From NCBI GenBank assembly GCA_012837385.1, contig DURH01000020.1, positions 233,140 through 297,139 of the forward strand: a stretch of 64,000 bases of DNA. Direction: 5' to 3'. The notes below the pieces were generated by a model. The model was not told the origin of the DNA, made no database searches, and was given only the letters and a program-made list of their open reading frames with translations. Positions 1 through 64,000 of this stretch are shown here, in pieces. The first letter of the stretch is position 1. Each line of letters begins with the position of its first letter. Source of the DNA: Bacillota bacterium. GTDB lineage: Bacteria; Bacillota; Limnochordia; Darwinibacteriales; Darwinibacteriaceae. Both the position numbers and the translations under genes were made by a program.

Positions 1-105
1 GGTTTGAAGAGAAACGGCGTAGAAGTGAACCGCAAGGTCCTTGCTGAGCTTGCAGTTCATGACCAGGACGCTTTCGCTGACTTGGTGGCAATTGCCAAGC
101 AGTAA
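1..105 (+). CDS. rplT: 50S ribosomal protein L20, C-terminal end (partial)
   Basis: The first 34 codons of the window read as the C-terminal end of ribosomal protein L20, including [20 protein letters not shown] and the typical ending in AIAKQ. The start lies outside the window. L20 binds 23S rRNA and is needed for early assembly of the large subunit. In Bacillota it is the last gene of infC-rpmI-rplT. A SpoU-type methyltransferase and then pheST follow, as in Bacillus, and an intrinsic terminator sits directly behind it. Confidence 0.93.
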
Positions 106-121
106 AATGGCCGATAAGCAT

Positions 122-150
122 ACCGGGTGGTTTTCCTCCCGGTCTTTTTA
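122..150 (+). terminator. Intrinsic terminator after rplT
   Basis: A stem of ACCGGG (122-127) and CCCGGT (138-143) is followed by CTTTTTA. It lies 17 nt after the rplT stop and ends the ribosomal protein operon. Confidence 0.75.
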
Positions 151-164
151 TATAGGGGGCAGGT

Positions 165-974
165 ATGAGTCGCAATGTAAGGATTGTCAGCAGGCAGAAT
201 GAACGGATCCGAGAGGCAAAGAAGCTGGCCCAGAAGAAGCACAGGGATGCAACGGGCCGGTTCTGCCTGGAAGGCGTGCGGCTGGTGGAGGAAGCGCTCA
301 CCGCTTCTTTGGTGGAAGAGCTCTTTTTTACGGAACGCCTTCTCCAATCCCCCAGGGGACGGGAACTGGTGCAAAGAGCGCAGACCAGTGCCGTCCAAGT
401 GTATGAATGCAGTGAACCGGTTCTAGAGGAACTCACTGATACAGTGAACTCCCAGGGGGTGGCTGCTGTGGCCCGCAAGCCAGCATGGGAGCTGCAGCCT
501 CAGGGCCTTATGCTGATCGCCGATGAGATTCAGGATCCAGGCAACATGGGTGCCTTACTTCGCACTGGGGTAGGAGCGGGAGCCCGAACCCTCTTTGTGG
601 TCAAGGGTTCAGTCGATGTGTACAGCCCCAAAGTGGTGCGTGCCAGTATGGGAGCAATTTTCCATCTGCCCCACCAGGTGGTAGACCGACCAGAAGTTCT
701 TGAGCTTATGGAAAAAAGAGGGATAGCGTTGGTGGTAGCAGATCTGGAGAATGCCCAAGATTTCTGGACAGCCGCCTATCCCCAGGATGTCGCGGTAGTA
801 ATCGGCAACGAAGCCAGGGGAGTTCATGCCAGTTTCCGCGATCAGGCCGCCCTGCGAGTGCGGATTCCCTTGGTTGGCCCAGTGGAATCGCTGAATGCTT
901 CCGTGGCAGCGGGGGTACTGCTTTACGAAATCCTGCGACAATACCGTTGTTCCAGGCCGGAATCTGTGCTATAA
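165..974 (+). CDS. TrmH/SpoU-family RNA 2'-O-methyltransferase
   Basis: A 269-residue protein of the SPOUT superfamily, expected to transfer a methyl group from S-adenosylmethionine to a ribose 2'-OH of rRNA or tRNA. The N-terminal ~100 residues form the SpoU substrate-binding domain. The C-terminal half holds the three SPOUT motifs: NMGALLRTG near residue 127, VIGNEARGV near 211 and IPLVGPVESLNASVAAG near 235-250, which together make the trefoil-knot cofactor site. The position between rplT and pheST matches Bacillus subtilis ysgA, so it is probably that orthologue; the target nucleotide cannot be read from sequence. The ATG at 165 follows a GGGGGC stretch with good spacing. A strong promoter for the next gene overlaps its 3' end. 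Confidence 0.9.
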   Translation: MSRNVRIVSRQNERIREAKKLAQKKHRDATGRFCLEGVRLVEEALTASLVEELFFTERLLQSPRGRELVQRAQTSAVQVYECSEPVLEELTDTVNSQGVAAVARKPAWELQPQGLMLIADEIQDPGNMGALLRTGVGAGARTLFVVKGSVDVYSPKVVRASMGAIFHLPHQVVDRPEVLELMEKRGIALVVADLENAQDFWTAAYPQDVAVVIGNEARGVHASFRDQAALRVRIPLVGPVESLNASVAAGVLLYEILRQYRCSRPESVL

Positions 975-975
975 T
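947..975 (+). promoter_or_regulatory. Sigma-A promoter overlapping the end of the SpoU gene
   Basis: TTGTTC (947-952), a 17-nt spacer and TATAAT (970-975) with an extended TGC just before the -10. It points to yqzL, whose start codon lies 34 nt downstream of the -10, and could also feed the T-box leader and pheST. Confidence 0.7.
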
Positions 976-1008
976 GACCCTAACGTACTAAGCGTGGGGG
1001 GATTGCTT

Positions 1009-1119
1009 ATGGATCTGACACCACAGGTTGTTTGGCAGATATTCCTAACCACTGGATCGGTAAGTGCGTATCTCTTGTATCGGCAGCTGTTGGAGTACAA
1101 CAAGGGAGTGTTTCATTAA
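1009..1119 (+). CDS. yqzL: YqzL-family small protein (36 aa)
   Basis: A 36-residue protein starting at ATG 1009 behind a GGGGGG ribosome site. Its core reads WQIFLTTGSVSAYLLYRQL, which closely resembles the YqzL family pattern (W..F..TGSI.AYLLY.EL). The function of YqzL is unknown. In Bacillus the gene sits between era and recO; here it lies between the SpoU gene and the pheS T-box leader, while recO is at 21.8 kb without it. It has its own promoter at 947-975. The family call rests on recall of the motif. Confidence 0.72.
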   Translation: MDLTPQVVWQIFLTTGSVSAYLLYRQLLEYNKGVFH

Positions 1120-1125
1120 TCACGA

Positions 1126-1376
1126 AAGGCGATGAAGGAGAGTAGTAAATCCATGGACGCCACAGAGAGGGAAGACCAAGGGCTGCGAGTCTTCCTGGTT
1201 GGGAAGTGGGTTGAATTCGCTCCTGAGCTGCAGACTGAACTGGAAGTAGGTCTAGCCGGATTCCTCCGTTACCAGGATCTGAGTGGGCTCGCCTAGCCTT
1301 TAGGTTGGAGCCAATTAGGGTGGTACCGCGTACTTCTTACGTCCCTAGGTTGAGGGATGTAAGGAGTTTTTTTATT
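1126..1376 (+). promoter_or_regulatory. T-box leader controlling pheST (tRNA-Phe sensing)
   Basis: A classical T-box riboswitch fills the 337 nt between yqzL and pheS. The leader opens with GATGAAGGAGAGTAGTA. A GAATTCG stretch holds a TTC codon at 1216-1218, a plausible specifier for phenylalanine. The conserved AGGGTGGTACCGCG box is at 1317-1330. A terminator follows: CTTCTTACGTCCCT (1333-1346) pairs with AGGGATGTAAGGAG (1353-1366), then seven T. Uncharged tRNA-Phe should favour the antiterminator and turn on pheST. The specifier assignment is inferred from position and from the downstream gene. Confidence 0.93.
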
Positions 1377-1456
1377 TGCCCAGGAGGTCTCCCTAAAGAG
1401 GCGCCCCCAGGGCGAGCCCCAATGGCGGGGAAATGTGTTGTAAGGAGGTCTATGAA

Positions 1457-2497
1457 GTGCTGAGCAAAGTGGAAGAAATCAAAGCAAGCGCTCTGGAAGC
1501 CTGCAGCCAGGCGGAGAGCGTGAAGGAATTAGAGCAGGTTAGGGTAAGGTTTTTAGGCAAGAAGGGTGAGCTCACACTCCTTCTGCGTGGTATGGGCCAG
1601 CTGCCAGCGGAACAGCGGCCGCATTTCGGCAAACTGGTAAATGAAGTGCGAGATGAACTGGAATCAGCTCTGGCTGCCAGGGAAACGCAGCTCTTCCAAG
1701 AAGAGGAAACTCGCCGACTGGCAGCGGAAGCGTTGGACATTACCCTGCCGGGAAGACCAATGATGCGGGGGACGGTACACCCCGTCAGCCAGATTATCGC
1801 AGAGACGAAATCCATTTTTATGAATATGGGCTATGAGATTGTGGAAGGGCCGGAAGTTGAGTGGGACTACTACAACTTCGAGGCGCTGAACATCCCGCCT
1901 GATCATCCAGCCCGGGATATGCAGGATACCTTTTTCATCACTGAAGATCTGCTCCTGCGCAGTCAAACATCGCCGGTCCAGATTCACGTCATGGAAAACC
2001 GGAAGCCGCCTATTCGCATTTTGGCTCCTGGTAAAGTGTATCGGGCAGACTCTGATATCACCCATTCTCCCATGTTCCATCAAATCGAGGGGCTGGTTGT
2101 GGACCGGGGCATCACCATGGCAGATCTGAAGGGCACATTGCAGGTTTTTGTCCAGCGCATGTTTGGCCCTGACACCAAGATCCGCCTGAGGCCCAGCTAT
2201 TTTCCCTTTACTGAACCCAGCGCGGAGGTGGATGTCTCCTGTATTATGTGTGCAGGGGCCGGCTGCCGAGTGTGCAAGGATACAGGTTGGCTGGAGATCC
2301 TCGGTTCGGGTATGGTGGATCCCAGAGTGCTTGCTAAGGTGGGGTACGATCCCCAGGAAGTAAGTGGTTTTGCCTTTGGCATGGGTGTTGAGCGCATCGC
2401 CATGCTCAAGTATGGGATCAATGATATCCGCCTTTTATTCGAAAACGATGTGCGTTTCTTAAAGCAGTTCAGCAGTCAGGGGGGACGTCTATGCTAG
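1457..2497 (+). CDS. pheS: Phenylalanyl-tRNA synthetase alpha subunit
   Basis: Catalytic alpha subunit of the heterotetrameric PheRS, which charges tRNA-Phe in the cytoplasm. GTG 1457 is chosen as start because AAGGAGG at 1442-1448 is 8 nt upstream and the resulting N-terminus matches the family; this gives 346 residues, the usual length. An N-terminal coiled-coil tRNA-binding arm (about 1-85) precedes the class II core with motif 1 near TVHPVSQII, motif 2 around [20 protein letters not shown], and motif 3 [14 protein letters not shown] near 305-318. It is regulated by the T-box leader directly upstream. The stop overlaps the start of pheT by 7 nt, which suggests translational coupling. Confidence 0.97.
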
Positions 2498-4875
2498 TAA
2501 GTTATAAATGGCTGCAGGATTACGTTGATATCCCATGGGGACCAGAAGAGCTGGCTCACCGGCTGACTATGGCGGGTTTGGAGGTGGAAGGAGTAACCCC
2601 TCTCGCCGCCAATCTGGACCGCGTCTATGTGGGTTTTGTGCAGGAAGTGCAGAAACACCCACAAGCTGACAGTCTGAAGCTGTGCTCAGTTGATGTAGGC
2701 GCTCAAGGCTCCTACTCCATAGTGTGCGGGGCACCGAATGTGCAGGAAGGGCAGACTGTGGCTGTTGCCCTAGCGGGCGCCACCCTGCCAGGGGGATTGG
2801 TGATCCAGCCCACAGAGATAAGGGGAGTTTTGTCCAACGGTATGATCTGTTCCCAGGCGGAACTGGGAATATCCGATGATCACGCGGGCATCTGGGTTTT
2901 GCCCAACGATCTCGCCCCTGGAGCCCCCTTAGTGGAAGCAGTGGGATTGGATGACGTGGTCTTGGATGTGTCTGTGTATGCCAACAGGCCTGACTGCATG
3001 AGTGTAATAGGAATTGCCAGAGAGATAGCTGCCCTCACAGGAGGAGAGGTGCGCCTGCCTGCCCTGGACTATCAAGAGCTGGATGTTCCCATTGGCGAAC
3101 ACACCAGTGTGACAGTGGAGGACAGTGAGCGCTGCCCGCGCTACACAGCAGCCCTCCTGCAGGATGTGCATATAGCTGAGTCACCGCTCTGGATGCAGCT
3201 GCGGCTGCGGGCGGCGGGGATGAGACCTATCAACAATGTGGTGGATATCACCAACTATGTGATGCTGGAAACGGGCCAACCCCTCCACGCCTTTGACTTT
3301 GACAAACTAGCCGAAGGCCGCCTGGTGATTCGCACGGCTCGGCCAGGTGAAGAGATGGTTACCCTGGATGGGGAGAGACGCCAGCTCACCCCAGAGATGC
3401 TCATGATCTGTGATGCCCAGGATCCCAAGTGTGTGGCAGGAGTGATGGGTGGGCTGGACAGTGAGGTAACGGACGAGACGAACAGGATCCTGTTGGAGAG
3501 TGCCAACTTCTCAGCCCTGAACATTAGGAGAACATCCCGAGCTCTGGGCTTGAGCTCCGAGTCGTCCAGCAGGTTTGAGAAGGGGATTGACGCCAGCGGT
3601 ACCCTGCTGGCCAGCAGAAGAGCCCTGCATCTGCTGCAGAACTTGGCCCAGGCTCAGATTTTCGCAGGACACATCGATGTGAACTCCAGCGCCAAGCAGG
3701 AGCCAGTGATCGACCTGGAGCCTGCTGAGGTGGAACGGCTCTTGGGGGTCTCCATTCCTCCAGAAACTATCTGCCGCATTCTGCGCTCATTGGAGTTTGA
3801 CGTTGTGGAACTGTCTCCTGAACTGCTCAGAGTGACCGTGCCTTCCCATCGCGGGGATGTGGAACTCCAGGCTGATCTGGTTGAGGAAATCGTGCGCATT
3901 TGGGGTCTGGAGAATCTGCCCAGTACTCTACCGCCCGATAGATCAAGCTCCGGGGGACAAAGTCAACTGCTCACCGCGGAGGGTCACTTACGGGAGCTGT
4001 TGGTAGGGGCAGGACTGCAAGAAGCCCTCAGCTACAGCTTTGGCCGCCCTGACAGCAATGAGCGGCTGCTGCGCACAGAGCCACCCATGATCGCGCTGCA
4101 GAATCCCATTTCTGAGGATCTATCGGCTCTACGGCGCAGTCTGCTGCCAGGCCTTTTGGAGGCTGTAAGTCTGAATGCCAGCCGCCAGCAGGCTCGGGCC
4201 GCCCTCTTTGAACTGGGCGCAGTCTACCTAGGTGAGCTGCCCGTGGAGAAGCAGCCTAGGGAAGAGGCTAGGTTGGGGTTAGTGCTTTGGGGCCGGCGCA
4301 GCACCCTCAATTGGGCTGCAGCCGATGAACAGTATGACTTTTACGATTTAAAGGGGATTATGGAGCTGCTCCTGCCTTGGCCTGAGGTGGAATGGATTAA
4401 GGGATCGGATCCGGCCTTCCACCCTGGCCGCCAAGTGAGCCTGCTCTTGCAGGGGCGGGAAATTGGTGTGTTCGGAGAGATCCACCCTGCCGCAGCCCGG
4501 AACTTCCGGATACCTGGCCGGGTTTACGCCGCGGAGCTTCGCTTTGAGGAGATTCTGCATCTCTTCAAGCAGACACCTGTGTTCCAGGTGCCGCCACGCT
4601 TTCCCGCGGTGGAACGAGACTTGGCGGTAGTAGTCGATGCGGATCAGCCAGTGGGTGAGCTCGTGGACGCCTTACGGAAGCTCGGAGGAGAACTGCTTGA
4701 CGAGGTCACAGTGTTCGATGTGTATGCGGGTAAGCCTATTCCGGACGGCAAGAAGAGCGCAGCCTTTTCTCTTCGTTTTCAAGGCCATCGCACTCTGAAG
4801 GATGAAGAGATCAATGTCATCATGGATGGCTGCCTGGCTGGCCTGCGGGAGCGGTTTGGGGCTGAGATCCGCTAG
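2491..4875 (+). CDS. pheT: Phenylalanyl-tRNA synthetase beta subunit
   Basis: A 794-residue beta subunit of PheRS. The order is as usual: N-terminal EMAP-II-like tRNA-binding OB fold (about 40-150, with the segment ICSQAELGI), B3/B4 editing domain (about 210-380), B5 domain (about 400-475), a catalytically inactive class II-like core, and a C-terminal ferredoxin-fold anticodon-binding domain (about 700-794, including [13 protein letters not shown]). The ATG at 2491 lies inside the end of pheS behind GGGGGGACG. The beta subunit binds tRNA and hydrolyses Tyr-tRNA-Phe. It forms one T-box-controlled transcript with pheS. Confidence 0.97.
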
Positions 4876-4923
4876 AAGGAAATGGCCTAATCGAGTAGAA
4901 TTGAGAAGGGGGAGGGATGGGTC

Positions 4924-5184
4924 GTGAGTACAGAACCAGATGTAAGATCAGTGCGAGTACAGATTCTCGGTGAGGAGCATATTGTTAAGGGTCAGGCTTC
5001 AGAAGAGTACATCAAGACCCTAGCTGCCTCCATCAATGCGCGCCTGGAAGAAGTGCAGAAGAGCAATCCTCTGCTTCCCCGGCACCGGACGGCTATCTTA
5101 GTAGCCCTCAACCTTCTCAATGAACTTGAGAAACTCAAAGCGGAGCATGAAGAACTACTTGCGTTGATGGAAGAAGCCAATTGA
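4924..5184 (+). CDS. zapA: Cell division protein ZapA
   Basis: An 86-residue ZapA-family protein. ZapA binds FtsZ and bundles its filaments at midcell. The N-terminal beta part (VRVQILGEEHIVKGQASEEY) and the C-terminal helix that forms a coiled coil (LLNELEKLKAEHEELLALMEE) are both present. The GTG start at 4924 follows GGGGGAGGGATGG. As in Bacillus, it follows pheT and precedes cvpA, but rnhC, which lies between pheT and zapA in Bacillus, is absent. Confidence 0.9.
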   Translation: MSTEPDVRSVRVQILGEEHIVKGQASEEYIKTLAASINARLEEVQKSNPLLPRHRTAILVALNLLNELEKLKAEHEELLALMEEAN

Positions 5185-5197
5185 CTGGAGGGCTGGC

Positions 5198-5752
5198 ATG
5201 GTTGGGAAGTGGATAGACTTAGTGGTGCTGGTGTTTTTGGCCCTAGGTCTCCTCAAAGGGTTCAAGAAAGGTTTAATACGCGAGCTCTTTAGCTTGATGG
5301 GAGCGGTGTTGGCCATTATTGTTGCCTACCACGGATATCAGAGCTTGGCCTTGGTCCTGCTTGAGCACTACCAGCTTTCCACTTGGCAGGCCCAAACCAT
5401 CTCCTTCATCGCACTGCTCCTGGGGATCAGCCTGTTGGGGGTCTTTTTTGGCTATGTATGGTCCAAGGCCGTCAGCCTCACGCCATTCTCGGTGATCGAT
5501 CATCTGGGTGGCGCTGCTTTTGGTGTGGTCAAAGTGGTGGCGGTGGTGTTGATCGTGCTTGTTGTTTCCAGCGCTGTGGACATTGCGGTGATCAATACCA
5601 TACTCGCCGAGTCCGTGGTACTGCAGCAGCTCGATCTGCTGCTGCCCTATGTCTATGATTATCTCGACCATTATTGGCCAGAAGAGATCCAGCGGCCGTC
5701 TTGGCTGTATCCGGCTCCCGACTCTGCATCAACCAGATGGAACCCTGCTTGA
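5198..5752 (+). CDS. CvpA-family membrane protein
   Basis: A 184-residue integral membrane protein with four likely hydrophobic segments (about 5-20, 25-45, 65-90 and 105-130) and the family signature LGLLKGFKKGLIRELFSLMG after the first one. CvpA homologues were linked to colicin V production in Escherichia coli and to envelope homeostasis; the biochemical role is not known. It follows zapA by 13 nt, the same pair as in Bacillus (zapA-yshB). Its stop codon lies in the loop of a terminator. Confidence 0.87.
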   Translation: MVGKWIDLVVLVFLALGLLKGFKKGLIRELFSLMGAVLAIIVAYHGYQSLALVLLEHYQLSTWQAQTISFIALLLGISLLGVFFGYVWSKAVSLTPFSVIDHLGGAAFGVVKVVAVVLIVLVVSSAVDIAVINTILAESVVLQQLDLLLPYVYDYLDHYWPEEIQRPSWLYPAPDSASTRWNPA

Positions 5753-5765
5753 GCAGGGTTTTCTT
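5741..5765 (+). terminator. Intrinsic terminator overlapping the cvpA stop
   Basis: AACCCTGC (5741-5748), loop TTGA containing the stop, GCAGGGTT (5753-5760), then TTCTT. It ends the pheST-zapA-cvpA transcript. Confidence 0.75.
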
Positions 5766-5822
5766 GGGTCAATTTGCGTTCCCTGGCAGCAGCGCCTAGA
5801 CTTGCCTAAAGGGATCGAACTT

Positions 5823-5858
5823 CCCTGCTAGAAGACTTTCCTAAGTCTAGCAGGGGGG
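5823..5858 (+). promoter_or_regulatory. Hairpin covering the amidase ribosome binding site
   Basis: CCCTGCTAGA (5823-5832) pairs with TCTAGCAGGG (5846-5855); with three bases bulged, CTT and AAG extend the stem around a TCCT loop. The right arm contains most of the GGGGGG ribosome site (5853-5858) of the next gene, so the fold would mask it. There is no T-run, so it is not a terminator. Confidence 0.45.
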
Positions 5859-5864
5859 ATGTTT

Positions 5865-6569
5865 GTGCGTAAAGCTATTGTTCTGTATTCAAATCTGTGG
5901 GCGACAGTGCTGATGCTGGTACTGTTTGCAGCCACCAGCCTAACTGGTTCGCACGCACCAGAGTCAAGCAGGGTGATCTCTGGTCTGCAGCATCTGCAGG
6001 GCAGGGTGATCATCCTTGACCCAGGCCATGGTGGAGGGGATCCTGGAACGGTGGGAGTGGGGCCTACCACAGAAGCAGAAAATGTTCTGGCTATAGCCTG
6101 GGAGCTCAAGGGCATGCTGGAACGCGCCGGTGCTGAGGTGATCATGACTAGGCAGAATGATCAGAGCCCTGCCCATGGGACGGTCTATGCTTCCCAGCAG
6201 AATGGGCAGCTGGCTTCCAGGGTTGCCACTGCTAACCGCAGCCATGGCCAGGTTTTCATCTCCCTGCACAATGACTGGCACGATAACAGCAGCGTACAGG
6301 GTACTTCGGTGCGTTACTATAAGAGCCAGGATTTGGCGTTGGCCGAAGCACTGCAGGCCGCCTTGGTACGGAAGTTGGGTACTGTGGATTTGGGTGTCCA
6401 GCGCAGTAACTTCTATGTATTAAGGAACACCAATGTTCCCGCTGCCTTGGTGGAAATTGGGTTCTTGAGCAACCCCCAAGAAGCCGCTCGATTGGCGCAG
6501 CCCACTTACAGGCTGGAAGCAGCGAGGGCGCTGCTCATGGGAATTAACGACTATTTTGCCGAATTCTAA
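5865..6569 (+). CDS. N-acetylmuramoyl-L-alanine amidase (Amidase_3), secreted
   Basis: A zinc amidase that cleaves the bond between N-acetylmuramic acid and L-alanine of peptidoglycan. A signal peptide or membrane anchor (about residues 9-28) is followed by the Amidase_3 fold: ILDPGHGGGDPG with the first zinc His, a Glu in TTEAENV, FISLHND with the second His, and catalytic Glu in ALVEIGFLSN. No cell-wall binding repeats are present, so it resembles the short CwlD type, which acts on spore cortex, but this assignment is open. GTG 5865 is preferred over ATG 5859 because GGGGGG at 5853-5858 directly abuts that ATG. It replaces polX at this spot in the Bacillus order. Confidence 0.88.
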   Translation: MRKAIVLYSNLWATVLMLVLFAATSLTGSHAPESSRVISGLQHLQGRVIILDPGHGGGDPGTVGVGPTTEAENVLAIAWELKGMLERAGAEVIMTRQNDQSPAHGTVYASQQNGQLASRVATANRSHGQVFISLHNDWHDNSSVQGTSVRYYKSQDLALAEALQAALVRKLGTVDLGVQRSNFYVLRNTNVPAALVEIGFLSNPQEAARLAQPTYRLEAARALLMGINDYFAEF

Positions 6570-6581
6570 GGGGGAAACCAA

Positions 6582-8702
6582 GTGGAGTTATTGGCACCTG
6601 CAGGGTCCTTTGAGTCCCTGCGTGCAGCTGTGGAGAACGGGGCAGATGCAGTGTATTTGGGCGGCAAAGCCTATAGTGCCAGGGCCTCAGCCGTCAACTT
6701 TACTCCCGAGGAACTGCAGTCCGCTCTGGATTACTGCCACATTCGCGGTGTTAAAGTCTATGTGACTGTGAACACACTGCTGCGCGACGATGAACTGGAT
6801 GGGGCCGTGTCTTACCTGGCTGATCTGTACAGCTGGGGAGCGGATGCCGTGATCGTCCAAGACCTTGGGCTGATCCGCAGAGCCCGGGAGGAAGTACCCG
6901 GTTTGGAGCTCCATGGGAGCACGCAGATGACCCTGCACAATACCTGGGATGTAACGGCCGTGGAGGAGCTGGGTTTAAGCAGGGTGGTGTTAGCCCGGGA
7001 ACTGGGGCTTACAGCCATCGAAGAGATTGGGCGGCAGACCAGTCTGGAGCTGGAGGTTTTTGTCCACGGAGCGCTGTGCATCTGCTACTCAGGCCAGTGT
7101 TTGATGAGCAGCCTAATTGGGGGTAGGAGCGGCAACCGGGGGCAGTGTGCCCAGCCCTGCCGGCTGCCCTATGAAGTGTTGGGGCTGGATGTGCCGGGGG
7201 AGTATGTGCTTTCACCTCGAGACCTGGCCCTCATTGACCATCTGGACGAGCTGCGCAGTGCAGGAGTGGCTTCCCTCAAAATCGAGGGCCGGTTGAAGGG
7301 CCCTGATTATGTAGGGGTGGTGGTGCGCACCTATCGCGCTGCCCTCGATGGACTCCCTTACCGAGCCGAAGAGCTCAGCACTGTGTTTAACCGGGGGTTC
7401 ACCACTGCCTATATCAACGACCGCCCACCCAGGGACTTGATTACATACCTACCGCCTCCCAAAGAAGAGCGTTCCGGGAGTGCCAGAGAATCCTACACCT
7501 CTCCCAAAGCCATGAAGAGGATTAAAGCGCATCTGTGGGCCAAGCTGCGCCTAGGCGAGGCCTTGGAGTTGATCCTGTTGGATGAGGATGGGGTGCACGT
7601 CCAGATGCAGGGAGAGGTGGCAGCCCAGCCGGCTAGAGGAGGGGGACTCAGTGTAGAGCTGCTCCAAGACAAGCTGCTGCGGCTGGGGAATGATCCCTTA
7701 GAAATCGCGGAGTTCTCAGCGGAGCTGGAGGAGGGGCTTCATCTCCCCGTCAGTGAGTTGAACAGGGCTCGTCGGGAGCTGGTTACCCTGTGGGAGAGAA
7801 ACCGTCTGGCTCCATACAAGAACCGGGACGCGTCTGTCCCTGCTAGGGCACATCGGCTGCCGCCTGAGGCACCGCCAGAGGACGTGCAGATCGCCGTTAC
7901 CGTCTCTGATTTGCCTTCCACAGAGGCTGCTCTAAGGGCAGGAGCGGATCTAATTTACTTCTCAGGCCAGGTGTACCGAAGGTCTCCCCAGGACTGGCTG
8001 CATGAGCTGAGCCGAGCCTGGGCCCTGGGACAAGAAGAGGGAGTACCAGTATTTGCCCATTTGGAGAGGATTTCCGAGAACCATGTGTTTCCTGAGTTGG
8101 AACGCTCTTTGAGCAGGCACCAATTTGATGGGATTCTGGTGGGTGGCTTCGGCATTTGGAAACGTGCCAAAGAGTGGGCGCAGGGACGCCCTGTGCACAC
8201 GGATTTGTCATTCAACGCTTTTAACACCTGGGCTGTTCAGCAGTTGGCAGAGGCAGGAGCCGCTCTGGTAACTGCATCTTTGGAGCTCAAATTAAGCGAA
8301 GTGCGCAGTATCTGCGAGAAGTCTCCTGTACCGGTGTGCATCGCTGCCCATGGGCCCATGGAGTCCATGGTGAGCAAGCACTGCATTTTCCGAGATCAGG
8401 GGTGCCGGCTGCAGTGCCAAAGCGCCTCCCTGGAACTCAAGGATAAGAAGGGTTTTGTGTTCCCTGTCAAGTTTGACCGCTGGTGTCACATGCACATTTT
8501 CAACTCCAGAGAACTCTCACTCCTTAACCATTTAGAGCGGGTGAGGGAAAGTGGAGTAAGCTATTTAAGAATTGAAGGGCGCACCAAGGACCCCGAATGG
8601 ATCAGTGCAGCCGTTAGTGCTTACAGGCAGGGGCTTGACGGTGAAGAAGTGGAACTCCCTGAGGAGTTCACAAAGGGCCACTATTTTCGGGGCGTGCTCT
8701 AG
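6582..8702 (+). CDS. Peptidase U32-family protein with two U32-type halves
   Basis: A 706-residue cytoplasmic protein of the U32 family. The N-terminal half opens with ELLAPAGSFESLRAAVENGA and has the cysteine cluster CICYSGQC and GQCAQPCRLPYE, then LKIEGRLKGPDYV. A middle domain of the DUF3656 type (about 370-430) is followed by a second, degenerate half ending in LRIEGRTKDPEWI, with cysteines in GCRLQCQSAS and RWCHMH. The cysteines are probably iron-sulfur ligands. E. coli homologues RlhA and TrhP hydroxylate RNA with prephenate, so RNA modification is more likely than proteolysis. GTG 6582 starts 12 nt after the amidase stop, so the two are probably co-transcribed with mutS2. Confidence 0.87.
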   Translation: MELLAPAGSFESLRAAVENGADAVYLGGKAYSARASAVNFTPEELQSALDYCHIRGVKVYVTVNTLLRDDELDGAVSYLADLYSWGADAVIVQDLGLIRRAREEVPGLELHGSTQMTLHNTWDVTAVEELGLSRVVLARELGLTAIEEIGRQTSLELEVFVHGALCICYSGQCLMSSLIGGRSGNRGQCAQPCRLPYEVLGLDVPGEYVLSPRDLALIDHLDELRSAGVASLKIEGRLKGPDYVGVVVRTYRAALDGLPYRAEELSTVFNRGFTTAYINDRPPRDLITYLPPPKEERSGSARESYTSPKAMKRIKAHLWAKLRLGEALELILLDEDGVHVQMQGEVAAQPARGGGLSVELLQDKLLRLGNDPLEIAEFSAELEEGLHLPVSELNRARRELVTLWERNRLAPYKNRDASVPARAHRLPPEAPPEDVQIAVTVSDLPSTEAALRAGADLIYFSGQVYRRSPQDWLHELSRAWALGQEEGVPVFAHLERISENHVFPELERSLSRHQFDGILVGGFGIWKRAKEWAQGRPVHTDLSFNAFNTWAVQQLAEAGAALVTASLELKLSEVRSICEKSPVPVCIAAHGPMESMVSKHCIFRDQGCRLQCQSASLELKDKKGFVFPVKFDRWCHMHIFNSRELSLLNHLERVRESGVSYLRIEGRTKDPEWISAAVSAYRQGLDGEEVELPEEFTKGHYFRGVL

Positions 8703-8715
8703 GACGGTGTGAGTT

Positions 8716-11067
8716 ATGAACGAAAAAAGCTTACGAGTGTTGGAATGGCCAAAGGTGCGGGAGCTTGTGGCTCAGCGCGCCAGTTTTTCCCTGAGTAAAG
8801 AGAAGATCAGCGAGATGCTGCCCCATACAGACATGGGCCAAGTTGTGCACGAGCTCGCCCTAACTACGGAAGGGGTGCGCCTGCTCTGGAAGCATGGAGA
8901 CGCACCTTTCGGTGGAGCCAGTGATATCCGGGCAGTAGTGGGGCGGGCCAAGTTAGGGGGAACCCTTGATCCTGAACAGCTGTTGTCAGTTGGGGATTTC
9001 CTCTACTGTGTGGGGCAGCTTAGGAAGTACCTTGCCGATGAGGAAGGGCCCTTGGCCGAGTATCTACAGCGCTTAGCCATGGTCACCGGCCTGCGGGAGG
9101 ACATTGAGCGCTGCATAGACCATGATGGTACAGTGCGGGATTGGGCTTCGCCGGAGCTGGGCAGAATCCGCAGCAAAATGAGGACCTTGGCTAACCGCAT
9201 AAGAGACCGCCTGGAAAGCTTAGTGCATTCAGCTGCCATGCAGAAGGTTCTTCAGGAAGCCATCATAACGGTGAGGAACGGCCGCTATGTAGTGCCTGTC
9301 AAGAGCGAGTACCGCAGCAGGTTTCCAGGTATTGTCCACGATCAGTCGGGGAGCGGTGCCACCTTGTTCATGGAACCAGCTTTTGCCGTTGAGTTAAACA
9401 ACGACCTAGCCGTGGCTGCCCAGGAAGAACAGGCTGAAGTGGAGAGGATTCTCAAGCGCTTGAGCCTTACTGTGGGCGAGCACAGCCAGGAGCTAATCGA
9501 CAGCTTGGAGGCTGTGACTGAACTGGACTGCATCTTTGCTAGGGCGCGTTTCAGCCGCGCCATCGACGGTGTGGAGCCCGAAATCAACGGTGAGGGCCGG
9601 ATCCACATTAAGCAGGGCAGGCATCCGCTCCTAAAAGGCAGTGTGGTACCCATCGATGTCTGGCTGGGCCAGGATTTCCATGTCCTGGTGATCACAGGTC
9701 CCAACACAGGGGGTAAGACTGTGACCCTGAAAACCATCGGGTTGTTCTGCCTGATGGCCCAGGCTGGTCTGCATATTCCAGCTGCTCCAGGTTCTACCCT
9801 TCCTGTCTTTGATGGAATTTACGCTGATATTGGCGATGAGCAGAGTATCGAGCAGAGCCTCAGCACTTTCTCTTCTCACATGAGCACCATAGTGCAGATC
9901 CTCGCTGAACTGCAGGAGAACTCCCTGGTTCTCTTGGATGAGCTCGGCGCCGGTACGGATCCCACGGAAGGAGCCGCTCTTGCCACTGCCATACTGGATC
10001 ACCTGCGCAGCAGAAAAATCCACACGGTGGCTACAACACATTACTCCGATCTAAAGAGTTATGCCTACACCTATGAGGGTGTGGAAAATGCCAGTGTGGA
10101 GTTTGATCTCAAGACCCTCCGGCCAACCTACCGCTTGGCCATCGGTATTCCTGGGAAGAGCAATGCCTTCGCCATCTCGAAACGGCTGGGCCTCAGTGAG
10201 GAAATTGTGGAGAGGGGCCAAGCTCTGTTGTCTGCCACCCATCATCAAGTGGAGGACCTGATTGGAGAGATGGAAAGCAGCCGCCGCCAGGCTGAACAGG
10301 ATCGCCTGGCAGCAGAGAGCCTACGCAGGGAGTATGAGGCGCTGAAGACCAAGTACGAGCAGAGGCTGCGGGAACTGGAAGAAGGGCGGCAAACGCTCCT
10401 GGAGCAGGCTAGGGAAGAGGCCCGGGCGCTCTTGGACGATGCGCAGAACGAGATCAACACCATCCTCGGACAGGTTAGGCGCATGGGCAGGGACGAGTTA
10501 GAGGAAAGCGTGAAGGAATACCGGGAGCGGATCAAATCCCGAAGTGAACAACTGCAGCAGGAGCGCAGGGAAAAGCCTAAGGCCCAAGGCCCAAAAGACC
10601 TCAAACAGGGGGAAGCGGTGCGCATCAAGAGCCTGAGGCAGACTGGTTTCGTGCTGGAAACTCCAGGTGCTGGCAGTGATGTCCTGGTGCAAGTAGGGAT
10701 CATGAAGATCACCGTCAAGCTTGAGGACTTGGAACGTATGGAAAGCCCTGCTCCACAGGAACGCAGGGCTAAAGGCGGCAGCACCTCACGGGGCCAGCTG
10801 TCGAAGAGCCTGCAGATCCGCAGTGAGATAGACCTCAGGGGGAAAACGGTGGAAGAAGGCTTGGCCCTGGTGGATAAATACCTCGACGATGCCTTCCTGT
10901 CGTCCCTGACCAGGGTGCGGTTGATCCACGGGAAGGGGACGGGTACACTGGGCGAAGCCATCCAGCGTTACCTTTCCGGGCATCCCCACGTCAAGGATTT
11001 CCGCTATGCGGAGCCGAGCCAGGGGGGCCATGGTGTTACAGTAGTGGACATCCATCCATCCAATTAA
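8716..11067 (+). CDS. mutS2: Endonuclease MutS2
   Basis: A 783-residue MutS2 protein: core and clamp helices, an ABC ATPase with Walker A GPNTGGKTVTLK (near residue 335) and Walker B SLVLLDELGAGTDP, a long coiled coil (about 515-630), and a C-terminal Smr nuclease domain with DLRGKT and LIHGKGTGTLGEAI. The mismatch-recognition domain of MutS is absent, as in the family. MutS2 suppresses homologous recombination in some bacteria and in Bacillus acts on collided ribosomes through the Smr domain. It starts 13 nt after the U32 gene and ends at a bidirectional terminator. Confidence 0.96.
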   Translation: MNEKSLRVLEWPKVRELVAQRASFSLSKEKISEMLPHTDMGQVVHELALTTEGVRLLWKHGDAPFGGASDIRAVVGRAKLGGTLDPEQLLSVGDFLYCVGQLRKYLADEEGPLAEYLQRLAMVTGLREDIERCIDHDGTVRDWASPELGRIRSKMRTLANRIRDRLESLVHSAAMQKVLQEAIITVRNGRYVVPVKSEYRSRFPGIVHDQSGSGATLFMEPAFAVELNNDLAVAAQEEQAEVERILKRLSLTVGEHSQELIDSLEAVTELDCIFARARFSRAIDGVEPEINGEGRIHIKQGRHPLLKGSVVPIDVWLGQDFHVLVITGPNTGGKTVTLKTIGLFCLMAQAGLHIPAAPGSTLPVFDGIYADIGDEQSIEQSLSTFSSHMSTIVQILAELQENSLVLLDELGAGTDPTEGAALATAILDHLRSRKIHTVATTHYSDLKSYAYTYEGVENASVEFDLKTLRPTYRLAIGIPGKSNAFAISKRLGLSEEIVERGQALLSATHHQVEDLIGEMESSRRQAEQDRLAAESLRREYEALKTKYEQRLRELEEGRQTLLEQAREEARALLDDAQNEINTILGQVRRMGRDELEESVKEYRERIKSRSEQLQQERREKPKAQGPKDLKQGEAVRIKSLRQTGFVLETPGAGSDVLVQVGIMKITVKLEDLERMESPAPQERRAKGGSTSRGQLSKSLQIRSEIDLRGKTVEEGLALVDKYLDDAFLSSLTRVRLIHGKGTGTLGEAIQRYLSGHPHVKDFRYAEPSQGGHGVTVVDIHPSN

Positions 11068-11095
11068 AAAAAGGAAGCTGATGCTTCCTTTTTTT
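11066..11095. terminator. Bidirectional terminator between mutS2 and the PBP gene
   Basis: AAGGAAGC (11071-11078) pairs with GCTTCCTT (11083-11090), flanked by A-rich and T-rich runs on both sides, so it can end transcription of mutS2 (plus) and of the PBP gene (minus). Confidence 0.85.
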
Positions 11096-13118
11096 ATTGG
11101 TTTAGGAACGGTATGCTCCGCCACCAGGGCTCTGAACAGCGGGGAGAATACTCTGTGGGTTCCGTTCCTGCAACAAAGATCTCGCGCCTGGTTTCTTCAG
11201 GCGGCAGATTGCAGTTGTCCCGCACCAGCAGACCGGTCTTGGTATCAATGAGGATGCCTTCCACTAAGCCGCTGGGCTTGGGAAAGTCGGTCACAGGATG
11301 GTTTTTGAGCGCTTCCTTCATGAAGTTGGCCCAAATAGTGGCTGCATTCCAGGAACCGTACTGCACCCCTTGATAGACCATGCGCCTTGGCGTGTCTTCG
11401 CCAAACCAGACCACGCCCACCAGGTCAGGTGTATAGCCCACAAACCAAGCATCCTGATAGTCGGAGTGGGTTCCTGTTTTTCCCGCTGCTGGCCGTCCAA
11501 TGTTGGCGTTTTTCCCGGTACCCCGTTCGATAACACCTCGCAGCATGTCAGTCATAATATAGCTGGTCTGCTCGCTGAGGACTACTTCATAGCGGGGGGA
11601 GCGTTCCTCCAGAACATTCCCGTTGGAGTCTGTCACCTTCCAGATGGCGAAGGGCTCGGTCTTAATTCCTTGGTTGGCCAGGACACCATAGGCAGTGGCC
11701 ATTTCGAGGAGAGACACCCCCTTGGTCATGCCCCCTAGAGCCAAGGGGGCGAGCCCTATGTCGTTTACCCTGCCTTGTTCCACAAAAGTGGTGATCCCCA
11801 TGCGCTTGGCATAGTCGATCACTGTTTGGGGACCCAGCTCATCCACAATCTGGGCAGCAATGACGTTTAGGGAATCCTCCAGTGCTTCCCGCACTGTGAC
11901 AGGCCCTGCAAAGGTCTGATAGTAGTTCTGGGGGCTCCAGATTTCCCCAGTGATCAGCTTGAAATCAGTAGGCTCGTCAATATACACTTTGGCGGGGGTG
12001 ATGCCATTGTCTATGGCAGCAGTGTAAGGAAACACCTTAATCGCGGATCCAGGAGAACGCAAGGCCTGCACACTGCGGTTAAAGCTGTCTTCTCCTCGGC
12101 CCCCTACCATCACTCTGATCTCGCCCGTCTGAGGCACTATGGCCAGCACAGCGCCTTGGGGCTGAGTCAGATTTCCCTCATGGTTACGGTTGACGGGCAG
12201 TCCTTCCAGCAGAGCCTTTTCGGCTGCTTTCTGCATATCTAAGTCCAGGGTGGTATAGACATGCAGCCCTCCGCTGAACACAGCCGCTTCACCGTACTTT
12301 TCAACCAGATCCGCCACCACATAATCTACAAAGTAGCGGGCTTGAACAGTACGCTGCTGCCTTTCCGCGAGCACCAGGGGTTCAGCCTTAGCAGCGGCTG
12401 CTTCCTCTGGGGTAAGGTAGCCCACTTCCTGCATGCGGCTCAGCACGAAATCTCGCCGTTCCACGGCAATGTCTGGGTTGACGAATGGGGAGTACCTAGT
12501 GGGCCAGCGAATGACACCGGCAATTAGTGCCGCTTCACTCACCGTAAGGTCCTTAGCTGATTTTCCGAAAAAGGTTCTGGCCCCAGCCTCAATGCCATAG
12601 ACACCGTGATTTAGATAGAACTCATTGAGGTAGGCTTCAAGAATCTCATCCTTAGAATACTTGCGCTCGATCTGCACAGCCCACAGAAACTCTTCGAGTT
12701 TCCGCATGATGGTCTTATTCTGGGTCAAGAACACGTTGCGGGCCAGTTGCATGGTGATGGTGCCGCCGCCCTGGGAGAAGGACCACTCTTTGAGGTTGAC
12801 CAAGATCGCCCGGCCAAAGGCGATGAAATTGATGCCGTGATGGTTATAGAACTGATCGTCTTCAATAGCCACCACTGCGTTTTTCACATGGTCGGGCAGT
12901 TCGTTAATGTCCACTGGGATGCGGTTTTCTTTGTAAAGATCCGTGATTAAGCGGCCGTGTATATCATAGATGTAAGTAGTGAAGTTTTGATGGATGTTAA
13001 CCTGGTCTAAGCTGGGAGCACTGCCTAGATAGGCGGAAACCACGCCAGCAAAGGCACCCAGTAATGTGGAACCCAGGATCACTACTATATAAATGGCTGC
13101 CGTCCGTTTCTTCACCAC
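11094..13118 (-). CDS. Class A penicillin-binding protein (PBP1A family)
   Basis: A bifunctional peptidoglycan synthase. A transmembrane segment near the N-terminus (AAIYIVVILGSTLLGAFAGV) anchors it. The GT51 glycosyltransferase domain has EDQFYNHHGINFIAFGRAI and GGGTITMQLARN; the transpeptidase has SPGSAIKVF (catalytic Ser in SxxK), SLN and GKTGTHSDYQDAWFVGYT. There are no PASTA or fibronectin domains. GTG 13118 is preferred because GGGGG lies 5 nt upstream; a longer reading from TTG 13130 adds only four residues. An extended -10 element at 13148-13156 drives it. It is transcribed away from yunB and converges with mutS2. Confidence 0.93.
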   Translation of the reverse strand: MVKKRTAAIYIVVILGSTLLGAFAGVVSAYLGSAPSLDQVNIHQNFTTYIYDIHGRLITDLYKENRIPVDINELPDHVKNAVVAIEDDQFYNHHGINFIAFGRAILVNLKEWSFSQGGGTITMQLARNVFLTQNKTIMRKLEEFLWAVQIERKYSKDEILEAYLNEFYLNHGVYGIEAGARTFFGKSAKDLTVSEAALIAGVIRWPTRYSPFVNPDIAVERRDFVLSRMQEVGYLTPEEAAAAKAEPLVLAERQQRTVQARYFVDYVVADLVEKYGEAAVFSGGLHVYTTLDLDMQKAAEKALLEGLPVNRNHEGNLTQPQGAVLAIVPQTGEIRVMVGGRGEDSFNRSVQALRSPGSAIKVFPYTAAIDNGITPAKVYIDEPTDFKLITGEIWSPQNYYQTFAGPVTVREALEDSLNVIAAQIVDELGPQTVIDYAKRMGITTFVEQGRVNDIGLAPLALGGMTKGVSLLEMATAYGVLANQGIKTEPFAIWKVTDSNGNVLEERSPRYEVVLSEQTSYIMTDMLRGVIERGTGKNANIGRPAAGKTGTHSDYQDAWFVGYTPDLVGVVWFGEDTPRRMVYQGVQYGSWNAATIWANFMKEALKNHPVTDFPKPSGLVEGILIDTKTGLLVRDNCNLPPEETRREIFVAGTEPTEYSPRCSEPWWRSIPFLNQ

Positions 13119-13147
13119 ATACACCCCCAAGGGTTAATTCCAGGACT

Positions 13148-13156
13148 ATTATAACA
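13148..13156 (-). promoter_or_regulatory. Extended -10 promoter for the PBP gene
   Basis: On the minus strand TGTTATAAT is an extended -10 with perfect TATAAT; no good -35 lies 17 nt upstream. The start of transcription would fall near 13141, just ahead of the PBP ribosome site. Confidence 0.5.
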
Positions 13157-13233
13157 TATAACTTCGGCAAATAGTCCCAAACCACTGGGGTTGCATCTGC
13201 AACTTTAGGAGCACTTGAGGGAGGTGAGCCTCC

Positions 13234-13920
13234 GTGGTACACTGGCAGGGGAAGAGCAGACCCACTTGGCGTACTTATTTAGGCCTGATACTTCTGATCC
13301 TGGTCTTGTTCGCAGTGCTGGCAACCATGGTTATGGAAAGCCGCCTAGCTCCCGTTTTGCACACTTGGGCGCGTACTAAGGCGGTGAATCTAGCCACTTC
13401 CGCCATTAACTTGGCGGTGGCGGAGATTATGGCGGGAACTATGAGCAGTGCCAAGATCGCCAGCGTAATCAGGGACGAAGTGGGCAGCCTCCAAGGAGTT
13501 CAGTATGATATGGGAGAAATAAACAGGGTGAGCAGCCAGGCCTCTCAGATGATTCTGCAGGCGTTGACTGACTTGGGTGAGGAGGCCTTTTCCATACCTG
13601 TGGGACTGCTCAGCGGTTTGGATTTCCTGGCCGCTTGGGGTCCCGGAATTCCTGTGCGGATGATTCCCGCCGGGGCTCTAACTGCAAAACCGGTGGCCAG
13701 TTTTGAAAGCGCTGGCATTAATCAAACATGGCACAGAGTGTTCCTTGATCTGCAAGTGACCATGAGGGTTGCGGCTCCCCTGATGGTAGACGAAATCGTG
13801 GTGGCAGCTCGGATCCCCATTGTCGAAGAAGTGTTCATGGGCGCAGTGCCCAGCTGGTATTTTGCTGGCCAGGAGAACCTCACCCTGAGAGATGGCCGTT
13901 TAGAGTTTCCTTTGAATTGA
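13234..13920 (+). CDS. yunB: Sporulation protein YunB
   Basis: A 228-residue protein with one N-terminal membrane segment (about 16-35) and the YunB family pattern: residues resembling SxAxNxAVxEIM after the anchor, GVQYDMGEINRVSSQASQMI in the middle and ESRLAPVLHTWARTKAVNLA after the membrane segment. In Bacillus yunB is transcribed in the mother cell under sigma-E and mutants form defective spores; its activity is unknown. The GTG start at 13234 follows GGGAGGTGA with 8-nt spacing. The LeuRS-like gene follows after 9 nt, so the pair is probably one operon. Confidence 0.85.
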   Translation: MVHWQGKSRPTWRTYLGLILLILVLFAVLATMVMESRLAPVLHTWARTKAVNLATSAINLAVAEIMAGTMSSAKIASVIRDEVGSLQGVQYDMGEINRVSSQASQMILQALTDLGEEAFSIPVGLLSGLDFLAAWGPGIPVRMIPAGALTAKPVASFESAGINQTWHRVFLDLQVTMRVAAPLMVDEIVVAARIPIVEEVFMGAVPSWYFAGQENLTLRDGRLEFPLN

Positions 13921-13929
13921 GGGTAGTTC

Positions 13930-14733
13930 ATGCAGCGCTACAATCACAGTCTGGTAGAGAGAAAATGGCTGAGTATCGTGTCCCAGGAGAAGCACCAAAA
14001 GGATAGCCTTCCGAGGGTGGGTACCGTGTTGGTTCCAGGTGATTCGGAGGCGGTGGAGCTGGAAAATGCCAGGCTCCTGGTACTGGCGGATTTCTTTGCT
14101 TCGGTTCGCTGGGGAAGGGATTTCCGGCATGAAGTGGTGAGCGGGGACGGCCGCCTGATGAGATCAATTGAGCGCCTGGGAATAATCTGGCGCCCTGCAG
14201 AGCAAGGCTGCAGCTGGGACTTTGCAGTTGCGCCCCGAGATTTCCCGCACCTGAGCGGCAGTTTGCCCTGCAGCGAAACCTTTCTGTGCGGCCGCTTGCT
14301 GGAAGGGATGGCCCTCAGTGATCTACTGCTTGACTTTGGTGGAGACGCTCTGCGCATTTACTTTTTGTTCCAGGGCCCGCCTGAGCGTGATTACAGGTTC
14401 AACTGGCGGAACTTGGTGAGTGCCCACCGCTTTGTGCAGAGGGTATGGCGCCTCGGGCAGAAGGTTGAGGCCGCAGGTTCAGAAACCCAGGAGGGCCCTA
14501 TGGCGGAGTTGGCTGGAGTGGTACAAGCCCGGATAGCTCGCCGGAAGCCCCATACCGCTCTGGCAGCCATAATGGCTTTCCTACAAAACAAAACCGCCCT
14601 CTCAGAATGGGAAGTGAGAGTGGCGGCGGATATCTTGAAGCCATTTACGCCTTTTTTGAGCGCTGAACTATTGAGCTTGGTGGCGGCGGTCCAAGATGAT
14701 GATGGTGGGCAGCGTGATCAAGCAGATCGCTAA
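13930..14733 (+). CDS. Shrunken leucyl-tRNA-synthetase-like protein without catalytic motifs
   Basis: A 267-residue protein that reads as a collapsed LeuRS. The N-terminus MQRYNHSLVERKW resembles the first LeuRS helix. Residues 36-90 track the HIGH region but the HIGH motif is replaced by ELEN. Residues 92-108 (QGCSWDFAVAPRDFPHL) resemble the LeuRS segment GSCWYFLRYIDPHNP. The KMSKS loop is lost (GMALSDLLLDFGG, 126-138). It is followed by strongly conserved DALRIYFLFQGPPERD (139-153), SAHRFVQRVWRL (164-175) and LKPFTPFLSAELL (236-248), the helical anticodon-binding domain. The editing domain CP1 is missing. It cannot be a working synthetase. It follows yunB by 9 nt, and its 3' end overlaps lgt convergently by 66 nt. 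Its role is unknown; tRNA-Leu binding is a guess. Confidence 0.78.
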   Translation: MQRYNHSLVERKWLSIVSQEKHQKDSLPRVGTVLVPGDSEAVELENARLLVLADFFASVRWGRDFRHEVVSGDGRLMRSIERLGIIWRPAEQGCSWDFAVAPRDFPHLSGSLPCSETFLCGRLLEGMALSDLLLDFGGDALRIYFLFQGPPERDYRFNWRNLVSAHRFVQRVWRLGQKVEAAGSETQEGPMAELAGVVQARIARRKPHTALAAIMAFLQNKTALSEWEVRVAADILKPFTPFLSAELLSLVAAVQDDDGGQRDQADR

Positions 14734-15405
14734 GGCGATGATCTGACTGAGCACGAAGGGTCCGTACAGTTCGCTGTGCTGGCGAATGAAGTCCAGGAAA
14801 AACCTGACCAGGGAATGGAGGAACAGCACGCGGAAAAAAGCATACCCATGGTATTTGGGAGCCTTAGCCCATTTCCAGGCCAAGGGCAGAATTACAAGTG
14901 ATGCTGCCACCTCATACAGCTGGCTGGGATGCACAGGACCTAAGCTGGTGGGAAACTCCACACCCCAAGGCAGATTAGTAGGGGGGCCATAGAGCTCACC
15001 GCTGAGGAAGTTGCCTAAACGGATGAAAACGTGGCCCACGGGAAGAATGGGTGACGCGATATCCGCGAGCTGCCAGTATTTCAGCTGGTGCTTGCGCACA
15101 TAGAAAATGCCCACTACCATAATTGTAAAGATGGCACCATGGGAAGCCATACCACCCCTGGCGAAGATCTCCGCGGGATGTTCTAAGAAATAGCGCCAGT
15201 GGGGCAAGATTGCGCCCAGCCGGCTGCCGATGAGCCCAGTAAAAGCGCTTAGGAAGTAGAGATTCTCCACCAGTCTCTGATCAAGGCCGTGGAGTTTGGC
15301 GAAATATCTGCTTATATAAAAAGCTGCCACAAACGTGCAGGCCATTAATATTCCATACCAGTAGATATCTAGTGAACCAATGCTGAAGGCTATCGGAGCC
15401 ACCAT
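14668..15405 (-). CDS. lgt: Prolipoprotein diacylglyceryl transferase
   Basis: A membrane enzyme that moves diacylglycerol from phosphatidylglycerol to the lipobox cysteine of prolipoproteins. The 245 residues contain about seven hydrophobic segments, the family motif GGMASHGAIF (residues near 85-95) and the Lgt signature RLGNFLSGELYG with its essential Arg and Asn. Start chosen at ATG 15405; a GTG at 15411 is an alternative. Its stop lies inside the 3' end of the LeuRS-like gene on the other strand. Its presence shows that lipoproteins are made, although the peptide-binding protein at 60.5 kb lacks a lipobox. Confidence 0.95.
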   Translation of the reverse strand: MVAPIAFSIGSLDIYWYGILMACTFVAAFYISRYFAKLHGLDQRLVENLYFLSAFTGLIGSRLGAILPHWRYFLEHPAEIFARGGMASHGAIFTIMVVGIFYVRKHQLKYWQLADIASPILPVGHVFIRLGNFLSGELYGPPTNLPWGVEFPTSLGPVHPSQLYEVAASLVILPLAWKWAKAPKYHGYAFFRVLFLHSLVRFFLDFIRQHSELYGPFVLSQIIALAICLITLPTIIILDRRHQAQ

Positions 15406-15480
15406 GATCACCTCGCGAACTCTGATAGAGGATTATTCCACTTTGTTCATGAAATACCTGCTCCCACAGGAGGAATAGCG

Positions 15481-16551
15481 ATGAAGAGAATTGTGTTAAC
15501 TGGGGGAGGCACGGCGGGGCATGTCACGCCGCACTTTGCCCTCGCTCCTTACCTTAAAGAAAAAGGCTGGGACATTTACTATATAGGCACCCACGAAGGA
15601 ATTGAGCGCCAGCTGGTGGGCGAACGGTTTCCGTATTACCCCATCAGTGCTGGAAAACTGCGGCGTTATTTCGACTTCAAGAATCTCAGCGATCCTTTCC
15701 GGGTCGTCAAAGGTGTAGTCGATGCCTACGGGCATCTGCGGCGCATTAAGCCTGCAGTGGTTTTTAGCAAAGGCGGGTTTGTGGCCGTGCCGGTGACAGT
15801 TGCGGCGTGGCTGCTGCGCATCCCTGTGATTCTCCATGAGTCTGATCTTACTCCCGGCCTGGCTAACAAACTCAGTCTGCCCTTTGCCCAAAAGCTCTGC
15901 GTTACCTTTCCCGAATCGGTCCACCATTTGAAAGGTCGGGCTGGTCAGAAGGTGGTGGTGACAGGAACGCCCATCCGTGCCGAGCTGTTCCAAGGGTCCC
16001 GTCAGAAGGGGCTTAAGATGTGTGGATTCAGCCCTGGGGTCCCTGTGCTTCTGGTGATGGGAGGCAGCCTTGGTTCGGCTGTTCTCAACAGAACCATCCG
16101 CGAGAACCTCCAAGAAATCACCGGGAACTATCAGATCATCCATCTCTGCGGCAGGGATAATCTCGATCCAAACGTGAGCCATCCACACTATTTCCAGTTG
16201 GAGTATGCCAACGAAGAACTGCCCCATCTCCTGGCGGCTGCAGACTTTGTGCTGTCTAGAGCAGGAGCCAACGCGATTTTCGAGCTGGCCGCGCTAGCTA
16301 AGCCCAATATCCTGGTGCCCCTTTCCAAGCAGGCCAGCCGCGGTGACCAAATCCTCAACGCCGCTTCCTTTGAGAAGCAGGGATTCAGCGTGGTTGTTCA
16401 GGAAGAAGAACTGACAGGGCGAGTTCTCCAGGAAAAGTTGGCGCTGCTGGCCCGGGAGAAGCAGAGATTTGTCGAAGCTATGGAGTCTTCTCCAATAAAG
16501 AATGGGACTGGGAGCATACTAAGGCTGATTGAGGAAGTGGCACGATATTAG
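15481..16551 (+). CDS. murG: UDP-GlcNAc:lipid I N-acetylglucosaminyltransferase MurG
   Basis: A 356-residue GT-B glycosyltransferase that adds GlcNAc to lipid I on the inner face of the membrane to form lipid II. The N-terminal loop LTGGGTAGHVTPHFALAPYL, the segment FSKGGFVAVP, GTPIR, MGGSLGSAVLN, and the UDP-binding RAGANAIFELAALAKPNILV are all seen. AGGAGGAATAGCG gives a clear ribosome site for ATG 15481. murG is normally inside the division/wall cluster after ftsW; here it stands alone, some 18 kb away from mraZ. The stop codon is inside the wrbA palindrome. Confidence 0.95.
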   Translation: MKRIVLTGGGTAGHVTPHFALAPYLKEKGWDIYYIGTHEGIERQLVGERFPYYPISAGKLRRYFDFKNLSDPFRVVKGVVDAYGHLRRIKPAVVFSKGGFVAVPVTVAAWLLRIPVILHESDLTPGLANKLSLPFAQKLCVTFPESVHHLKGRAGQKVVVTGTPIRAELFQGSRQKGLKMCGFSPGVPVLLVMGGSLGSAVLNRTIRENLQEITGNYQIIHLCGRDNLDPNVSHPHYFQLEYANEELPHLLAAADFVLSRAGANAIFELAALAKPNILVPLSKQASRGDQILNAASFEKQGFSVVVQEEELTGRVLQEKLALLAREKQRFVEAMESSPIKNGTGSILRLIEEVARY

Positions 16552-16580
16552 TTGCGATCGCAACTAATATATGGTAAAAT
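16545..16580 (+). promoter_or_regulatory. wrbA promoter with a perfect 26-bp palindromic operator
   Basis: Positions 16545-16570 are a perfect palindrome with half-site ATATTAGTTGCGA. It contains the likely -35 TTGCGA (16552-16557); after 17 nt follows the extended -10 TGGTAAAAT (TAAAAT at 16575-16580). A dimeric repressor bound there would block RNA polymerase. The TTGC/GCAA core is common in MarR-family operators, but the regulator is not encoded next door. There is no T-run, so a terminator for murG is less likely. Confidence 0.7.
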
Positions 16581-16612
16581 TTAGCTACACCATAAGGATG
16601 GGAGTGACTGGA

Positions 16613-17221
16613 ATGTCAGTTAAACTTGCCGTGATTTACTACAGTTCCACGGGGACCAACTATCAACTAGCCCAGTGGGCGAAGGAAGGAGCCGAGGAAC
16701 TGGGCGCGGAAGTGAAAGTGCTCAAAGTTCCTGAACTGGCTCCACAGGCTGCGATTGATTCCAATCCTGCCTGGAAGGCTAATCATGAAGCGACGAAAGA
16801 CGTTCCCGAGGTCCAGCTGTCCGATTTAGAATGGGCTGATGCGTATATTTTCAGTGTACCAACCCGTTTTGGCAACATGGCCTCTCAGATGCGGCAGTTC
16901 CTGGATACAACTGGTGGGCTGTGGTTCCGCGGGAAGTTGGCCAACAAGGTCGTAAGCGCAATGACTTCCGCCCAGAACCCCCATGGGGGGCAAGAAGCCA
17001 CCCTGTTGTCGCTGTATACGAACATGTACCATTGGGGCGCGATTGTTGTGGCCCCAGGCTACACTGATCCGTCCATATTTGCTGCAGGGGGCAATCCATA
17101 TGGAACTAGTGTCTCAGTGGATCAAGAAGGAAAGATGGTAGAAGACGTGGAGGCTGCGGTGAAGTACCAAGCTAAGCGGACAGTAACCGTTGCCAAATGG
17201 CTTAAGCAGGGCAAAGAATAA
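16613..17221 (+). CDS. wrbA: NAD(P)H:quinone oxidoreductase, WrbA type
   Basis: A 202-residue flavodoxin-fold protein that reduces quinones by two electrons with FMN. The FMN phosphate loop [12 protein letters not shown] lies near the N-terminus; [22 protein letters not shown] and the [12 protein letters not shown] segment are hallmarks of WrbA. ATG 16613 is chosen because the upstream ATG at 16571 lies inside the promoter; AAGGATGGGAG provides the ribosome site. The gene stands alone between a palindromic operator and a terminator, and converges with a superoxide reductase gene, which suggests a role in redox or electrophile stress. Confidence 0.92.
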
Positions 17222-17240
17222 TAGGAGTTTGAAGAGTTAA

Positions 17241-17267
17241 GGGCAGGATAACCTGCCCTTTTTTTTT
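17241..17267. terminator. Terminator between wrbA and superoxide reductase
   Basis: GGGCAGG (17241-17247), loop ATAA, CCTGCCC (17252-17258), nine T. It is strong for wrbA; on the minus strand the AA before the stem is too short for a good U-run. Confidence 0.85.
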
Positions 17268-17655
17268 AGTTGACTGTAATGGCTTTGGCGCTCTCCCAAA
17301 GACCGTGGATGTTGCAGTAGCTCAGGGCGATGAGGGTGCCGCTTTCTTTCAAACGGACCTTTACCTTGGCATAGGGTTCAGTGTAGCAAGGTCCTGCCTG
17401 TGCACCCTTGAGTCCTTCACCGTGTATTGTGAACTGGATATCCGCTAACTCGAACGTAAACCCTTCAGTGGGCTGGAACAACAGCTTAATCCAGCGGATA
17501 TGGTGCTCTGCTGTGTTGGGGTGGGGCACTTCCGCACCTACGCTCACAGTAATCTCAACGGCTTCGTCGGCCCCGACGTTTTCCGGGGCTTCAATCACGG
17601 GAACATGTTTCTCGTTCTTCCAATCTCCGCTGCGCAATACGTCACCGAGTTTCAT
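17266..17655 (-). CDS. Superoxide reductase (class II desulfoferrodoxin, neelaredoxin)
   Basis: A 129-residue superoxide reductase that reduces superoxide to hydrogen peroxide at a mononuclear non-haem iron centre, common in anaerobes. The ligands can be placed: E15-K16-H17 in EKHVPVIEAP, H45 in VPHPN, H51 in AEHHIRW, and C114 and H117 in SYCNIHGLW. The N-terminal desulforedoxin domain of class I enzymes is absent, hence class II. AAGGAGG precedes the ATG. A nearby rubredoxin donor is not encoded. The gene converges with wrbA and is divergent from the zinc-ribbon gene. Confidence 0.94.
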   Translation of the reverse strand: MKLGDVLRSGDWKNEKHVPVIEAPENVGADEAVEITVSVGAEVPHPNTAEHHIRWIKLLFQPTEGFTFELADIQFTIHGEGLKGAQAGPCYTEPYAKVKVRLKESGTLIALSYCNIHGLWESAKAITVN

Positions 17656-17772
17656 AGCCTACCTCCTTAAGCGATATTTTTGATCCATACTTCGAGAGTT
17701 GGCTGATTTCTCCTGCCCTTCTTTCTGTAATAAACGACAGTAAGCGGTGCATTCTACTAGGGAGGTGAGACT

Positions 17773-17943
17773 ATGACTACGTGTCCATTTTGCAATCAGC
17801 CCATGGAAAGGGTCACCCCTGACGAACAGGAGGCTTTCACTGATCTGTATCGCTGTGGCGCCTGCCAAGTGGAGCAGGCAGTGTATTGGGAACATGGAGA
17901 AAGGCTTCTAGCCTGGGATCATGATCCAAGTGACGAGATCTGA
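17773..17943 (+). CDS. Small zinc-ribbon protein (56 aa), function unknown
   Basis: A 56-residue protein starting at ATG 17773 behind GGAGGTGA. It has MTTCPFCNQPM and YRCGACQVEQA, two CxxC knuckles about 29 residues apart that should bind one zinc ion. The C-terminal third is acidic. No specific family is recognised. The PrsW gene starts 11 nt after its stop, so they are probably co-transcribed. Confidence 0.65.
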   Translation: MTTCPFCNQPMERVTPDEQEAFTDLYRCGACQVEQAVYWEHGERLLAWDHDPSDEI

Positions 17944-17954
17944 GAGGTGATGGA

Positions 17955-18614
17955 TTGGGCGTTGTGTTTTTGGCGTCACTGATCCCAGGCCTTTTTTGGC
18001 TTTGGTTTTTTCGGCGCTACGATGTGGGAGACAAGGAACCTGCGGCCCGGTTGGCCTTGTGCATGCTTTTTGGTGCTTTGGCTGTGCTTCCCACCTTGAG
18101 TTGGGAGGCACCTTTTCGCGAGCAGCTGCAGAATACCAATGCCCCTTTGGTTCAGTTGGCTCTGTCCTTTCTCGTTGTAGGTCTCGGCGAGGAATTGTTC
18201 AAACTGGTCGCCGTCTATTTAGCTGTTATCGGGGCTGAGGAGTTCAGTGAACCAATGGATGGTATTCTTTACGCCATTGCCACCGGCATCGGGTTTTCGG
18301 TGGTTGAGAATATCCTCTATATCTCTGCTTTCGGCTTGGCAGTAGCTCCTCTGCGTGGCACTATTGCCGTTTTGGCCCATATCTCCTTTTCAGGATTGGC
18401 AGGATCCTTTCTAGGCAGGGCCAGGTTCGAGGATAGGCCCTTTTTCACTTTGGCCAAAGGACTAGCGGTGGCTGTTTGGGCCCATGGATTGTATGATTTT
18501 CTCCTCATCACCGAAGCATTCTCACCCCTGACAGTAGTGGTGTACATCGGAATGCTGCAGTACATGCTCTTTGCTGCTATCCGCCGAGCAGTGAAATCCC
18601 CTGCTCAAAGGTAA
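17955..18614 (+). CDS. PrsW-family intramembrane metalloprotease
   Basis: A 219-residue integral membrane protein of the PrsW (CPBP-like) group. The glutamate pair in GLGEELFKL, the EEFSEPMDGILYAIATGIGF segment followed by VEN, and the His in VLAHISFSGLAG and in WAHGLYDFLL match the family's metal-binding positions. About eight hydrophobic segments are visible. Bacillus PrsW performs site-1 cleavage of anti-sigma factor RsiW; no sigma/anti-sigma pair is present here, so the substrate is unknown. The start is TTG 17955 after GAGAGGTGATGG; the N-terminus is already membrane segment 1. Confidence 0.85.
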   Translation: MGVVFLASLIPGLFWLWFFRRYDVGDKEPAARLALCMLFGALAVLPTLSWEAPFREQLQNTNAPLVQLALSFLVVGLGEELFKLVAVYLAVIGAEEFSEPMDGILYAIATGIGFSVVENILYISAFGLAVAPLRGTIAVLAHISFSGLAGSFLGRARFEDRPFFTLAKGLAVAVWAHGLYDFLLITEAFSPLTVVVYIGMLQYMLFAAIRRAVKSPAQR

Positions 18615-18670
18615 ACCTTGTCTAAGGAGTGTCCTGTATGCTAGAATAGGGAAGGAAAGGGTGTGACGGT

Positions 18671-19396
18671 ATGGCAGGACATTCCAAGTGGGCCAATATT
18701 AAGCACAAGAAGGCCAAGGAAGATGCTAAGCGCGGCCAGGTTTTCACCAAGATAGGGCGGAAGATCACCGTGGCGGCCAAGGAGGGCGGGCCTGACCCTG
18801 AAGCTAATGTACGTCTCCGCCTAGCCATTGATGAAGCCCGAGCTGCCAATATGCCTAACGATAACATTGAGCGCGCCATCCAAAGAGCAGTCGGGGGCCT
18901 GGACGGAGCATCGTATTCCGAGGTATTCTACGAGGGCTATGGGCCGAACGGAGTAGCTATTATGCTGCATACCTTGACGGATAACCGTAACCGCACTGCA
19001 GGCGAAGTCCGCCATCGGTTCTCCAAGTATGGAGGGAACCTGGGGGAGAGCGGTTGCGTGGCCTGGATGTTCCAGCGGCGGGGCCTCCTGGTTGTGGAGC
19101 GCGGCGAAGATGTGGATGAAGATGAGATCATGCTGCAAGCCCTGGAAGCAGGTGCCGAGGACGTGGTCGTAGAGGGCGATGTGATTGAGATCCTGACCGA
19201 TCCCAGCAACTTCCTTGAGATCAAGGGCGAACTGGAGAGCCAGGGTATGTCGTTTCTTGGCGCAGAGATCAGCTTTGTTCCTCAAAACACTGTCCAGATC
19301 GGGGCAGAGCAGGCTGAGACGGTGGAGAAGCTCATTGAGATGCTGGAGGAACTGGACGAAGTACAAGAGGTCTATTCTAATTACGAGGTACAGTAG
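18671..19396 (+). CDS. YebC/PmpR-family protein
   Basis: A 241-residue YebC-family protein, identified by MAGHSKWANIKHKKAKEDAK at the N-terminus, DNIERAIQRAVGG, and YEGYGPNGVAIM. The family was long annotated as DNA-binding transcriptional regulator; more recent work on relatives points to help for ribosomes stalled at proline runs. Both readings are from family knowledge. It lies upstream of ruvCAB, as in many bacteria. A small membrane peptide gene separates it from ruvC. Confidence 0.93.
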   Translation: MAGHSKWANIKHKKAKEDAKRGQVFTKIGRKITVAAKEGGPDPEANVRLRLAIDEARAANMPNDNIERAIQRAVGGLDGASYSEVFYEGYGPNGVAIMLHTLTDNRNRTAGEVRHRFSKYGGNLGESGCVAWMFQRRGLLVVERGEDVDEDEIMLQALEAGAEDVVVEGDVIEILTDPSNFLEIKGELESQGMSFLGAEISFVPQNTVQIGAEQAETVEKLIEMLEELDEVQEVYSNYEVQ

Positions 19397-19461
19397 GAGT
19401 ACAATAATAATGGAATACTGTCCGAGCCGCGGGGCATACTTACTCCCAGGGAGGTAATGGT

Positions 19462-19569
19462 ATGCGCAGAGCGGTGGTGCTCGTGGTAATCGGATTAATC
19501 TGCTTTATCTTGGCCTTTCTTTTGTCGCAAAGACTGTTTCCTCTAGCTTTTGGTTCTTTTTCAGCCTAG
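19462..19569 (+). CDS. 35-residue single-span membrane peptide
   Basis: ATG 19462 follows AGGGAGGTAATGG. The product begins MRRAVVLVVIGLICFILAFL: two arginines, then about 17 strongly hydrophobic residues, then a short polar tail ending LAFGSFSA. It would sit in the membrane with the N-terminus inside. A terminator follows 10 nt after the stop. No family is recognised. The place between yebC and ruvC is close to where Bacillus has bofC, but the proteins are unrelated. Confidence 0.5.
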   Translation: MRRAVVLVVIGLICFILAFLLSQRLFPLAFGSFSA

Positions 19570-19579
19570 GGGAGAAGAC

Positions 19580-19612
19580 AACCTCAACCGCATGGATTGA
19601 GGTTCTTTTTTT
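19580..19612 (+). terminator. Terminator after the small membrane peptide gene
   Basis: AACCTCAA (19580-19587) pairs with TTGAGGTT (19597-19604), followed by CTTTTTTT. It separates yebC and the peptide from ruvC. Confidence 0.8.
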
Positions 19613-19691
19613 GCCTGATCCCCGGCTTCGCAGGACCCCAGGCAAGGACTTGCCGTGAACTGCGTCGAATAGAAGGGCGAGGTGTAATGCA

Positions 19692-20183
19692 GTGATTACA
19701 TTGGGAATTGACCCTGGGACAGCTATTACAGGCTTTGGTGTGGTGCGGGTGGAACACAACCGGCATACTGTCCTGGGCTATGGTGCGATACGCACCTCAT
19801 CCAAGGAAGCCACGGCCAAGCGCCTAGAGACGATTTACCAGGAGCTCAGCAGTCTGATCAAGGAGTTTGAACCAGACTGCTTGGCTGTGGAAGAACTCTT
19901 TTTCAACAAAAACTCTGCCACGGCGCTTGCGGTGGGACAAGCTAGGGGAGTAGCCATTTTGGCTGGTTCCCATGCTGGGCTGCCAGTTTATGAGTACACG
20001 CCTCTTCAGGTGAAGACGGCGGTGACCGGTTATGGACGGGCCGACAAAGAACAGGTGGCATACATGGTGCGCATGCTCCTGGGGCTGCAGACAACTCCGC
20101 AACCCGACGACATCACTGATGCTTTGGCCATCTGCATCTGCCATGGCTATAACTCCAATAACTGGGGGAGGAGAGGCGAATGA
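19692..20183 (+). CDS. ruvC: Holliday junction endonuclease RuvC
   Basis: A 163-residue RNase H-fold resolvase that cuts four-way junctions. Catalytic acids are visible in GIDPGTAITGFGVV (Asp), AVEELFF (Glu) and PDDITDALAICICH (two Asp). Basic loop KTAVTGYGRADKEQV fits the DNA-binding surface. The start is GTG 19692 after GAGGTG. The stop overlaps the ruvA start as ATGA, so ruvC-ruvA-ruvB-recO are probably translationally linked. Confidence 0.96.
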   Translation: MITLGIDPGTAITGFGVVRVEHNRHTVLGYGAIRTSSKEATAKRLETIYQELSSLIKEFEPDCLAVEELFFNKNSATALAVGQARGVAILAGSHAGLPVYEYTPLQVKTAVTGYGRADKEQVAYMVRMLLGLQTTPQPDDITDALAICICHGYNSNNWGRRGE

Positions 20184-20812
20184 TAGTATCCTTAAAGGGT
20201 CGGCTGTTGGATGCAGCGGACAGCATAGTGTTCCTAGAAGTACAAGGGGTTGGGTTTGAGGTAAATGCGTCGGCATCTGTCCTTAAGTCTCTGCCGCCAT
20301 TAGGCCAGGAGCTGCAGGTGTTCACTTACCTGCAGGTGCGAGAGGACAATATGGCGCTCTACGGCTTCTCATCCTGGGAGGAGCGTCGCCTGTTTGAAAA
20401 GATTATCAGCGTTGCTGGGATCGGGCCTAAGAGCGGTTTAGCCATCATTTCCAGCATTGATCCAGAGGGCTTTATCCGCGCTGTACAGACCCAGGATCTA
20501 AAGACCCTCACTACTCTGCCTGGAGTTGGCAAGAAGACTGGGCAGAGGATTCTCTTGGAATTGAAGGACGCTTTCAAGCACGTCGAGTTGCCTGAATCCC
20601 ATGAAGACGCTCCTGATCTGCCAGGGGATATCGTGGAAGATGCACTGGAGGCTTTGATCGCGCTGGGTTACAGCAGCAGTGAGGCGCAGCGCATGGTTGA
20701 TTTGGCCCAGCCTCAGTTAGATCAGCAGTATGATCTGCAAGAGCTGCTGAAAACGGCACTGGCTCAAAACAGCCAGCAAAGGGGTGAACGTACTTGGAAA
20801 CGGAACGGATAG
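20180..20812 (+). CDS. ruvA: Holliday junction helicase subunit RuvA
   Basis: A 210-residue junction-binding protein. Domain I is an OB fold ([12 protein letters not shown]), domain II holds two helix-hairpin-helix motifs ([14 protein letters not shown] and [16 protein letters not shown]), and domain III at the C-terminus ([20 protein letters not shown]) contacts RuvB. RuvA tetramers load RuvB rings on DNA for branch migration. It overlaps ruvC by 4 nt and ruvB by 19 nt. Confidence 0.97.
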
Positions 20813-21813
20813 TAAGTGCCTGGAAACGGCCTGACGATTGGGATGTGGAGAGGTCACTGCGGCCAAGGAATTTAGCTGAGTATATCGGGCAGGACAAGGT
20901 GAAGGAACACCTACGCCTGTTCATTACCGCAGCCAAGCAGCGTGACGAGGCGCTGGATCATGTCCTGCTCTACGGTCCTCCTGGGTTGGGTAAGACCAGT
21001 TTGGCTCACATTATTGCTGGTGAGATGGGAGTGGGTATTCACACCACTTCAGGTCCTGCCATCGAGCGCCAGGGAGATCTAGTGGCCATCTTAACCAGCC
21101 TTCAGGCCAGAGATGTACTCTTTATCGACGAGATTCACCGCCTGAGCAGGCAGGTAGAGGAGGTACTCTACCCCGCCATGGAAGACGGAGCCGTTGATAT
21201 TGTTATCGGCAAGGGTCCTGGGGCCCGGTCTGTGCGCATCGATCTGCCTCCTTTTACCTTGGTGGGGGCCACCACCAGGGCCGGGATGCTCACTTCTCCC
21301 CTGCGTGACCGCTTTGGGATGTTGAGCCGCTTGGACCTTTATGAGACTAAGGATCTGCAGGCCATCGTCCTGAGGGCTGCTGACATATTGGACATAGAAA
21401 TCGACCAGGCTGGAGCAGAGGAGATCGCCAAACGCTCCCGGGGTACGCCGCGGGTGGCCAACCGCCTCCTCAAGCGGGTGAGGGACTATGCTCAGGTGCG
21501 GGCAGACAATCGCATCTCCCACGAGGTAGCCAAGGCAGCCCTCAGCCTGTTTGAGATTGATGGCAATGGGCTGGATCAGATGGACAGGCGCATCCTGTTC
21601 ACCATCCACAAGGTGTTTGGCGGAGGGCCGGTGGGTGTGGACAGTCTCAGCGCCGCGATCGGCGAGGAAGCTGCCACCATTGAAGATGTCTATGAACCCT
21701 TCCTGCTGCAGCTGGGGCTGCTGCAGAGAACCGCGAGGGGACGCTGCCTCACCAATTTGGGCTATGAATACCTAGGCGTTCAACCCCCGGCGACAGCAGG
21801 TGAAGAGCTTTGA
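20794..21813 (+). CDS. ruvB: Holliday junction branch migration ATPase RuvB
   Basis: A 339-residue AAA+ motor. [18 protein letters not shown] at the N-terminus, Walker [17 protein letters not shown], Walker [10 protein letters not shown], sensor 1 [11 protein letters not shown], arginine-finger region SPLRDRFGM, and a C-terminal winged helix with [15 protein letters not shown] are all present. The start is TTG 20794 within the end of ruvA, behind AAGGGGTGAACG. The stop overlaps the recO start as TTGA. Confidence 0.98.
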
Positions 21814-22562
21814 CTTGGAAAACAGAGGGAATTGTGCTGAGGGTGCGCAACATGGGTGAAGCTGACCGGGTGGTGACGGTCTATACAAAGGACCGGGGCA
21901 AACTCACCGCTGCGGCCAGGGGGGCCCGGCGCGTCAGGAACCGCCTGCTCGGTTCCACACAGGTCTTCACCCATGGGCTGTACCTCATTTTTCCCAGGCA
22001 GGGACTGCATAATCTCAGTCAGGCGGAAATCATCCACAGCAGGCAGCCCCTCAGGGAGGATCTGGAGAAGTTCGCCTACGCTTCCTACATAACGGAACTG
22101 CTGGATGCCCTCACTGCAGAGGAGGACCCTGCAGAAAGCGTTTTCTCTCTGCTGGCCAGCGCCTTGGCCTTAGCTGAAAAGGGGCGCCTTAAGCTAGCGG
22201 CTCGGGCTTTCGAGATCAGACTCATGAGGGAACTTGGCTATGAGCCTGAGCTGTATCACTGCCTAAACTGTCGTGAGGCTGTGCGGGACACCATATTCTT
22301 CACGGAACAGGCGGGGGTGCTGTGCCAGAAGTGTGCTCCCCAGGTTCCGGGCAGCGTGCGCATCTCCAATGGCGTCTGGGAGCTGATGAAAAAGCTTTTG
22401 GAATGGGAGTTCTCCAAACTGACTGTCCTTCATCCAGCGGCGGGCCTTGAGGAGGAGCTGCGCCAGATTATGCGTAAGTACATAGACTTTCGGCTAGAAT
22501 ATCCCTTGAAGTCTCTAGATTTCCTGGAGACCCTAACGGCTGTGCCGCCGGGAGCAGATTGA
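21810..22562 (+). CDS. recO: DNA repair protein RecO
   Basis: A 250-residue RecO, which anneals single strands and, with RecR, loads RecA onto SSB-coated DNA. N-terminal OB fold ([20 protein letters not shown]), helical C-terminal part, and a zinc site of two CxxC pairs (CLNC near residue 150 and CQKC near 171), as in Gram-positive RecO. The start is TTG 21810, overlapping ruvB by 4 nt. In Bacillus recO sits with era and yqzL; here it is attached to ruvCAB, and yqzL is at 1.0 kb. Confidence 0.93.
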
Positions 22563-22587
22563 CAATTCGTGGTGGATTTGGTATATA
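22559..22587 (+). promoter_or_regulatory. Sigma-A promoter of glyQS
   Basis: TTGACA (22559-22564) overlaps the recO stop; after 17 nt follows TATATA (22582-22587). The start of transcription would lie near 22594, giving a leader of about 100 nt before glyQ. Confidence 0.72.
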
Positions 22588-22601
22588 TTAAGCGATATTA
22601 C

Positions 22602-22675
22602 TGCACTTTAAAGTGCATAATTCATGTCCTCTGGAGAAACCTTTCGTCCCTTGTCGTTGGGTGAAAGGTTTTTCA
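22602..22675 (+). promoter_or_regulatory. glyQS leader with palindrome and terminator-like hairpin
   Basis: Inside the leader, 22602-22617 is a perfect 16-bp palindrome (TGCACTTT and its complement). Next, AAACCTTTC (22637-22645) pairs with GAAAGGTTT (22663-22671), with an inner CCC/GGG, followed by a run of five T. This lies after the promoter and just before the ribosome site (GAGAGGGG), so it could act as an attenuator. The T-box consensus is absent. Alternatively the hairpin only stops read-through from recO. Confidence 0.5.
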
Positions 22676-22696
22676 AAATCAGAGAGGGGTGGCTGA

Positions 22697-23575
22697 GTGA
22701 ACCTACAAGAAATGATCCTGAAACTGCAGAGCTATTGGGCGCAACAAGGGTGCATCATTTATCAGCCCTATGATTTGGAAGTCGGTGCTGGGACTATGTC
22801 ACCAGCCACTTTTTTAAAGGCATTGGGGCCTGAGCCCTGGAACGTTGCCTATGTACAGCCCAGCAGGCGGCCCACAGATGGGCGTTATGGGGAGAACCCC
22901 AATCGCGTCCAGCACTACTACCAGTTTCAAGTAATCCTCAAACCCTCGCCCGATGACGTACAGGAACTATACTTGGGCAGTTTGGAAGCGCTGGGGATTG
23001 ACCTGCTTAAACATGATGTTCGCTTTGTGGAAGATGACTGGGAGTCTCCCACCCTAGGGGCGTGGGGCTTGGGCTGGGAAGTGTGGCTGGATGGGATGGA
23101 AATCACCCAGTTCACATACTTTCAGCAGGTAGGCGGTATCGATGTGAAACCGGTATCCGCGGAAATTACCTATGGGGTGGAACGCCTAGCCATGTTTATC
23201 CAAGGAGTGGATTCCATCTTTGACCTGGTCTGGGTGGACGGGGTCACCTATGGAGACGTCTTTTTGCAGAATGAAGTTGAGTACTCCAAACACAATTTTG
23301 AGGCAGCTGATACCACCAAGCTGTTCACCCTCTTCGATTTGTATGAGGACGAGGCTGAGAGGCTGATTGGGTTGGGTTTGGTTCTGCCAGGGTATGATTA
23401 CGTGCTGAAATGCTCCCACACCTTTAACCTCTTGGATGCCCGGGGCGCCCTCAGCGTCAGCGAGCGGACGCGGTTTATCGGCAGGGTGCGGGCGCTGGCG
23501 CGCTTGGCAGCCCAGGGATACTTAGCGGAAAGGGAGCGGCTGGGGTTTCCACTTCTGAAGAGGGGGGCGATATAG
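22697..23575 (+). CDS. glyQ: Glycyl-tRNA synthetase alpha subunit
   Basis: A 292-residue catalytic subunit of the alpha2-beta2 type GlyRS. The segments [44 protein letters not shown] and [14 protein letters not shown] (motif 3) identify it. The start is GTG 22697 after GAGAGGGGTGG. The stop is directly next to the glyS start. It has an upstream promoter and a hairpin leader but no T-box, unlike most glycyl synthetase genes in Bacillota. Confidence 0.97.
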
Positions 23576-25639
23576 ATGCAGGACTTTTTGCTGGAACTGG
23601 GCTTCGAGGAACTGCCTGCTCGTTTTATTGATAGCGCACTTAAGCAATTATCAGAAGCAATTACCAGTCGGCTGACGCAAGAGCGTTTGAGCTTCGGTGA
23701 GGTTAGGCTGTTTAGCACACCCCGGAGGTTGGCCGTACTCATAGAAGGGCTTCAGGAAAAGCAGGACGACATGGTGGAGGAAATCAAGGGACCGCCTGTG
23801 AGCATTGCCAGAGACGCCGAAGGCAATTTGACTAAAGCGGGCTTGGGCTTTCTCCGCTCACAACAGGTGGACGAACAGGCCATCATAGTCAAGTCCTTTC
23901 AGGGGGGCGAGTACCTCTATGTGCGCAAAGAAGTGCAGGGCCAGGAAACCTATGCGCTGCTTAAGCCTGTCCTGGAAGATATTATTGCCCATCTGGGCTT
24001 CCCTAAGAACATGCGTTGGGGAGACTACGATCTGCGCTATGCTCGGCCCCTGAGGTGGATTGTGGCTTTGTTTGGAACTAGGGTGATCCCTGTGGAAGTG
24101 GGGCCAATCAAGGCCGGACAGGTGAGTTTTGGCCATAGGCAGTTGAGCGCCGGTCCCATCACAATAGAGCAGCCAAGTGACTATCCTGCGGCCCTGAAAG
24201 AGAATTATGTTATTGCCGATACTGAAGAGCGGGTTACAGACATTTGGCAGCAGATTCAGCGGCTTGCCCAGGAACATCAGGCCACCGTACAGGAAGATCA
24301 GCGCCTGCTTAAGGAAGTAGCCAATTTGGTTGAGTATCCCACGGCCTTTGTAGGCGAATTCTCCAAACAGTTCTTGGATGTTCCCTCTGAAGTGCTCATC
24401 ACTTCTATGAAAGAGCATCAGCGCTATTTCCCCCTCCATGATTCTGAGGGAAGATTGAAGGCCTGTTTTATAGGAGTGCGCAATGGAGCTGACAACCACC
24501 TGGATCTGGTGGTGAAGGGCAATGAAAAAGTGCTGGCAGCACGTTTAGCGGATGCGAAGTTCTTTTATGATGAAGATCTAAGGACTGAACTAGCAGATCA
24601 TCTACCAAGGCTGGACCAGGTGGTCTTCCAGGAGAAACTGGGAACCATGGGAGATAAGGTGCGCCGCCTGGAGAAACTCACAGCGGCCCTGACTGAGCTC
24701 TTGGGCCATGCAGAGCATTTGGACACTGCCCTGCGCACCGCTCGCTTAGCTAAGTGCGATCTGGTCACTCAGATGGTATATGAGTTCCCAGAGCTGCAGG
24801 GAGTGATGGGTGAAAAATACGCTTTAGCCCAAGGTGAGGAAGCAGCAGTGGCAGCTGGTATTAGGGAGCACTATATGCCGCGCTTTGCAGGCGATGCAGT
24901 TCCCACCACTATTGAAGGTACCCTGGTGAGTCTAGCTGATAAGCTGGACACTTTGGTGGGCTATTTCGCCCTCGGTAAGATCCCCACTGGCTCCCAAGAT
25001 CCCTTTGCCCTGCGCCGGCAGGCCCAGGGTGTGGTGCAGATTCTGCGGCAGGGTGGCTACCTGGTTTCCATCGAGAAATTGGTGGGCACCGCAGCGGAGG
25101 GCTACTCAGACCCAAACCTGGGAGAGGATCAGGCGGCAGCACTGGTGAAGTTCCTCCTGGCCAGGCTGAGGGTGACCCTTCTTGAACAGGGCTACAGCTA
25201 CGATATTGTCGACGCAGCCCTGGCCTCAGACGATGATCAGATCCCCAGCCTGCTAAACAGAGTAAGCGCGCTATCTGATTTTCGAGAAGGAGAGCTTTTT
25301 GAAGACCTCATTATCGGCTTCGAGCGGGTCGCCAATCTAGCTGCTAAGGCCGAAGTAGATACCCTGGAAAAGGATGCCTTCCTTCCCGCTGATGCTGAGT
25401 TCCATACAAGCGTCCAGGAACTGGAAAAAACCTGTCTGCCCCTGGTGGAGCAGGGAGATTTCCAAGGTGTGCTGCAGCAATTAGCGGGCTTTCGCCGACA
25501 GGTCGACCGGTTTTTCGACCAGGTGATGATTATGGATGAGGATCCTGTAGTGCGCAGTAACCGTCTGGCGCTGCTTAAACAAGCCCTGAAGTTGTATAGA
25601 TTGTGCGGTGATTTGCGGTTAGTTGTTTCGAATAAGTAA
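23576..25639 (+). CDS. glyS: Glycyl-tRNA synthetase beta subunit
   Basis: A 687-residue beta subunit that binds and positions tRNA-Gly. N-terminal LLELGFEELPARFIDSALKQL, the TSMKEHQRYFPLHD segment near residues 278-292, the HD-like region with EKLGTMGDKVRRLEKL and the C-terminal DALR-type anticodon-binding domain are present. ATG 23576 directly follows the glyQ stop. Length is normal for the family. Confidence 0.97.
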   Translation: MQDFLLELGFEELPARFIDSALKQLSEAITSRLTQERLSFGEVRLFSTPRRLAVLIEGLQEKQDDMVEEIKGPPVSIARDAEGNLTKAGLGFLRSQQVDEQAIIVKSFQGGEYLYVRKEVQGQETYALLKPVLEDIIAHLGFPKNMRWGDYDLRYARPLRWIVALFGTRVIPVEVGPIKAGQVSFGHRQLSAGPITIEQPSDYPAALKENYVIADTEERVTDIWQQIQRLAQEHQATVQEDQRLLKEVANLVEYPTAFVGEFSKQFLDVPSEVLITSMKEHQRYFPLHDSEGRLKACFIGVRNGADNHLDLVVKGNEKVLAARLADAKFFYDEDLRTELADHLPRLDQVVFQEKLGTMGDKVRRLEKLTAALTELLGHAEHLDTALRTARLAKCDLVTQMVYEFPELQGVMGEKYALAQGEEAAVAAGIREHYMPRFAGDAVPTTIEGTLVSLADKLDTLVGYFALGKIPTGSQDPFALRRQAQGVVQILRQGGYLVSIEKLVGTAAEGYSDPNLGEDQAAALVKFLLARLRVTLLEQGYSYDIVDAALASDDDQIPSLLNRVSALSDFREGELFEDLIIGFERVANLAAKAEVDTLEKDAFLPADAEFHTSVQELEKTCLPLVEQGDFQGVLQQLAGFRRQVDRFFDQVMIMDEDPVVRSNRLALLKQALKLYRLCGDLRLVVSNK

Positions 25640-25778
25640 AGAAGCGGGTCTTGGGAAGGAGAACCGGAGACGATCAAGAATAGAGTCTGTTGGTAATTAG
25701 CCCAATAATTCCCGAATTTGAGGACGTGTTTCCCCAAAGGGAATGATATTAGCTAACAAACGAAGAAGGAGGATGCGA

Positions 25779-28409
25779 ATGAGCACCAAGTGGGTTTACT
25801 TTTTTGGTGACGGCCAAACAGATGGCCAGCAGGGTAACAGGAATCTAGTTGGTGGTAAAGGCGCTAACTTAGCAGAGATGGTGGCCCTTGGTATTCCAGT
25901 ACCACCAGGATTTACCATTACCACTGAAGCTTGTACCGAGTTTTACACCAATGGTGAGAAGTGGGTAGAAGGTTTAGAAGAGCAAGTGATGGAGAATCTC
26001 GCAAAAGTCGAGCAGGCCATGGAGGCTAAGTTCGGTGATGCCGAGAACCCACTGCTTCTTTCTGTTCGCTCCGGTGCACGGGTTTCTATGCCTGGCATGA
26101 TGGACACTGTCCTGAACCTGGGGCTCAATGACGTGACTGTGGAAGCCTTGGCTAAGAAGTCGGGGAACCCCCGTTTTGCTTGGGACTCTTACCGTCGTTT
26201 TATCCAGATGTATGGCGACGTGGTGATGGGCGTTGAGCATGACCTCTTCGAAGAGGCCTTGGCCAAAAAGCGTGTTGAGCAGGGTGTAGAGCTTGACAAT
26301 GAACTGACCGTAGAAGCTCTTCAAGATCTGGTTCACGAGTACAAGGCCATTGTACAGAAATCCGCAGGCGTACTCTTCCCGGATGATCCCATCGAGCAGT
26401 TGAAGGGTGCCATCGATGCCGTATTCCGTTCCTGGAACGGAGCACGTGCCATCCGGTACCGTCAGATCAACCACATCCCCCACGACTGGGGTACAGCTGT
26501 AAACGTCCAGGCCATGGTCTTCGGGAACATGGGCGACAATTCTGGTACAGGAGTAGCTTTCACCAGGGATCCTTCCACAGGTGAGAACGTGTTCTACGGC
26601 GAGTACCTGATGAACGCTCAGGGTGAAGACGTTGTGGCAGGTATCCGTACACCGAACCCCATTTCCCAGCTTCACGAAGGAATGCCTGAGGTTTACGACG
26701 AGCTGGTAAGGATTTACAAGCTCCTGGAGAACCACTACAAAGACATGCAGGATGTGGAGTTTACCATTCAAGAAGGAAAACTGTACATGCTGCAGACCCG
26801 TACCGGTAAGCGTACAGCCATGGCTGCAGTGCGCATTGCTGTGGAGATGGTGGAAGAGGGGCTTATCGACAAGAAGACCGCTGTCCTGCGTGTCGAACCA
26901 GAACAGCTTGATCAGCTCCTGCATCCCATGATCGACCCCAAGGCCAAGTATGACGTGATTGCCAAGGGCCTTCCTGCATCGCCAGGGGCAGCAGCCGGCC
27001 GCATCGTGTTCACTGCTGAAGAGGCAGAAGTTTGGAAAGAGCGCGGCGAACAGGTCATCCTGGTGCGCAATGAAACATCCCCAGAGGATATCGGTGGTAT
27101 GGACGTGGCGGAAGGTATTCTCACCGCTCGCGGCGGTATGACTTCCCACGCTGCTGTAGTCGCTCGCGGTATGGGTAAGTGCTGCGTAGCAGGATGTTCC
27201 TCTGCCCAGATTGATGAAGCAAACAAGACCCTCACCTTCGGCACCACTGTACTGAAAGAAGGCGACTGGGTTACCCTGAATGGTACTGCCGGTGAAGTGA
27301 TTGTTGGCCAGGTACCGATGGTCCAGGTAGAAGTGTCAGGCAATCTCGGTACCCTTTTGGAGTGGGCTGATGAGTACCGCGCCTTGGGTATCCGCACAAA
27401 TGCCGATACGCCCCACGACAGTCAGACTGCTGTTGAGTTTGGTGCCGAGGGTATTGGCCTGTGCAGAACTGAGCATATGTTCTTTGAAGGAGACCGCATC
27501 AGTGCCGTGCGGCAGATGATTTTTGCCAGCGACCAAGCGGGTCGTGAAGCCGCCCTGGCGAAATTGCTGCCTTACCAGAAGGGCGATTTCAAGGGCATCT
27601 TCAAAGCCATGGAGGGTAAGCCGGTTACTGTAAGGCTCCTCGACCCACCACTGCATGAGTTTGTGCCGCAGGATCAAGAGACCATTAAAAAGCTCGCTGG
27701 TGAGATGGGGCTTACCGTTGAAGCACTCAAGGCTCGCATCGAGTCCCTGGAAGAGATCAACCCCATGCTTGGCCACCGCGGCTGCCGCTTGGGTGTGACC
27801 TATCCGGAGATTTACGCTATGCAGGCTCGCGCCATCTTTGAGGCCGCTGCTGAGCTCACCAAGGAAGGCGTAAAAGTCTTCCCAGAGGTGATGATTCCTC
27901 TCATCGGTACCGTGGAAGAGCTCAAGTTGATGAAAGAGGTCTGCGTGGAAGTGGCAGAAGCCGTTAAGAAGGAGTCCGGGGTTGAGTTCAGTTATCTGGT
28001 GGGAACCATGATGGAAATCCCCAGAGCTTGCGTTGTTGCCGATGAAATTGCCTCTGAGGCCGAGTTCTTCTCCTTTGGCACCAACGACCTCACCCAGATG
28101 ACCTTTGGATTCAGTCGTGACGACGCCGGCACCTTCTTGCCTGACTACGTCCAGAAAGAGATCTTGGAAAGGGATCCCTTCCAGACCCTGGATCAAGTAG
28201 GTGTAGGCTACCTGGTTAAACTAGGTGTCGAAAAGGGCCGTTCCGTGAAGCCCAACCTCAAAGTGGGCGTCTGTGGTGAACATGGTGGAGACCCAGCTTC
28301 CATCGACTTCTTCCATCGTGTAGGCTTGGATTACGTCAGCTGCTCGCCCTATCGCGTGCCCATCGCACGTTTGGCTGCAGCCCAGGCAAATATCCGCAAT
28401 CCACGTTAA
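25779..28409 (+). CDS. ppdK: Pyruvate, phosphate dikinase
   Basis: An 876-residue enzyme interconverting pyruvate, ATP and phosphate with phosphoenolpyruvate, AMP and pyrophosphate; in anaerobes it often runs in the glycolytic direction. ATP-grasp N-terminal domain ([20 protein letters not shown]), phosphohistidine domain with [16 protein letters not shown], and C-terminal PEP-binding TIM barrel with [17 protein letters not shown] and [11 protein letters not shown] 25779 is chosen: AAGGAGG (25766-25772) is 6 nt upstream. The codon choice (many GGT, GTT and ACC) is more biased than in neighbours, which suggests high expression. A terminator follows. Confidence 0.97.
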
Positions 28410-28449
28410 TGGTTGAGTAGAGATAGGGGAGGAAAACCTCTCTTCGCGG

Positions 28450-28483
28450 GGAACCCATACTGTGATAGTGTGGGTTCCTTTTC
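28450..28483 (+). terminator. Terminator after ppdK
   Basis: GGAACCCATACT (28450-28461), loop GTGAT, AGTGTGGGTTCC (28467-28478), then TTTT. It is a 12-bp stem with one G-U pair. Confidence 0.8.
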
Positions 28484-28534
28484 ATGCAGGAGATGGCACC
28501 GGGAGAAGAGTGACAGTGCTCTGGAGGGGTTAGG

Positions 28535-29542
28535 GTGAACTTCGTTGAGTCTATTCTAGAATGGGAAGAACGCTATTTGTCCCCCTATGCTGCTAAGGCG
28601 GGTCAGAGCAGGGGCAGGGTATATCCCGAGGAGCCCTGCTCCTATTCCACTTGCTTTCAGCAGGATCGGGAGCGTATCGTACACTCCAAAGCGTTCCGGC
28701 GTTTGAAATCAAAGACACAGGTGTTCATCGCACCCAAAGGCGATCACTATCGGACCAGGCTTACCCATGTGCTGGAGGTGACGCAGATCAGCCGCGGTGT
28801 GGCCAGGGCCCTGCGCCTGAACGAGGATCTCACAGAGGCTATCGCGCTAGGCCATGATTTGGGGCATACTCCCTTCGGCCATGCCGGTGAAGCCGCGCTA
28901 AACCGTCTGGTTGGTCACTTTAAGCACAACGAACATAGTCTGAGGATCGTAGATGTCTTGGAAGAATACTCTGAGGATTACCCGGGTCTCAACCTTACTT
29001 GGGAAGTGCGCGACGGCATTTTGCACCACACTGGTGATGTGCCACCTCAGACCTTGGAAGCCCAGGTGGTGCGCATCTGTGACCGCATTGCTTACCTCAA
29101 CCACGATGTGGAAGATGCGGTACGGGGAGGCATACTCAGCGAGGAGGACCTGCCGCAGCAGGTTCGGGAAGTGTTAGGGCGCAATGGCCGGGAGAGGATC
29201 AGAACCATGGTCAACGACATCCTCCACGCCAGTTTCGGAAAGAATGTGGTTACCATGAGCCCGCTCATTCAGGAGACAACCGATCTGTTCAGGCAGTTTC
29301 TGTTTCAAAACTTCTACTTTAACTCCGCGGCCAAGCACGAGGAGTCCAAGGTCTATGGTGTGCTCAGCATGCTGTTCCATCACTACTTGGAGCATGGAGA
29401 GAGGTTTCGCGGCTTGACGAATCCTGAGGCAGAAATCGTGGATTACATAGCAGGGATGACCGACAGCTTCGCAGCGCGGGAGTTTCAGCGCATCTTCTTG
29501 CCCAGAGGCTGGGGAGGTGATGGAGATCGCTCGCTTCTCTGA
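28535..29542 (+). CDS. dgt: dGTP triphosphohydrolase-like HD protein
   Basis: A 335-residue HD-domain phosphohydrolase of the dGTPase-like group, which removes triphosphate from dNTPs. HSKAFRRLKSKTQVF, RTRLTHVLEVTQISRG (first His), LGHDLGHTPFGHAGE (HD pair), and RICDRIAYLNHDVEDA (last Asp) mark the metal site. The start is GTG 28535 after GGAGGGG. It overlaps dnaG by 23 nt; dgt-dnaG-sigA form the macromolecular synthesis operon often seen in Bacillota and relatives. Substrate range cannot be fixed from sequence. Confidence 0.9.
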   Translation: MNFVESILEWEERYLSPYAAKAGQSRGRVYPEEPCSYSTCFQQDRERIVHSKAFRRLKSKTQVFIAPKGDHYRTRLTHVLEVTQISRGVARALRLNEDLTEAIALGHDLGHTPFGHAGEAALNRLVGHFKHNEHSLRIVDVLEEYSEDYPGLNLTWEVRDGILHHTGDVPPQTLEAQVVRICDRIAYLNHDVEDAVRGGILSEEDLPQQVREVLGRNGRERIRTMVNDILHASFGKNVVTMSPLIQETTDLFRQFLFQNFYFNSAAKHEESKVYGVLSMLFHHYLEHGERFRGLTNPEAEIVDYIAGMTDSFAAREFQRIFLPRGWGGDGDRSLL

Positions 29543-31274
29543 TGAATTGATTGAGCAGGTCAAAGCGGCCGTGGATATTGTGGAAGTGGTGGGCCGCCGG
29601 GTGGAACTGAGGCCTACGGGAAAGAACTATGTCGGGCTCTGCCCCTTTCACAGCGAGAAGACGCCGTCTTTCACAGTCAGCCCAGAAAAACAGTTTTTTC
29701 ACTGTTTTGGCTGCCAAAAGGGAGGCAATGTGATCAACTTTGTGATGGAAACGGAGAACCTGTCGTTCCCTGAAGCTGTGACCAAGCTGGCTGAGGAGAA
29801 GGGTATCAAGGTTCCCACCATTTCCTCCCAAGATCAGAGGCGGGAAGAAGAGCGGGAGCGGCTGAGGCAGATCAACCAGATGGCAGCCCGTTACTACTAT
29901 CGCAATCTACGCCTTCCCCAGGGGGCTCAAGCCCGTGAATGCCTGCAGAAAAGGGGCATTACCGAACAGCTTGCCAGGGACTTTTACTTAGGTCTGTCCT
30001 TTGAAGAGTGGGATGGGCTGGCGAATTTCCTGCAAGCACAGGGCTTTGATTTGGAGCTAGCCCAGGCTGCGGGCCTGGTTACAACAGGCAAACGCGGTTA
30101 CGTAGACCGCTTTCGGGGTCGGCTGATGTTTCCCATCTGCGATCATCTCGGGCGTTTCGTGGGCTTTGGAGGGCGCCTTTTGGGAGAGGGCCAGCCGAAA
30201 TATCTCAATACTGGGCAGACAGCTGTATTCAACAAGAGCTATGTTTTGTACGGTTTGAACTGGTCCAAGGATGAGATCAAGGCCCAGGATCAAGTAATCA
30301 TTGTGGAAGGTTACACGGATCTGATTTCCCTGTTCGCCGTGGGACAGCGCAATGTGGCAGCTTCCCTGGGCACAGCCTTTACCTCAGCCCATGCCAGACT
30401 TCTCAAACGCTTCTGTTCCCGAGCAGTGATCGCCTTTGACGGCGATGCCGCAGGACAGAGGGCTGCTTGGCGCGGCATCGAGGTCCTGCATAAGTTCGGC
30501 CTCCAGGTGCGAGTAGCAGAACTGGCGAGTGGGCAGGATCCAGACACTTTTGCCCGTACCCAAGGCGCTCAAGGAGTCCGGGCCTGGCTGCATAGGGCTA
30601 AGCCCTTTCGGGAATACCAAATTGATAGAATTATTTCCCAACACGATGTAGAAACTAGAGAAGGAAAATTGACTGCATCTACAGAACTTGTTACATTGCT
30701 AGCACAGCTTACCAGCGCTGTTGAGCGGGATGAGTATACCCGCTATGCTGCTGAACGCTTAGGCGTATCCGAACAGTCACTAGCAGCGGAAGTCAGCAAT
30801 AAGCTGGGAATAGGCAGGGTTTCCCGTGTGCAGACTAGGCGTAATCTAAAAGGCGCCCCTCGCAGGCGAGTTCTGAGGCCTCCCATGGAGGTGGGTGAGG
30901 AACTGAGAGAGCGAGAGGTCCTGCGTTACCTTCTGCAGGAACCTGAACGTTTGGCTGAGGTGAAGGCGCGGGGTGTTACCGCGAGTGACTTCCTTCATGC
31001 AGATTACCGCCATGTTTATGTTTCCCTCAGTCAGAACATTCCTGACCAACGAGGCACTGCCATCGCCAGCCGACTGCTGTCACTGCCTGCACCAGCAGCA
31101 AGCTGGGAGGACTGTTTCCGCTCCTTTCTTGCAGTTTTGCGGAAGCGAAGATTACGGAAGATAGAGGAAAAACTTTCCCTTTTGGAGAATGATAGAAAAG
31201 GTCTTGATGTTCGCATGGAATTATATCAGTTGCTCAAAGAGTATTATGGCATTTATCGCGAAGACTCTTACTAA
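29520..31274 (+). CDS. dnaG: DNA primase DnaG
   Basis: A 584-residue primase that makes RNA primers at the replication fork. N-terminal zinc-binding domain with CPFH and HCFGC, an RNA polymerase core domain, a Toprim domain with VEGYTDLISLF and IAFDGDAAGQRAA, and a C-terminal helicase-interaction domain. ATG 29520 or GTG 29517 could start it, both just behind GGGGAGG; the resulting N-terminus (FSDELIEQVKAAVDIVEVVG) fits the family. It lies between dgt and sigA. Confidence 0.95.
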   Translation: MEIARFSDELIEQVKAAVDIVEVVGRRVELRPTGKNYVGLCPFHSEKTPSFTVSPEKQFFHCFGCQKGGNVINFVMETENLSFPEAVTKLAEEKGIKVPTISSQDQRREEERERLRQINQMAARYYYRNLRLPQGAQARECLQKRGITEQLARDFYLGLSFEEWDGLANFLQAQGFDLELAQAAGLVTTGKRGYVDRFRGRLMFPICDHLGRFVGFGGRLLGEGQPKYLNTGQTAVFNKSYVLYGLNWSKDEIKAQDQVIIVEGYTDLISLFAVGQRNVAASLGTAFTSAHARLLKRFCSRAVIAFDGDAAGQRAAWRGIEVLHKFGLQVRVAELASGQDPDTFARTQGAQGVRAWLHRAKPFREYQIDRIISQHDVETREGKLTASTELVTLLAQLTSAVERDEYTRYAAERLGVSEQSLAAEVSNKLGIGRVSRVQTRRNLKGAPRRRVLRPPMEVGEELREREVLRYLLQEPERLAEVKARGVTASDFLHADYRHVYVSLSQNIPDQRGTAIASRLLSLPAPAASWEDCFRSFLAVLRKRRLRKIEEKLSLLENDRKGLDVRMELYQLLKEYYGIYREDSY

Positions 31275-31301
31275 CATAGGCAGGAGAGAAAGGGGGTTTT
31301 C

Positions 31302-32429
31302 ATGTTGAACAAGAAAGAAGCAAGCACTGTTGCAGAGAATATTCAAGCTGTGAACGAACTGATGGCGAAAGCGAAAAAGCGCGGCATGGTTACTTATCGC
31401 GAAATCATGGATAGTCTTCAAGATGTGGATCTTCTGCCTGAGCAGATAGATGAGATATACGAGAGCTTTTCCGCCATGGGTGTTGACGTGATTCCCCATT
31501 CCAGTGCCGACCGAAATGATGAAGTGGATGATGACGTGGTTGACGAAGATGAAGCCACTGAGACCGAGAGTGATGATGTGTCCGTGCCAGAGGGTATCGG
31601 ACTTGATGATCCTGTCCGCATGTATCTCAAAGAAATCGGCCGGGTTCCTCTGCTCACTGCTGAGGAAGAAGTGGAGCTGGCCAAGCGCATTGAGGCGGGC
31701 GATCAGGAAGCCGTCCGGCAGCTGGCCGAGGCAAATCTGCGCCTAGTTGTCAGCATCGCCAAGCGCTATGTGGGCAGGGGGATGCAGCTTTTGGACCTCA
31801 TCCAGGAAGGTAACCTTGGCTTGATTAAAGCGGTGGAGAAGTTTGACTACCGCAAAGGGTTTAAGTTCAGCACTTATGCTACTTGGTGGATTCGGCAGGC
31901 CATAACTAGGTCCATCGCGGATCAGGCGCGCACTATTCGCATCCCCGTTCATATGGTGGAGACCATCAACAAGTTGACCAGAGTGTCCAGGCAGCTATTG
32001 CAGGAACTGGGCAGGGCTCCTACCCCTGAGGAGATCGCGGAAGAGATGGATCTGCCAGTGGAGAGGGTGAGGGAGATCATGAAGATCGCCCAAGAACCCG
32101 TGTCCCTGGAAACTCCCATTGGCGAAGAGGAAGACAGTCATCTCGGTGACTTCATTGAAGACCAGGAGGCCACGGCTCCCGCTGAAGCGGCGGCCTTTAC
32201 AATGCTCCAGGAACAGCTCGAGGAAGTGTTGGAGTCCCTGACCCCCCGTGAACAGCAGGTTTTGAGGCTGCGTTTTGGATTGGAAGATGGGCGGGGGCGG
32301 ACTCTAGAAGAAGTGGGGCAGGTATTCGGCGTGACCCGTGAACGGATCCGCCAGATCGAAGCTAAGGCCCTGCGCAAGCTGCGTCATCCCAGCCGCAGTA
32401 AGAAGCTGAAGGACTTCCTGGAGCAGTAG
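31302..32429 (+). CDS. sigA: Primary RNA polymerase sigma factor (RpoD/SigA)
   Basis: A 375-residue group 1 sigma factor. Region 1.1-like N-terminus, an acidic linker (about 68-95), region 1.2 ([20 protein letters not shown]), region 2 with [20 protein letters not shown] (-10 recognition), region 3 and region 4 with [20 protein letters not shown] (-35 recognition). ATG 31302 follows AGAAAGGGGG. It ends the dgt-dnaG-sigA operon and directs the TTGACA/TATAAT promoters seen in this window. Confidence 0.98.
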
Positions 32430-32434
32430 AGCCC

Positions 32435-32463
32435 TTGACAGGCAGCAAGCATTTTCATATAAT
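32435..32463 (+). promoter_or_regulatory. Perfect consensus sigma-A promoter of the tRNA gene
   Basis: TTGACA (32435-32440), 17-nt spacer, TATAAT (32458-32463). Transcription would start about 5 nt before the tRNA. Confidence 0.88.
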
Positions 32464-32474
32464 TAACTAGTGCT

Positions 32475-32550
<76 letters not shown>

Positions 32551-32569
32551 ATATCCTTGAGAGCAAAAG

Positions 32570-32603
32570 CCGTCTCACCGTGTTGGAGGCGGTCTCTTTT
32601 TTT
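32570..32603 (+). terminator. Terminator after the tRNA gene
   Basis: CCGTCTC (32570-32576) pairs with GAGGCGG (32586-32592, one G-U), followed by TCTCTTTTTTT. Confidence 0.75.
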
Positions 32604-32663
32604 GGCCAGGGCAATTTCTGAAGTATGTTCCAGACCTTTACCGTTTCCTCTCCGTGTGGGATA

Positions 32664-32672
32664 TGGTATACT
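32664..32672 (+). promoter_or_regulatory. Extended -10 promoter of rnpB
   Basis: TGGTATACT: an extended TG motif plus TATACT (32667-32672), with only a weak TTTCCT 17 nt upstream. The predicted start coincides with the 5' end of RNase P RNA. Confidence 0.55.
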
Positions 32673-32679
32673 GAACATG

Positions 32680-33022
32680 CTGAGTGAACCAGATGATCGC
32701 AGAGGAGAGATCCTTTGAGGAAAGTCCGAGCTCCGCAGGGCAGGATGCTGGGTAACGCCCAGTGGAGGTAACTCTAAGGCTAGTGCCACAGAAATATACC
32801 GCCCTGGAAGTTTCCAGGGTAAGGCTGAAAAGGTGAGGTAAGAGCTCACCAGCAGTTAGGCGACTAACTGGCTAGGTAAACCCCATCCGGAGCAAGGTCA
32901 AATAGGAAAGGAGAGGCTGCCCGTCTCGCTTGACTTTCGGGTTGACCGCATGAGGCTTTAGGCAACTAAGGTCCTAGATAGATGATCATCCACGACAGAA
33001 CTCGGCTTATCGGTTCACTCAG
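32680..33022 (+). ncRNA. rnpB: RNase P RNA (ancestral, type A)
   Basis: The catalytic RNA that matures tRNA 5' ends. The 5' CTGAGTGAACC and the 3' GGTTCACTCAG close helix P1. Between them are the universal blocks GAGGAAAGTCCGAGCTCC, GGGTAACGCCCAGTGGAGG, AGTGCCACAGAAATATACCG, AGGTGAGGTAAGAGCTCACC, TAGGTAAACCCCATCCGGAG, AGGTCAAATAGG and GAACTCGGCTTATCG. The layout fits type A, not the Bacillus type B. It accounts for most of the gene-free stretch between the tRNA and mraZ. Confidence 0.97.
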
Positions 33023-33032
33023 ATTTGCTGGC

Positions 33033-33064
33033 AAACCTGGATACTATTGGTATCCAGGTTTTCT
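33033..33064 (+). terminator. Terminator after rnpB
   Basis: AAACCTGGATAC (33033-33044), loop TATTG, GTATCCAGGTTT (33050-33061), then TCTTATTTG. It is a 12-bp perfect stem with a moderate T-run. Confidence 0.8.
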
Positions 33065-33127
33065 TATTTGGTTAATTTTTTCATTTCCGGGCAGGAGTTT
33101 CCCAATATCCAACGAATATGGTCATCA

Positions 33128-33156
33128 AAGTGGTGATTCGTGGGGAAAAGTGGTGG
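33128..33156 (+). promoter_or_regulatory. MraZ operator: three direct repeats
   Basis: GTGG occurs at 33130, 33140 and 33150, always preceded by A/G/C-rich spacers and repeated every 10 bp (AAAGTGGTG, TTCGTGGGG, AAAGTGGTG). Direct GTGG/TGGG repeats with 10-bp period upstream of mraZ are the known binding pattern of MraZ, which represses its own operon. The repeats lie 24-50 bp before the mraZ start. No clear promoter was identified. Confidence 0.72.
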
Positions 33157-33179
33157 ATTTTGAGGAGGGAGTGGTGAGA

Positions 33180-33611
33180 GTGTTCTTAGGTGAGTACCAA
33201 CACAGCTTGGATGCCAAGGGACGGCTCACTATTCCCGCGAAATTTCGGGAAGAATTGGGGGAAGGGGCAGTCATCACCAGGGGATTGGATAACTGCTTGT
33301 TCTTGTTTCCTAATACTGAATGGACTATCCTAGAAACTAAGCTCAAAACCCTGCCTTTGACCAAGAATGATGCCCGCCAATTCGTACGTTTTCTCTTTTC
33401 CGGTGCTACAGAGTGCGAACTGGATAAACAGGGGCGCATTATGCTGCCGGCTAACCTCAGGGAGTTCGCCGGGATAGATAAAGACGCTGTGGTAATCGGC
33501 GTTTCCAGCCGCATTGAGATCTGGAGCAGGGAAAAATGGGCAACCTATGTTCAAGCAGCAGAGGAGTCCTTTGACCAAATCGCTGAGAACATTGTGGATC
33601 TTGGAATTTGA
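33180..33611 (+). CDS. mraZ: Transcriptional regulator MraZ
   Basis: A 143-residue protein with two AbrB-like swapped-hairpin repeats: [20 protein letters not shown] at the N-terminus and [20 protein letters not shown] near residue 80. MraZ forms a ring and binds direct repeats at its own promoter. GTG 33180 is chosen because homologues begin at MFxGEYxH; GTG 33171 and 33174 also follow GAGGAGGGA. A long upstream reading frame exists but runs into rnpB and is not coding. First gene of the division/wall cluster. Confidence 0.95.
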
Positions 33612-33626
33612 GCTAGGAGTGACGAG

Positions 33627-34559
33627 ATGCACTATGGCCACGAACCAGTTCTCCTGCTGGAGACCATTGACGCACTTGCCCTGAAGCCGGGAGAAGTGTA
33701 TGTGGATTGCACGATCGGGGCCGCGGGCCATAGTTTAGGGATGTTGGCCACAGAGCCCACGATCAAGCTTGTCGGTATAGACCAGGATGACGCAGCCTTG
33801 GAGCGAGCCAAGTATAGATTGGCTGCCTATGCTCATCAAGTGACGCTGATTAGGGGCAACTTCCGCAACCTGCAGAGCCTATTACAGGAGAACGGCGTCA
33901 GTGAGGTGGCAGGAGTATTGATGGATATCGGAGTCTCCTCGCCCCAACTGGACGAAGGTGAGAGGGGATTCAGCTACCATCAGGATGCACGTCTGGACAT
34001 GAGGATGGATCGCAGCGCCAAGCTTGATGCTTGGACCATCGTGAATACATACAGTGAGGAAGAACTGACCGAGATTATTGCCGAGTATGGTGAAGAGAAC
34101 TGGGCTGCTAGAATCAGCCAGTTCATCGTTGCGGAACGCCGGGACAGGCCAATTGAAACAACTGGAGACTTGGTGGCGGTGATCAAAAAAGCTGTTCCTG
34201 CTGGCGCCAGGGCCAAGGGGCCCCACCCTGCTAGGCGAACTTTCCAAGCCCTGCGCATCGCGGTGAATGATGAACTTGGCGCCCTGCGGGATGGGCTGCA
34301 GCAGGCCGTTGATATGTTAAAGCCCCAGGGGAGGCTGGCTGTGATCACCTTTCATTCCCTGGAGGATCGCATCGTCAAGGAGTATTTCCAAAGCCTCCTC
34401 GGGAAGTGCACCTGTCCGCCTGATCTTCCAGTATGCGTTTGCGGCAGTGAGGCAGTGGTGAAGCTGGTTAACCGGAAGCCGATTACGGCTTCCCAACGGG
34501 AAGTGGAGTCCAATCCACGTTCGCGCAGTGCCAAGCTGCGGGTTGTGGAGAAAATCTGA
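33627..34559 (+). CDS. rsmH: 16S rRNA (cytosine-1402-N4)-methyltransferase RsmH
   Basis: A 310-residue SAM-dependent methyltransferase (formerly MraW) that modifies C1402 in the ribosomal P site. HYGHEPVLLLETIDAL, DCTIGAAGHSLGML (SAM motif I), GVLMDIGVSSPQLDEGERGF, HPARRTFQALRIAVNDEL and FHSLEDRIVKEYF are family signatures. It starts 15 nt after mraZ, with a GGAGTGACGAG ribosome site, and is followed by ftsL after 6 nt. Confidence 0.97.
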   Translation: MHYGHEPVLLLETIDALALKPGEVYVDCTIGAAGHSLGMLATEPTIKLVGIDQDDAALERAKYRLAAYAHQVTLIRGNFRNLQSLLQENGVSEVAGVLMDIGVSSPQLDEGERGFSYHQDARLDMRMDRSAKLDAWTIVNTYSEEELTEIIAEYGEENWAARISQFIVAERRDRPIETTGDLVAVIKKAVPAGARAKGPHPARRTFQALRIAVNDELGALRDGLQQAVDMLKPQGRLAVITFHSLEDRIVKEYFQSLLGKCTCPPDLPVCVCGSEAVVKLVNRKPITASQREVESNPRSRSAKLRVVEKI

Positions 34560-34565
34560 GGGAGG

Positions 34566-35084
34566 ATGAACCTAATGACTGCGGCCAGGAAGCTTGTGGA
34601 ACCCTATCAACCCCATATAGAAGAGGCGGCATCAGAACCGAGTCGCCGGCCTGCTCCCAAGCGCCGTCGCCTTCCTGCTACCTTGAGGATTTGTCTTGTG
34701 GCCGCCATCTGTGTGGTCCTCGGTTTGCTGTATCTGCAGCAGCAGGTTACCTCCTACTACTTGAACATGGAATTAGCCAGCCTGCAGGAGCAGGTAAATT
34801 CCATGGAGCAGCGAAATGATCACTTAATGCTCAGTCTGGAGTCCCAGCGTTCTCTAAAGCAGATCGAACAAGTCGCTAGAACGCGTTTGGGTATGGTAGA
34901 TCCCGAGTTCACGGCTACTCTAGTGCTGCCCCGTCAGGTGGATTCGATCCCCGAGGCGCAGGGCCGCTGGCTGGCGGATGAGCAGCAGGACAGCACCACG
35001 GGTGGGGTTCTTGCTGTCTTGACAGCGATGTTGAACAAGGTTTTGCCGTTAGGAGGAGTAGAAGCTGGCACGTTACAACGCTAG
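34566..35084 (+). CDS. ftsL: FtsL-like division protein
   Basis: A 172-residue bitopic membrane protein with a basic cytoplasmic head (about 1-38), one membrane span (about 39-58) and a coiled coil (about 65-105, ELASLQEQVNSMEQRNDHLM). Position between rsmH and the PBP gene and topology fit FtsL, a partner of FtsB/DivIC and FtsQ/DivIB that activates septal synthesis. The C-terminal tail after residue 115 is longer than usual and ends with a hydrophobic stretch (VLAVLTAMLNKVLPLGGV). The gene end contains the ribosome site and the likely CTG start of the next gene. Confidence 0.82.
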   Translation: MNLMTAARKLVEPYQPHIEEAASEPSRRPAPKRRRLPATLRICLVAAICVVLGLLYLQQQVTSYYLNMELASLQEQVNSMEQRNDHLMLSLESQRSLKQIEQVARTRLGMVDPEFTATLVLPRQVDSIPEAQGRWLADEQQDSTTGGVLAVLTAMLNKVLPLGGVEAGTLQR

Positions 35085-37140
35085 GCGTTCGCGCGTTAGG
35101 CGCACTCTTTTCATATTCTTTTTGTGGGCTTTGGCTGTGGCGGCTCTGGTGGGCCGCTTGGCTTACTTACAGATCTACCGTGGCGAGGAATTGGCAGTGC
35201 GGGCCACAGCCCAGCGGATGAGGCCTCAGACCATTGATGCGCAGCGCGGCAATATCTTGGACCGGAATTACAAAACATTAGCCATCAGCGTGGGAGCGGA
35301 TGCGGTGTATGCTATACCTGACAGTATTCGGGATGTGGAAGGTACAGCAAGACAGCTAGCTCCCTATTTGTCTTTATCTGAGCCTGAACTGACCGCACTG
35401 CTCACCAGCGGTAAGAGCAGTGTTTGGTTAGCCCGAGGCTTGACAGTGGAGACGGCGGAGGCCATCCGCAGTCTGGCCTTACCGGGCATTAAGATTGTGC
35501 AGCGCCCGCAGCGCTACTATCCCCAGGGTTCTCTCGCGGCCCACGTTGTGGGTATTGCCGGCGCGGATAATCAAGGTTTGGAAGGCATAGAGTATTTCTA
35601 CGATGAAACGCTGCGCGGCACCCCTGGGCAGCACGCCACAGAACGAGACGCCGCCCAGCGAAGTATTCCTGGGGGAGAAACGGAGTTTATCCCGCCTCAA
35701 GCTGGGTATGATGTGGTACTCACCATTGATACGGTGATCCAGTATCTAGCCGAAACTCGGATTCAGGAAGCAGTGATCTCCAGCAACAGTGAACGGGGGC
35801 TCGTTTTGGTGATGAACCCCAAAACAGGAGAGATATTAGCTAACGCCATTTATCCGACTTTTGACCCGAACTATTATCAAGAAGTCTCCGTGGACAGACG
35901 CCGCAACATTGCCATTACCGATCAATATGAACCGGGTTCTACGTTCAAATTTGTTACAGCTGCGGCAGCTCTGGACCTGGGCCTAACTGACAACAACCGT
36001 ACTTTCGAAAGCGGGCATGTGTGGGAAGTAGGGGGCGGACGGGTGCGCAACCTGGATGGGCGCGCCTTTGGCAGTATTACCTTCCGGGAAGCTATGGAGC
36101 GATCAGACAATATCACTTTTGCTAAGCTTTCAGTGGAAATGGGGCCGGAAGCCTTCCACAGGTACATACAAGGCTTGGGCTTTGGCAGGCGTTTGGGCGT
36201 AGACTTCCCAGGTGAGATAGCGGGGACTGTCCTCTTGCCTTCCCGCTCTGGACAGACGCTGCAGTGGGCGAACACAGGCTTTGGCCAAGGGATTGCAGTA
36301 ACACCCTTGCAGCTGCTCAGTGCCATCTCGGCAGTGGCTAACGGCGGCAGCCTGATGAGACCCTATTATGTCAAGGAGATTAGGGATGCCCATGGGAAGC
36401 TGGTCAGCACCACTGCGCCTGAAGTACTCGCTACTCCCATCAGTTCAGCTACCGCCGGGGTGGTGAGCGATCTCCTGCGTTCTGTGGTGGCCAACGGTAA
36501 CGGCAATCGGGCAGAGGTGCAGGGTTACTATGTGGCTGGGAAAACGGGAACGGCACAGATACCTGAAGGCGGCGTTTACGGTGACGACGTTGTTGCTTCC
36601 TTTGTCGGTTTCGCTCCAGTGGACGATCCCGCATTGGCCATTTTAGTCGTTTTATATAAACCTAAGGTGGAGTCGGCCTTTGGAGGAGTTTTGGCTGCTC
36701 CCGTATTTCAGGAAGTTATGGAAGAAAGCCTCGAATACTTGGGTGTGAAAAGACGCCAGGAGGCAAGGCAGCGCTCATCCTTGGTGACGGTGCCCAATGT
36801 TATGAACTACACCAGAACTGAGGCTCAAGCGCGATTGACTCGAGATGGCTTTTTCTGGACCATGGAAGGAGAGGGGACGTTGGTGACAGACCAGACACCA
36901 GCTCCTGGTGCGAGAGTTCCTGCTCAAACCACGGTCCATCTGTATTTCGCCCAAGGGGAACTGGAGGATGTGGAAGTTCCGTCAGTTGTGGGCTTGAGCA
37001 TGCTTGATGCTTCCGCCAAGCTCAGCGCGGCTGGGCTGCAGATGCGGGTAGTGGGCAGCGGAGTAGCCGCGGAGCAGCTGCCTCAGGCGGGTGCACGGGT
37101 TCCTAAAGGATCCGTCGTTGAGGTTCGTTTTAAGCTCTAA
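35065..37140 (+). CDS. spoVD: SpoVD/PBP2-type transpeptidase with two PASTA domains
   Basis: A class B PBP. N-terminal membrane span, dimerisation domain, transpeptidase with GSTFKF (catalytic Ser), SDN in MERSDNITF and GKTGTAQIPEG, and two C-terminal PASTA domains (about residues 580-635 and 640-691). PASTA-bearing SpoVD makes spore cortex and its paralogue Pbp2B acts in division; only one is found in the cluster, so either role is possible. No ATG/GTG/TTG gives a whole membrane anchor. CTG 35065, 7 nt after AGGAGGAG, yields LARYNARRSRVRRTLFIFFL and then the span; TTG 35122 would remove the basic head. It overlaps ftsL by 20 nt. Confidence 0.93.
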   Translation: MARYNARRSRVRRTLFIFFLWALAVAALVGRLAYLQIYRGEELAVRATAQRMRPQTIDAQRGNILDRNYKTLAISVGADAVYAIPDSIRDVEGTARQLAPYLSLSEPELTALLTSGKSSVWLARGLTVETAEAIRSLALPGIKIVQRPQRYYPQGSLAAHVVGIAGADNQGLEGIEYFYDETLRGTPGQHATERDAAQRSIPGGETEFIPPQAGYDVVLTIDTVIQYLAETRIQEAVISSNSERGLVLVMNPKTGEILANAIYPTFDPNYYQEVSVDRRRNIAITDQYEPGSTFKFVTAAAALDLGLTDNNRTFESGHVWEVGGGRVRNLDGRAFGSITFREAMERSDNITFAKLSVEMGPEAFHRYIQGLGFGRRLGVDFPGEIAGTVLLPSRSGQTLQWANTGFGQGIAVTPLQLLSAISAVANGGSLMRPYYVKEIRDAHGKLVSTTAPEVLATPISSATAGVVSDLLRSVVANGNGNRAEVQGYYVAGKTGTAQIPEGGVYGDDVVASFVGFAPVDDPALAILVVLYKPKVESAFGGVLAAPVFQEVMEESLEYLGVKRRQEARQRSSLVTVPNVMNYTRTEAQARLTRDGFFWTMEGEGTLVTDQTPAPGARVPAQTTVHLYFAQGELEDVEVPSVVGLSMLDASAKLSAAGLQMRVVGSGVAAEQLPQAGARVPKGSVVEVRFKL

Positions 37141-37162
37141 CGTTGATAGAGGAGGATCCAGA

Positions 37163-38617
37163 GTGCAGCTGCATGAAGTGCTAGATGGACTAGAATTTAA
37201 AGTGCAGGGGGAGATGCTCCCCATTAGCGGGATTAGTTACGATTCTAGAAAGGTGCAGCCGGGCGATCTCTTTGTGGCCATGGTGGGCCATAAACAAGAT
37301 GGCCATGATTTTGCGCAGGAAGCCCAGCAGAGGGGCGCAGCTGCGGTGTTGGTCCAACGTTTTATTCCCGGTCTGAACCTGACCCAGGTTGTGGTGGATG
37401 ATACGAGGTACGCCCTGGGTCTGGCAGCTGCCAACTTCTATGGGCACCCATCGCGCCAACTGCGTGTCCTTGGCATCACGGGAACCAACGGCAAAACCAC
37501 AACTACCTATTTAGTGAAATCCATTTTAGAGCAGGCTGGGTATAAGGTGGGGCTGATTGGAACCATCCAGATTCTGTTGGGCGGTAGAGCTCTGGAATCG
37601 GAGCGCACAACTCCCGAGTCTCTAGACCTGCAGCGCCTCTTTTCGCAAATGCTGGCAGAGGGAGTGGATTTCGTGGTTATGGAAGTGTCCTCGCATGCCC
37701 TGGAACTGCACCGCACCACAGGGGTTTCCTTTGCCGGTGCAGTATTTACCAACCTTTCCCAGGATCACTTGGATTTCCATACCACTATGGATGAATACTA
37801 TGCCGCTAAGGCCAAGCTCTTCACAGGACTGGACGGCCCTGCCGCCATCAACGTGGATGATTCGTGGGGAGCCAAGCTGGCGGCTAGCCTGCCTGAGGGA
37901 GTGGTCACCTTTGCCGTGGATCAGCCGGCTGATTTCCGCGCCCAGAAGATAGAGTTGGAAAACACCGGTGTATCCTATATACTTGATAGTAAGGATGGCC
38001 AGACGGAGATTCGGCTGCAGTTGATGGGCCAGTTCAATGTGTATAACACCCTTGCAGCAGCGGCACTCTGTGCTGCGCAGGGTATAGCCCTTGACAAGAT
38101 CAAAGATGGCCTGGAGAGAGTCCCAGGCGTACCAGGGCGTTTTGAGCGCATCGGTAATGGGCATGGGCTCAACATCGTTGTAGATTACGCCCACACTCCC
38201 CATGGGTTGGAGAACATTCTGCGGTCCGCTCGGGTCTTAGTGCCTGCAGGCCGGATCATTGTGGTTTTCGGAGCTGGGGGCGATCGGGACAAGACGAAAC
38301 GGCCCCTGATGGGAGCTGTCGCCGCAGAGCTGGCAGACTATGTGATTATCACCTCAGATAATCCCCGGTCTGAGGATCCAGTGGCAATCTGTTCCAGTAT
38401 CGAACAAGGTCTGTTGACTAAGGATCCCCGGGTTCCTTATGCCATCGAAGTGAACCGCCGCAGCGCCATCCGCTTAGCCGTCGCCATGGCCGAGCCGGAG
38501 GATCTTGTTATTATTGCAGGAAAAGGTCATGAAACCTATCAAGAATTTGCCGATGGGCGAGTTCATTTTGATGATGGGGAAGAGGTCAGGGCGGCCATTA
38601 AGGAGCTGAAGGACTAA
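37163..38617 (+). CDS. murE: UDP-MurNAc-tripeptide synthetase MurE
   Basis: A 484-residue Mur ligase adding the third amino acid of the stem peptide. N-terminal uridine-binding domain (GISYDSRKVQPGDLFVAM), ATP loop GITGTNGKTTTTYLV, VMEVSSHALELHR, and C-terminal VVDYAHTPHGLENIL and ITSDNPRSEDP. The DNPR segment is the known signature for meso-diaminopimelate selection, so the peptidoglycan is probably DAP-type. GTG 37163 is chosen, 7 nt after GAGGAGG; the reading frame is open further upstream but overlaps spoVD. Confidence 0.96.
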   Translation: MQLHEVLDGLEFKVQGEMLPISGISYDSRKVQPGDLFVAMVGHKQDGHDFAQEAQQRGAAAVLVQRFIPGLNLTQVVVDDTRYALGLAAANFYGHPSRQLRVLGITGTNGKTTTTYLVKSILEQAGYKVGLIGTIQILLGGRALESERTTPESLDLQRLFSQMLAEGVDFVVMEVSSHALELHRTTGVSFAGAVFTNLSQDHLDFHTTMDEYYAAKAKLFTGLDGPAAINVDDSWGAKLAASLPEGVVTFAVDQPADFRAQKIELENTGVSYILDSKDGQTEIRLQLMGQFNVYNTLAAAALCAAQGIALDKIKDGLERVPGVPGRFERIGNGHGLNIVVDYAHTPHGLENILRSARVLVPAGRIIVVFGAGGDRDKTKRPLMGAVAAELADYVIITSDNPRSEDPVAICSSIEQGLLTKDPRVPYAIEVNRRSAIRLAVAMAEPEDLVIIAGKGHETYQEFADGRVHFDDGEEVRAAIKELKD

Positions 38618-39957
38618 TGCGTGCATTATCACTTGCGGAAATCGCCGAGTTTACCAACGGACGCGCCCGTGGTTCCGCCACAGTCGATAACGTAGTTATT
38701 GACAGCCGCCAGGCGAGAAGGGGGAGCCTGTTTTTCGCTCTGCCTGGAGAGCGAGTAGATGGGCATCAGTTTGTACCCGATGTGCTGGCGCAGGGAGGAT
38801 GCGCCGTGGTTAGGGAGGGCACTTATGATCAGCCTGGAGTCGTGGAAGTGGCCGATCCTCTCTTGGCACTGCAGGAGCTGGCCCAAGCCTATCTGGCGAA
38901 GTATCGCGTTCCCGTGGTGGCCGTGACCGGGAGCAATGGCAAGACATCCACCAAGGATATGATCGCGCAAGTGCTCCGTTCTAGGTATGCTGTTCATGCC
39001 ACGGAAGGGAACTTGAATAACGAGCTCGGTGTGCCTTTGACTGTGTTAGGGCTGGAAGAGCACCACGAAGTACTAGTGGCTGAAATGGGCATGCGGGGTC
39101 TGGGCCAGATCAAGAGGCTCACGGAGATTTGTCCCCCCAACTATGGGGTTATTACCAATATTGGCCCTGTGCACCTAGAGTTGTTGGGCGGTATAGGCAA
39201 TGTTGCCCAAGCCAAAGGCGAACTCTTGGAGGCCATGGACCACACAGGGACTGCAGTGCTGAACGGTGATGATCCTTCAGTCCGGGGCCAGGCTCGCAGC
39301 TTCAGAGGCAGGACCGTTTACTATGGTCTGGATGCAGCTAATCAGGTAATGGCAAAGGGTATCAAGCTGGATACCGACGGGCGCCCCTCCTGTGTGGTCA
39401 GCTTCCAAGGGGAAGAGGTGGACCTGCGGCTGGCGGTGCCTGGGGTTCACAATGTGTGGAATGCCTGCGCAGCTTTAGCTGTGGGACTCCAATTTGACGT
39501 GAGCTTAAGTGAGGGAGCTAAAGCCTTAGAGAATCTGACCTTGAGCGCTATGCGCCTAGAAGTGCAGCGCAGCCCGCGCGGCGTGATCGTAGTTAATGAC
39601 AGCTACAATGCCAGTCCTGCTTCCATGAAAGGAGCCTTGGATACCCTGGCTCACATGTACTGCACCGGGGACAGGATAGCTATCCTCGGCACCATGCTGG
39701 AATTGGGCGATATTGCTGAGGAGGCTCACTTTGAGGTAGGGCGCCACGCCGCCGAATGCGCACAGCACTTGGTCTTCATTGGCGAATTTGCTGAAGTGAT
39801 GCAGAAGGGGGCTGGCCGAGGTGAGGTGTTCGCATCCACTGAGGAGTTCCTTAGTGCGGCCCCTGAGTTCCACGAGGGCGATCTTGTTTTGGTCAAGGCA
39901 TCGCGGGGCCTCCATTTTGAGACAATTGTAGAACAACTGCTGAAGGGTGGCTCTTGA
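38617..39957 (+). CDS. murF: UDP-MurNAc-pentapeptide synthetase MurF
   Basis: A 446-residue Mur ligase that adds D-Ala-D-Ala. VIDSRQARRGSLFFALPGER in the N-terminal domain, ATP loop VTGSNGKTSTKDM, EMGMRGLGQIKRL, and VNDSYNASPASMKGAL in the C-terminal domain. The start ATG overlaps the murE stop (TAATG). Next is mraY, with a TTGA overlap. Confidence 0.96.
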   Translation: MRALSLAEIAEFTNGRARGSATVDNVVIDSRQARRGSLFFALPGERVDGHQFVPDVLAQGGCAVVREGTYDQPGVVEVADPLLALQELAQAYLAKYRVPVVAVTGSNGKTSTKDMIAQVLRSRYAVHATEGNLNNELGVPLTVLGLEEHHEVLVAEMGMRGLGQIKRLTEICPPNYGVITNIGPVHLELLGGIGNVAQAKGELLEAMDHTGTAVLNGDDPSVRGQARSFRGRTVYYGLDAANQVMAKGIKLDTDGRPSCVVSFQGEEVDLRLAVPGVHNVWNACAALAVGLQFDVSLSEGAKALENLTLSAMRLEVQRSPRGVIVVNDSYNASPASMKGALDTLAHMYCTGDRIAILGTMLELGDIAEEAHFEVGRHAAECAQHLVFIGEFAEVMQKGAGRGEVFASTEEFLSAAPEFHEGDLVLVKASRGLHFETIVEQLLKGGS

Positions 39958-40922
39958 TCATGCCTGCATCATTTGCACCAGTTTTTAGTGCTCTATTGGC
40001 GTTTGCCGTATCTCTATTGCTTGGCCCTGTGGTGATCAATCGTCTGCGCAAACTGAAATTCGGGCAGACAATTCGCGCCGAGGGGCCTGCCACGCACCTG
40101 GCTAAAGCGGGGACTCCCACCATGGGCGGGATTCTAATTGTCCTGGCCGCGCTAGCAGCGCAGTTAGTAGTCCGCCCCATCACAGATAACACGGTTATGA
40201 TGCTGTTCGGAACGATTGGATTTGGACTCATTGGCTTTTTGGACGATTTCATCAAGATCGCAGCAAAGAGGTCACTGGGCCTGCGGGCCCGGGAAAAGCT
40301 GGTGGCCCAGTTCGGTGTGGCCCTGTTAATTGCCCTTTATGCCTATGCCAGGGTAGGCACTGAACTTATCGTGCCGTTTTGGGGGGAGACGATCTCCCTG
40401 CCTGCGCCTTTGTATCTTGTGTTTACCGTGTTCGTGCTGGTGGGCGTGGTTAACGCGGTGAACCTCACGGATGGCTTGGACGGTTTGGCGGCAGGAAGTA
40501 CCGCCATCGCCAGTATCGCTTTCGGAGTGATTTTCCTGCTCCTCAACTATCAGGACTTAAGCGTATTCAGCGGTGCAGTGGCAGGAGCATGCTTGGGCTT
40601 TATCTGGTTCAACGGCCCTCCGGCACAAGTTATTATGGGCGATACCGGTTCCTTTGCCCTGGGGGCCAGTTTGGCCACTGGGGCGGTGCTCAGCAAAACC
40701 ACTCTCTTTCTGCCCATCATCGGTGCGCTCTTCCTTTTGGAGACCGTATCGGTGATCCTCCAGGTGCTTTATTTTCGGGCCACCAAGGGGCGGAGGCTGT
40801 TTCGCATGGCTCCTCTGCATCACCACTTTGAGCTGGTGGGATGGGCTGAAAGCAAGGTAATGATCCGCTTTGTTTTGCTGGCCCTGGTTTTCGCGGTTCT
40901 CGGGTTGTACGCCATCCTCTAG
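39954..40922 (+). CDS. mraY: Phospho-MurNAc-pentapeptide transferase MraY
   Basis: A polytopic membrane enzyme that moves phospho-MurNAc-pentapeptide to undecaprenyl phosphate to give lipid I. The 322 residues have about ten membrane segments and the catalytic motifs GTPTMGGILIVLA, GFLDDFIKI (Asp-Asp), NLTDGLDGLAAG, MGDTGSFALGA, and APLHHHFEL. The start may be TTG 39954 (4-nt overlap with the murF stop) or ATG 39960. murD, usually next, is missing. Confidence 0.97.
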   Translation: MIMPASFAPVFSALLAFAVSLLLGPVVINRLRKLKFGQTIRAEGPATHLAKAGTPTMGGILIVLAALAAQLVVRPITDNTVMMLFGTIGFGLIGFLDDFIKIAAKRSLGLRAREKLVAQFGVALLIALYAYARVGTELIVPFWGETISLPAPLYLVFTVFVLVGVVNAVNLTDGLDGLAAGSTAIASIAFGVIFLLLNYQDLSVFSGAVAGACLGFIWFNGPPAQVIMGDTGSFALGASLATGAVLSKTTLFLPIIGALFLLETVSVILQVLYFRATKGRRLFRMAPLHHHFELVGWAESKVMIRFVLLALVFAVLGLYAIL

Positions 40923-40953
40923 GCGCATATAGATGAGGGAGGGGGGCAGGAGT

Positions 40954-42048
40954 ATGTTCACCAAGGGCGGCAAACCAGATCTGGTCTTGTTTCTGGCTGT
41001 CATCACACTAGTGAGTTTAGGACTGATTATGGTTTTTAGTGCCTCATCTGTGATGGGCCTCGCTGATGCAGGCAACCCCTATTACTATGTGCAGCGGCAG
41101 ACCATTTTGGCGGTTGTGGGTTTGGTGCTGCTCTTCATCTTGATGAAGGTTGATTACCATGTTTTCAAGCCCTTGGCTCTGCCGGGCCTTGTGGTTTCGT
41201 TTGCTCTGCTCATCCTGGTGCTGTTTATCGGGACGGGCGCAGGAAGCGCCAGTCGCTGGATAAGGATTATGGGGTTCAATCTGCAGCCCTCTGAGCTCGC
41301 CAAGCTGGTCATGGTGAACTTCACGGCAGTGTACTTGGCCAATAAGCGGGATAAGGCGCGGAAGTTTTTTTCTGGCCTGCTGCCCATTTTGGTGATCACC
41401 GCACTGCAGTTTGTCTTAATTATGCTGGAACCTGACTTTGGCACCGGGGTGGCTTTAGTGTTTTCCGTGTTGGTGGTACTCTTTGCCGGCGGTGTACACC
41501 TGGGGCAGCTTGTGGGTGTTGGCCTCCTGTCAGTACCCGTTTTGGCGTACCTGCTTACCATGAAGGAATACCGTGTCAAACGCCTTTTCGCGTTCCTCGA
41601 TCCCTGGGCTGACCCCACGGACACCGGTTGGAACGTGATCCAGTCTCTTTTGGCGATTGGGTCTGGCGGGTTATTTGGTTTGGGATTGGGTAGAAGCAGG
41701 CAGAAGTTTTCTTACCTGCCGGAACATCATACCGACTTCATTTTCGCCATTTTATGTGAAGAGCTGGGCTTTTTGGGCGGTGTGTCAGTTATTGCCCTGT
41801 TTTTTGTTCTCGCCTGGCGTGGCCTGCGCATTGCCATGAAGGCCCCTGACCTATACGGTACTCTCTTGGCCATCGGCATTACTTCCATGATTGCTTTTCA
41901 GGCTCTGATTAACATCGGCGTTGTCACAGGTTCTCTACCTGTAACTGGAATACCGCTCCCCTTTATCAGTCACGGAGGTTCATCGCTGCTGGTGAGCCTG
42001 GCAGGTATCGGTGTTTTGCTGAATATTTCCCGCCAATGCCAGGATTGA
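40954..42048 (+). CDS. ftsW: Lipid II polymerase FtsW (SEDS family)
   Basis: A 364-residue SEDS protein with about ten membrane segments, the glycosyltransferase partner of a class B PBP. LGLIMVFSASSVMG, GSASRWIRIMGFNLQPSELAKL with the catalytic Asp-region residues nearby, LGLGRSRQKFSYLPEHHTDF and TGIPLPFISHGGSSLL are signatures. ATG 40954 follows GGGAGGGGGGCAGGAG. In a cluster that also has ftsL, ftsQ and a PBP it is more likely FtsW than RodA or SpoVE; the sequence alone does not separate FtsW from SpoVE. Confidence 0.93.
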   Translation: MFTKGGKPDLVLFLAVITLVSLGLIMVFSASSVMGLADAGNPYYYVQRQTILAVVGLVLLFILMKVDYHVFKPLALPGLVVSFALLILVLFIGTGAGSASRWIRIMGFNLQPSELAKLVMVNFTAVYLANKRDKARKFFSGLLPILVITALQFVLIMLEPDFGTGVALVFSVLVVLFAGGVHLGQLVGVGLLSVPVLAYLLTMKEYRVKRLFAFLDPWADPTDTGWNVIQSLLAIGSGGLFGLGLGRSRQKFSYLPEHHTDFIFAILCEELGFLGGVSVIALFFVLAWRGLRIAMKAPDLYGTLLAIGITSMIAFQALINIGVVTGSLPVTGIPLPFISHGGSSLLVSLAGIGVLLNISRQCQD

Positions 42049-42064
42049 ACGGCTGATTTTCACG

Positions 42065-42110
42065 CCTCACCCCTTACCGCATATGATAAACGGTAATCCA
42101 GGGGTTGAGG
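42065..42110 (+). promoter_or_regulatory. Hairpin before murA covering its ribosome site
   Basis: CCTCACCCC plus TTACCG (42065-42079) can pair with CGGTAA (42091-42096) and GGGGTTGAGG (42101-42110), with TCCA bulged. The right arm includes the GAGG ribosome site of murA. No T-run follows, so it would control translation, if anything. Confidence 0.4.
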
Positions 42111-42117
42111 TGATTGA

Positions 42118-43368
42118 ATGGGCGCTTTTGTGGTGGAAGGTCAGCATCGCCTGCAGGGTACTGTGCGCATCAATGGAGCTAAGAATTCCGCTTTGAAATT
42201 AATGGTGGCTGCGCTTTTAGGGCAGGGGGTATTCAACCTCGAAAATGTACCCCGCATCACAGATGTTCACACCATGGCCGGAGTGTTGGAGTGTCTGGGG
42301 GCACGGGTGAAATTCAAGGACCATGCCATGGAGATAGAGGTGGCTTCCCTCCACGGACATACTCCTGAGCACTTAGTCAAGTCAATGAGGGCTTCTGTGC
42401 AGGTGATGGGTCCTCTCTTAGCCCGCCTGGGGTGGGTTGAGGTAGCACTTCCCGGGGGATGTGCCATTGGGACACGGCCCTTGGACATTCATCTCGCTGG
42501 GCTGCAGCAGATGGGTGCCTCCATCAGCGTAAATGAAGAAGTGCTGGTAGCCAGGGCCCCCTCAGGGCTGCACGGCGCCGACATAACCTTCCGCTATCCC
42601 AGTGTGGGTGCAACAGAGAACATAATGATGGCAGCTGCCCTGGCCAGGGGAGAAACGGTGATCCGCAATGCAGCTCAGGAGCCTGAGATCGTGGACATCC
42701 AAGACTTCCTCAACGCCATGGGTGCACAGATTGAAGGGGCGGGCACCTCTGTGATCAGAGTCAAAGGGGTCAAGGACCTGGGCTGTACTGATTATGTGGT
42801 GATGCCCGACAGGATAGAAGCGGGTACCTATCTCCTGGCTTTTCTGGTTACCGGCGGGCAGGGAACCCTAACCCACGTCCAGCCTCAGCACTTCAGTTCC
42901 CTGCTCAATGTGGTTCGCTCCATGGGTGGAGAGATCGAAGCGTCCTCCGACAAGGTCTTGGTGTCATCGCCCAAACGTTTCCGTCCCCTCCGAGTGGTAA
43001 CGGGGCCCTATCCTGGGTTTCCAACCGACTTGCAGCCTCAGATTGTGGTGGCAGCCACCCAGGCCCATGGGCGCAGCGAACTGCGGGAAACGGTCTTTGA
43101 TAGGCGTTTTGGCTACCTGAGTGAACTGAGCAAGCTGGGAGCAGTGGTAAAACAGAGACACCAGGATGTCGTGGTGTATGGGCCCACTAAGCTGCGCGGC
43201 GCCCATCTGGAGGCTGGTGATCTCCGGGCTGGCGCGGCCTTGGTTTTGGCGGCCTTAGCTGCCGAGGGGGAATCGCGGGTTTTGGGGTCACATCATGTCG
43301 ATCGGGGCTACGAAGCCTTTGAGGATAAACTGCGTGCCCTTGGTGCGCACATTTCCAAGGTGGAGTAG
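42118..43368 (+). CDS. murA: UDP-GlcNAc 1-carboxyvinyltransferase MurA
   Basis: A 416-residue enzyme of the first committed step of peptidoglycan synthesis (PEP to UDP-GlcNAc). NGAKNSALK contains Lys22, RASVQVMGPLLAR contains the conserved Arg91, and PGGCAIGTRPLDIHL contains Cys at exactly position 115, the residue that fosfomycin attacks. PDRIEAGTYLLA and GFPTDLQPQ are further signatures. ATG 42118. In this cluster it stands where murG/murC/murB usually do, between ftsW and ftsQ. Confidence 0.96.
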   Translation: MGAFVVEGQHRLQGTVRINGAKNSALKLMVAALLGQGVFNLENVPRITDVHTMAGVLECLGARVKFKDHAMEIEVASLHGHTPEHLVKSMRASVQVMGPLLARLGWVEVALPGGCAIGTRPLDIHLAGLQQMGASISVNEEVLVARAPSGLHGADITFRYPSVGATENIMMAAALARGETVIRNAAQEPEIVDIQDFLNAMGAQIEGAGTSVIRVKGVKDLGCTDYVVMPDRIEAGTYLLAFLVTGGQGTLTHVQPQHFSSLLNVVRSMGGEIEASSDKVLVSSPKRFRPLRVVTGPYPGFPTDLQPQIVVAATQAHGRSELRETVFDRRFGYLSELSKLGAVVKQRHQDVVVYGPTKLRGAHLEAGDLRAGAALVLAALAAEGESRVLGSHHVDRGYEAFEDKLRALGAHISKVE

Positions 43369-43382
43369 AAGGGAGGGTTACA

Positions 43383-44069
43383 GTGCTCAATGAACTTACC
43401 AGCGTTAAGAACGCTCTTTCGGTTTTGGTTCTAGCGCTCGTGGTCGCTTTGTACTTATTTGCTAATTCTACTTTTTTTGAACTAGAACAGATTGAGTGGA
43501 CAGGCTTGACATACCTCAGCGCAGAACAGCTCAATGCTTACATAGATCTGCCCACGCTGAATGTCTGGCGGCTGGATACGAGAGAGCTGGTTTCGTCGTT
43601 AAGGCAGCATCCCTGGATTGCTAATGCTAAGGTCACCTGGCGCTGGCCCAACCGCTTGATCGTGCGCGTCCAGGAACGGACGCCAGTGGCCCAGATACCC
43701 ACCGAAGGAGGCTGGGTGCTCCTTGACAGGGAGGGCACCATTCTGCCAGCCATCCAGCATGAGATTCTGTGGGACATGCCCATTTGTACAGGGCTGGATT
43801 TAGAGGCGGCAGAGCAGCTGGTGGCCACTTCCAGGCTGATCACTTTAATACCTCCTCGGTTGGCGCCTTTCATTTCTGAATGGAACGCGCAGCAGCGTGC
43901 CTTTATCACCCGCTCAGGCGTTGAGGTTCACATGGGTGAGCCAGTGGAATTGGAGGAGAAGTTCGCGCTGCTGGAGGGAATTCTCGAGGATCTCCAAGCC
44001 AGAGGTGAACGGGCGGCGCGCATAGATTTGGGGGTTCCCAAGACGCCAGTGGTTAGCCTGGAACGTTAG
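43383..44069 (+). CDS. ftsQ: Cell division protein FtsQ/DivIB
   Basis: A 228-residue bitopic protein: short cytoplasmic tail, membrane span (about 10-27), POTRA domain (about 28-98, [20 protein letters not shown]) and beta domain with [20 protein letters not shown]. It joins FtsL and FtsB/DivIC in regulating septal synthesis. GTG 43383 follows GAAGGGAGGG. ftsZ is the next gene; ftsA is not present. Confidence 0.9.
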
Positions 44070-44128
44070 AGCCAAACTTTGGTAAGCAGGCGTTTTATAG
44101 TTTTTTCCAAGGGTATAAAGGGAAAAAC

Positions 44129-44156
44129 GTCCTTGGTGTGGAAAGTAACCTAGGAC
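44129..44156 (+). other. Hairpin in the ftsQ-ftsZ gap
   Basis: GTCCT (44129-44133) with GGT nearby pairs with ACC and AGGAC (44152-44156), one T-T mismatch inside. It lies 33 nt before the ftsZ start. No clear sigma-A promoter was seen in the 119-nt gap, though TATAAA occurs upstream of the hairpin. Confidence 0.3.
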
Positions 44157-44188
44157 ATTGGAATTTGACGTTGAAGAAGGGGGATCCC

Positions 44189-45238
44189 ATGTTCGAATTT
44201 GATCTCGATAACGTTCAGTTTGCGGACATAAAGGTTATCGGTTGCGGCGGAGGTGGCAGCAACGCGGTGAACCGCATGATTGCCGCTGATTTAAAAGGTA
44301 TTCACTTTATTGCGTTAAACACGGACGCCCAGGCCTTGCAGATGTCTGAAGCACACCAAAAGATCCAAATTGGTGAGAAGCTCACCAAAGGTTTGGGAGC
44401 GGGTTCTGATCCGAGCGTGGGCCAACGATCAGCTGAGGAGTCTCGAGAAGACATTGCCAAGGCGGTCCAGGGAGCCGACATGGTTTTCATTACCGCAGGT
44501 ATGGGTGGGGGTACCGGTACAGGTGCTGCTCCCATCGTAGCGGAGATTGCCAAGGAGCAAAATGCTCTGACTGTGGGCGTAGTGACCAAGCCCTTCGCTT
44601 TCGAAGGCAAACGGCGCAGAGAACAAGCGGAAAAAGGGATTGAACAGCTGAAGAGTAAGGTGGATACCCTGATTATTATCCCCAATGACCGCTTGCTGCA
44701 GGTCGTGGACAAGAGGACCTCCATGTTGGAAGCTTTTAAGATCGCAGATGATGTCCTCCTCCAGGGGGTCCAGGGGATTTCTGACCTAATTACCGTTCCC
44801 GGTCTGATCAACCTGGATTTTGCCGACGTGCGAGCCATTATGACTGATGCTGGTTCAGCCCTGATGGGGATCGGCAGAGCTTCGGGAGAAGACAGAGCTC
44901 TAAAGGCAGCCCAACAGGCCATATCCAGCCCGCTCTTGGAGGCATCCATTGACGGTGCTAAGGGCATTCTGCTCAGTATTGCCGGCAGCTCTGATCTCGG
45001 CCTGTTCGAAGTGAACGAAGCAGCTGAGACGGTGTCTCAGGCCGCTTCCCCTGATGCCAACGTCATTTTCGGTGCAGTAATCGATGAGTCTCTGGGGGAA
45101 AGCATTCGTGTTACAGTGATTGCCACAGGGTTTGACGGGCCCAGAACTAAGGAGAGCATCAAGATCACCAAAGAACTCGATGTTCGGCCCTTCACCGATG
45201 GGTCTTTAGATATTCCAGCCTTCCTACGGCGGAAATAA
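44189..45238 (+). CDS. ftsZ: Cell division protein FtsZ
   Basis: A 349-residue tubulin-like GTPase that forms the Z ring. [18 protein letters not shown] at the N-terminus, the GTP loop [33 protein letters not shown] and the C-terminal conserved peptide DIPAFLRRK, which binds membrane tethers. ATG 44189 is used; it follows GAAGAAGGGGG, and residues added by an upstream start match no FtsZ. FtsA is missing here, so SepF or another tether must serve; ZapA is encoded at 4.9 kb. Confidence 0.98.
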
Positions 45239-45275
45239 AAAACGCCTTAGCAACTGTGTTGCTAAGGCGTTTTTT
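45237..45275. terminator. Bidirectional terminator between ftsZ and sigE
   Basis: An 18-nt arm from 45237 (six A, CGCCTTAGCAAC) pairs perfectly with 45258-45275, loop TGT. With A-runs and T-runs it serves both ftsZ and sigE. Confidence 0.92.
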
Positions 45276-46000
45276 TACTCCATCTTCTTCATTTCACGCT
45301 GCAGCTTCTTAAGGATCTTCTTCTCCAATCGGGAGATATAGCTTTGGGAGATGCCAAGGAGATCCGCAACTTCCCTCTGTGTTCTTTCTCTCTCACTGTT
45401 AAGTCCAAACCGTAATTCCATAATCTTCTTTTCCCGCCCTGTGAGCTGCTGAAGTGCAGCAGCCAGCAGGGCTTTGTCTACTTCCCTTTCGATATGCCTG
45501 AGGATATCACTTTCACTTCCCACCACATCGGCGAGAACCAGCTCATTGCCATCCCAATCTACATTCAGGGGTTCGTCAAAGGACACTTCTGCCTTCAATT
45601 TGCTGGTACGCCTTAAGTACATCAGGATCTCGTTCTCGATACAGCGGGAAGCATAGGTTGCTAGTTTGATGTTTTTGCTGGGATCAAAGGTGTTCACAGC
45701 CTTAATCAGGCCGATGGTTCCGATGGACACTAAGTCTTCAATGGAGATCCCCGTGTTCTCAAACTTCCGTGCGATATAGACAACCAGGCGCAGATTACGT
45801 TCGATGAGGGGAGTTCTGACCAGCAGATCGCCAGCCTGCAGCCTGGAAAGGAGTTCCTGCTCTTCTTCACTGGACAGGGGAGGAGGCAGAACTTCGTTGC
45901 TGCCTACATAGTGGACTTTGGGGCTCAACCCCAGCTTGTGTAAGAGTAGGATCAGGCGCAAACGGACCTTAAGACTGAAAGTCTGAAGACGCTTTGGCAT
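45275..46000 (-). CDS. sigE: Sporulation sigma factor SigE (pro-sigma-E)
   Basis: A 241-residue mother-cell sigma factor. The N-terminal pro-sequence (about 1-33) is hydrophobic and ends in [15 protein letters not shown], the region cut by SpoIIGA in homologues. Region 2 has [39 protein letters not shown] and [17 protein letters not shown]; region 4 has [18 protein letters not shown]. It overlaps the 3' end of spoIIGA by 32 nt and lies in the same minus-strand operon, convergent with ftsZ. Confidence 0.96.
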
Positions 46001-46931
46001 ATGCCTCGCCTCCTTCCACGGTCTGCAGGGAGTTGTCTACAAGGTGAGGCGGAACCAACGCATTGTACTCGCCGTTGGGGTCCAGGTTGTGGGGATGGAC
46101 GGCAACGGTGGGTTGGATATCTCCAGTCCAGGTATGGGCCCCAATTCTCACTTCGTCAGGTCGGAAACCCAGCATCAGGCCATTGGTTTTGCCGATGGAG
46201 TTAAAAGGAATGAGGCGCAGGCGGGTTCGCCATGTTTCCAGTTCGGTGAAGCGGTTGAGCGCAGCGGGATCTCCTTCCTCCAAGGAGACCATAACGGAGG
46301 CCACGTCTGAAGGCAGCATGGCCTTTACAGATTGCCAATCTACAATAATAACTGACTGCCGGTTGAGGGGATCCTTGAGTTGGTTGCCTGTATCAACTAA
46401 GGCAGTCATTTTGATGCTCTGCCCATCACAGGAGATCTCCACAGGAACTCGGTAGATGGTATGCACCACTCGCTCATGGACGATACCCCAACCCAGTTCT
46501 GCGATGAGTAGGATGGCGAGAATAGAGATGAGGGTTCCCGTGGTGAAAGCGGGGGAATCGGGGGAGCCTAAGAGATAGGCGGCAGCCAGCCCCATCCCTG
46601 CGGCGACAAATCCGATGGTGTAGAAGTACCCGGACGCGATAACCAGTCTGCGCCAAGAAATGGGGAAGAAAGCTGCGCAGATCATGGCCGCGGACACAAG
46701 TATAACGATTGGCAGAAAGCGCAGGAGACCGTAAAAGGGGATCATGCCCACGCTGGCTGCCAGGTACAGTAGGTAGTGAAGTGTCCCGATAAAGGAGCCC
46801 ATCAGCAGCCGCATGGGGGTTGTTTGGGTACGTGTGATGGTTGCTGTGGCCCAGAGCAGAAGATATTCGAAGATGAAGTTGCACCCCAGCCGCAGCAGCC
46901 ACACATCAACGTACAGAGTGTACTCCAGCAT
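45969..46931 (-). CDS. spoIIGA: Sigma-E processing protease SpoIIGA
   Basis: A 320-residue membrane aspartic protease that removes the pro-sequence of sigma-E at the mother-cell septal membrane. Five hydrophobic segments fill the first ~150 residues; the C-terminal cytoplasmic half has the aspartic protease signature [13 protein letters not shown] (catalytic Asp near residue 175), as in Bacillus. ATG 46931 follows GGGGAGGGAAG. It is directly upstream of sigE. Its activator SpoIIR is encoded 1 kb away on the other strand. Confidence 0.93.
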
Positions 46932-47065
46932 ACGCTTCCCTCCCCGAAAAGGGCGTTTGCCTGAATATTAGTGCCTTAAGTACAAAAGTCCTTCCTTAAT
47001 ATGTAAAAGGGATAGCAATAATCTCTGCGATCCGCCCTGCCATAAACAGGTTCTTAAGCAAACTG

Positions 47066-47094
47066 GAATAGATCCCAGGGCAGGTGGCAATACT
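47066..47094 (+). promoter_or_regulatory. Sigma-F-like promoter of sigG
   Basis: GAATA (47066-47070), a 15-nt spacer and GGCAATACT (47086-47094) fit the sigma-F/sigma-G pattern GYWTA-N15-GGNNANAMT with one mismatch in the -35. In Bacillus, sigG is read by sigma-F and then by sigma-G itself. Confidence 0.55.
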
Positions 47095-47130
47095 GAACTT
47101 TGTAATCGGCATTCTTGGGAGGGAAACAAC

Positions 47131-47907
47131 ATGAACAAGGTGGAGATTTGCGGCGTGAATACCGCCAAATTGCCCGTCTTGCCCAATGCCAAAATGCGTG
47201 AACTGCTGGCCAGGATCAAAGAAGGAGACATGCAGGCCAGGGAGGAGATGGTTCAAGGCAATCTCCGGCTGGTACTCAGCGTGATCCAGAGATTCAACAA
47301 TCGCGGCGAGTATGTAGACGATCTCTTTCAGGTGGGCTGCATCGGCCTTATGAAGGCCATCGATAACTTCGATCTAAGCCAAAATGTGAAGTTTTCCACC
47401 TACGCTGTACCGATGATCATTGGAGAGATTCGGCGCTATCTAAGGGACAACAATCCCATTAGGGTAAGCCGCTCCCTGCGGGACATTGCCTACAAGGCGC
47501 TGCAGACCAGAGACACCCTGGCCAACCGCTACTCCCAGGAACCTTCCATAGGTCAGATTGCGGATGAGCTGCAGATCCCCAGGGAAGAGATCGTGTTTGC
47601 CCTAGATGCCATTCAAGAACCGATTTCCCTCTTCGAGCCAATCTATAACGATGGCGGTGATCCCATCTTTGTGCTGGACCAAATCAGCGATGAGAAGAAC
47701 ACGGAACGCCGCTTGATCGAGGGAGTCAGCATTAAAGAGGGCATGGAGAACCTGGGAGAACGGGAACGCCTGATTTTGACCATGCGCTTCTATGAAGGGA
47801 GAACCCAAATGGAAGTTGCTGAGGAAATTGGTATCTCGCAGGCCCAGGTTTCCCGGTTGGAAAAGGCGGCCCTCAGGCATCTGCGTAAATACATGGCCAC
47901 GTCTTAA
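47131..47907 (+). CDS. sigG: Forespore sigma factor SigG
   Basis: A 258-residue late forespore sigma factor. The N-terminus MNKVEICGVNTAKLPVL is diagnostic of sigma-G against sigma-F. Region 2 has QGNLRLVLSVIQRFNNRGE and VGCIGLMKAIDNFDLSQ, region 4 has GISQAQVSRLEKAALRHLR. ATG 47131 follows TTGGGAGGG. Unlike Bacillus (spoIIGA-sigE-sigG in one direction), spoIIGA-sigE point the other way here. spoIIR follows after 14 nt. Confidence 0.96.
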   Translation: MNKVEICGVNTAKLPVLPNAKMRELLARIKEGDMQAREEMVQGNLRLVLSVIQRFNNRGEYVDDLFQVGCIGLMKAIDNFDLSQNVKFSTYAVPMIIGEIRRYLRDNNPIRVSRSLRDIAYKALQTRDTLANRYSQEPSIGQIADELQIPREEIVFALDAIQEPISLFEPIYNDGGDPIFVLDQISDEKNTERRLIEGVSIKEGMENLGERERLILTMRFYEGRTQMEVAEEIGISQAQVSRLEKAALRHLRKYMATS

Positions 47908-47921
47908 AAGGGGGAAAACAC

Positions 47922-48599
47922 ATGTCCCGTAGCTCTGTCAAAACGCGCCTTCTTGTTTGTTTCGCGCTTCTTTGTATCGGGGCCTTTATCTCTGGAATTG
48001 TCTATGCATTAGAGAACAGCTTCAGCAGTGATCAAGCCTATGCCCAGGATCTCATCCGCCTTCATGTCATTGCCCACAGCAATCTGCCCCAGGATCAAGA
48101 ACTTAAGCTGAAAGTACGAGATGCAGTTCTGCAGGAGGCGAAGTGCATATTAAGTGAAGTTCCAGGGAGGCAGGAGGCGTATGCCGTGCTGCTTGACCAT
48201 GCTCAACAGCTGGAACACCGCGCTCAAGCGGCAGTGTATGCCAATGGGTTCGATTATCCTGTCCAAGTGAAACTGGGCAATTACCTGTTTCCCCATCGGG
48301 ATTATGGCGGTTGGTCCCTGCCAGAGGGTTGGTACGATGCAGTCCGGGTGGAGATCGGGGCCGCCAAGGGCGAGAACTGGTGGTGTATTCTCTTCCCCCC
48401 ATTGTGCCTGGCGGAACTGGAGGGAGCCAGTTCCAACTTGGTGAAGGTGGATAGGCACGAACAAGTGGGTGAAGAAACGGAGCGCCGCTTCGTCTTTACG
48501 TTCAAACTATGGGAACAGGTCGCCCAAACCCGCTATGCCCAAGTATTTCAGAGGTGGTGGCAGGCTTCCGCTGCAGGTCTAGCTGCTCTCTCGCGCTAA
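47922..48599 (+). CDS. spoIIR: Stage II sporulation protein R
   Basis: A 225-residue secreted signalling protein made in the forespore that triggers SpoIIGA across the septum. N-terminal membrane/signal segment (about 9-30), then the family block LIRLHVIAHSNLPQDQELKLKVRDAVL and a C-terminal part with YGGWSLPEGWYDAVRVEIG and NWWCILFPPLC. ATG 47922 follows AAAAGGGGG, 14 nt after sigG. A shared forespore transcript with sigG is likely. A terminator follows. Confidence 0.94.
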   Translation: MSRSSVKTRLLVCFALLCIGAFISGIVYALENSFSSDQAYAQDLIRLHVIAHSNLPQDQELKLKVRDAVLQEAKCILSEVPGRQEAYAVLLDHAQQLEHRAQAAVYANGFDYPVQVKLGNYLFPHRDYGGWSLPEGWYDAVRVEIGAAKGENWWCILFPPLCLAELEGASSNLVKVDRHEQVGEETERRFVFTFKLWEQVAQTRYAQVFQRWWQASAAGLAALSR

Positions 48600-48620
48600 A
48601 ACCACAAGCATGACAACAGC

Positions 48621-48647
48621 AACGGCGGCTCCGCCGTTTCTTTTTTG
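48621..48647 (+). terminator. Terminator after spoIIR
   Basis: AACGGC (48621-48626) with GG pairs to CC and GCCGTT (to 48638), followed by TCTTTTTTG. Confidence 0.8.
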
Positions 48648-48688
48648 TGCCACCGGCATATACTTAGGTACCAGAAGGGGGTTCCATC

Positions 48689-48943
48689 ATGAAAGTGATC
48701 AAGACTTCCGACCTGCGTAAGCTTGACGTGATCGATGTTGAACAGGGACGGTACCTGGGAAGTGTCTGCGATGTGGATCTCAATCCTGATAATGGGCAGA
48801 TAAATGCTTTCATCGTCGATGAAGCCAGGCCTTTCCGCTTCTTTGCGCCTACCAGGCACACCGATTTGGAGATCCCCTGGCGGGACATCGTGTTGGTAGG
48901 TGCAGACGTGGTATTGGTGAAAAACAGAACATGGAAACGGTGA
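48689..48943 (+). CDS. YlmC/YmxH-family PRC-barrel protein
   Basis: An 84-residue PRC-barrel protein. MKVIKTSDLRKLDVIDVEQG and the ending WRDIVLVGADVVLVK match the YlmC/YmxH sporulation-associated family. Its molecular function is unknown. ATG 48689 follows CAGAAGGGGG. Placed between spoIIR and nrdR, which is common in spore formers. Confidence 0.85.
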   Translation: MKVIKTSDLRKLDVIDVEQGRYLGSVCDVDLNPDNGQINAFIVDEARPFRFFAPTRHTDLEIPWRDIVLVGADVVLVKNRTWKR

Positions 48944-48999
48944 GCGTTTTACTGTATAATGTCAATAGGTAGGGTTGCGCAATACTGGGGGTGCAATAT

Positions 49000-49455
49000 A
49001 TGCGGTGTCCATTTTGTTTGCATATGGACAGCAAGGTTCTAGATTCGAGACAGACTGAAGAAGGTGGCTCAATTCGCCGCCGTAGAGAATGCATTGCTTG
49101 CCATAGAAGATTTACCACCTACGAACGCCTCGATGAGATGCCTTTTCTCGTGGCCAAGAAAGATGGGCGCCGGGAAGCTTTTTCGCGCACCAAGATTCTC
49201 AATGGCATACTGAGGGCCTGTGAGAAACGTCCCATCTCCTCGGAAACTATTGAGAGGGCAGTGGACGAGATCGAGAGGGAAGTGCGCTCCAATTTGGAGC
49301 AGGAGGTTACTTCGGATTATATTGGGGAGCTCGTCATGGACAAGCTGCGCGCCATCGATGATGTGGCCTATGTGCGTTTTGCTTCCGTGTATCGTCAGTT
49401 CAAGGATATCGATAGTTTTGTAGTAGAAGTGGAGCAGCTGCGGAAAGAAAGATAA
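49000..49455 (+). CDS. nrdR: Transcriptional repressor NrdR
   Basis: A 151-residue repressor of ribonucleotide reductase genes. N-terminal zinc ribbon ([17 protein letters not shown] and [13 protein letters not shown]) and an ATP-cone domain (about 49-139, [17 protein letters not shown]). ATG 49000 is preferred over GTG 48991, since the GGGGG ribosome site touches that GTG. It senses dATP/ATP and binds NrdR boxes; none was recognised in the window. Confidence 0.96.
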
Positions 49456-49515
49456 TGCCGGGGCAGGTAGGGTTTAGCCTCAGAGCGTAGAACATGGATG
49501 TGAAGAGGTGACGAA

Positions 49516-51732
49516 GTGAGACGAAAGACTAAGGCCGGGAAGGAGCAGAAAGAGGTGAAGGGCGGGGTTAGAGCCAGAGAAATCGGGGGAATCCTGGTTT
49601 TGGCGTTTTCTCTGTTCTGCATCCTCTCTCTCTATGTAGATACCACCGGCTGGGTTGGCCTCCCCTTGCGCTCTGCTCTGCGGATGTGCTTCGGAGACTT
49701 GGCGGTGTTGTTCACCCTCCTCTTCGCGGCTGGAGCCATTCACATGGTGGTGGGCAGAAAGCGCCCCGTGTCCTGGCAGACCGCGCTGGGCCTAGCCTTG
49801 CTGGTTTTCTCAGTCACCTTAGTCTTTCACATGCTGTATTATCGAGGCTACCAGTTTCCGCCCAACTTGCGGGAGGAAATCAGCTATGGCCTGAAAGGTG
49901 AAGGAGCAGGTGTTGTGGGGGCGGTGCTTCTCACTATCAGCTACAACGCCTTTGGCATTTACGGTTCTTACATACTGGTGGGCACCACAACATTAGTGGG
50001 CGTTATCCTGTTTTTCCGCATCTCACTCATAGACCTTTTCCGCCGTTTGTTTGATTTCCTACTCCAGGCGATAAGCGCCTGGTGGCACGGGCAGGTTGAT
50101 GGGTACCGAAAGAGACGTGATGAGCGCCAAGCGAAGCGCAGGGAGCGGCGCAAGCGCCCGCAAACTGCGGTCACTAAAGAGCCTGCGCCTGCAGAAGTGC
50201 CGGTTCAGCAGGAGCAGCGTAAGACCGAGCCGGTGCAGAAAAAGGAAAGGTCCAAAGCCGAACCTAAAGAAGAGAAACCAACGGAACAGCTTGTGCTCAA
50301 TCTGCCTGCTTTAGAAGGGCCAGGTTCTTACCGGTTACCACCCACATATCTGCTGAAAAAAGCCGGCGTCAAATCCAGGAAAACTGTTGGTCTGCAGCAG
50401 GAGCTCTTAGAAGACACGCTGGCCAATTTTGGAATCGAAGCGAAGGTAGTGAATGTCTCCCAGGGCCCGGTGGTCACCCGCTATGAACTGCAGCCGGCGC
50501 CGGGGATCAAAGTGTCCCGCATAACCGCACTAGCTGATGACTTGGCTTTGGCCCTAGCTGCCGAGGATGTGCGCATTGAAGCACCAGTGCCAGGCAAACC
50601 GGTGGTGGGCATTGAAGTCCCCAATAAAGAAACCGAAATGGTCCTGCTCAGGGATGTCTTGGAGAGTCCAGAGTTTGCTGAGCATCCCTCGCCAGTAGCA
50701 CTTGCTTTGGGGAAAGACATTGCCGGGCAGCCTGTTATTGCCGACTTGAAGAAATGGCTGCATGTCCTCATCGCCGGTGCCACCGGCTCAGGTAAGAGCG
50801 TCTGCTTGAATACCATCATCGCTTCGCTCTTGTTTCGCACCACCCCTGATCTGGTGAAACTGCTTATGGTTGACCCGAAACGGGTGGAGCTCTCGGTTTT
50901 TGACGGTATCCCCCATCTGATCAGCCCGGTGGTTACCGATCCAAAGAAGGCTGCCATTGCTCTGCGCTGGGCAGTGGGGGAGATGGAACGCCGCTATGAG
51001 CTCTTCGCCGAGGCCGGTGTGCGGAACATCGAGACCTATCAAGACTGGTCTCGCCAGGGTTCTGAGGAGGAACCCAGGGAACACCTTCCTTTTATTGTCA
51101 TTATCGTGGACGAACTAGCTGACCTGATGATGGTGGCGGCGTCTGAGGTAGAGGACGCCATTTGCCGTTTGGCACAGATGGCCCGGGCCGCGGGCATGTA
51201 CCTCATTATCGCCACTCAGAGGCCGTCGGTGGATGTGATAACGGGCTTGATTAAGGCCAACGTGCCTTCCAGGATCTCTTTTGCCGTGTCGAGTCAAGTG
51301 GACTCCCGCACCATTCTCGATATGGGGGGAGCCGAACGGCTCATCGGCAAGGGGGACATGCTCTATTACCCCATCGGAGCGTCTAAACCCGTCCGGGCCC
51401 AGGGGGCTTGGATCTCTGATAAAGAAGTGGAAGCGCTAGTTAAATATTGGAAGGAGCAGGGGGAGCCAGAGTATCAGGAGGAAGTGGTGGAGCACACTCC
51501 CGATGTCTCCTTGCACGCAGAGGAGGAAGACGAGCTGTTAGAAGATGCCATCCGTTTAGTGGTGGAAAACGGCCAAGCTTCCATCTCTATGCTCCAGAGA
51601 CGGTTTCGTATTGGCTACAGCCGCGCGGCGCGCCTCATAGACATTATGGAGGTTCGCGGCATTGTAGGTTCCTACCAGGGCAGCAAGCCCCGGGATGTCT
51701 TGGTTGACAGCGCAGTTTTAGAAGAAAGGTGA
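49516..51732 (+). CDS. DNA translocase FtsK/SpoIIIE
   Basis: A 738-residue DNA pump that moves chromosome through the division or sporulation septum. Four N-terminal membrane segments (about 22-185), a charged linker (about 195-260), the alpha/beta motor with Walker [14 protein letters not shown] and [14 protein letters not shown] (Walker B), and a C-terminal gamma winged helix ([20 protein letters not shown]) that reads polar DNA sequences. GTG 49516 follows GAAGAGGTG. Whether it works as SpoIIIE or FtsK cannot be told from sequence. Confidence 0.96.
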
Positions 51733-51737
51733 GAAAC

Positions 51738-52118
51738 ATGACGGGATTGGGGACACTGTTAGCGCAGGCCCGGATTGAACAAGGATTTACCATTGATGAG
51801 ATGTCCGAACGCACAAGGATCAGGCCCCAGTTCTTGCAGGCTATTGAGGAAGAGCAGTTTCACTTATTGCCGGATCAAGCGTATGTAAAGCCTTTTATCC
51901 GGACATATGCCAGGGCGCTGGGAGTAGAGGATCAAATTGAGGCTGAAACGGAGCCTCGAGAGACTAGCCTGTTAGCGGAAGATTTGGCTACCAGCATTAG
52001 GGAGCGCAGGGAGCGGGCCAGAAAAGCGCGGCGCACTCGGTTTTTGATCCGGCTGCTTCTGGGGGCCGTGATCCTGGCTGGGGCAGCCTACCTAGTATAT
52101 TGGTTTATGAACTCGTAG
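51738..52118 (+). CDS. RodZ-like helix-turn-helix membrane protein
   Basis: A 126-residue protein with an N-terminal HTH_25-type domain (LGTLLAQARIEQGFTIDEMS and YVKPFIRTYARALGV) as in RodZ, a basic stretch (about 85-98) and one membrane span at the very end (LIRLLLGAVILAGAAYLVYW). RodZ links MreB to the elongation machinery; the extracellular domain of full RodZ is missing. ATG 51738 behind AGAAAGGTGAG. It follows ftsK directly, and its 3' end overlaps an out-of-frame upstream extension of hslO. Confidence 0.75.
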   Translation: MTGLGTLLAQARIEQGFTIDEMSERTRIRPQFLQAIEEEQFHLLPDQAYVKPFIRTYARALGVEDQIEAETEPRETSLLAEDLATSIRERRERARKARRTRFLIRLLLGAVILAGAAYLVYWFMNS

Positions 52119-52129
52119 GAGGAACGAAT

Positions 52130-53029
52130 TTGAGTGGACATGACTATCTCGTCCGGGCTATGCTCGGCGATAATCAAGCCAGGGTGTTTGCCCTGAAGAC
52201 TACCCACGTGGCGGCAGAGGCTCAGCAGGTGCATGGCACCGCTCCGGTGGCCACTGCAGCCCTGGGACGCACCTTGACTATGGGTTTGGTGCTTGGTGCC
52301 ATGTTGAAAGATGAGGAGACCATCACCATACAGATTAAGGGAGATGGCCCTATAGGCAGTATCGTGGTTTCTGCTGACTCCCATGGCAATGTGAAAGGCT
52401 ATGTCGGTAATCCCAGGATTGATCTCCCTCTAAACTCTGCAGGCAAACTCGCCGTGGGGGAGGCCGTGGGCCGTGGGCATCTCCACGTTATCCGCGATTT
52501 GGGCCTCAAAGAACCATATCATGGGACGGTACCGCTGCAGAATGGCGAAATCGGGGAGGATTTCGCCTACTATTTTGCAGCCTCTGAGCAGACTCCCTCT
52601 GCGGTGTTGGTGGGGGTATTGGTGGGGACTGATGGTGTTCCCTTGGGCAGTGGAGGCATCGTTGTTCAGCTGCTGCCCGATGCTGTCCGCGATGAGGCCT
52701 TCATCAGCAAGCTGGAGGAACGCCTGAAGGAGGTACCTCCGGTGAGCACTCTGTTTTCCGGCGATCGCACCCCTGAAGAGATCGTTAGCGAGGTTTTCTC
52801 CGGGCTGGAGGTGCGCTTCCTTGACTCTCAAAGAGTGAGTTTCCTCTGCAACTGTTCTTGGGAGCGGTTTGAGAGGGCATTGGTCACTTTGGGCGTTGAA
52901 GAACTAGAGGAGATGGTAGATGAAGGAAAAGCCATCGAAACCATTTGCCATTTCTGCAATAAGCGGTACAATTTCAGCGTAGAAGATTTGAACAGGCTGC
53001 TGCAGGAGCTTGGAAATACTCGGGCATAA
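52130..53029 (+). CDS. hslO: Redox-regulated chaperone Hsp33
   Basis: A 299-residue holdase chaperone switched on by oxidation. N-terminal domain SGHDYLVRAMLGDNQARVFA, central GSGGIVVQLLPDA, and C-terminal zinc site with CNC (in SFLCNCSWERF) and CHFC, the four cysteines that form disulfides under oxidative heat stress. TTG 52130 is chosen: AGGAGG is 8 nt upstream and the N-terminus fits the family. Confidence 0.95.
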   Translation: MSGHDYLVRAMLGDNQARVFALKTTHVAAEAQQVHGTAPVATAALGRTLTMGLVLGAMLKDEETITIQIKGDGPIGSIVVSADSHGNVKGYVGNPRIDLPLNSAGKLAVGEAVGRGHLHVIRDLGLKEPYHGTVPLQNGEIGEDFAYYFAASEQTPSAVLVGVLVGTDGVPLGSGGIVVQLLPDAVRDEAFISKLEERLKEVPPVSTLFSGDRTPEEIVSEVFSGLEVRFLDSQRVSFLCNCSWERFERALVTLGVEELEEMVDEGKAIETICHFCNKRYNFSVEDLNRLLQELGNTRA

Positions 53030-53074
53030 TTGTGATCCCCCTCCGCATATAGTGTGGTGGAAGGGGGAATAGCA

Positions 53075-53854
53075 ATGGCTAGAATGGGAAGAAATGAAAA
53101 GAATGGGCCAGGTCTCTTATTTATCGTAGTAACTTTGATAGTGGTGGCTGTGGTGGGAGCGCGCTTCTTCGGTTTTATGCCAGGGGATACGGAAGAAGAT
53201 ACACCGCGTCCCCCTGTAGTTAAGATAGATGATCCCCCGCCGCCGGAGGGAAGCGAAGAGGAGACGGTGCCTAAGGTTCTGGTTTTCCACAGCCATGCGT
53301 CAGAGAATTACAAACCGAAGGATAGCCACGAGAAAGGCGGCCCAGGTGATGTGGTACAGGTTGGAGCAATCTTAGTGGAAGAACTGAAATCCCTGGGTAT
53401 CCAGGCCATTCATGACCAGAGCATCCACGACCAACCGCGGTACAGTGAGGCATTTTTGAATTCAGAAAAAAAGGTGAGCGAGATTTTGGCGGCTAATCCT
53501 ACGGTTCAGGTGGTTTTAGATATTCACCGGGACGGTTTACAGGATAAGCCGGACGACTATACCAAAGCCCGTGCGAATGGTATGGACGTAGCCAAACTAC
53601 TCTTTGTTGTTGGCGATAAAGACAATGACCTGCTGGAAGAAAACATCCGTTTTGCCCAGAAGGTCAGTGATGCGTTAGAAGACCAGTACCCTGGCGTGAC
53701 CAGGGGGGTCCGCGTTTTCAAGTCCGATTATAGCGGAGAGCTTCATCCCAACAGCATTATGGTCCTTATTGGAGACTGGCGCGGGAACACCGTGGAGGAG
53801 GCTGAGGCTTCTGCCCGGCTTTTGGCCAGGGTGTTAAAACCCTTTGTGGAGTGA
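53075..53854 (+). CDS. spoIIP: Stage II sporulation protein P (short)
   Basis: A 259-residue membrane-anchored amidase/endopeptidase of the engulfment machine with SpoIID and SpoIIM. One N-terminal membrane span (about 14-32), a proline- and acid-rich linker, and the catalytic domain with VFHSHASENY (zinc His and Glu) and VVLDIHRD. It is shorter than Bacillus SpoIIP (about 400), mostly by lack of the N-terminal part. ATG 53075 follows GAAGGGGGAATAG. hslO lies 45 nt upstream, murC follows. Confidence 0.9.
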   Translation: MARMGRNEKNGPGLLFIVVTLIVVAVVGARFFGFMPGDTEEDTPRPPVVKIDDPPPPEGSEEETVPKVLVFHSHASENYKPKDSHEKGGPGDVVQVGAILVEELKSLGIQAIHDQSIHDQPRYSEAFLNSEKKVSEILAANPTVQVVLDIHRDGLQDKPDDYTKARANGMDVAKLLFVVGDKDNDLLEENIRFAQKVSDALEDQYPGVTRGVRVFKSDYSGELHPNSIMVLIGDWRGNTVEEAEASARLLARVLKPFVE

Positions 53855-53884
53855 TTTGGCAAGCAGCCATTGGGAGTGACATTA

Positions 53885-55240
53885 ATGAACCAGCATATAC
53901 ACCTAATTGGGATCGGTGGGACGGGCATGGGCCCGTTGGCCAAGGTCTTTTTGGAGATGGGTCACACAGTCAGTGGTTCTGATCTTCAGCCCTCAGAGAC
54001 CACCGATTATTTGATCCAACTAGGAGCCACAGTATACTTTAACCATTCTGCTGCGAATGTAAATGGAGCGACGCGAGTTATCTACTCTAGTGCCATTCCC
54101 GTGCAGAATCCGGAGATCGTAGCCGCCCGCCAAAGAGGCATTGACGTGCTGCACCGTTCGGAGGTTCTGGCTCAGCTGCTCAACAACCGCAGGGGGATTG
54201 CCGTAAGTGGAGCCCACGGCAAAACAACCATAACTTCCATGATCGCCCTCTGCTTGGAGCTGGCTGGTACCGATCCTACGGTGCTGATCGGCGCGCATTT
54301 TGCTCCCTTTGGTCCAGGTGCTAAGTATGGCCGAGGCGATTTTGTCGTAGCGGAAGCAGATGAGAGTGACGGTTCTTTCCTGCGTTACTGCCCTGAGGTT
54401 TCTGTGGTGACCAGCATTGAGCCAGATCATCTGGAGAATTATAACGGCACCTTTGAAACGTTGATTTCCAGCTATCGAAGATTCCTGGGAAACTGCAAGC
54501 CCGGCGGACTGCGCATAATCGGGATAGACCACCCTGTGGCTGCCTCCATCAGCCAAGAATATGATGGTGTCACCTATGGTTTTGCTCCTCATGCTCATTG
54601 GCGAGCTGAAGTGCTGTATCTGGAGCAGGAGAGGTCAGTGTTCCGAGTGTTTCGACATGGGGAGTTTTTCGCCGATTTTGAGCTCAACGTCCCTGGGCGC
54701 CACAATATCTCCAACGCTCTGGCCTGTATTGTGGTCTGCCATCATGTGGGCTTGACAGTTCAGGAGATGCAGAGGGGCCTGCGCCGGTTCACCGGTGCCA
54801 AGCGGAGATTCCAGATTATTGGAACCTGTCGTGGGGCGCTGGTGGTAGATGATTACGCTCACCACCCCACGGAAGTGGCTGCTGTGATTAAGGCGGCCAA
54901 GGAAGGCTGGCCTTCCCGCAGAGTGGTAGCTGTTTTCCAGCCTCATCGCTATTCCAGGACGAAACTTCTTTTTGAGGAGTTTGCGCAGGCTTTTCGAGAA
55001 GCAGATGTGGTAATTATCACTGACATCTATGCTCCACCCCCGGAAAAGCCCATTCCACAGGTGAGTTCCGCTGCACTCGCTGACCGCGTACGCGAGAACG
55101 ATGGGCCGCAGAAAGTGTACCACATTCCTCAGCAGGAAGAGGTAGCTCCTTTCCTCCGAGAATGGTTGAGCAGCAGTGATCTTGTGTTAGTGATGGGGGC
55201 AGGGCCAATTTGGCGTGTTGCCCATGATCTATTGGTCTAG
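53885..55240 (+). CDS. murC: UDP-N-acetylmuramate-L-alanine ligase MurC
   Basis: A 451-residue Mur ligase adding the first amino acid of the stem peptide. IHLIGIGGTGMGPLAKVF at the N-terminus, ATP loop VSGAHGKTTITSM, AEADESDGSF, SIEPDHLENY and C-terminal DDYAHHPTEV and FQPHRYSRT. The motifs are those of MurC, not of Mpl. ATG 53885 is preferred over TTG 53870, as TTGGGAGTG upstream gives a ribosome site. It lies apart from the main wall cluster and converges with yqhG, overlapping by 12 nt. Confidence 0.94.
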   Translation: MNQHIHLIGIGGTGMGPLAKVFLEMGHTVSGSDLQPSETTDYLIQLGATVYFNHSAANVNGATRVIYSSAIPVQNPEIVAARQRGIDVLHRSEVLAQLLNNRRGIAVSGAHGKTTITSMIALCLELAGTDPTVLIGAHFAPFGPGAKYGRGDFVVAEADESDGSFLRYCPEVSVVTSIEPDHLENYNGTFETLISSYRRFLGNCKPGGLRIIGIDHPVAASISQEYDGVTYGFAPHAHWRAEVLYLEQERSVFRVFRHGEFFADFELNVPGRHNISNALACIVVCHHVGLTVQEMQRGLRRFTGAKRRFQIIGTCRGALVVDDYAHHPTEVAAVIKAAKEGWPSRRVVAVFQPHRYSRTKLLFEEFAQAFREADVVIITDIYAPPPEKPIPQVSSAALADRVRENDGPQKVYHIPQQEEVAPFLREWLSSSDLVLVMGAGPIWRVAHDLLV

Positions 55241-56059
55241 TTCATGCAGGTTGGCAATGGGATCATAGGTGACTGTTTTGGTCCTTTCCCGTGCCTGTGC
55301 ATCTACCACAACTAGGCGATAGCGAAAGAGTGGGGCATAAATAACGGCTCCTCGCACTGCGTCTATCGCCAGAACGGGCTGCATCCTTCTTTGCAGCTCT
55401 TGGAGCTTAGCTTCATACTCAGCAGAGTCTGATCTGCCTTGGAAGAAGGCGTTGAGTTTCTCCGTTTCAGCAGCCATGCTCTCCAGTGCTTCCTGGGCCC
55501 ACTCTTGTCCCTGTTCGGCGATGGCGCCTGCGACATGGGCGGCGGCACTTAGATAGGCATTTTTCAGGCTGCACTTGCGCTTTACCACCAGTGCAGGATC
55601 AACTCCTCCTCCTTGGATTAGATGGGCGGGGAGGGGAAACTTCAATATTTCGCCTGAAGAGAGATTCACAGTCACAGTGTGAAGGCTCTCTTTTTTTTGC
55701 AGCCCCCTAGCTTCTGCCAGCAGTTCCAGCTGCAGGTACTGGCCGTATAGACTAGAACTGGTGAGCACATACGCCCGTTCTCCCGAAGAAGAACTGGTCA
55801 CAACCTTCCTGCGGATATTGGGTTCATAGAAAAAGTGATGGGGGATATGAGCCTGGCTCAACACACCCTGGCGGCGGATGAGATTGAGCAGGGTGTTAAG
55901 ACGGTAGCTTCCTGGGCCGATGAGGTCGGCACCGTAAGCTGAGGCTAAGCCGCGATCAAAGGTGAACTGGAGCAGCCTGCCCTGGGAGCGCCACCCATCG
56001 AGTTCCTTCATGAGGGCATCATCAGCCCTAACCTGCCACACACCCCTGCGAATTTCCAC
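55229..56059 (-). CDS. yqhG: YqhG-family protein
   Basis: A protein of at least 276 residues resembling Bacillus YqhG, a family of unknown function encoded next to the YqhH helicase. No catalytic motif or membrane segment was seen; a helical region (about 170-225) is charged. The first ordinary start is GTG 56059, but the frame stays open upstream and reads EKLVFDFFELCRLTP, which fits the family N-terminus. A GGGAGGG ribosome site (56114-56120) suggests a start at ATA 56107, which overlaps the helicase stop as ATAG. The last 12 nt overlap murC. Confidence 0.65.
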   Translation of the reverse strand: MEIRRGVWQVRADDALMKELDGWRSQGRLLQFTFDRGLASAYGADLIGPGSYRLNTLLNLIRRQGVLSQAHIPHHFFYEPNIRRKVVTSSSSGERAYVLTSSSLYGQYLQLELLAEARGLQKKESLHTVTVNLSSGEILKFPLPAHLIQGGGVDPALVVKRKCSLKNAYLSAAAHVAGAIAEQGQEWAQEALESMAAETEKLNAFFQGRSDSAEYEAKLQELQRRMQPVLAIDAVRGAVIYAPLFRYRLVVVDAQARERTKTVTYDPIANLHELDQ

Positions 56060-56103
56060 AGGTGTGAGGCGGCACAGCTCGAAAAAGTCGAAGACCAGCT
56101 TCT

Positions 56104-57882
56104 CTATAACAATCCCTCCCAGCTGGAGGCTTCAATCTCTGCCCGTCCTTGCAGAATCTGCTCAGCAATCTGATCCAGGCTCTCCTTGATTCGGTCGCTT
56201 CGTTCATGCTCCAGGAAAATCTTCATGAGTTCGCTCTCAAATGATTTGCCAAGATTGAGATGGAGGAGGATGGCATCAAGCTCGCCGATTATGGACTCGA
56301 ACATGTTGATTTTTTGGTGCAGCAGGTACATGATGTGTTCTTCCACCGTGCCTTTAGTAATGAGGTTGTAGATGTGGACATCCCTGGTTTGTCCCAGGCG
56401 GTGGACGCGGCCGATGCGCTGCTCCAGGCGCATGGGGTTCCAGGGAAGGTCGTAGTTGATTACCTGGTTGCAGAACTGGAAGTTCAATCCTTCTCCACCC
56501 GATTCGGTGCTTACCAAGAACTGAGCTTCCCTTTGAAACATGTGACGCACCCACTGTTTTTTACCTCTGGAGAGGCTGCCATCGAACGCCAGGGTGCGAT
56601 AGCCCGCTTTCTCAAGTCGATAACGGATGTACTCCTGGGATGCTTTATACTCTGTGAAGATGATGGCCTTATCATCGATCTGGCTTACTAAGCGCTCCAG
56701 GGCATCACATTTGCTGTTTTGCTTCACCTCTGCCAGGTTTTTCAGCAGGGCAGCGGCCTGTTCCAGTTCGGGCCCCTGCATGTTTCCCATCATTTTTTCT
56801 AAGGTGAGCGCCGTCGCCAAGAAGGATGAGCATACCTCTCGCTGGAGCGTTATGAGGGGGAGCATGTTGCTTAAGCCTGTGCGCCGCCCTTGGGCCTTGA
56901 CAAACTCAGTAACCCGGTTGTAGATGTCCTGTTCCTTGGGGTCCAGGGAGATGACGAGGGGATGGACGATGCGTGCCGTGAACCTCACCTGGCCCTCATC
57001 CCGGCGGTTGCGGATCATCACTTGATCCAGGAGTTTGCGGAGCTCGGTGGGGTTTTTCGGCGTGCGTTTGTCTTCCATAAAACGGGCCTTAAACGATTGA
57101 TAGCTTCCCAACTGTCCTGGCTTAATCAGGCCGATCAGGTTGTAGAGTTCCTTTAGATCATTTTGCACTGGGGTTGCTGTGAGCATCAGGCAGTATTTCT
57201 TCTGGATAGAATTGACAAAACGATAACTGGCTGTGGAGCTGTTTTTTAGCTTGTGGGCTTCGTCAACGATCACCAGATCATAGATTAGGCTCGAAACTAT
57301 GGAGGCGTGGGGTTCACGCTTGGCCGTGTCTATGGAAGCGATGAGAATATCTGCGAACTGCCAATCCCACTGAGTACGCTGGATACCAGCTGTGATCCCG
57401 AACTTTTCGTAGAGTTCATGGTACCACTGCCACACCAGGCTTGCTGGGGTTAGAATCAGCACTTTCTTAGCCAAGCCCCGCAGTATGTATTCCTTAAGGA
57501 TCAGGCCTGCTTCGATGGTTTTGCCTAGACCCACTTCATCGGCTAGGATGGCCTGTCCCTGCATCTCGTGGATCACTCTCTCGGCGGTACGGATCTGGTG
57601 CTCATATGGAACCACCCCCGTTTGAGCCCAGCGTTCTTGAAGATGTTCCACCGCGAGGAGTCCAGCGCTTCGATTCTGGGCTGTGGCCAAGGAGTCGGCT
57701 CGCTTGGCCAGCTGATACCAGCTCCAGCCGTCCCAGCGCTTAGCGCGCCAGTGCGAGAGAATGCGTTTAAAGCTAGTCCCCCGAATCTCAACTTTGTAAA
57801 GCCCGGCACTGTCTTCTTGGAGAACAGTGGGGGATTCCTGTTTGTGGGTTGGACCAGTGAAACAAGGGACAAATTGAAGCAA
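56104..57882 (-). CDS. yqhH: SNF2-family DNA/RNA helicase (YqhH type)
   Basis: A 592-residue SF2 ATPase of the SNF2/RapA group. Motif I LADEVGLGKTIEAGLIL, Ia TPASLVWQW, II VDEAHKLKN, III LTATPVQNDL, then domain 2 with KAIIFTEYKASQEYIRYRL, STESGGEGLNFQFCNQVINY and QRIGRVHRLGQTRDV (VI). In Bacillus yqhH is paired with yqhG upstream of the gcvT operon; the target is unknown. TTG 57882 is preferred: AGAGGAGG lies inside the first codons of the longer reading from GTG 57903. Confidence 0.9.
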   Translation of the reverse strand: MLQFVPCFTGPTHKQESPTVLQEDSAGLYKVEIRGTSFKRILSHWRAKRWDGWSWYQLAKRADSLATAQNRSAGLLAVEHLQERWAQTGVVPYEHQIRTAERVIHEMQGQAILADEVGLGKTIEAGLILKEYILRGLAKKVLILTPASLVWQWYHELYEKFGITAGIQRTQWDWQFADILIASIDTAKREPHASIVSSLIYDLVIVDEAHKLKNSSTASYRFVNSIQKKYCLMLTATPVQNDLKELYNLIGLIKPGQLGSYQSFKARFMEDKRTPKNPTELRKLLDQVMIRNRRDEGQVRFTARIVHPLVISLDPKEQDIYNRVTEFVKAQGRRTGLSNMLPLITLQREVCSSFLATALTLEKMMGNMQGPELEQAAALLKNLAEVKQNSKCDALERLVSQIDDKAIIFTEYKASQEYIRYRLEKAGYRTLAFDGSLSRGKKQWVRHMFQREAQFLVSTESGGEGLNFQFCNQVINYDLPWNPMRLEQRIGRVHRLGQTRDVHIYNLITKGTVEEHIMYLLHQKINMFESIIGELDAILLHLNLGKSFESELMKIFLEHERSDRIKESLDQIAEQILQGRAEIEASSWEGLL

Positions 57883-58083
57883 GCGCGGCCACCTCCTCTT
57901 CACGATTCTTCCCTGTGGAAGTACTTCCTATGAGAGCAGCAGTGGGCTGGTAAATTTGGCAAAAGGCAGGATTTCGGGGACAAAACGAGAATAGTATTTG
58001 AGACATTCGACGCATCCCAAGCCCGAGCGCTGGATGGGGTCGGGTGGGGCGCGAGCCCCCTGGCAAACGAGGAGGTCGGTGCA

Positions 58084-59052
58084 GTGTTTCGATATATTGT
58101 ACGGAGGCTTATCTATGTTATTCCCATGCTTTTGGGGATCTCGTCCCTTAGCTTTTTTGTTATGCAGTTGGCTCCTGGTGATGCCTTGACAACAATGGCC
58201 TTGAGCCCTGACGTTTCTGACGAGATTATGGAAGCGATGCGGGCGCGTTTCTGGTTGGACCAACCACCATATATGCAGTACATCCGCTGGATCACTCAGC
58301 TCTTTAAGGGAGATATGGGCCATTCCTTCCTATGGCATGCGCCTGTGAGCTGGGTCATCAAGCAGCGTGTGTTTAACAGCTTGCTGCTCACAGTGGTTTC
58401 TTTGATTGTAGCTTGGGTTTTAGCAATCCCCATTGGCATTCATTCGGCTGTTAACCAGTATTCGTGGAGCGATAAGCTGCTCACTTTCTTTGCTTTCATC
58501 GGTGTGTCCATTCCCAACTGGTTCTTGGGGTTGATTCTGCTCTACCTGACCATGACTCGAGGCTGGGGATTTCCCATTGGGGGGATGACCAGCATCGACT
58601 TTGCTGAGTTCACTTTCTGGGAAAAAGTGGTTGACCTCGCCAGGCATATGTTCCTGCCCACCATAGTCCTGAGTACAGGAACCTTGGCCAGCCTGATGCG
58701 CTATATGCGCTCCAATCTCCTGGACGTGCTGCGCCAGGACTACGTGACGACAGCCCGGGCCAAGGGCCTCGCGGAGAGAGTGGTTATCTACAGGCACGCG
58801 GTGCGCAACGCCATCAACCCTCTTATCACCATTTTCGGTTTCCAATTGGGAGGCATTTTAGGTGGAGCGTCCTTGACAGAGATAGTGATGAACTGGCCTG
58901 GGATCGGCAGTCTCATGCTCAATGCAGTGCAGGGCCAGGATTACTACTTGGTGATGGGCAACTTGATTATCGGCGGAGTCATGCTGATCTTGGGTAACCT
59001 CACCGCAGACATATTACTCGCCGCAAGCGATCCGCGGATCAGGTATGAGTAA
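58084..59052 (+). CDS. Oligopeptide ABC transporter permease (OppB/DppB type)
   Basis: A 322-residue inner permease subunit. MFRYIVRRLIYVIPMLLGIS at the N-terminus, six membrane segments, and the cytoplasmic coupling loop RQDYVTTARAKGLAERVVIYRHA that docks on the ATPase (near residues 215-240). GTG 58084 follows GAGGAGG. It overlaps the OppC gene, and a binding protein gene follows; no ATPase gene is in the window. The substrate is likely peptides, but sugars are taken up by some relatives. Confidence 0.93.
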   Translation: MFRYIVRRLIYVIPMLLGISSLSFFVMQLAPGDALTTMALSPDVSDEIMEAMRARFWLDQPPYMQYIRWITQLFKGDMGHSFLWHAPVSWVIKQRVFNSLLLTVVSLIVAWVLAIPIGIHSAVNQYSWSDKLLTFFAFIGVSIPNWFLGLILLYLTMTRGWGFPIGGMTSIDFAEFTFWEKVVDLARHMFLPTIVLSTGTLASLMRYMRSNLLDVLRQDYVTTARAKGLAERVVIYRHAVRNAINPLITIFGFQLGGILGGASLTEIVMNWPGIGSLMLNAVQGQDYYLVMGNLIIGGVMLILGNLTADILLAASDPRIRYE

Positions 59053-59065
59053 GGGGGATAGGCAA

Positions 59066-60181
59066 ATGGCTAGGACAGATCGAGAGAATAGTCATACTGA
59101 GTTTGCAGGCGATGGTGGTGCGCTGCGCTCCCCCTGGAAAATGGCCTGGCGCAAACTCAGACGACATAAATTGGCCGTCGCGGGTATGTGGGTGTTGATT
59201 TTCCTGCACCTCTTTGCCATATTTGCAGACTTCTTCGCGCCCTACAGTGAGTTGACTACAGACCGCCGGCGCACATATCATTCACCAACTAAGATTCATA
59301 TCTTCCACGAGGGCAAACTAGTGAGGCCTTTCGTGTACGGTTACACAAGGGTGGATACGTTGAGAAACATCTACGAAGAAGATAAGTCCACCATGTACCC
59401 CATTTATTTCTTTGTCCGCGGTGACAAGTATAATATCCTGGGCATAGAATCTGACCTGCGGCTGTTTGGAGTGGAAGCGCCTGGTAAGATTTACCTTATG
59501 GGTGCAGATCGCTATGGCCGAGATATTTTCTCCCGTTTGGCTTACGGAGGAAGGCGCTCGCTGTTCATCGGCATAATTGGCCTTGTGATCAGCTTATCGA
59601 TCGGCATGATCTATGGAGGCGTGTCCGGGTATTTTGGTGGTTGGGTAGACAACCTGATGATGAGGATCTCGGAGATAATTATCTCCATACCAGGGTTCTA
59701 TCTGCTCTTGGCGCTCAGTGCCATCTTACCGCCTAATATACCGTCAGATAGGCGCTTTATGCTCATTACTATCATCTTAGCGTTTATTGGATGGGCTGGC
59801 TTGGCCAGAGTTATTCGCGGTATGGTGCTGTCCATTTCAAGGATGGAGTTTGTCGCCGGGGCAGAAGCCATCGGAGCGTCCCAGCCGCGGATCATTGTCC
59901 GCCACATTCTCCCCAATACCATGAGCTATGTGATTGTACATGCTACCTTGTCCATACCCAGTTTCATCCTGTCCGAATCGGGTTTGAGCTTCATTGGTGT
60001 GGGCATCCAGCATCCTTTGGCAAGTTGGGGCAATATGCTTTCTGAGGCGCTGAATTTGGCATCGCTGACCCGCTATCCTTGGCTGTTGATTCCCGGATTC
60101 TTTATCTTTGTGACAGTACTGTCCTACAGCTTCTTTGGTGACGGACTGCGAGACGCTCTGGACCCAAAGACACAGACCTAA
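59066..60181 (+). CDS. Oligopeptide ABC transporter permease (OppC/DppC type)
   Basis: A 371-residue partner permease. After the first membrane segment there is a long outside loop (about 70-150) carrying ELTTDRRRTYHSPTKIHIFH, an insertion found in some peptide permeases. Then come MGADRYGRDIFSRLAYGGRRS and five more membrane segments with the coupling loop MEFVAGAEAIGASQPRII. ATG 59066 with ribosome site AAGGGGGATAGG is preferred over ATG 59045. A terminator follows. Confidence 0.93.
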   Translation: MARTDRENSHTEFAGDGGALRSPWKMAWRKLRRHKLAVAGMWVLIFLHLFAIFADFFAPYSELTTDRRRTYHSPTKIHIFHEGKLVRPFVYGYTRVDTLRNIYEEDKSTMYPIYFFVRGDKYNILGIESDLRLFGVEAPGKIYLMGADRYGRDIFSRLAYGGRRSLFIGIIGLVISLSIGMIYGGVSGYFGGWVDNLMMRISEIIISIPGFYLLLALSAILPPNIPSDRRFMLITIILAFIGWAGLARVIRGMVLSISRMEFVAGAEAIGASQPRIIVRHILPNTMSYVIVHATLSIPSFILSESGLSFIGVGIQHPLASWGNMLSEALNLASLTRYPWLLIPGFFIFVTVLSYSFFGDGLRDALDPKTQT

Positions 60182-60195
60182 AGCCGGCAGGACGC

Positions 60196-60227
60196 AAGGG
60201 TGGAATTCTCATTCCACCCTTTTTTTA
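60196..60227 (+). terminator. Terminator after the permease pair
   Basis: AAGGGTGGAAT (60196-60206), loop TCTC, ATTCCACCCTT (60211-60221), then more T. It separates the permeases from the binding-protein gene. Confidence 0.85.
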
Positions 60228-60321
60228 AAAAGCAGGCGTGTGGGAAGGTAGAACGGGGTGATTTGGTGGGCAGGCAAGAAAGTATGGTTTTTTAGCAGGA
60301 CAAATGGCGTTTCGGTCGTAT

Positions 60322-60327
60322 TATAAT
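60322..60327 (+). promoter_or_regulatory. TATAAT element upstream of the binding-protein gene
   Basis: A perfect -10 TATAAT lies in the 245-nt gap before the binding-protein gene, without a convincing -35. A start near 60334 would leave a leader of about 140 nt, in which no coding or structured element was found. Confidence 0.4.
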
Positions 60328-60472
60328 AGATATTCTGATTCGACGATTTTGGCAAATATAGCTGAAATTGTGGCTGAATTTCGTAGGGAAGGAGCAGTGA
60401 TACGACTTAGAAGGTGAGGAATGGCAGCTATCTCGTTTCTTGGAAATCATTCAAAGGGGGAATAGTGAAACC

Positions 60473-62203
60473 ATGAAGAGACGCGTGTTTGTATGGACGC
60501 TGCTTTTGGCACTGGTTGTCAGTGCAGGAGTGGCAAGTGCTGTGGAGTTGGTGGATCCGAGAGTTCTCGACCTTGGGAATGACTATGGTGGAGTAGTAGG
60601 CCAATACGGGGGTACTATGACGGTCCACGGCGGCGCCAGCGGTCCGAAAACCTTTAACCCACACCGTGCTGCAGAGACTTCTAGTACTGATGTAACCGAC
60701 AGAATCTTTGAGGGTCTCGTCACTCTGCATCGTGATACTGGTCTGGTCCTGCCCAAGCTGGCACGGGACTACGAGATCAGTGAAGATGGTACGGAAGTAA
60801 CATTCTACCTCCGCCGCGGAGTGCAGTGGCATGACGGTACCGAGTTTACCGCAGACGACGTCATCTTTACCTTTGACGTAGTTTATGATCCGAATGTAGG
60901 ATCGAACTCTAGAAGCGGTCTTCTTATCGATGGGCAGCCCATGAAGTACGAGAAGATTGACAAGTACACAGTTAAGTTCACTCTTCCTCGTCCGCATGCT
61001 CCCATTATGTTCAGCATTGGAACACCCATCGTCCCTGTACATCTCTTGGGCGAGGCTTTCAAGGAAGGCCGTTACCACGAAATGTGGGGCCTGGAGACCC
61101 CCCTTGATCAGATCGTAGGTACAGGTGCTTGGAGGGTTTCCTCATATCGTATAGACCAAGAGCTTATACTGGTCAAGAACGACAACTACTACGAGTTCGA
61201 CGAGGCTGGCAATCGTCTGCCTTACCTGAGCAGGATCATTTTCCGGTACTATCCCAGTTCCGATACAGCTACCTTAGCCTTCTTTAATGGTGAGTTTGAC
61301 TACATCGGCATTCCTGCCAACCAGTACCCCGAGTACGTGGATAGGGAACCGTTCAGCCGTTGGAGCATCATTACCGCTGGTCCCAACCCAGGTACGAGCT
61401 TTATCGTGTTGAACCAGAATCCCGATGCTGTGCCTGAACCCAAGCTGTCCTGGTTCACAGATGTGAAGTTCCGTCAGGCTCTGGCCCATGCAGTAGACAA
61501 GGAGACCATCCTTGACATGGCTATGAACGGAATGGGCTACATCCAAGACAGCCCGATTAACATGAGAAATGAGTTCTTCCTGAAGAAGGACATTAAGACC
61601 TATCCTTACGATCTGAATGCTGCGGCTGAGATTCTGGATGCTGCAGGCTACAAGCTTGGCTCTGATGGCGTGCGCCGGGATCCCAACGGTAATCCCATTG
61701 AGTTTGACTTGATCACCAACCCAGGTGTGCCCATTAGGCAGATCGTGGGTGAGCTCTTCCAAGAAGACCTGGCTGCACTGGGCATCAAGGTCAACTTCCA
61801 GCAGATCGACTTCAACGTTGTAGTCGAGAAGCTTACCGACACGTTCGACTGGGATGGCATTATCATTGGCCTCACTGGAACCTTCGATCCCAATGGCGGA
61901 TCTAACGTCTGGCTGTCCAGTGGAAACCTGCATATGTGGTATCCATATCAAGAGACACCAGCCACTGAGTGGGAAGCCCGGATTGATGAAGTGTGGCGCG
62001 AAGCTCAAAGGGCTATGGATCCAGAGGTTCGTCGTCAATGGTACTTCGAGTTCCAAGACATCGTAGCCGAGAATGTACCGCTCCTGTACACCGTAACTTC
62101 GGAGAACATGGTAGCTGTACGTGACCACTTGCGCAATGCCCAACCTGACGGCATCGGAGGTTCGGTGGGCAGCGCTTGGAACTTCATCTGGATCGACAGG
62201 TAG
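60473..62203 (+). CDS. Peptide ABC transporter substrate-binding protein (SBP family 5)
   Basis: A 576-residue solute receptor. A 23-residue signal peptide (MKRRVFVWTLLLALVVSAGV, then ASA) ends in an AXA signal peptidase I site with no lipobox cysteine. The mature part has family 5 features: AETSSTDVTDRIFEGLVTLH, LPKLARDYEISEDGTEVTFY and RRGVQWHDGTEFTADDVIF. ATG 60473 follows AAAGGGGGAATAG. Codon use is biased toward highly expressed types. It very likely serves the permeases upstream despite the terminator between. Confidence 0.93.
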   Translation: MKRRVFVWTLLLALVVSAGVASAVELVDPRVLDLGNDYGGVVGQYGGTMTVHGGASGPKTFNPHRAAETSSTDVTDRIFEGLVTLHRDTGLVLPKLARDYEISEDGTEVTFYLRRGVQWHDGTEFTADDVIFTFDVVYDPNVGSNSRSGLLIDGQPMKYEKIDKYTVKFTLPRPHAPIMFSIGTPIVPVHLLGEAFKEGRYHEMWGLETPLDQIVGTGAWRVSSYRIDQELILVKNDNYYEFDEAGNRLPYLSRIIFRYYPSSDTATLAFFNGEFDYIGIPANQYPEYVDREPFSRWSIITAGPNPGTSFIVLNQNPDAVPEPKLSWFTDVKFRQALAHAVDKETILDMAMNGMGYIQDSPINMRNEFFLKKDIKTYPYDLNAAAEILDAAGYKLGSDGVRRDPNGNPIEFDLITNPGVPIRQIVGELFQEDLAALGIKVNFQQIDFNVVVEKLTDTFDWDGIIIGLTGTFDPNGGSNVWLSSGNLHMWYPYQETPATEWEARIDEVWREAQRAMDPEVRRQWYFEFQDIVAENVPLLYTVTSENMVAVRDHLRNAQPDGIGGSVGSAWNFIWIDR

Positions 62204-62217
62204 GAGAACCCAGAGAT

Positions 62218-62249
62218 AAGAAAAGGCACCCTTGCGGGTGCCTTTTCTT
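62218..62249. terminator. Bidirectional terminator after the binding-protein gene
   Basis: AAGAAAAGGCACCC (62218-62231), loop TTGC, GGGTGCCTTTTCTT (62236-62249). Confidence 0.9.
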
Positions 62250-62266
62250 GTGGCAATATAAAGCAA

Positions 62267-62288
62267 AATCCCGGGTAGTTCCGGGATT
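62267..62288 (-). terminator. Terminator after atpH
   Basis: On the minus strand AATCCCGG, loop AACTAC, CCGGGATT, then TTGC. It begins 3 nt after the atpH stop and ends this part of the ATP synthase operon. Confidence 0.7.
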
Positions 62289-62291
62289 CTC

Positions 62292-62828
62292 TTAGCTGAT
62301 TAAGCTGCGTTCGAATCTCTTGAGTCGAGATTTTAGACTAGCGTCCACGACTTTGCCATCTACTTCAATGACAAGCCCACCGCCAATTCTGGGATCCACA
62401 TGGGTGCGCAGCAGAACTTCCTTTCCTGTAAGGCCGCTCAGCTTTTGCCTGAGCTCCTCAAGCTGGCCTTCACTTAGAGAGATGGCAGACGTCACCTCGG
62501 CTACGGCCATGCCCTGATCCTGCAGCACCTGCCGTTCGAAGTAGTGCCCAATGGCAGGAAGCAACGCCTCTCGGCCTTTTTCCACCACCAGCAGGAGGAA
62601 GTTTTCCATAATATCCGACAGCTTCATCAGTCCGATCAGCTGTGCTTTACGCTCCCGGGAAGTGCGAGGATGGAAAAATACCTGGTGGATCAGGGGATCC
62701 CCCAAAACCGACAAAACCCTTTGGTATTCCTCGTGAAGAGCAGCTCGGTCGGTGTGAGCCGCCGCCAAAAAAAGCGCTTTGGCATAGCGGTAGGCAATTT
62801 GAGAGTCTCTGGTTATGTTCATGCTCAT
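62292..62828 (-). CDS. atpH: ATP synthase delta subunit (OSCP)
   Basis: A 178-residue peripheral-stalk protein linking the F1 head to the b subunits. Helical N-terminal domain (AYRYAKALFLAAAHTDRAAL) and C-terminal signature (RIGGGLVIEVDGKVVDASLK). ATG 62828 overlaps the atpF stop as ATGA. In most bacteria atpA comes next; here a terminator and then the convergent peptide-binding gene follow. Confidence 0.95.
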   Translation of the reverse strand: MSMNITRDSQIAYRYAKALFLAAAHTDRAALHEEYQRVLSVLGDPLIHQVFFHPRTSRERKAQLIGLMKLSDIMENFLLLVVEKGREALLPAIGHYFERQVLQDQGMAVAEVTSAISLSEGQLEELRQKLSGLTGKEVLLRTHVDPRIGGGLVIEVDGKVVDASLKSRLKRFERSLIS

Positions 62829-63325
62829 TGCAGATGTCCTTTATCCAAGGTTTCCAGCTGATCGATGGTATCAGCGATCAGGCGCTGATGCTGGTCTTCA
62901 TCTAGGGACTCGTTGATTACCTTCGAAGCTAGAAGCACAGACAACTTGCCTACCTGCTGCTTCAACTCTGCCCAAGCCTTTTCTCTCTCCAGCTGCATAG
63001 CTCTTTGAGCCCGTTCGATTATGGCTTGGGCTTCCTGCTTAGCCTCTGCAATTAACTGGCTCTGAACTTCCTCGGCACGTTTGGCAGCTTCGTCAAGGTA
63101 CTGACGAGCCTGCAGCCGGCTGTCTTGGGCTTGTTTCTCCAGTTGGAGGCGGAGTTCCTCAGCAGCCTTCTGGTTTTCCTCCGCTGACTGCACTTTAGCC
63201 TCTATCTCAGCGGTACGCTGATCCATGAAGTTGCGAACCGGTTTGTACAGCAACCGGTAGAGCAGCAGGATCAGCAGAATAAAGTTGATAGTCTGAGCCA
63301 CAAATAGGTTTTGGTCAATCAACAT
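62825..63325 (-). CDS. atpF: ATP synthase b subunit
   Basis: A 166-residue peripheral stalk protein: short N-terminus, membrane span (about 8-27, FVAQTINFILLILLLYRLLY), then KPVRNFMDQRTAEIEAKVQS and a long charged coiled coil to residue ~140. It dimerises and joins subunit a to delta. ATG 63325. There is only one b-type gene visible, so b2 homodimers are expected. Confidence 0.95.
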   Translation of the reverse strand: MLIDQNLFVAQTINFILLILLLYRLLYKPVRNFMDQRTAEIEAKVQSAEENQKAAEELRLQLEKQAQDSRLQARQYLDEAAKRAEEVQSQLIAEAKQEAQAIIERAQRAMQLEREKAWAELKQQVGKLSVLLASKVINESLDEDQHQRLIADTIDQLETLDKGHLQ

Positions 63326-63356
63326 CCGTCACCCTTTACAGCGAATCTAAGCCGAA

Positions 63357-63398
63357 AGGGGTGCCTGAAGACGTGAGACACGTTTCAAAGCACACCCC
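63357..63398 (-). other. Hairpin between atpE and atpF
   Basis: GGGGTG (63358-63363) can pair with CACACCCC (63391-63398) around an inner ACGTG/CACGT stem. Such intergenic hairpins in atp operons can change subunit ratios through mRNA stability; here that is inference. Confidence 0.3.
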
Positions 63399-63403
63399 AG
63401 CTT

Positions 63404-63679
63404 TTACAGAAGTTCCAGCAAACGGTTAACCAACGGGACAACGACTGTGAAGATTAGCAGCAGTACAACGGCAAGAGAGTAGATAGCACCAGATTCGGAA
63501 ATGGCCTGGCCCAGAATCATCGTGGTTCTAATCTGGCCCTCCATCTCAGGCTGACGCGCCATGGCTTCAACGGCTTTACCAGCGACATAACCTTCTCCAA
63601 TACCAACCATTCCTCCGGCTAGCAGTGCTATTCCTGAACCGATGGCAACTGCGGCAACAATAATGGCAATCTCTAACAT
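63404..63679 (-). CDS. atpE: ATP synthase c subunit with two-carboxylate motif
   Basis: A 91-residue rotor subunit with two membrane helices joined by the polar loop ARQPE (41-45). The ion-binding Glu62 lies in GQAISESGAIYS. Ser63 and Tyr67 match sodium ligands of known Na+ rotors. In helix 1, GIGEGYVAG carries Glu29 where Ilyobacter has Gln32, giving the E32/E65 pair described for the Fusobacterium nucleatum c ring. ATG 63679 follows GGGAGGG; the frame is open upstream, but the added residues are not c-like. Confidence 0.96.
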   Translation of the reverse strand: MLEIAIIVAAVAIGSGIALLAGGMVGIGEGYVAGKAVEAMARQPEMEGQIRTTMILGQAISESGAIYSLAVVLLLIFTVVVPLVNRLLELL

Positions 63680-63726
63680 GAATTTCCCTCCCTTCGCCAA
63701 CTTGCTATCATTCTTGGTTGAGCAAG

Positions 63727-64000
63727 CTAGTTGAGCTTGATTTGAATATAGATCACTGACAGCAGAGTAAACACCGCTGTTTGAATGATGCCCATCAGAA
63801 CTCCAAACCACGCCAAGAGAGGAACAGGCAGCACATACGGCGCGAGCATGTACAGAATACCGATAAGAATGCTGCCTCCAAAGATGTTGCCGTAAAGACG
63901 GAAGGCGTGAGAGATCACTTGAGATATTTCTCCTGCGATGTTGATGGGGAACATAAAGAAATAGGGCTCAAAGAAGCCTTTCAGCCACGGCAGAAAGCCT
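63727..64000 (-). CDS. atpB: ATP synthase a subunit, C-terminal part (partial)
   Basis: The last ~90 codons of subunit a; the gene runs out of the window. WLKGFFEPYFFMFPINIAGE and ISHAFRLYGNIFGG hold the essential helix with the stator Arg. LMGIIQTAVFTLLSVIYI near the end carries the conserved Gln. It passes ions to the c ring. Order on the minus strand is atpB-atpE-atpF-atpH. Confidence 0.95.
   Translation of the reverse strand, partial: GFLPWLKGFFEPYFFMFPINIAGEISQVISHAFRLYGNIFGGSILIGILYMLAPYVLPVPLLAWFGVLMGIIQTAVFTLLSVIYIQIKLN

Follow-up and report, generated by a model that had tools for sequence, protein, structure and literature searches.

The 26-bp perfect palindrome that lies across the −35 box of wrbA in the 64-kb window (the whole stretch of DNA analysed here) very probably serves, judging from sequence comparison, as the operator for one particular repressor of the MarR family, whose gene lies on the same contig at a distance of about 92 kb. 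An unlinked repressor of the MarR type is well supported by the shared site, by the co-occurrence of site and regulator, by their paired loss and by the ATAGTTGCATATGCAACTAT-type palindromes of the regulator's distant homologues. The region is organised as follows:

15481 to 16551, plus strand: murG, the upstream gene, outside the system (matches to TIGR01133 and PRK12446 above cut-off)
16545 to 16570, no strand: 26-bp perfect palindrome (candidate operator) with arms of 13 + 13 nt
16549 to 16566, no strand: 18-bp core operator TAGTTGCGATCGCAACTA, common to the sufC and marR promoters of relatives
16549 to 16551, plus strand: stop codon TAG of murG, inside the left arm of the palindrome
16552 to 16557, plus strand: −35 box TTGCGA, within the operator
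16572 to 16580, plus strand: extended −10 element (TG-G-TAAAAT), from the promoter scan
16613 to 17221, plus strand: wrbA, NAD(P)H:quinone oxidoreductase type IV (TIGR01755, 155.6 bits against a cut-off of 132.5)

The palindrome consists of ATATTAGTTGCGA followed directly by TCGCAACTAATAT, whereby the two 13-nt arms are 100% complementary and the loop is 0 nt, so that the perfect 26-bp inverted repeat of the original prediction was borne out. The same holds for the predicted promoter, since TTGCGA is separated by 17 nt from the −10 box TAAAAT (16575–16580), an extended −10 TGn is present and the promoter scan found no other promoter-like site in the region. The wrbA gene is genuine, as its TIGR01755 score exceeds the cut-off, and its start codon (ATG at 16613) agrees with that of relatives. 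Convergent to wrbA lies a gene for a superoxide reductase of the desulfoferrodoxin/neelaredoxin type (17266–17655, minus strand), which has no palindrome of its own and is also found beside wrbA in two genomes of the genus (G003 and G004). The site shows the features of a MarR-type operator, namely TTGC/GCAA half-sites, symmetry around a 4-nt centre, an overlapping promoter element and several target promoters. Its left arm is in part doubly constrained, as TAG is the stop codon of murG and TTGC belongs to the −35 box. Thus, the left-arm TAGTTGC is partly explained by these two elements, and it is the right half-site that carries the information. The centre of the palindrome, GCGATCGC (16554–16561), is identical to the cyanobacterial HIP1 octamer, which looks like a coincidence because the central bases differ in relatives.

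By expectation, 64 kb would hold 0.001 and a whole genome 0.03 perfect zero-loop palindromes with arms of at least 13 nt. The longest arm obtained in 100 dinucleotide shuffles of the window was 11 nt, and no other perfect zero-loop palindrome in the 64-kb window has arms longer than 8 nt. It is present as a single copy in the 2.1-Mb genome, where other matches stay at chance level, and the operator pattern with up to one mismatch did not occur a second time anywhere in this genome. The search of the same genome for a regulon of the consensus likewise yielded one site only, with 76 weaker matches compared to 119 for the reversed control; the best of these weaker matches (C9:38061) seems to fall within a coding frame and was rejected. 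The original prediction had named a dispersed repeat as one outcome that would speak against it, and this was ruled out, as the genome holds no other copy.

Conservation at wrbA was compared among six genomes of the genus (G000–G005, with G000 being the window's genome). TTGCG-NN-CGCAA is kept in four of them (G000, G001, G002, and G005), and the operator is degraded or broken in G004 (TTGCAGGCGCAA) and G003 (TTGCCGGCGCGTTGCAA). Common to the genus members with the site are this core and its flanks, whereby the full 26-bp perfection is found in G000 only. This comparison of orthologous wrbA upstream regions had been proposed together with the prediction, and it revealed that each of the four regulator-bearing genus members preserves the core. 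TTGC and the 17-nt spacing are conserved at wrbA in genus g1 and in the neighbouring genus g9, where only TTGCCA (−35) and TATGGTTAAAT or close variants remain. Some g9 genomes carry a partly similar TTGCCAACGCAG at wrbA, which weakly hints at an older, decayed site. In several related genera (wrbA upstream regions L008, L014, L015, L018, L020, L021, and L027), the palindrome at wrbA is replaced by AAGTnAGTnAGT-type repeats, which sit near or downstream of the −10 box and suggest another regulator, perhaps of the HxlR type, in those genera.

Across the wrbA, sufC, and marR promoters the consensus of the 18-bp core is TAGTTGCGNNCGCAACTA. The family and class scan found sites of this type upstream of sufC-sufB in nine SUF-containing genomes, which belong to the same family (G006, G014, G007, G010, and G012), the same order (G024, G027, and G032), and the same class (G049). 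When up to one mismatch was allowed, TAGTTGCGNNCGCAACTA occurred in 11 of the 73 class genomes with one site each, two at wrbA and nine at sufC; the reversed control pattern matched three other genomes of the 73. Within the family, TTGCGNNCGCAANTANNNTRTGNTA was matched exactly at no genes other than wrbA (3) and sufC (5), always at the same distance from the −10 box; a pattern combining operator and promoter likewise had its only exact family matches at these two genes. All sites follow one geometry, in which the operator lies on the −35 box and is followed after about 17 nt by TATGnTAtnnT, a motif that is conserved at the wrbA, sufC, and marR sites. The SUFBD domain is present in all nine genomes with a sufC site; in the NCBIfam check, one sufC scored above the cut-off and the one sufB piece checked was truncated.

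The candidate regulator in the window's genome is encoded at G000:C65:341407-341877 (protein MKRCPDEYLTRWFSIMHRL...RCADCSFSADCS), outside the window and about 92 kb from wrbA (C65:249752). It belongs to the MarR family according to PF01047, with 52.3 bits against a Pfam gathering score of 24.6 (59.3 bits for the protein of L201), and it is an orthologue of the sufC-linked MarR (64% identity, E 1.6e-62). The MarR gene adjoins sufC in G024, G027, G032, and G049, whereby its own promoter carries the operator in G032 and G024 only. Within the family of the window's genome, the search around the regulator gene yielded no site. Autoregulation was therefore rejected for this family, and the linkage of site and regulator in the window's genome rests on comparison. 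In the genus and in G010 marR is located directly 3' of a gene for a MATE-family efflux protein (L241:1490-3378 of G000:C65), and no operator was found upstream.

A class-wide search of 73 genomes identified strong orthologues of the regulator in 12, all of which carry the operator at wrbA or sufC. The operator is absent from 60 of the 61 genomes without a strong orthologue. The exception is G014, a fragmented MAG of 91% completeness, in which the sufC operator is intact (C353:764) and the regulator was not found, probably due to incompleteness of the MAG or a recent loss. With shared ancestry ignored, the co-occurrence of site and regulator gives a Fisher value of 7e-13, or of 1.1e-9 if the same site criterion is used throughout, and among the 33 SUF-bearing genomes p = 6e-7, again ignoring shared ancestry. 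The genus itself shows the paired loss, as marR is missing from the slot MATE-marR-asnS in G003 and G004, where the operator is broken or degraded; for regulator versus intact operator this is four versus two genomes (Fisher 0.067, a small sample). Masked bases break up the orthologue of G002. The tree of the regulator agrees with vertical descent, although several of its forks have weak support. At 6 of 25 loci, compared to 0.08 expected, the gene of a distant homologue from other phylum members (33–48% identity) is preceded within 200 bp by a TTGC-N4-GCAA palindrome, e.g., ATAGTTGCATATGCAACTAT. In two distant genomes (L264 and L268), two TTGC-N4-GCAA palindromes spaced 31 bp apart precede the marR homologue at a distance of about 1.45 kb, which suggests a further target of this MarR clade.

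In an unlikely alternative, a different protein (HxlR, TetR, or another MarR) uses the palindrome as its operator, and the link to the SUF-type MarR is coincidental. The window's genome may hold other MarR-like genes, as 12 candidates, one of them strong, were obtained at first look, and the AAGTnAGTnAGT motifs near the −10 box in other genera imply that wrbA can be under other regulators. However, site and MarR subfamily occur together in 12 genomes and both are missing from 60 of the 61 others, and it is this marR that adjoins sufC with the same site and whose homologues have the same half-site.

Less probable still, the palindrome would form an RNA hairpin (terminating murG or marking an mRNA 3' end) or would be a by-product that arose where the stop codon of murG is fused to the −35 box. 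CGCAA, the right half, is neither a stop codon nor a promoter element and tracks the presence of the regulator, and identical sites with identical promoter geometry stand before sufC and marR, where the upstream genes are unrelated, although the palindrome does overlap the murG stop codon and TAG plus TTGC, which the stop codon and the −35 box explain, persists in g9 without the right half. Moreover, the terminator scan of the region called no terminator around the palindrome and the U-run is absent, whereupon the terminator or hairpin reading was rejected. We give least credence to a chance palindrome or a remnant of a mobile element. The restriction of full perfection to G000 would fit such an origin, but the rarity calculated above, the core kept at orthologous promoters and the genome without another copy do not, and a core conserved throughout the genus speaks against recent insertion.

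For the operator of the unlinked MarR protein, we propose that a MarR dimer would bind TAGTTGC-GATC-GCAACTA and cover the −35 box, so that RNA polymerase would be blocked at the wrbA promoter; repression is implied by the overlap of operator and −35 box. Arrival of a signal would release the repressor, and WrbA, a quinone-reducing flavoprotein, would be made. The suggestion that an unlinked MarR-type regulator represses wrbA has gained a matching marR and an operator at a fitting position, whereby repression itself is deduced from the sequence. In relatives, the orthologous MarR would control the sufCB operon via the same site at the same promoter position, and in two of them also its own gene. 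No SUFBD domain was detected in any of the six genus genomes searched, and SUF is present in all eight other regulator-bearing genomes. The genus appears, from this distribution, to have kept the regulator (in four of six genomes) after losing SUF, its original target, and wrbA is the one recognisable target of the regulator in the genus. Accordingly, wrbA was either already a further target while SUF was still present, or acquired its site afterwards.

With respect to the signal, C4, C146, and C149 are invariant in the 11 subfamily members compared, and 9 of the 11 have a further C-terminal cysteine; the distant homologues shown in the comparison are without this C4/C146xxC149 layout. Our first guess is oxidation of thiols or of an Fe-S cluster via C4, C146, C149, and often a fourth cysteine. 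Due to the conserved cysteines and the link to SUF, Fe-S or thiol-redox status is plausible as the signal, at least as much as the quinones or electrophiles of the original prediction. Quinone sensing by analogy to MhqR (PMC6798810) is likewise possible. More tentatively, and with rather low probability as a whole, the protein may be a repressor with a MarR fold whose sensing of Fe-S or thiol status relies on a metal or cluster site built from C4 together with the CxxC(x)nC of the C-terminus, that evolved for SUF control and that was kept after SUF loss by controlling WrbA through the same operator. If true, it would represent an Fe-S-type suf repressor on a MarR fold, with traceable shrinkage of a regulon and switching of its target.

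Taken together, a lone palindrome has become a regulator-operator pair with a prediction backed by alignments. In uncultured Bacillota, the MarR subfamily would connect the assembly of Fe-S clusters with quinone or redox defence and would offer a compact natural case of a regulator that survived the loss of the operon it first controlled. Its conserved cysteines allow the idea of a MarR-fold Fe-S or redox sensor to be tested directly. No prior description of the site sequence, of a suf-regulating MarR or of a wrbA-MarR link was found in open-licence PMC papers, and the cysteine-bearing SUF/wrbA MarR subfamily appears to be undescribed in this literature, which was covered non-exhaustively.

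Neither the operator nor the fold is unusual for a MarR regulator. E. coli MarR is a winged-helix dimer, which recognises palindromic TTGC...GCAA half-sites in marO that overlap the promoter. Both systems are alike in the winged-helix dimer, half-sites, distance from centre to half-site and promoter overlap; they differ in the core, which is TAGTTGC-N4-GCAACTA here, in the targets, which are wrbA and sufCB instead of an antibiotic-resistance operon, and in the conserved cysteines at both ends of our regulator. The best-scoring named family for the subfamily is BilQ (NCBIfam NF045593) and the best match among solved structures is the MarR-family protein of PDB 3s2w, whereby neighbours and targets differ in both cases. 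With about 64–80 bits (63.7 in the NF045593 test) against a cut-off of 125, the regulator is not a BilQ. SufR-type proteins are ArsR/DeoR-like and use cysteines as cluster ligands. SufR of Mycobacterium (Rv1460) is a repressor of the suf operon (PMC6034842), and with regard to suf repression, SufR including that of cyanobacteria is a functional analogue of the SUF-linked orthologues. In contrast to SufR, the protein described here scores as a MarR (a distinction drawn from the MarR score), has the cysteine layout C4 plus C146xxC149 and was retained after SUF loss. The model closest to the quinone idea is MhqR, which is reported to be a quinone-sensing MarR repressor of Staphylococcus that is tied to quinone resistance (PMC6798810, PMC12893000). 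In contrast to MhqR, the target here is wrbA, plus SUF in relatives, and the cysteine motif together with the SUF link suggests another signal.
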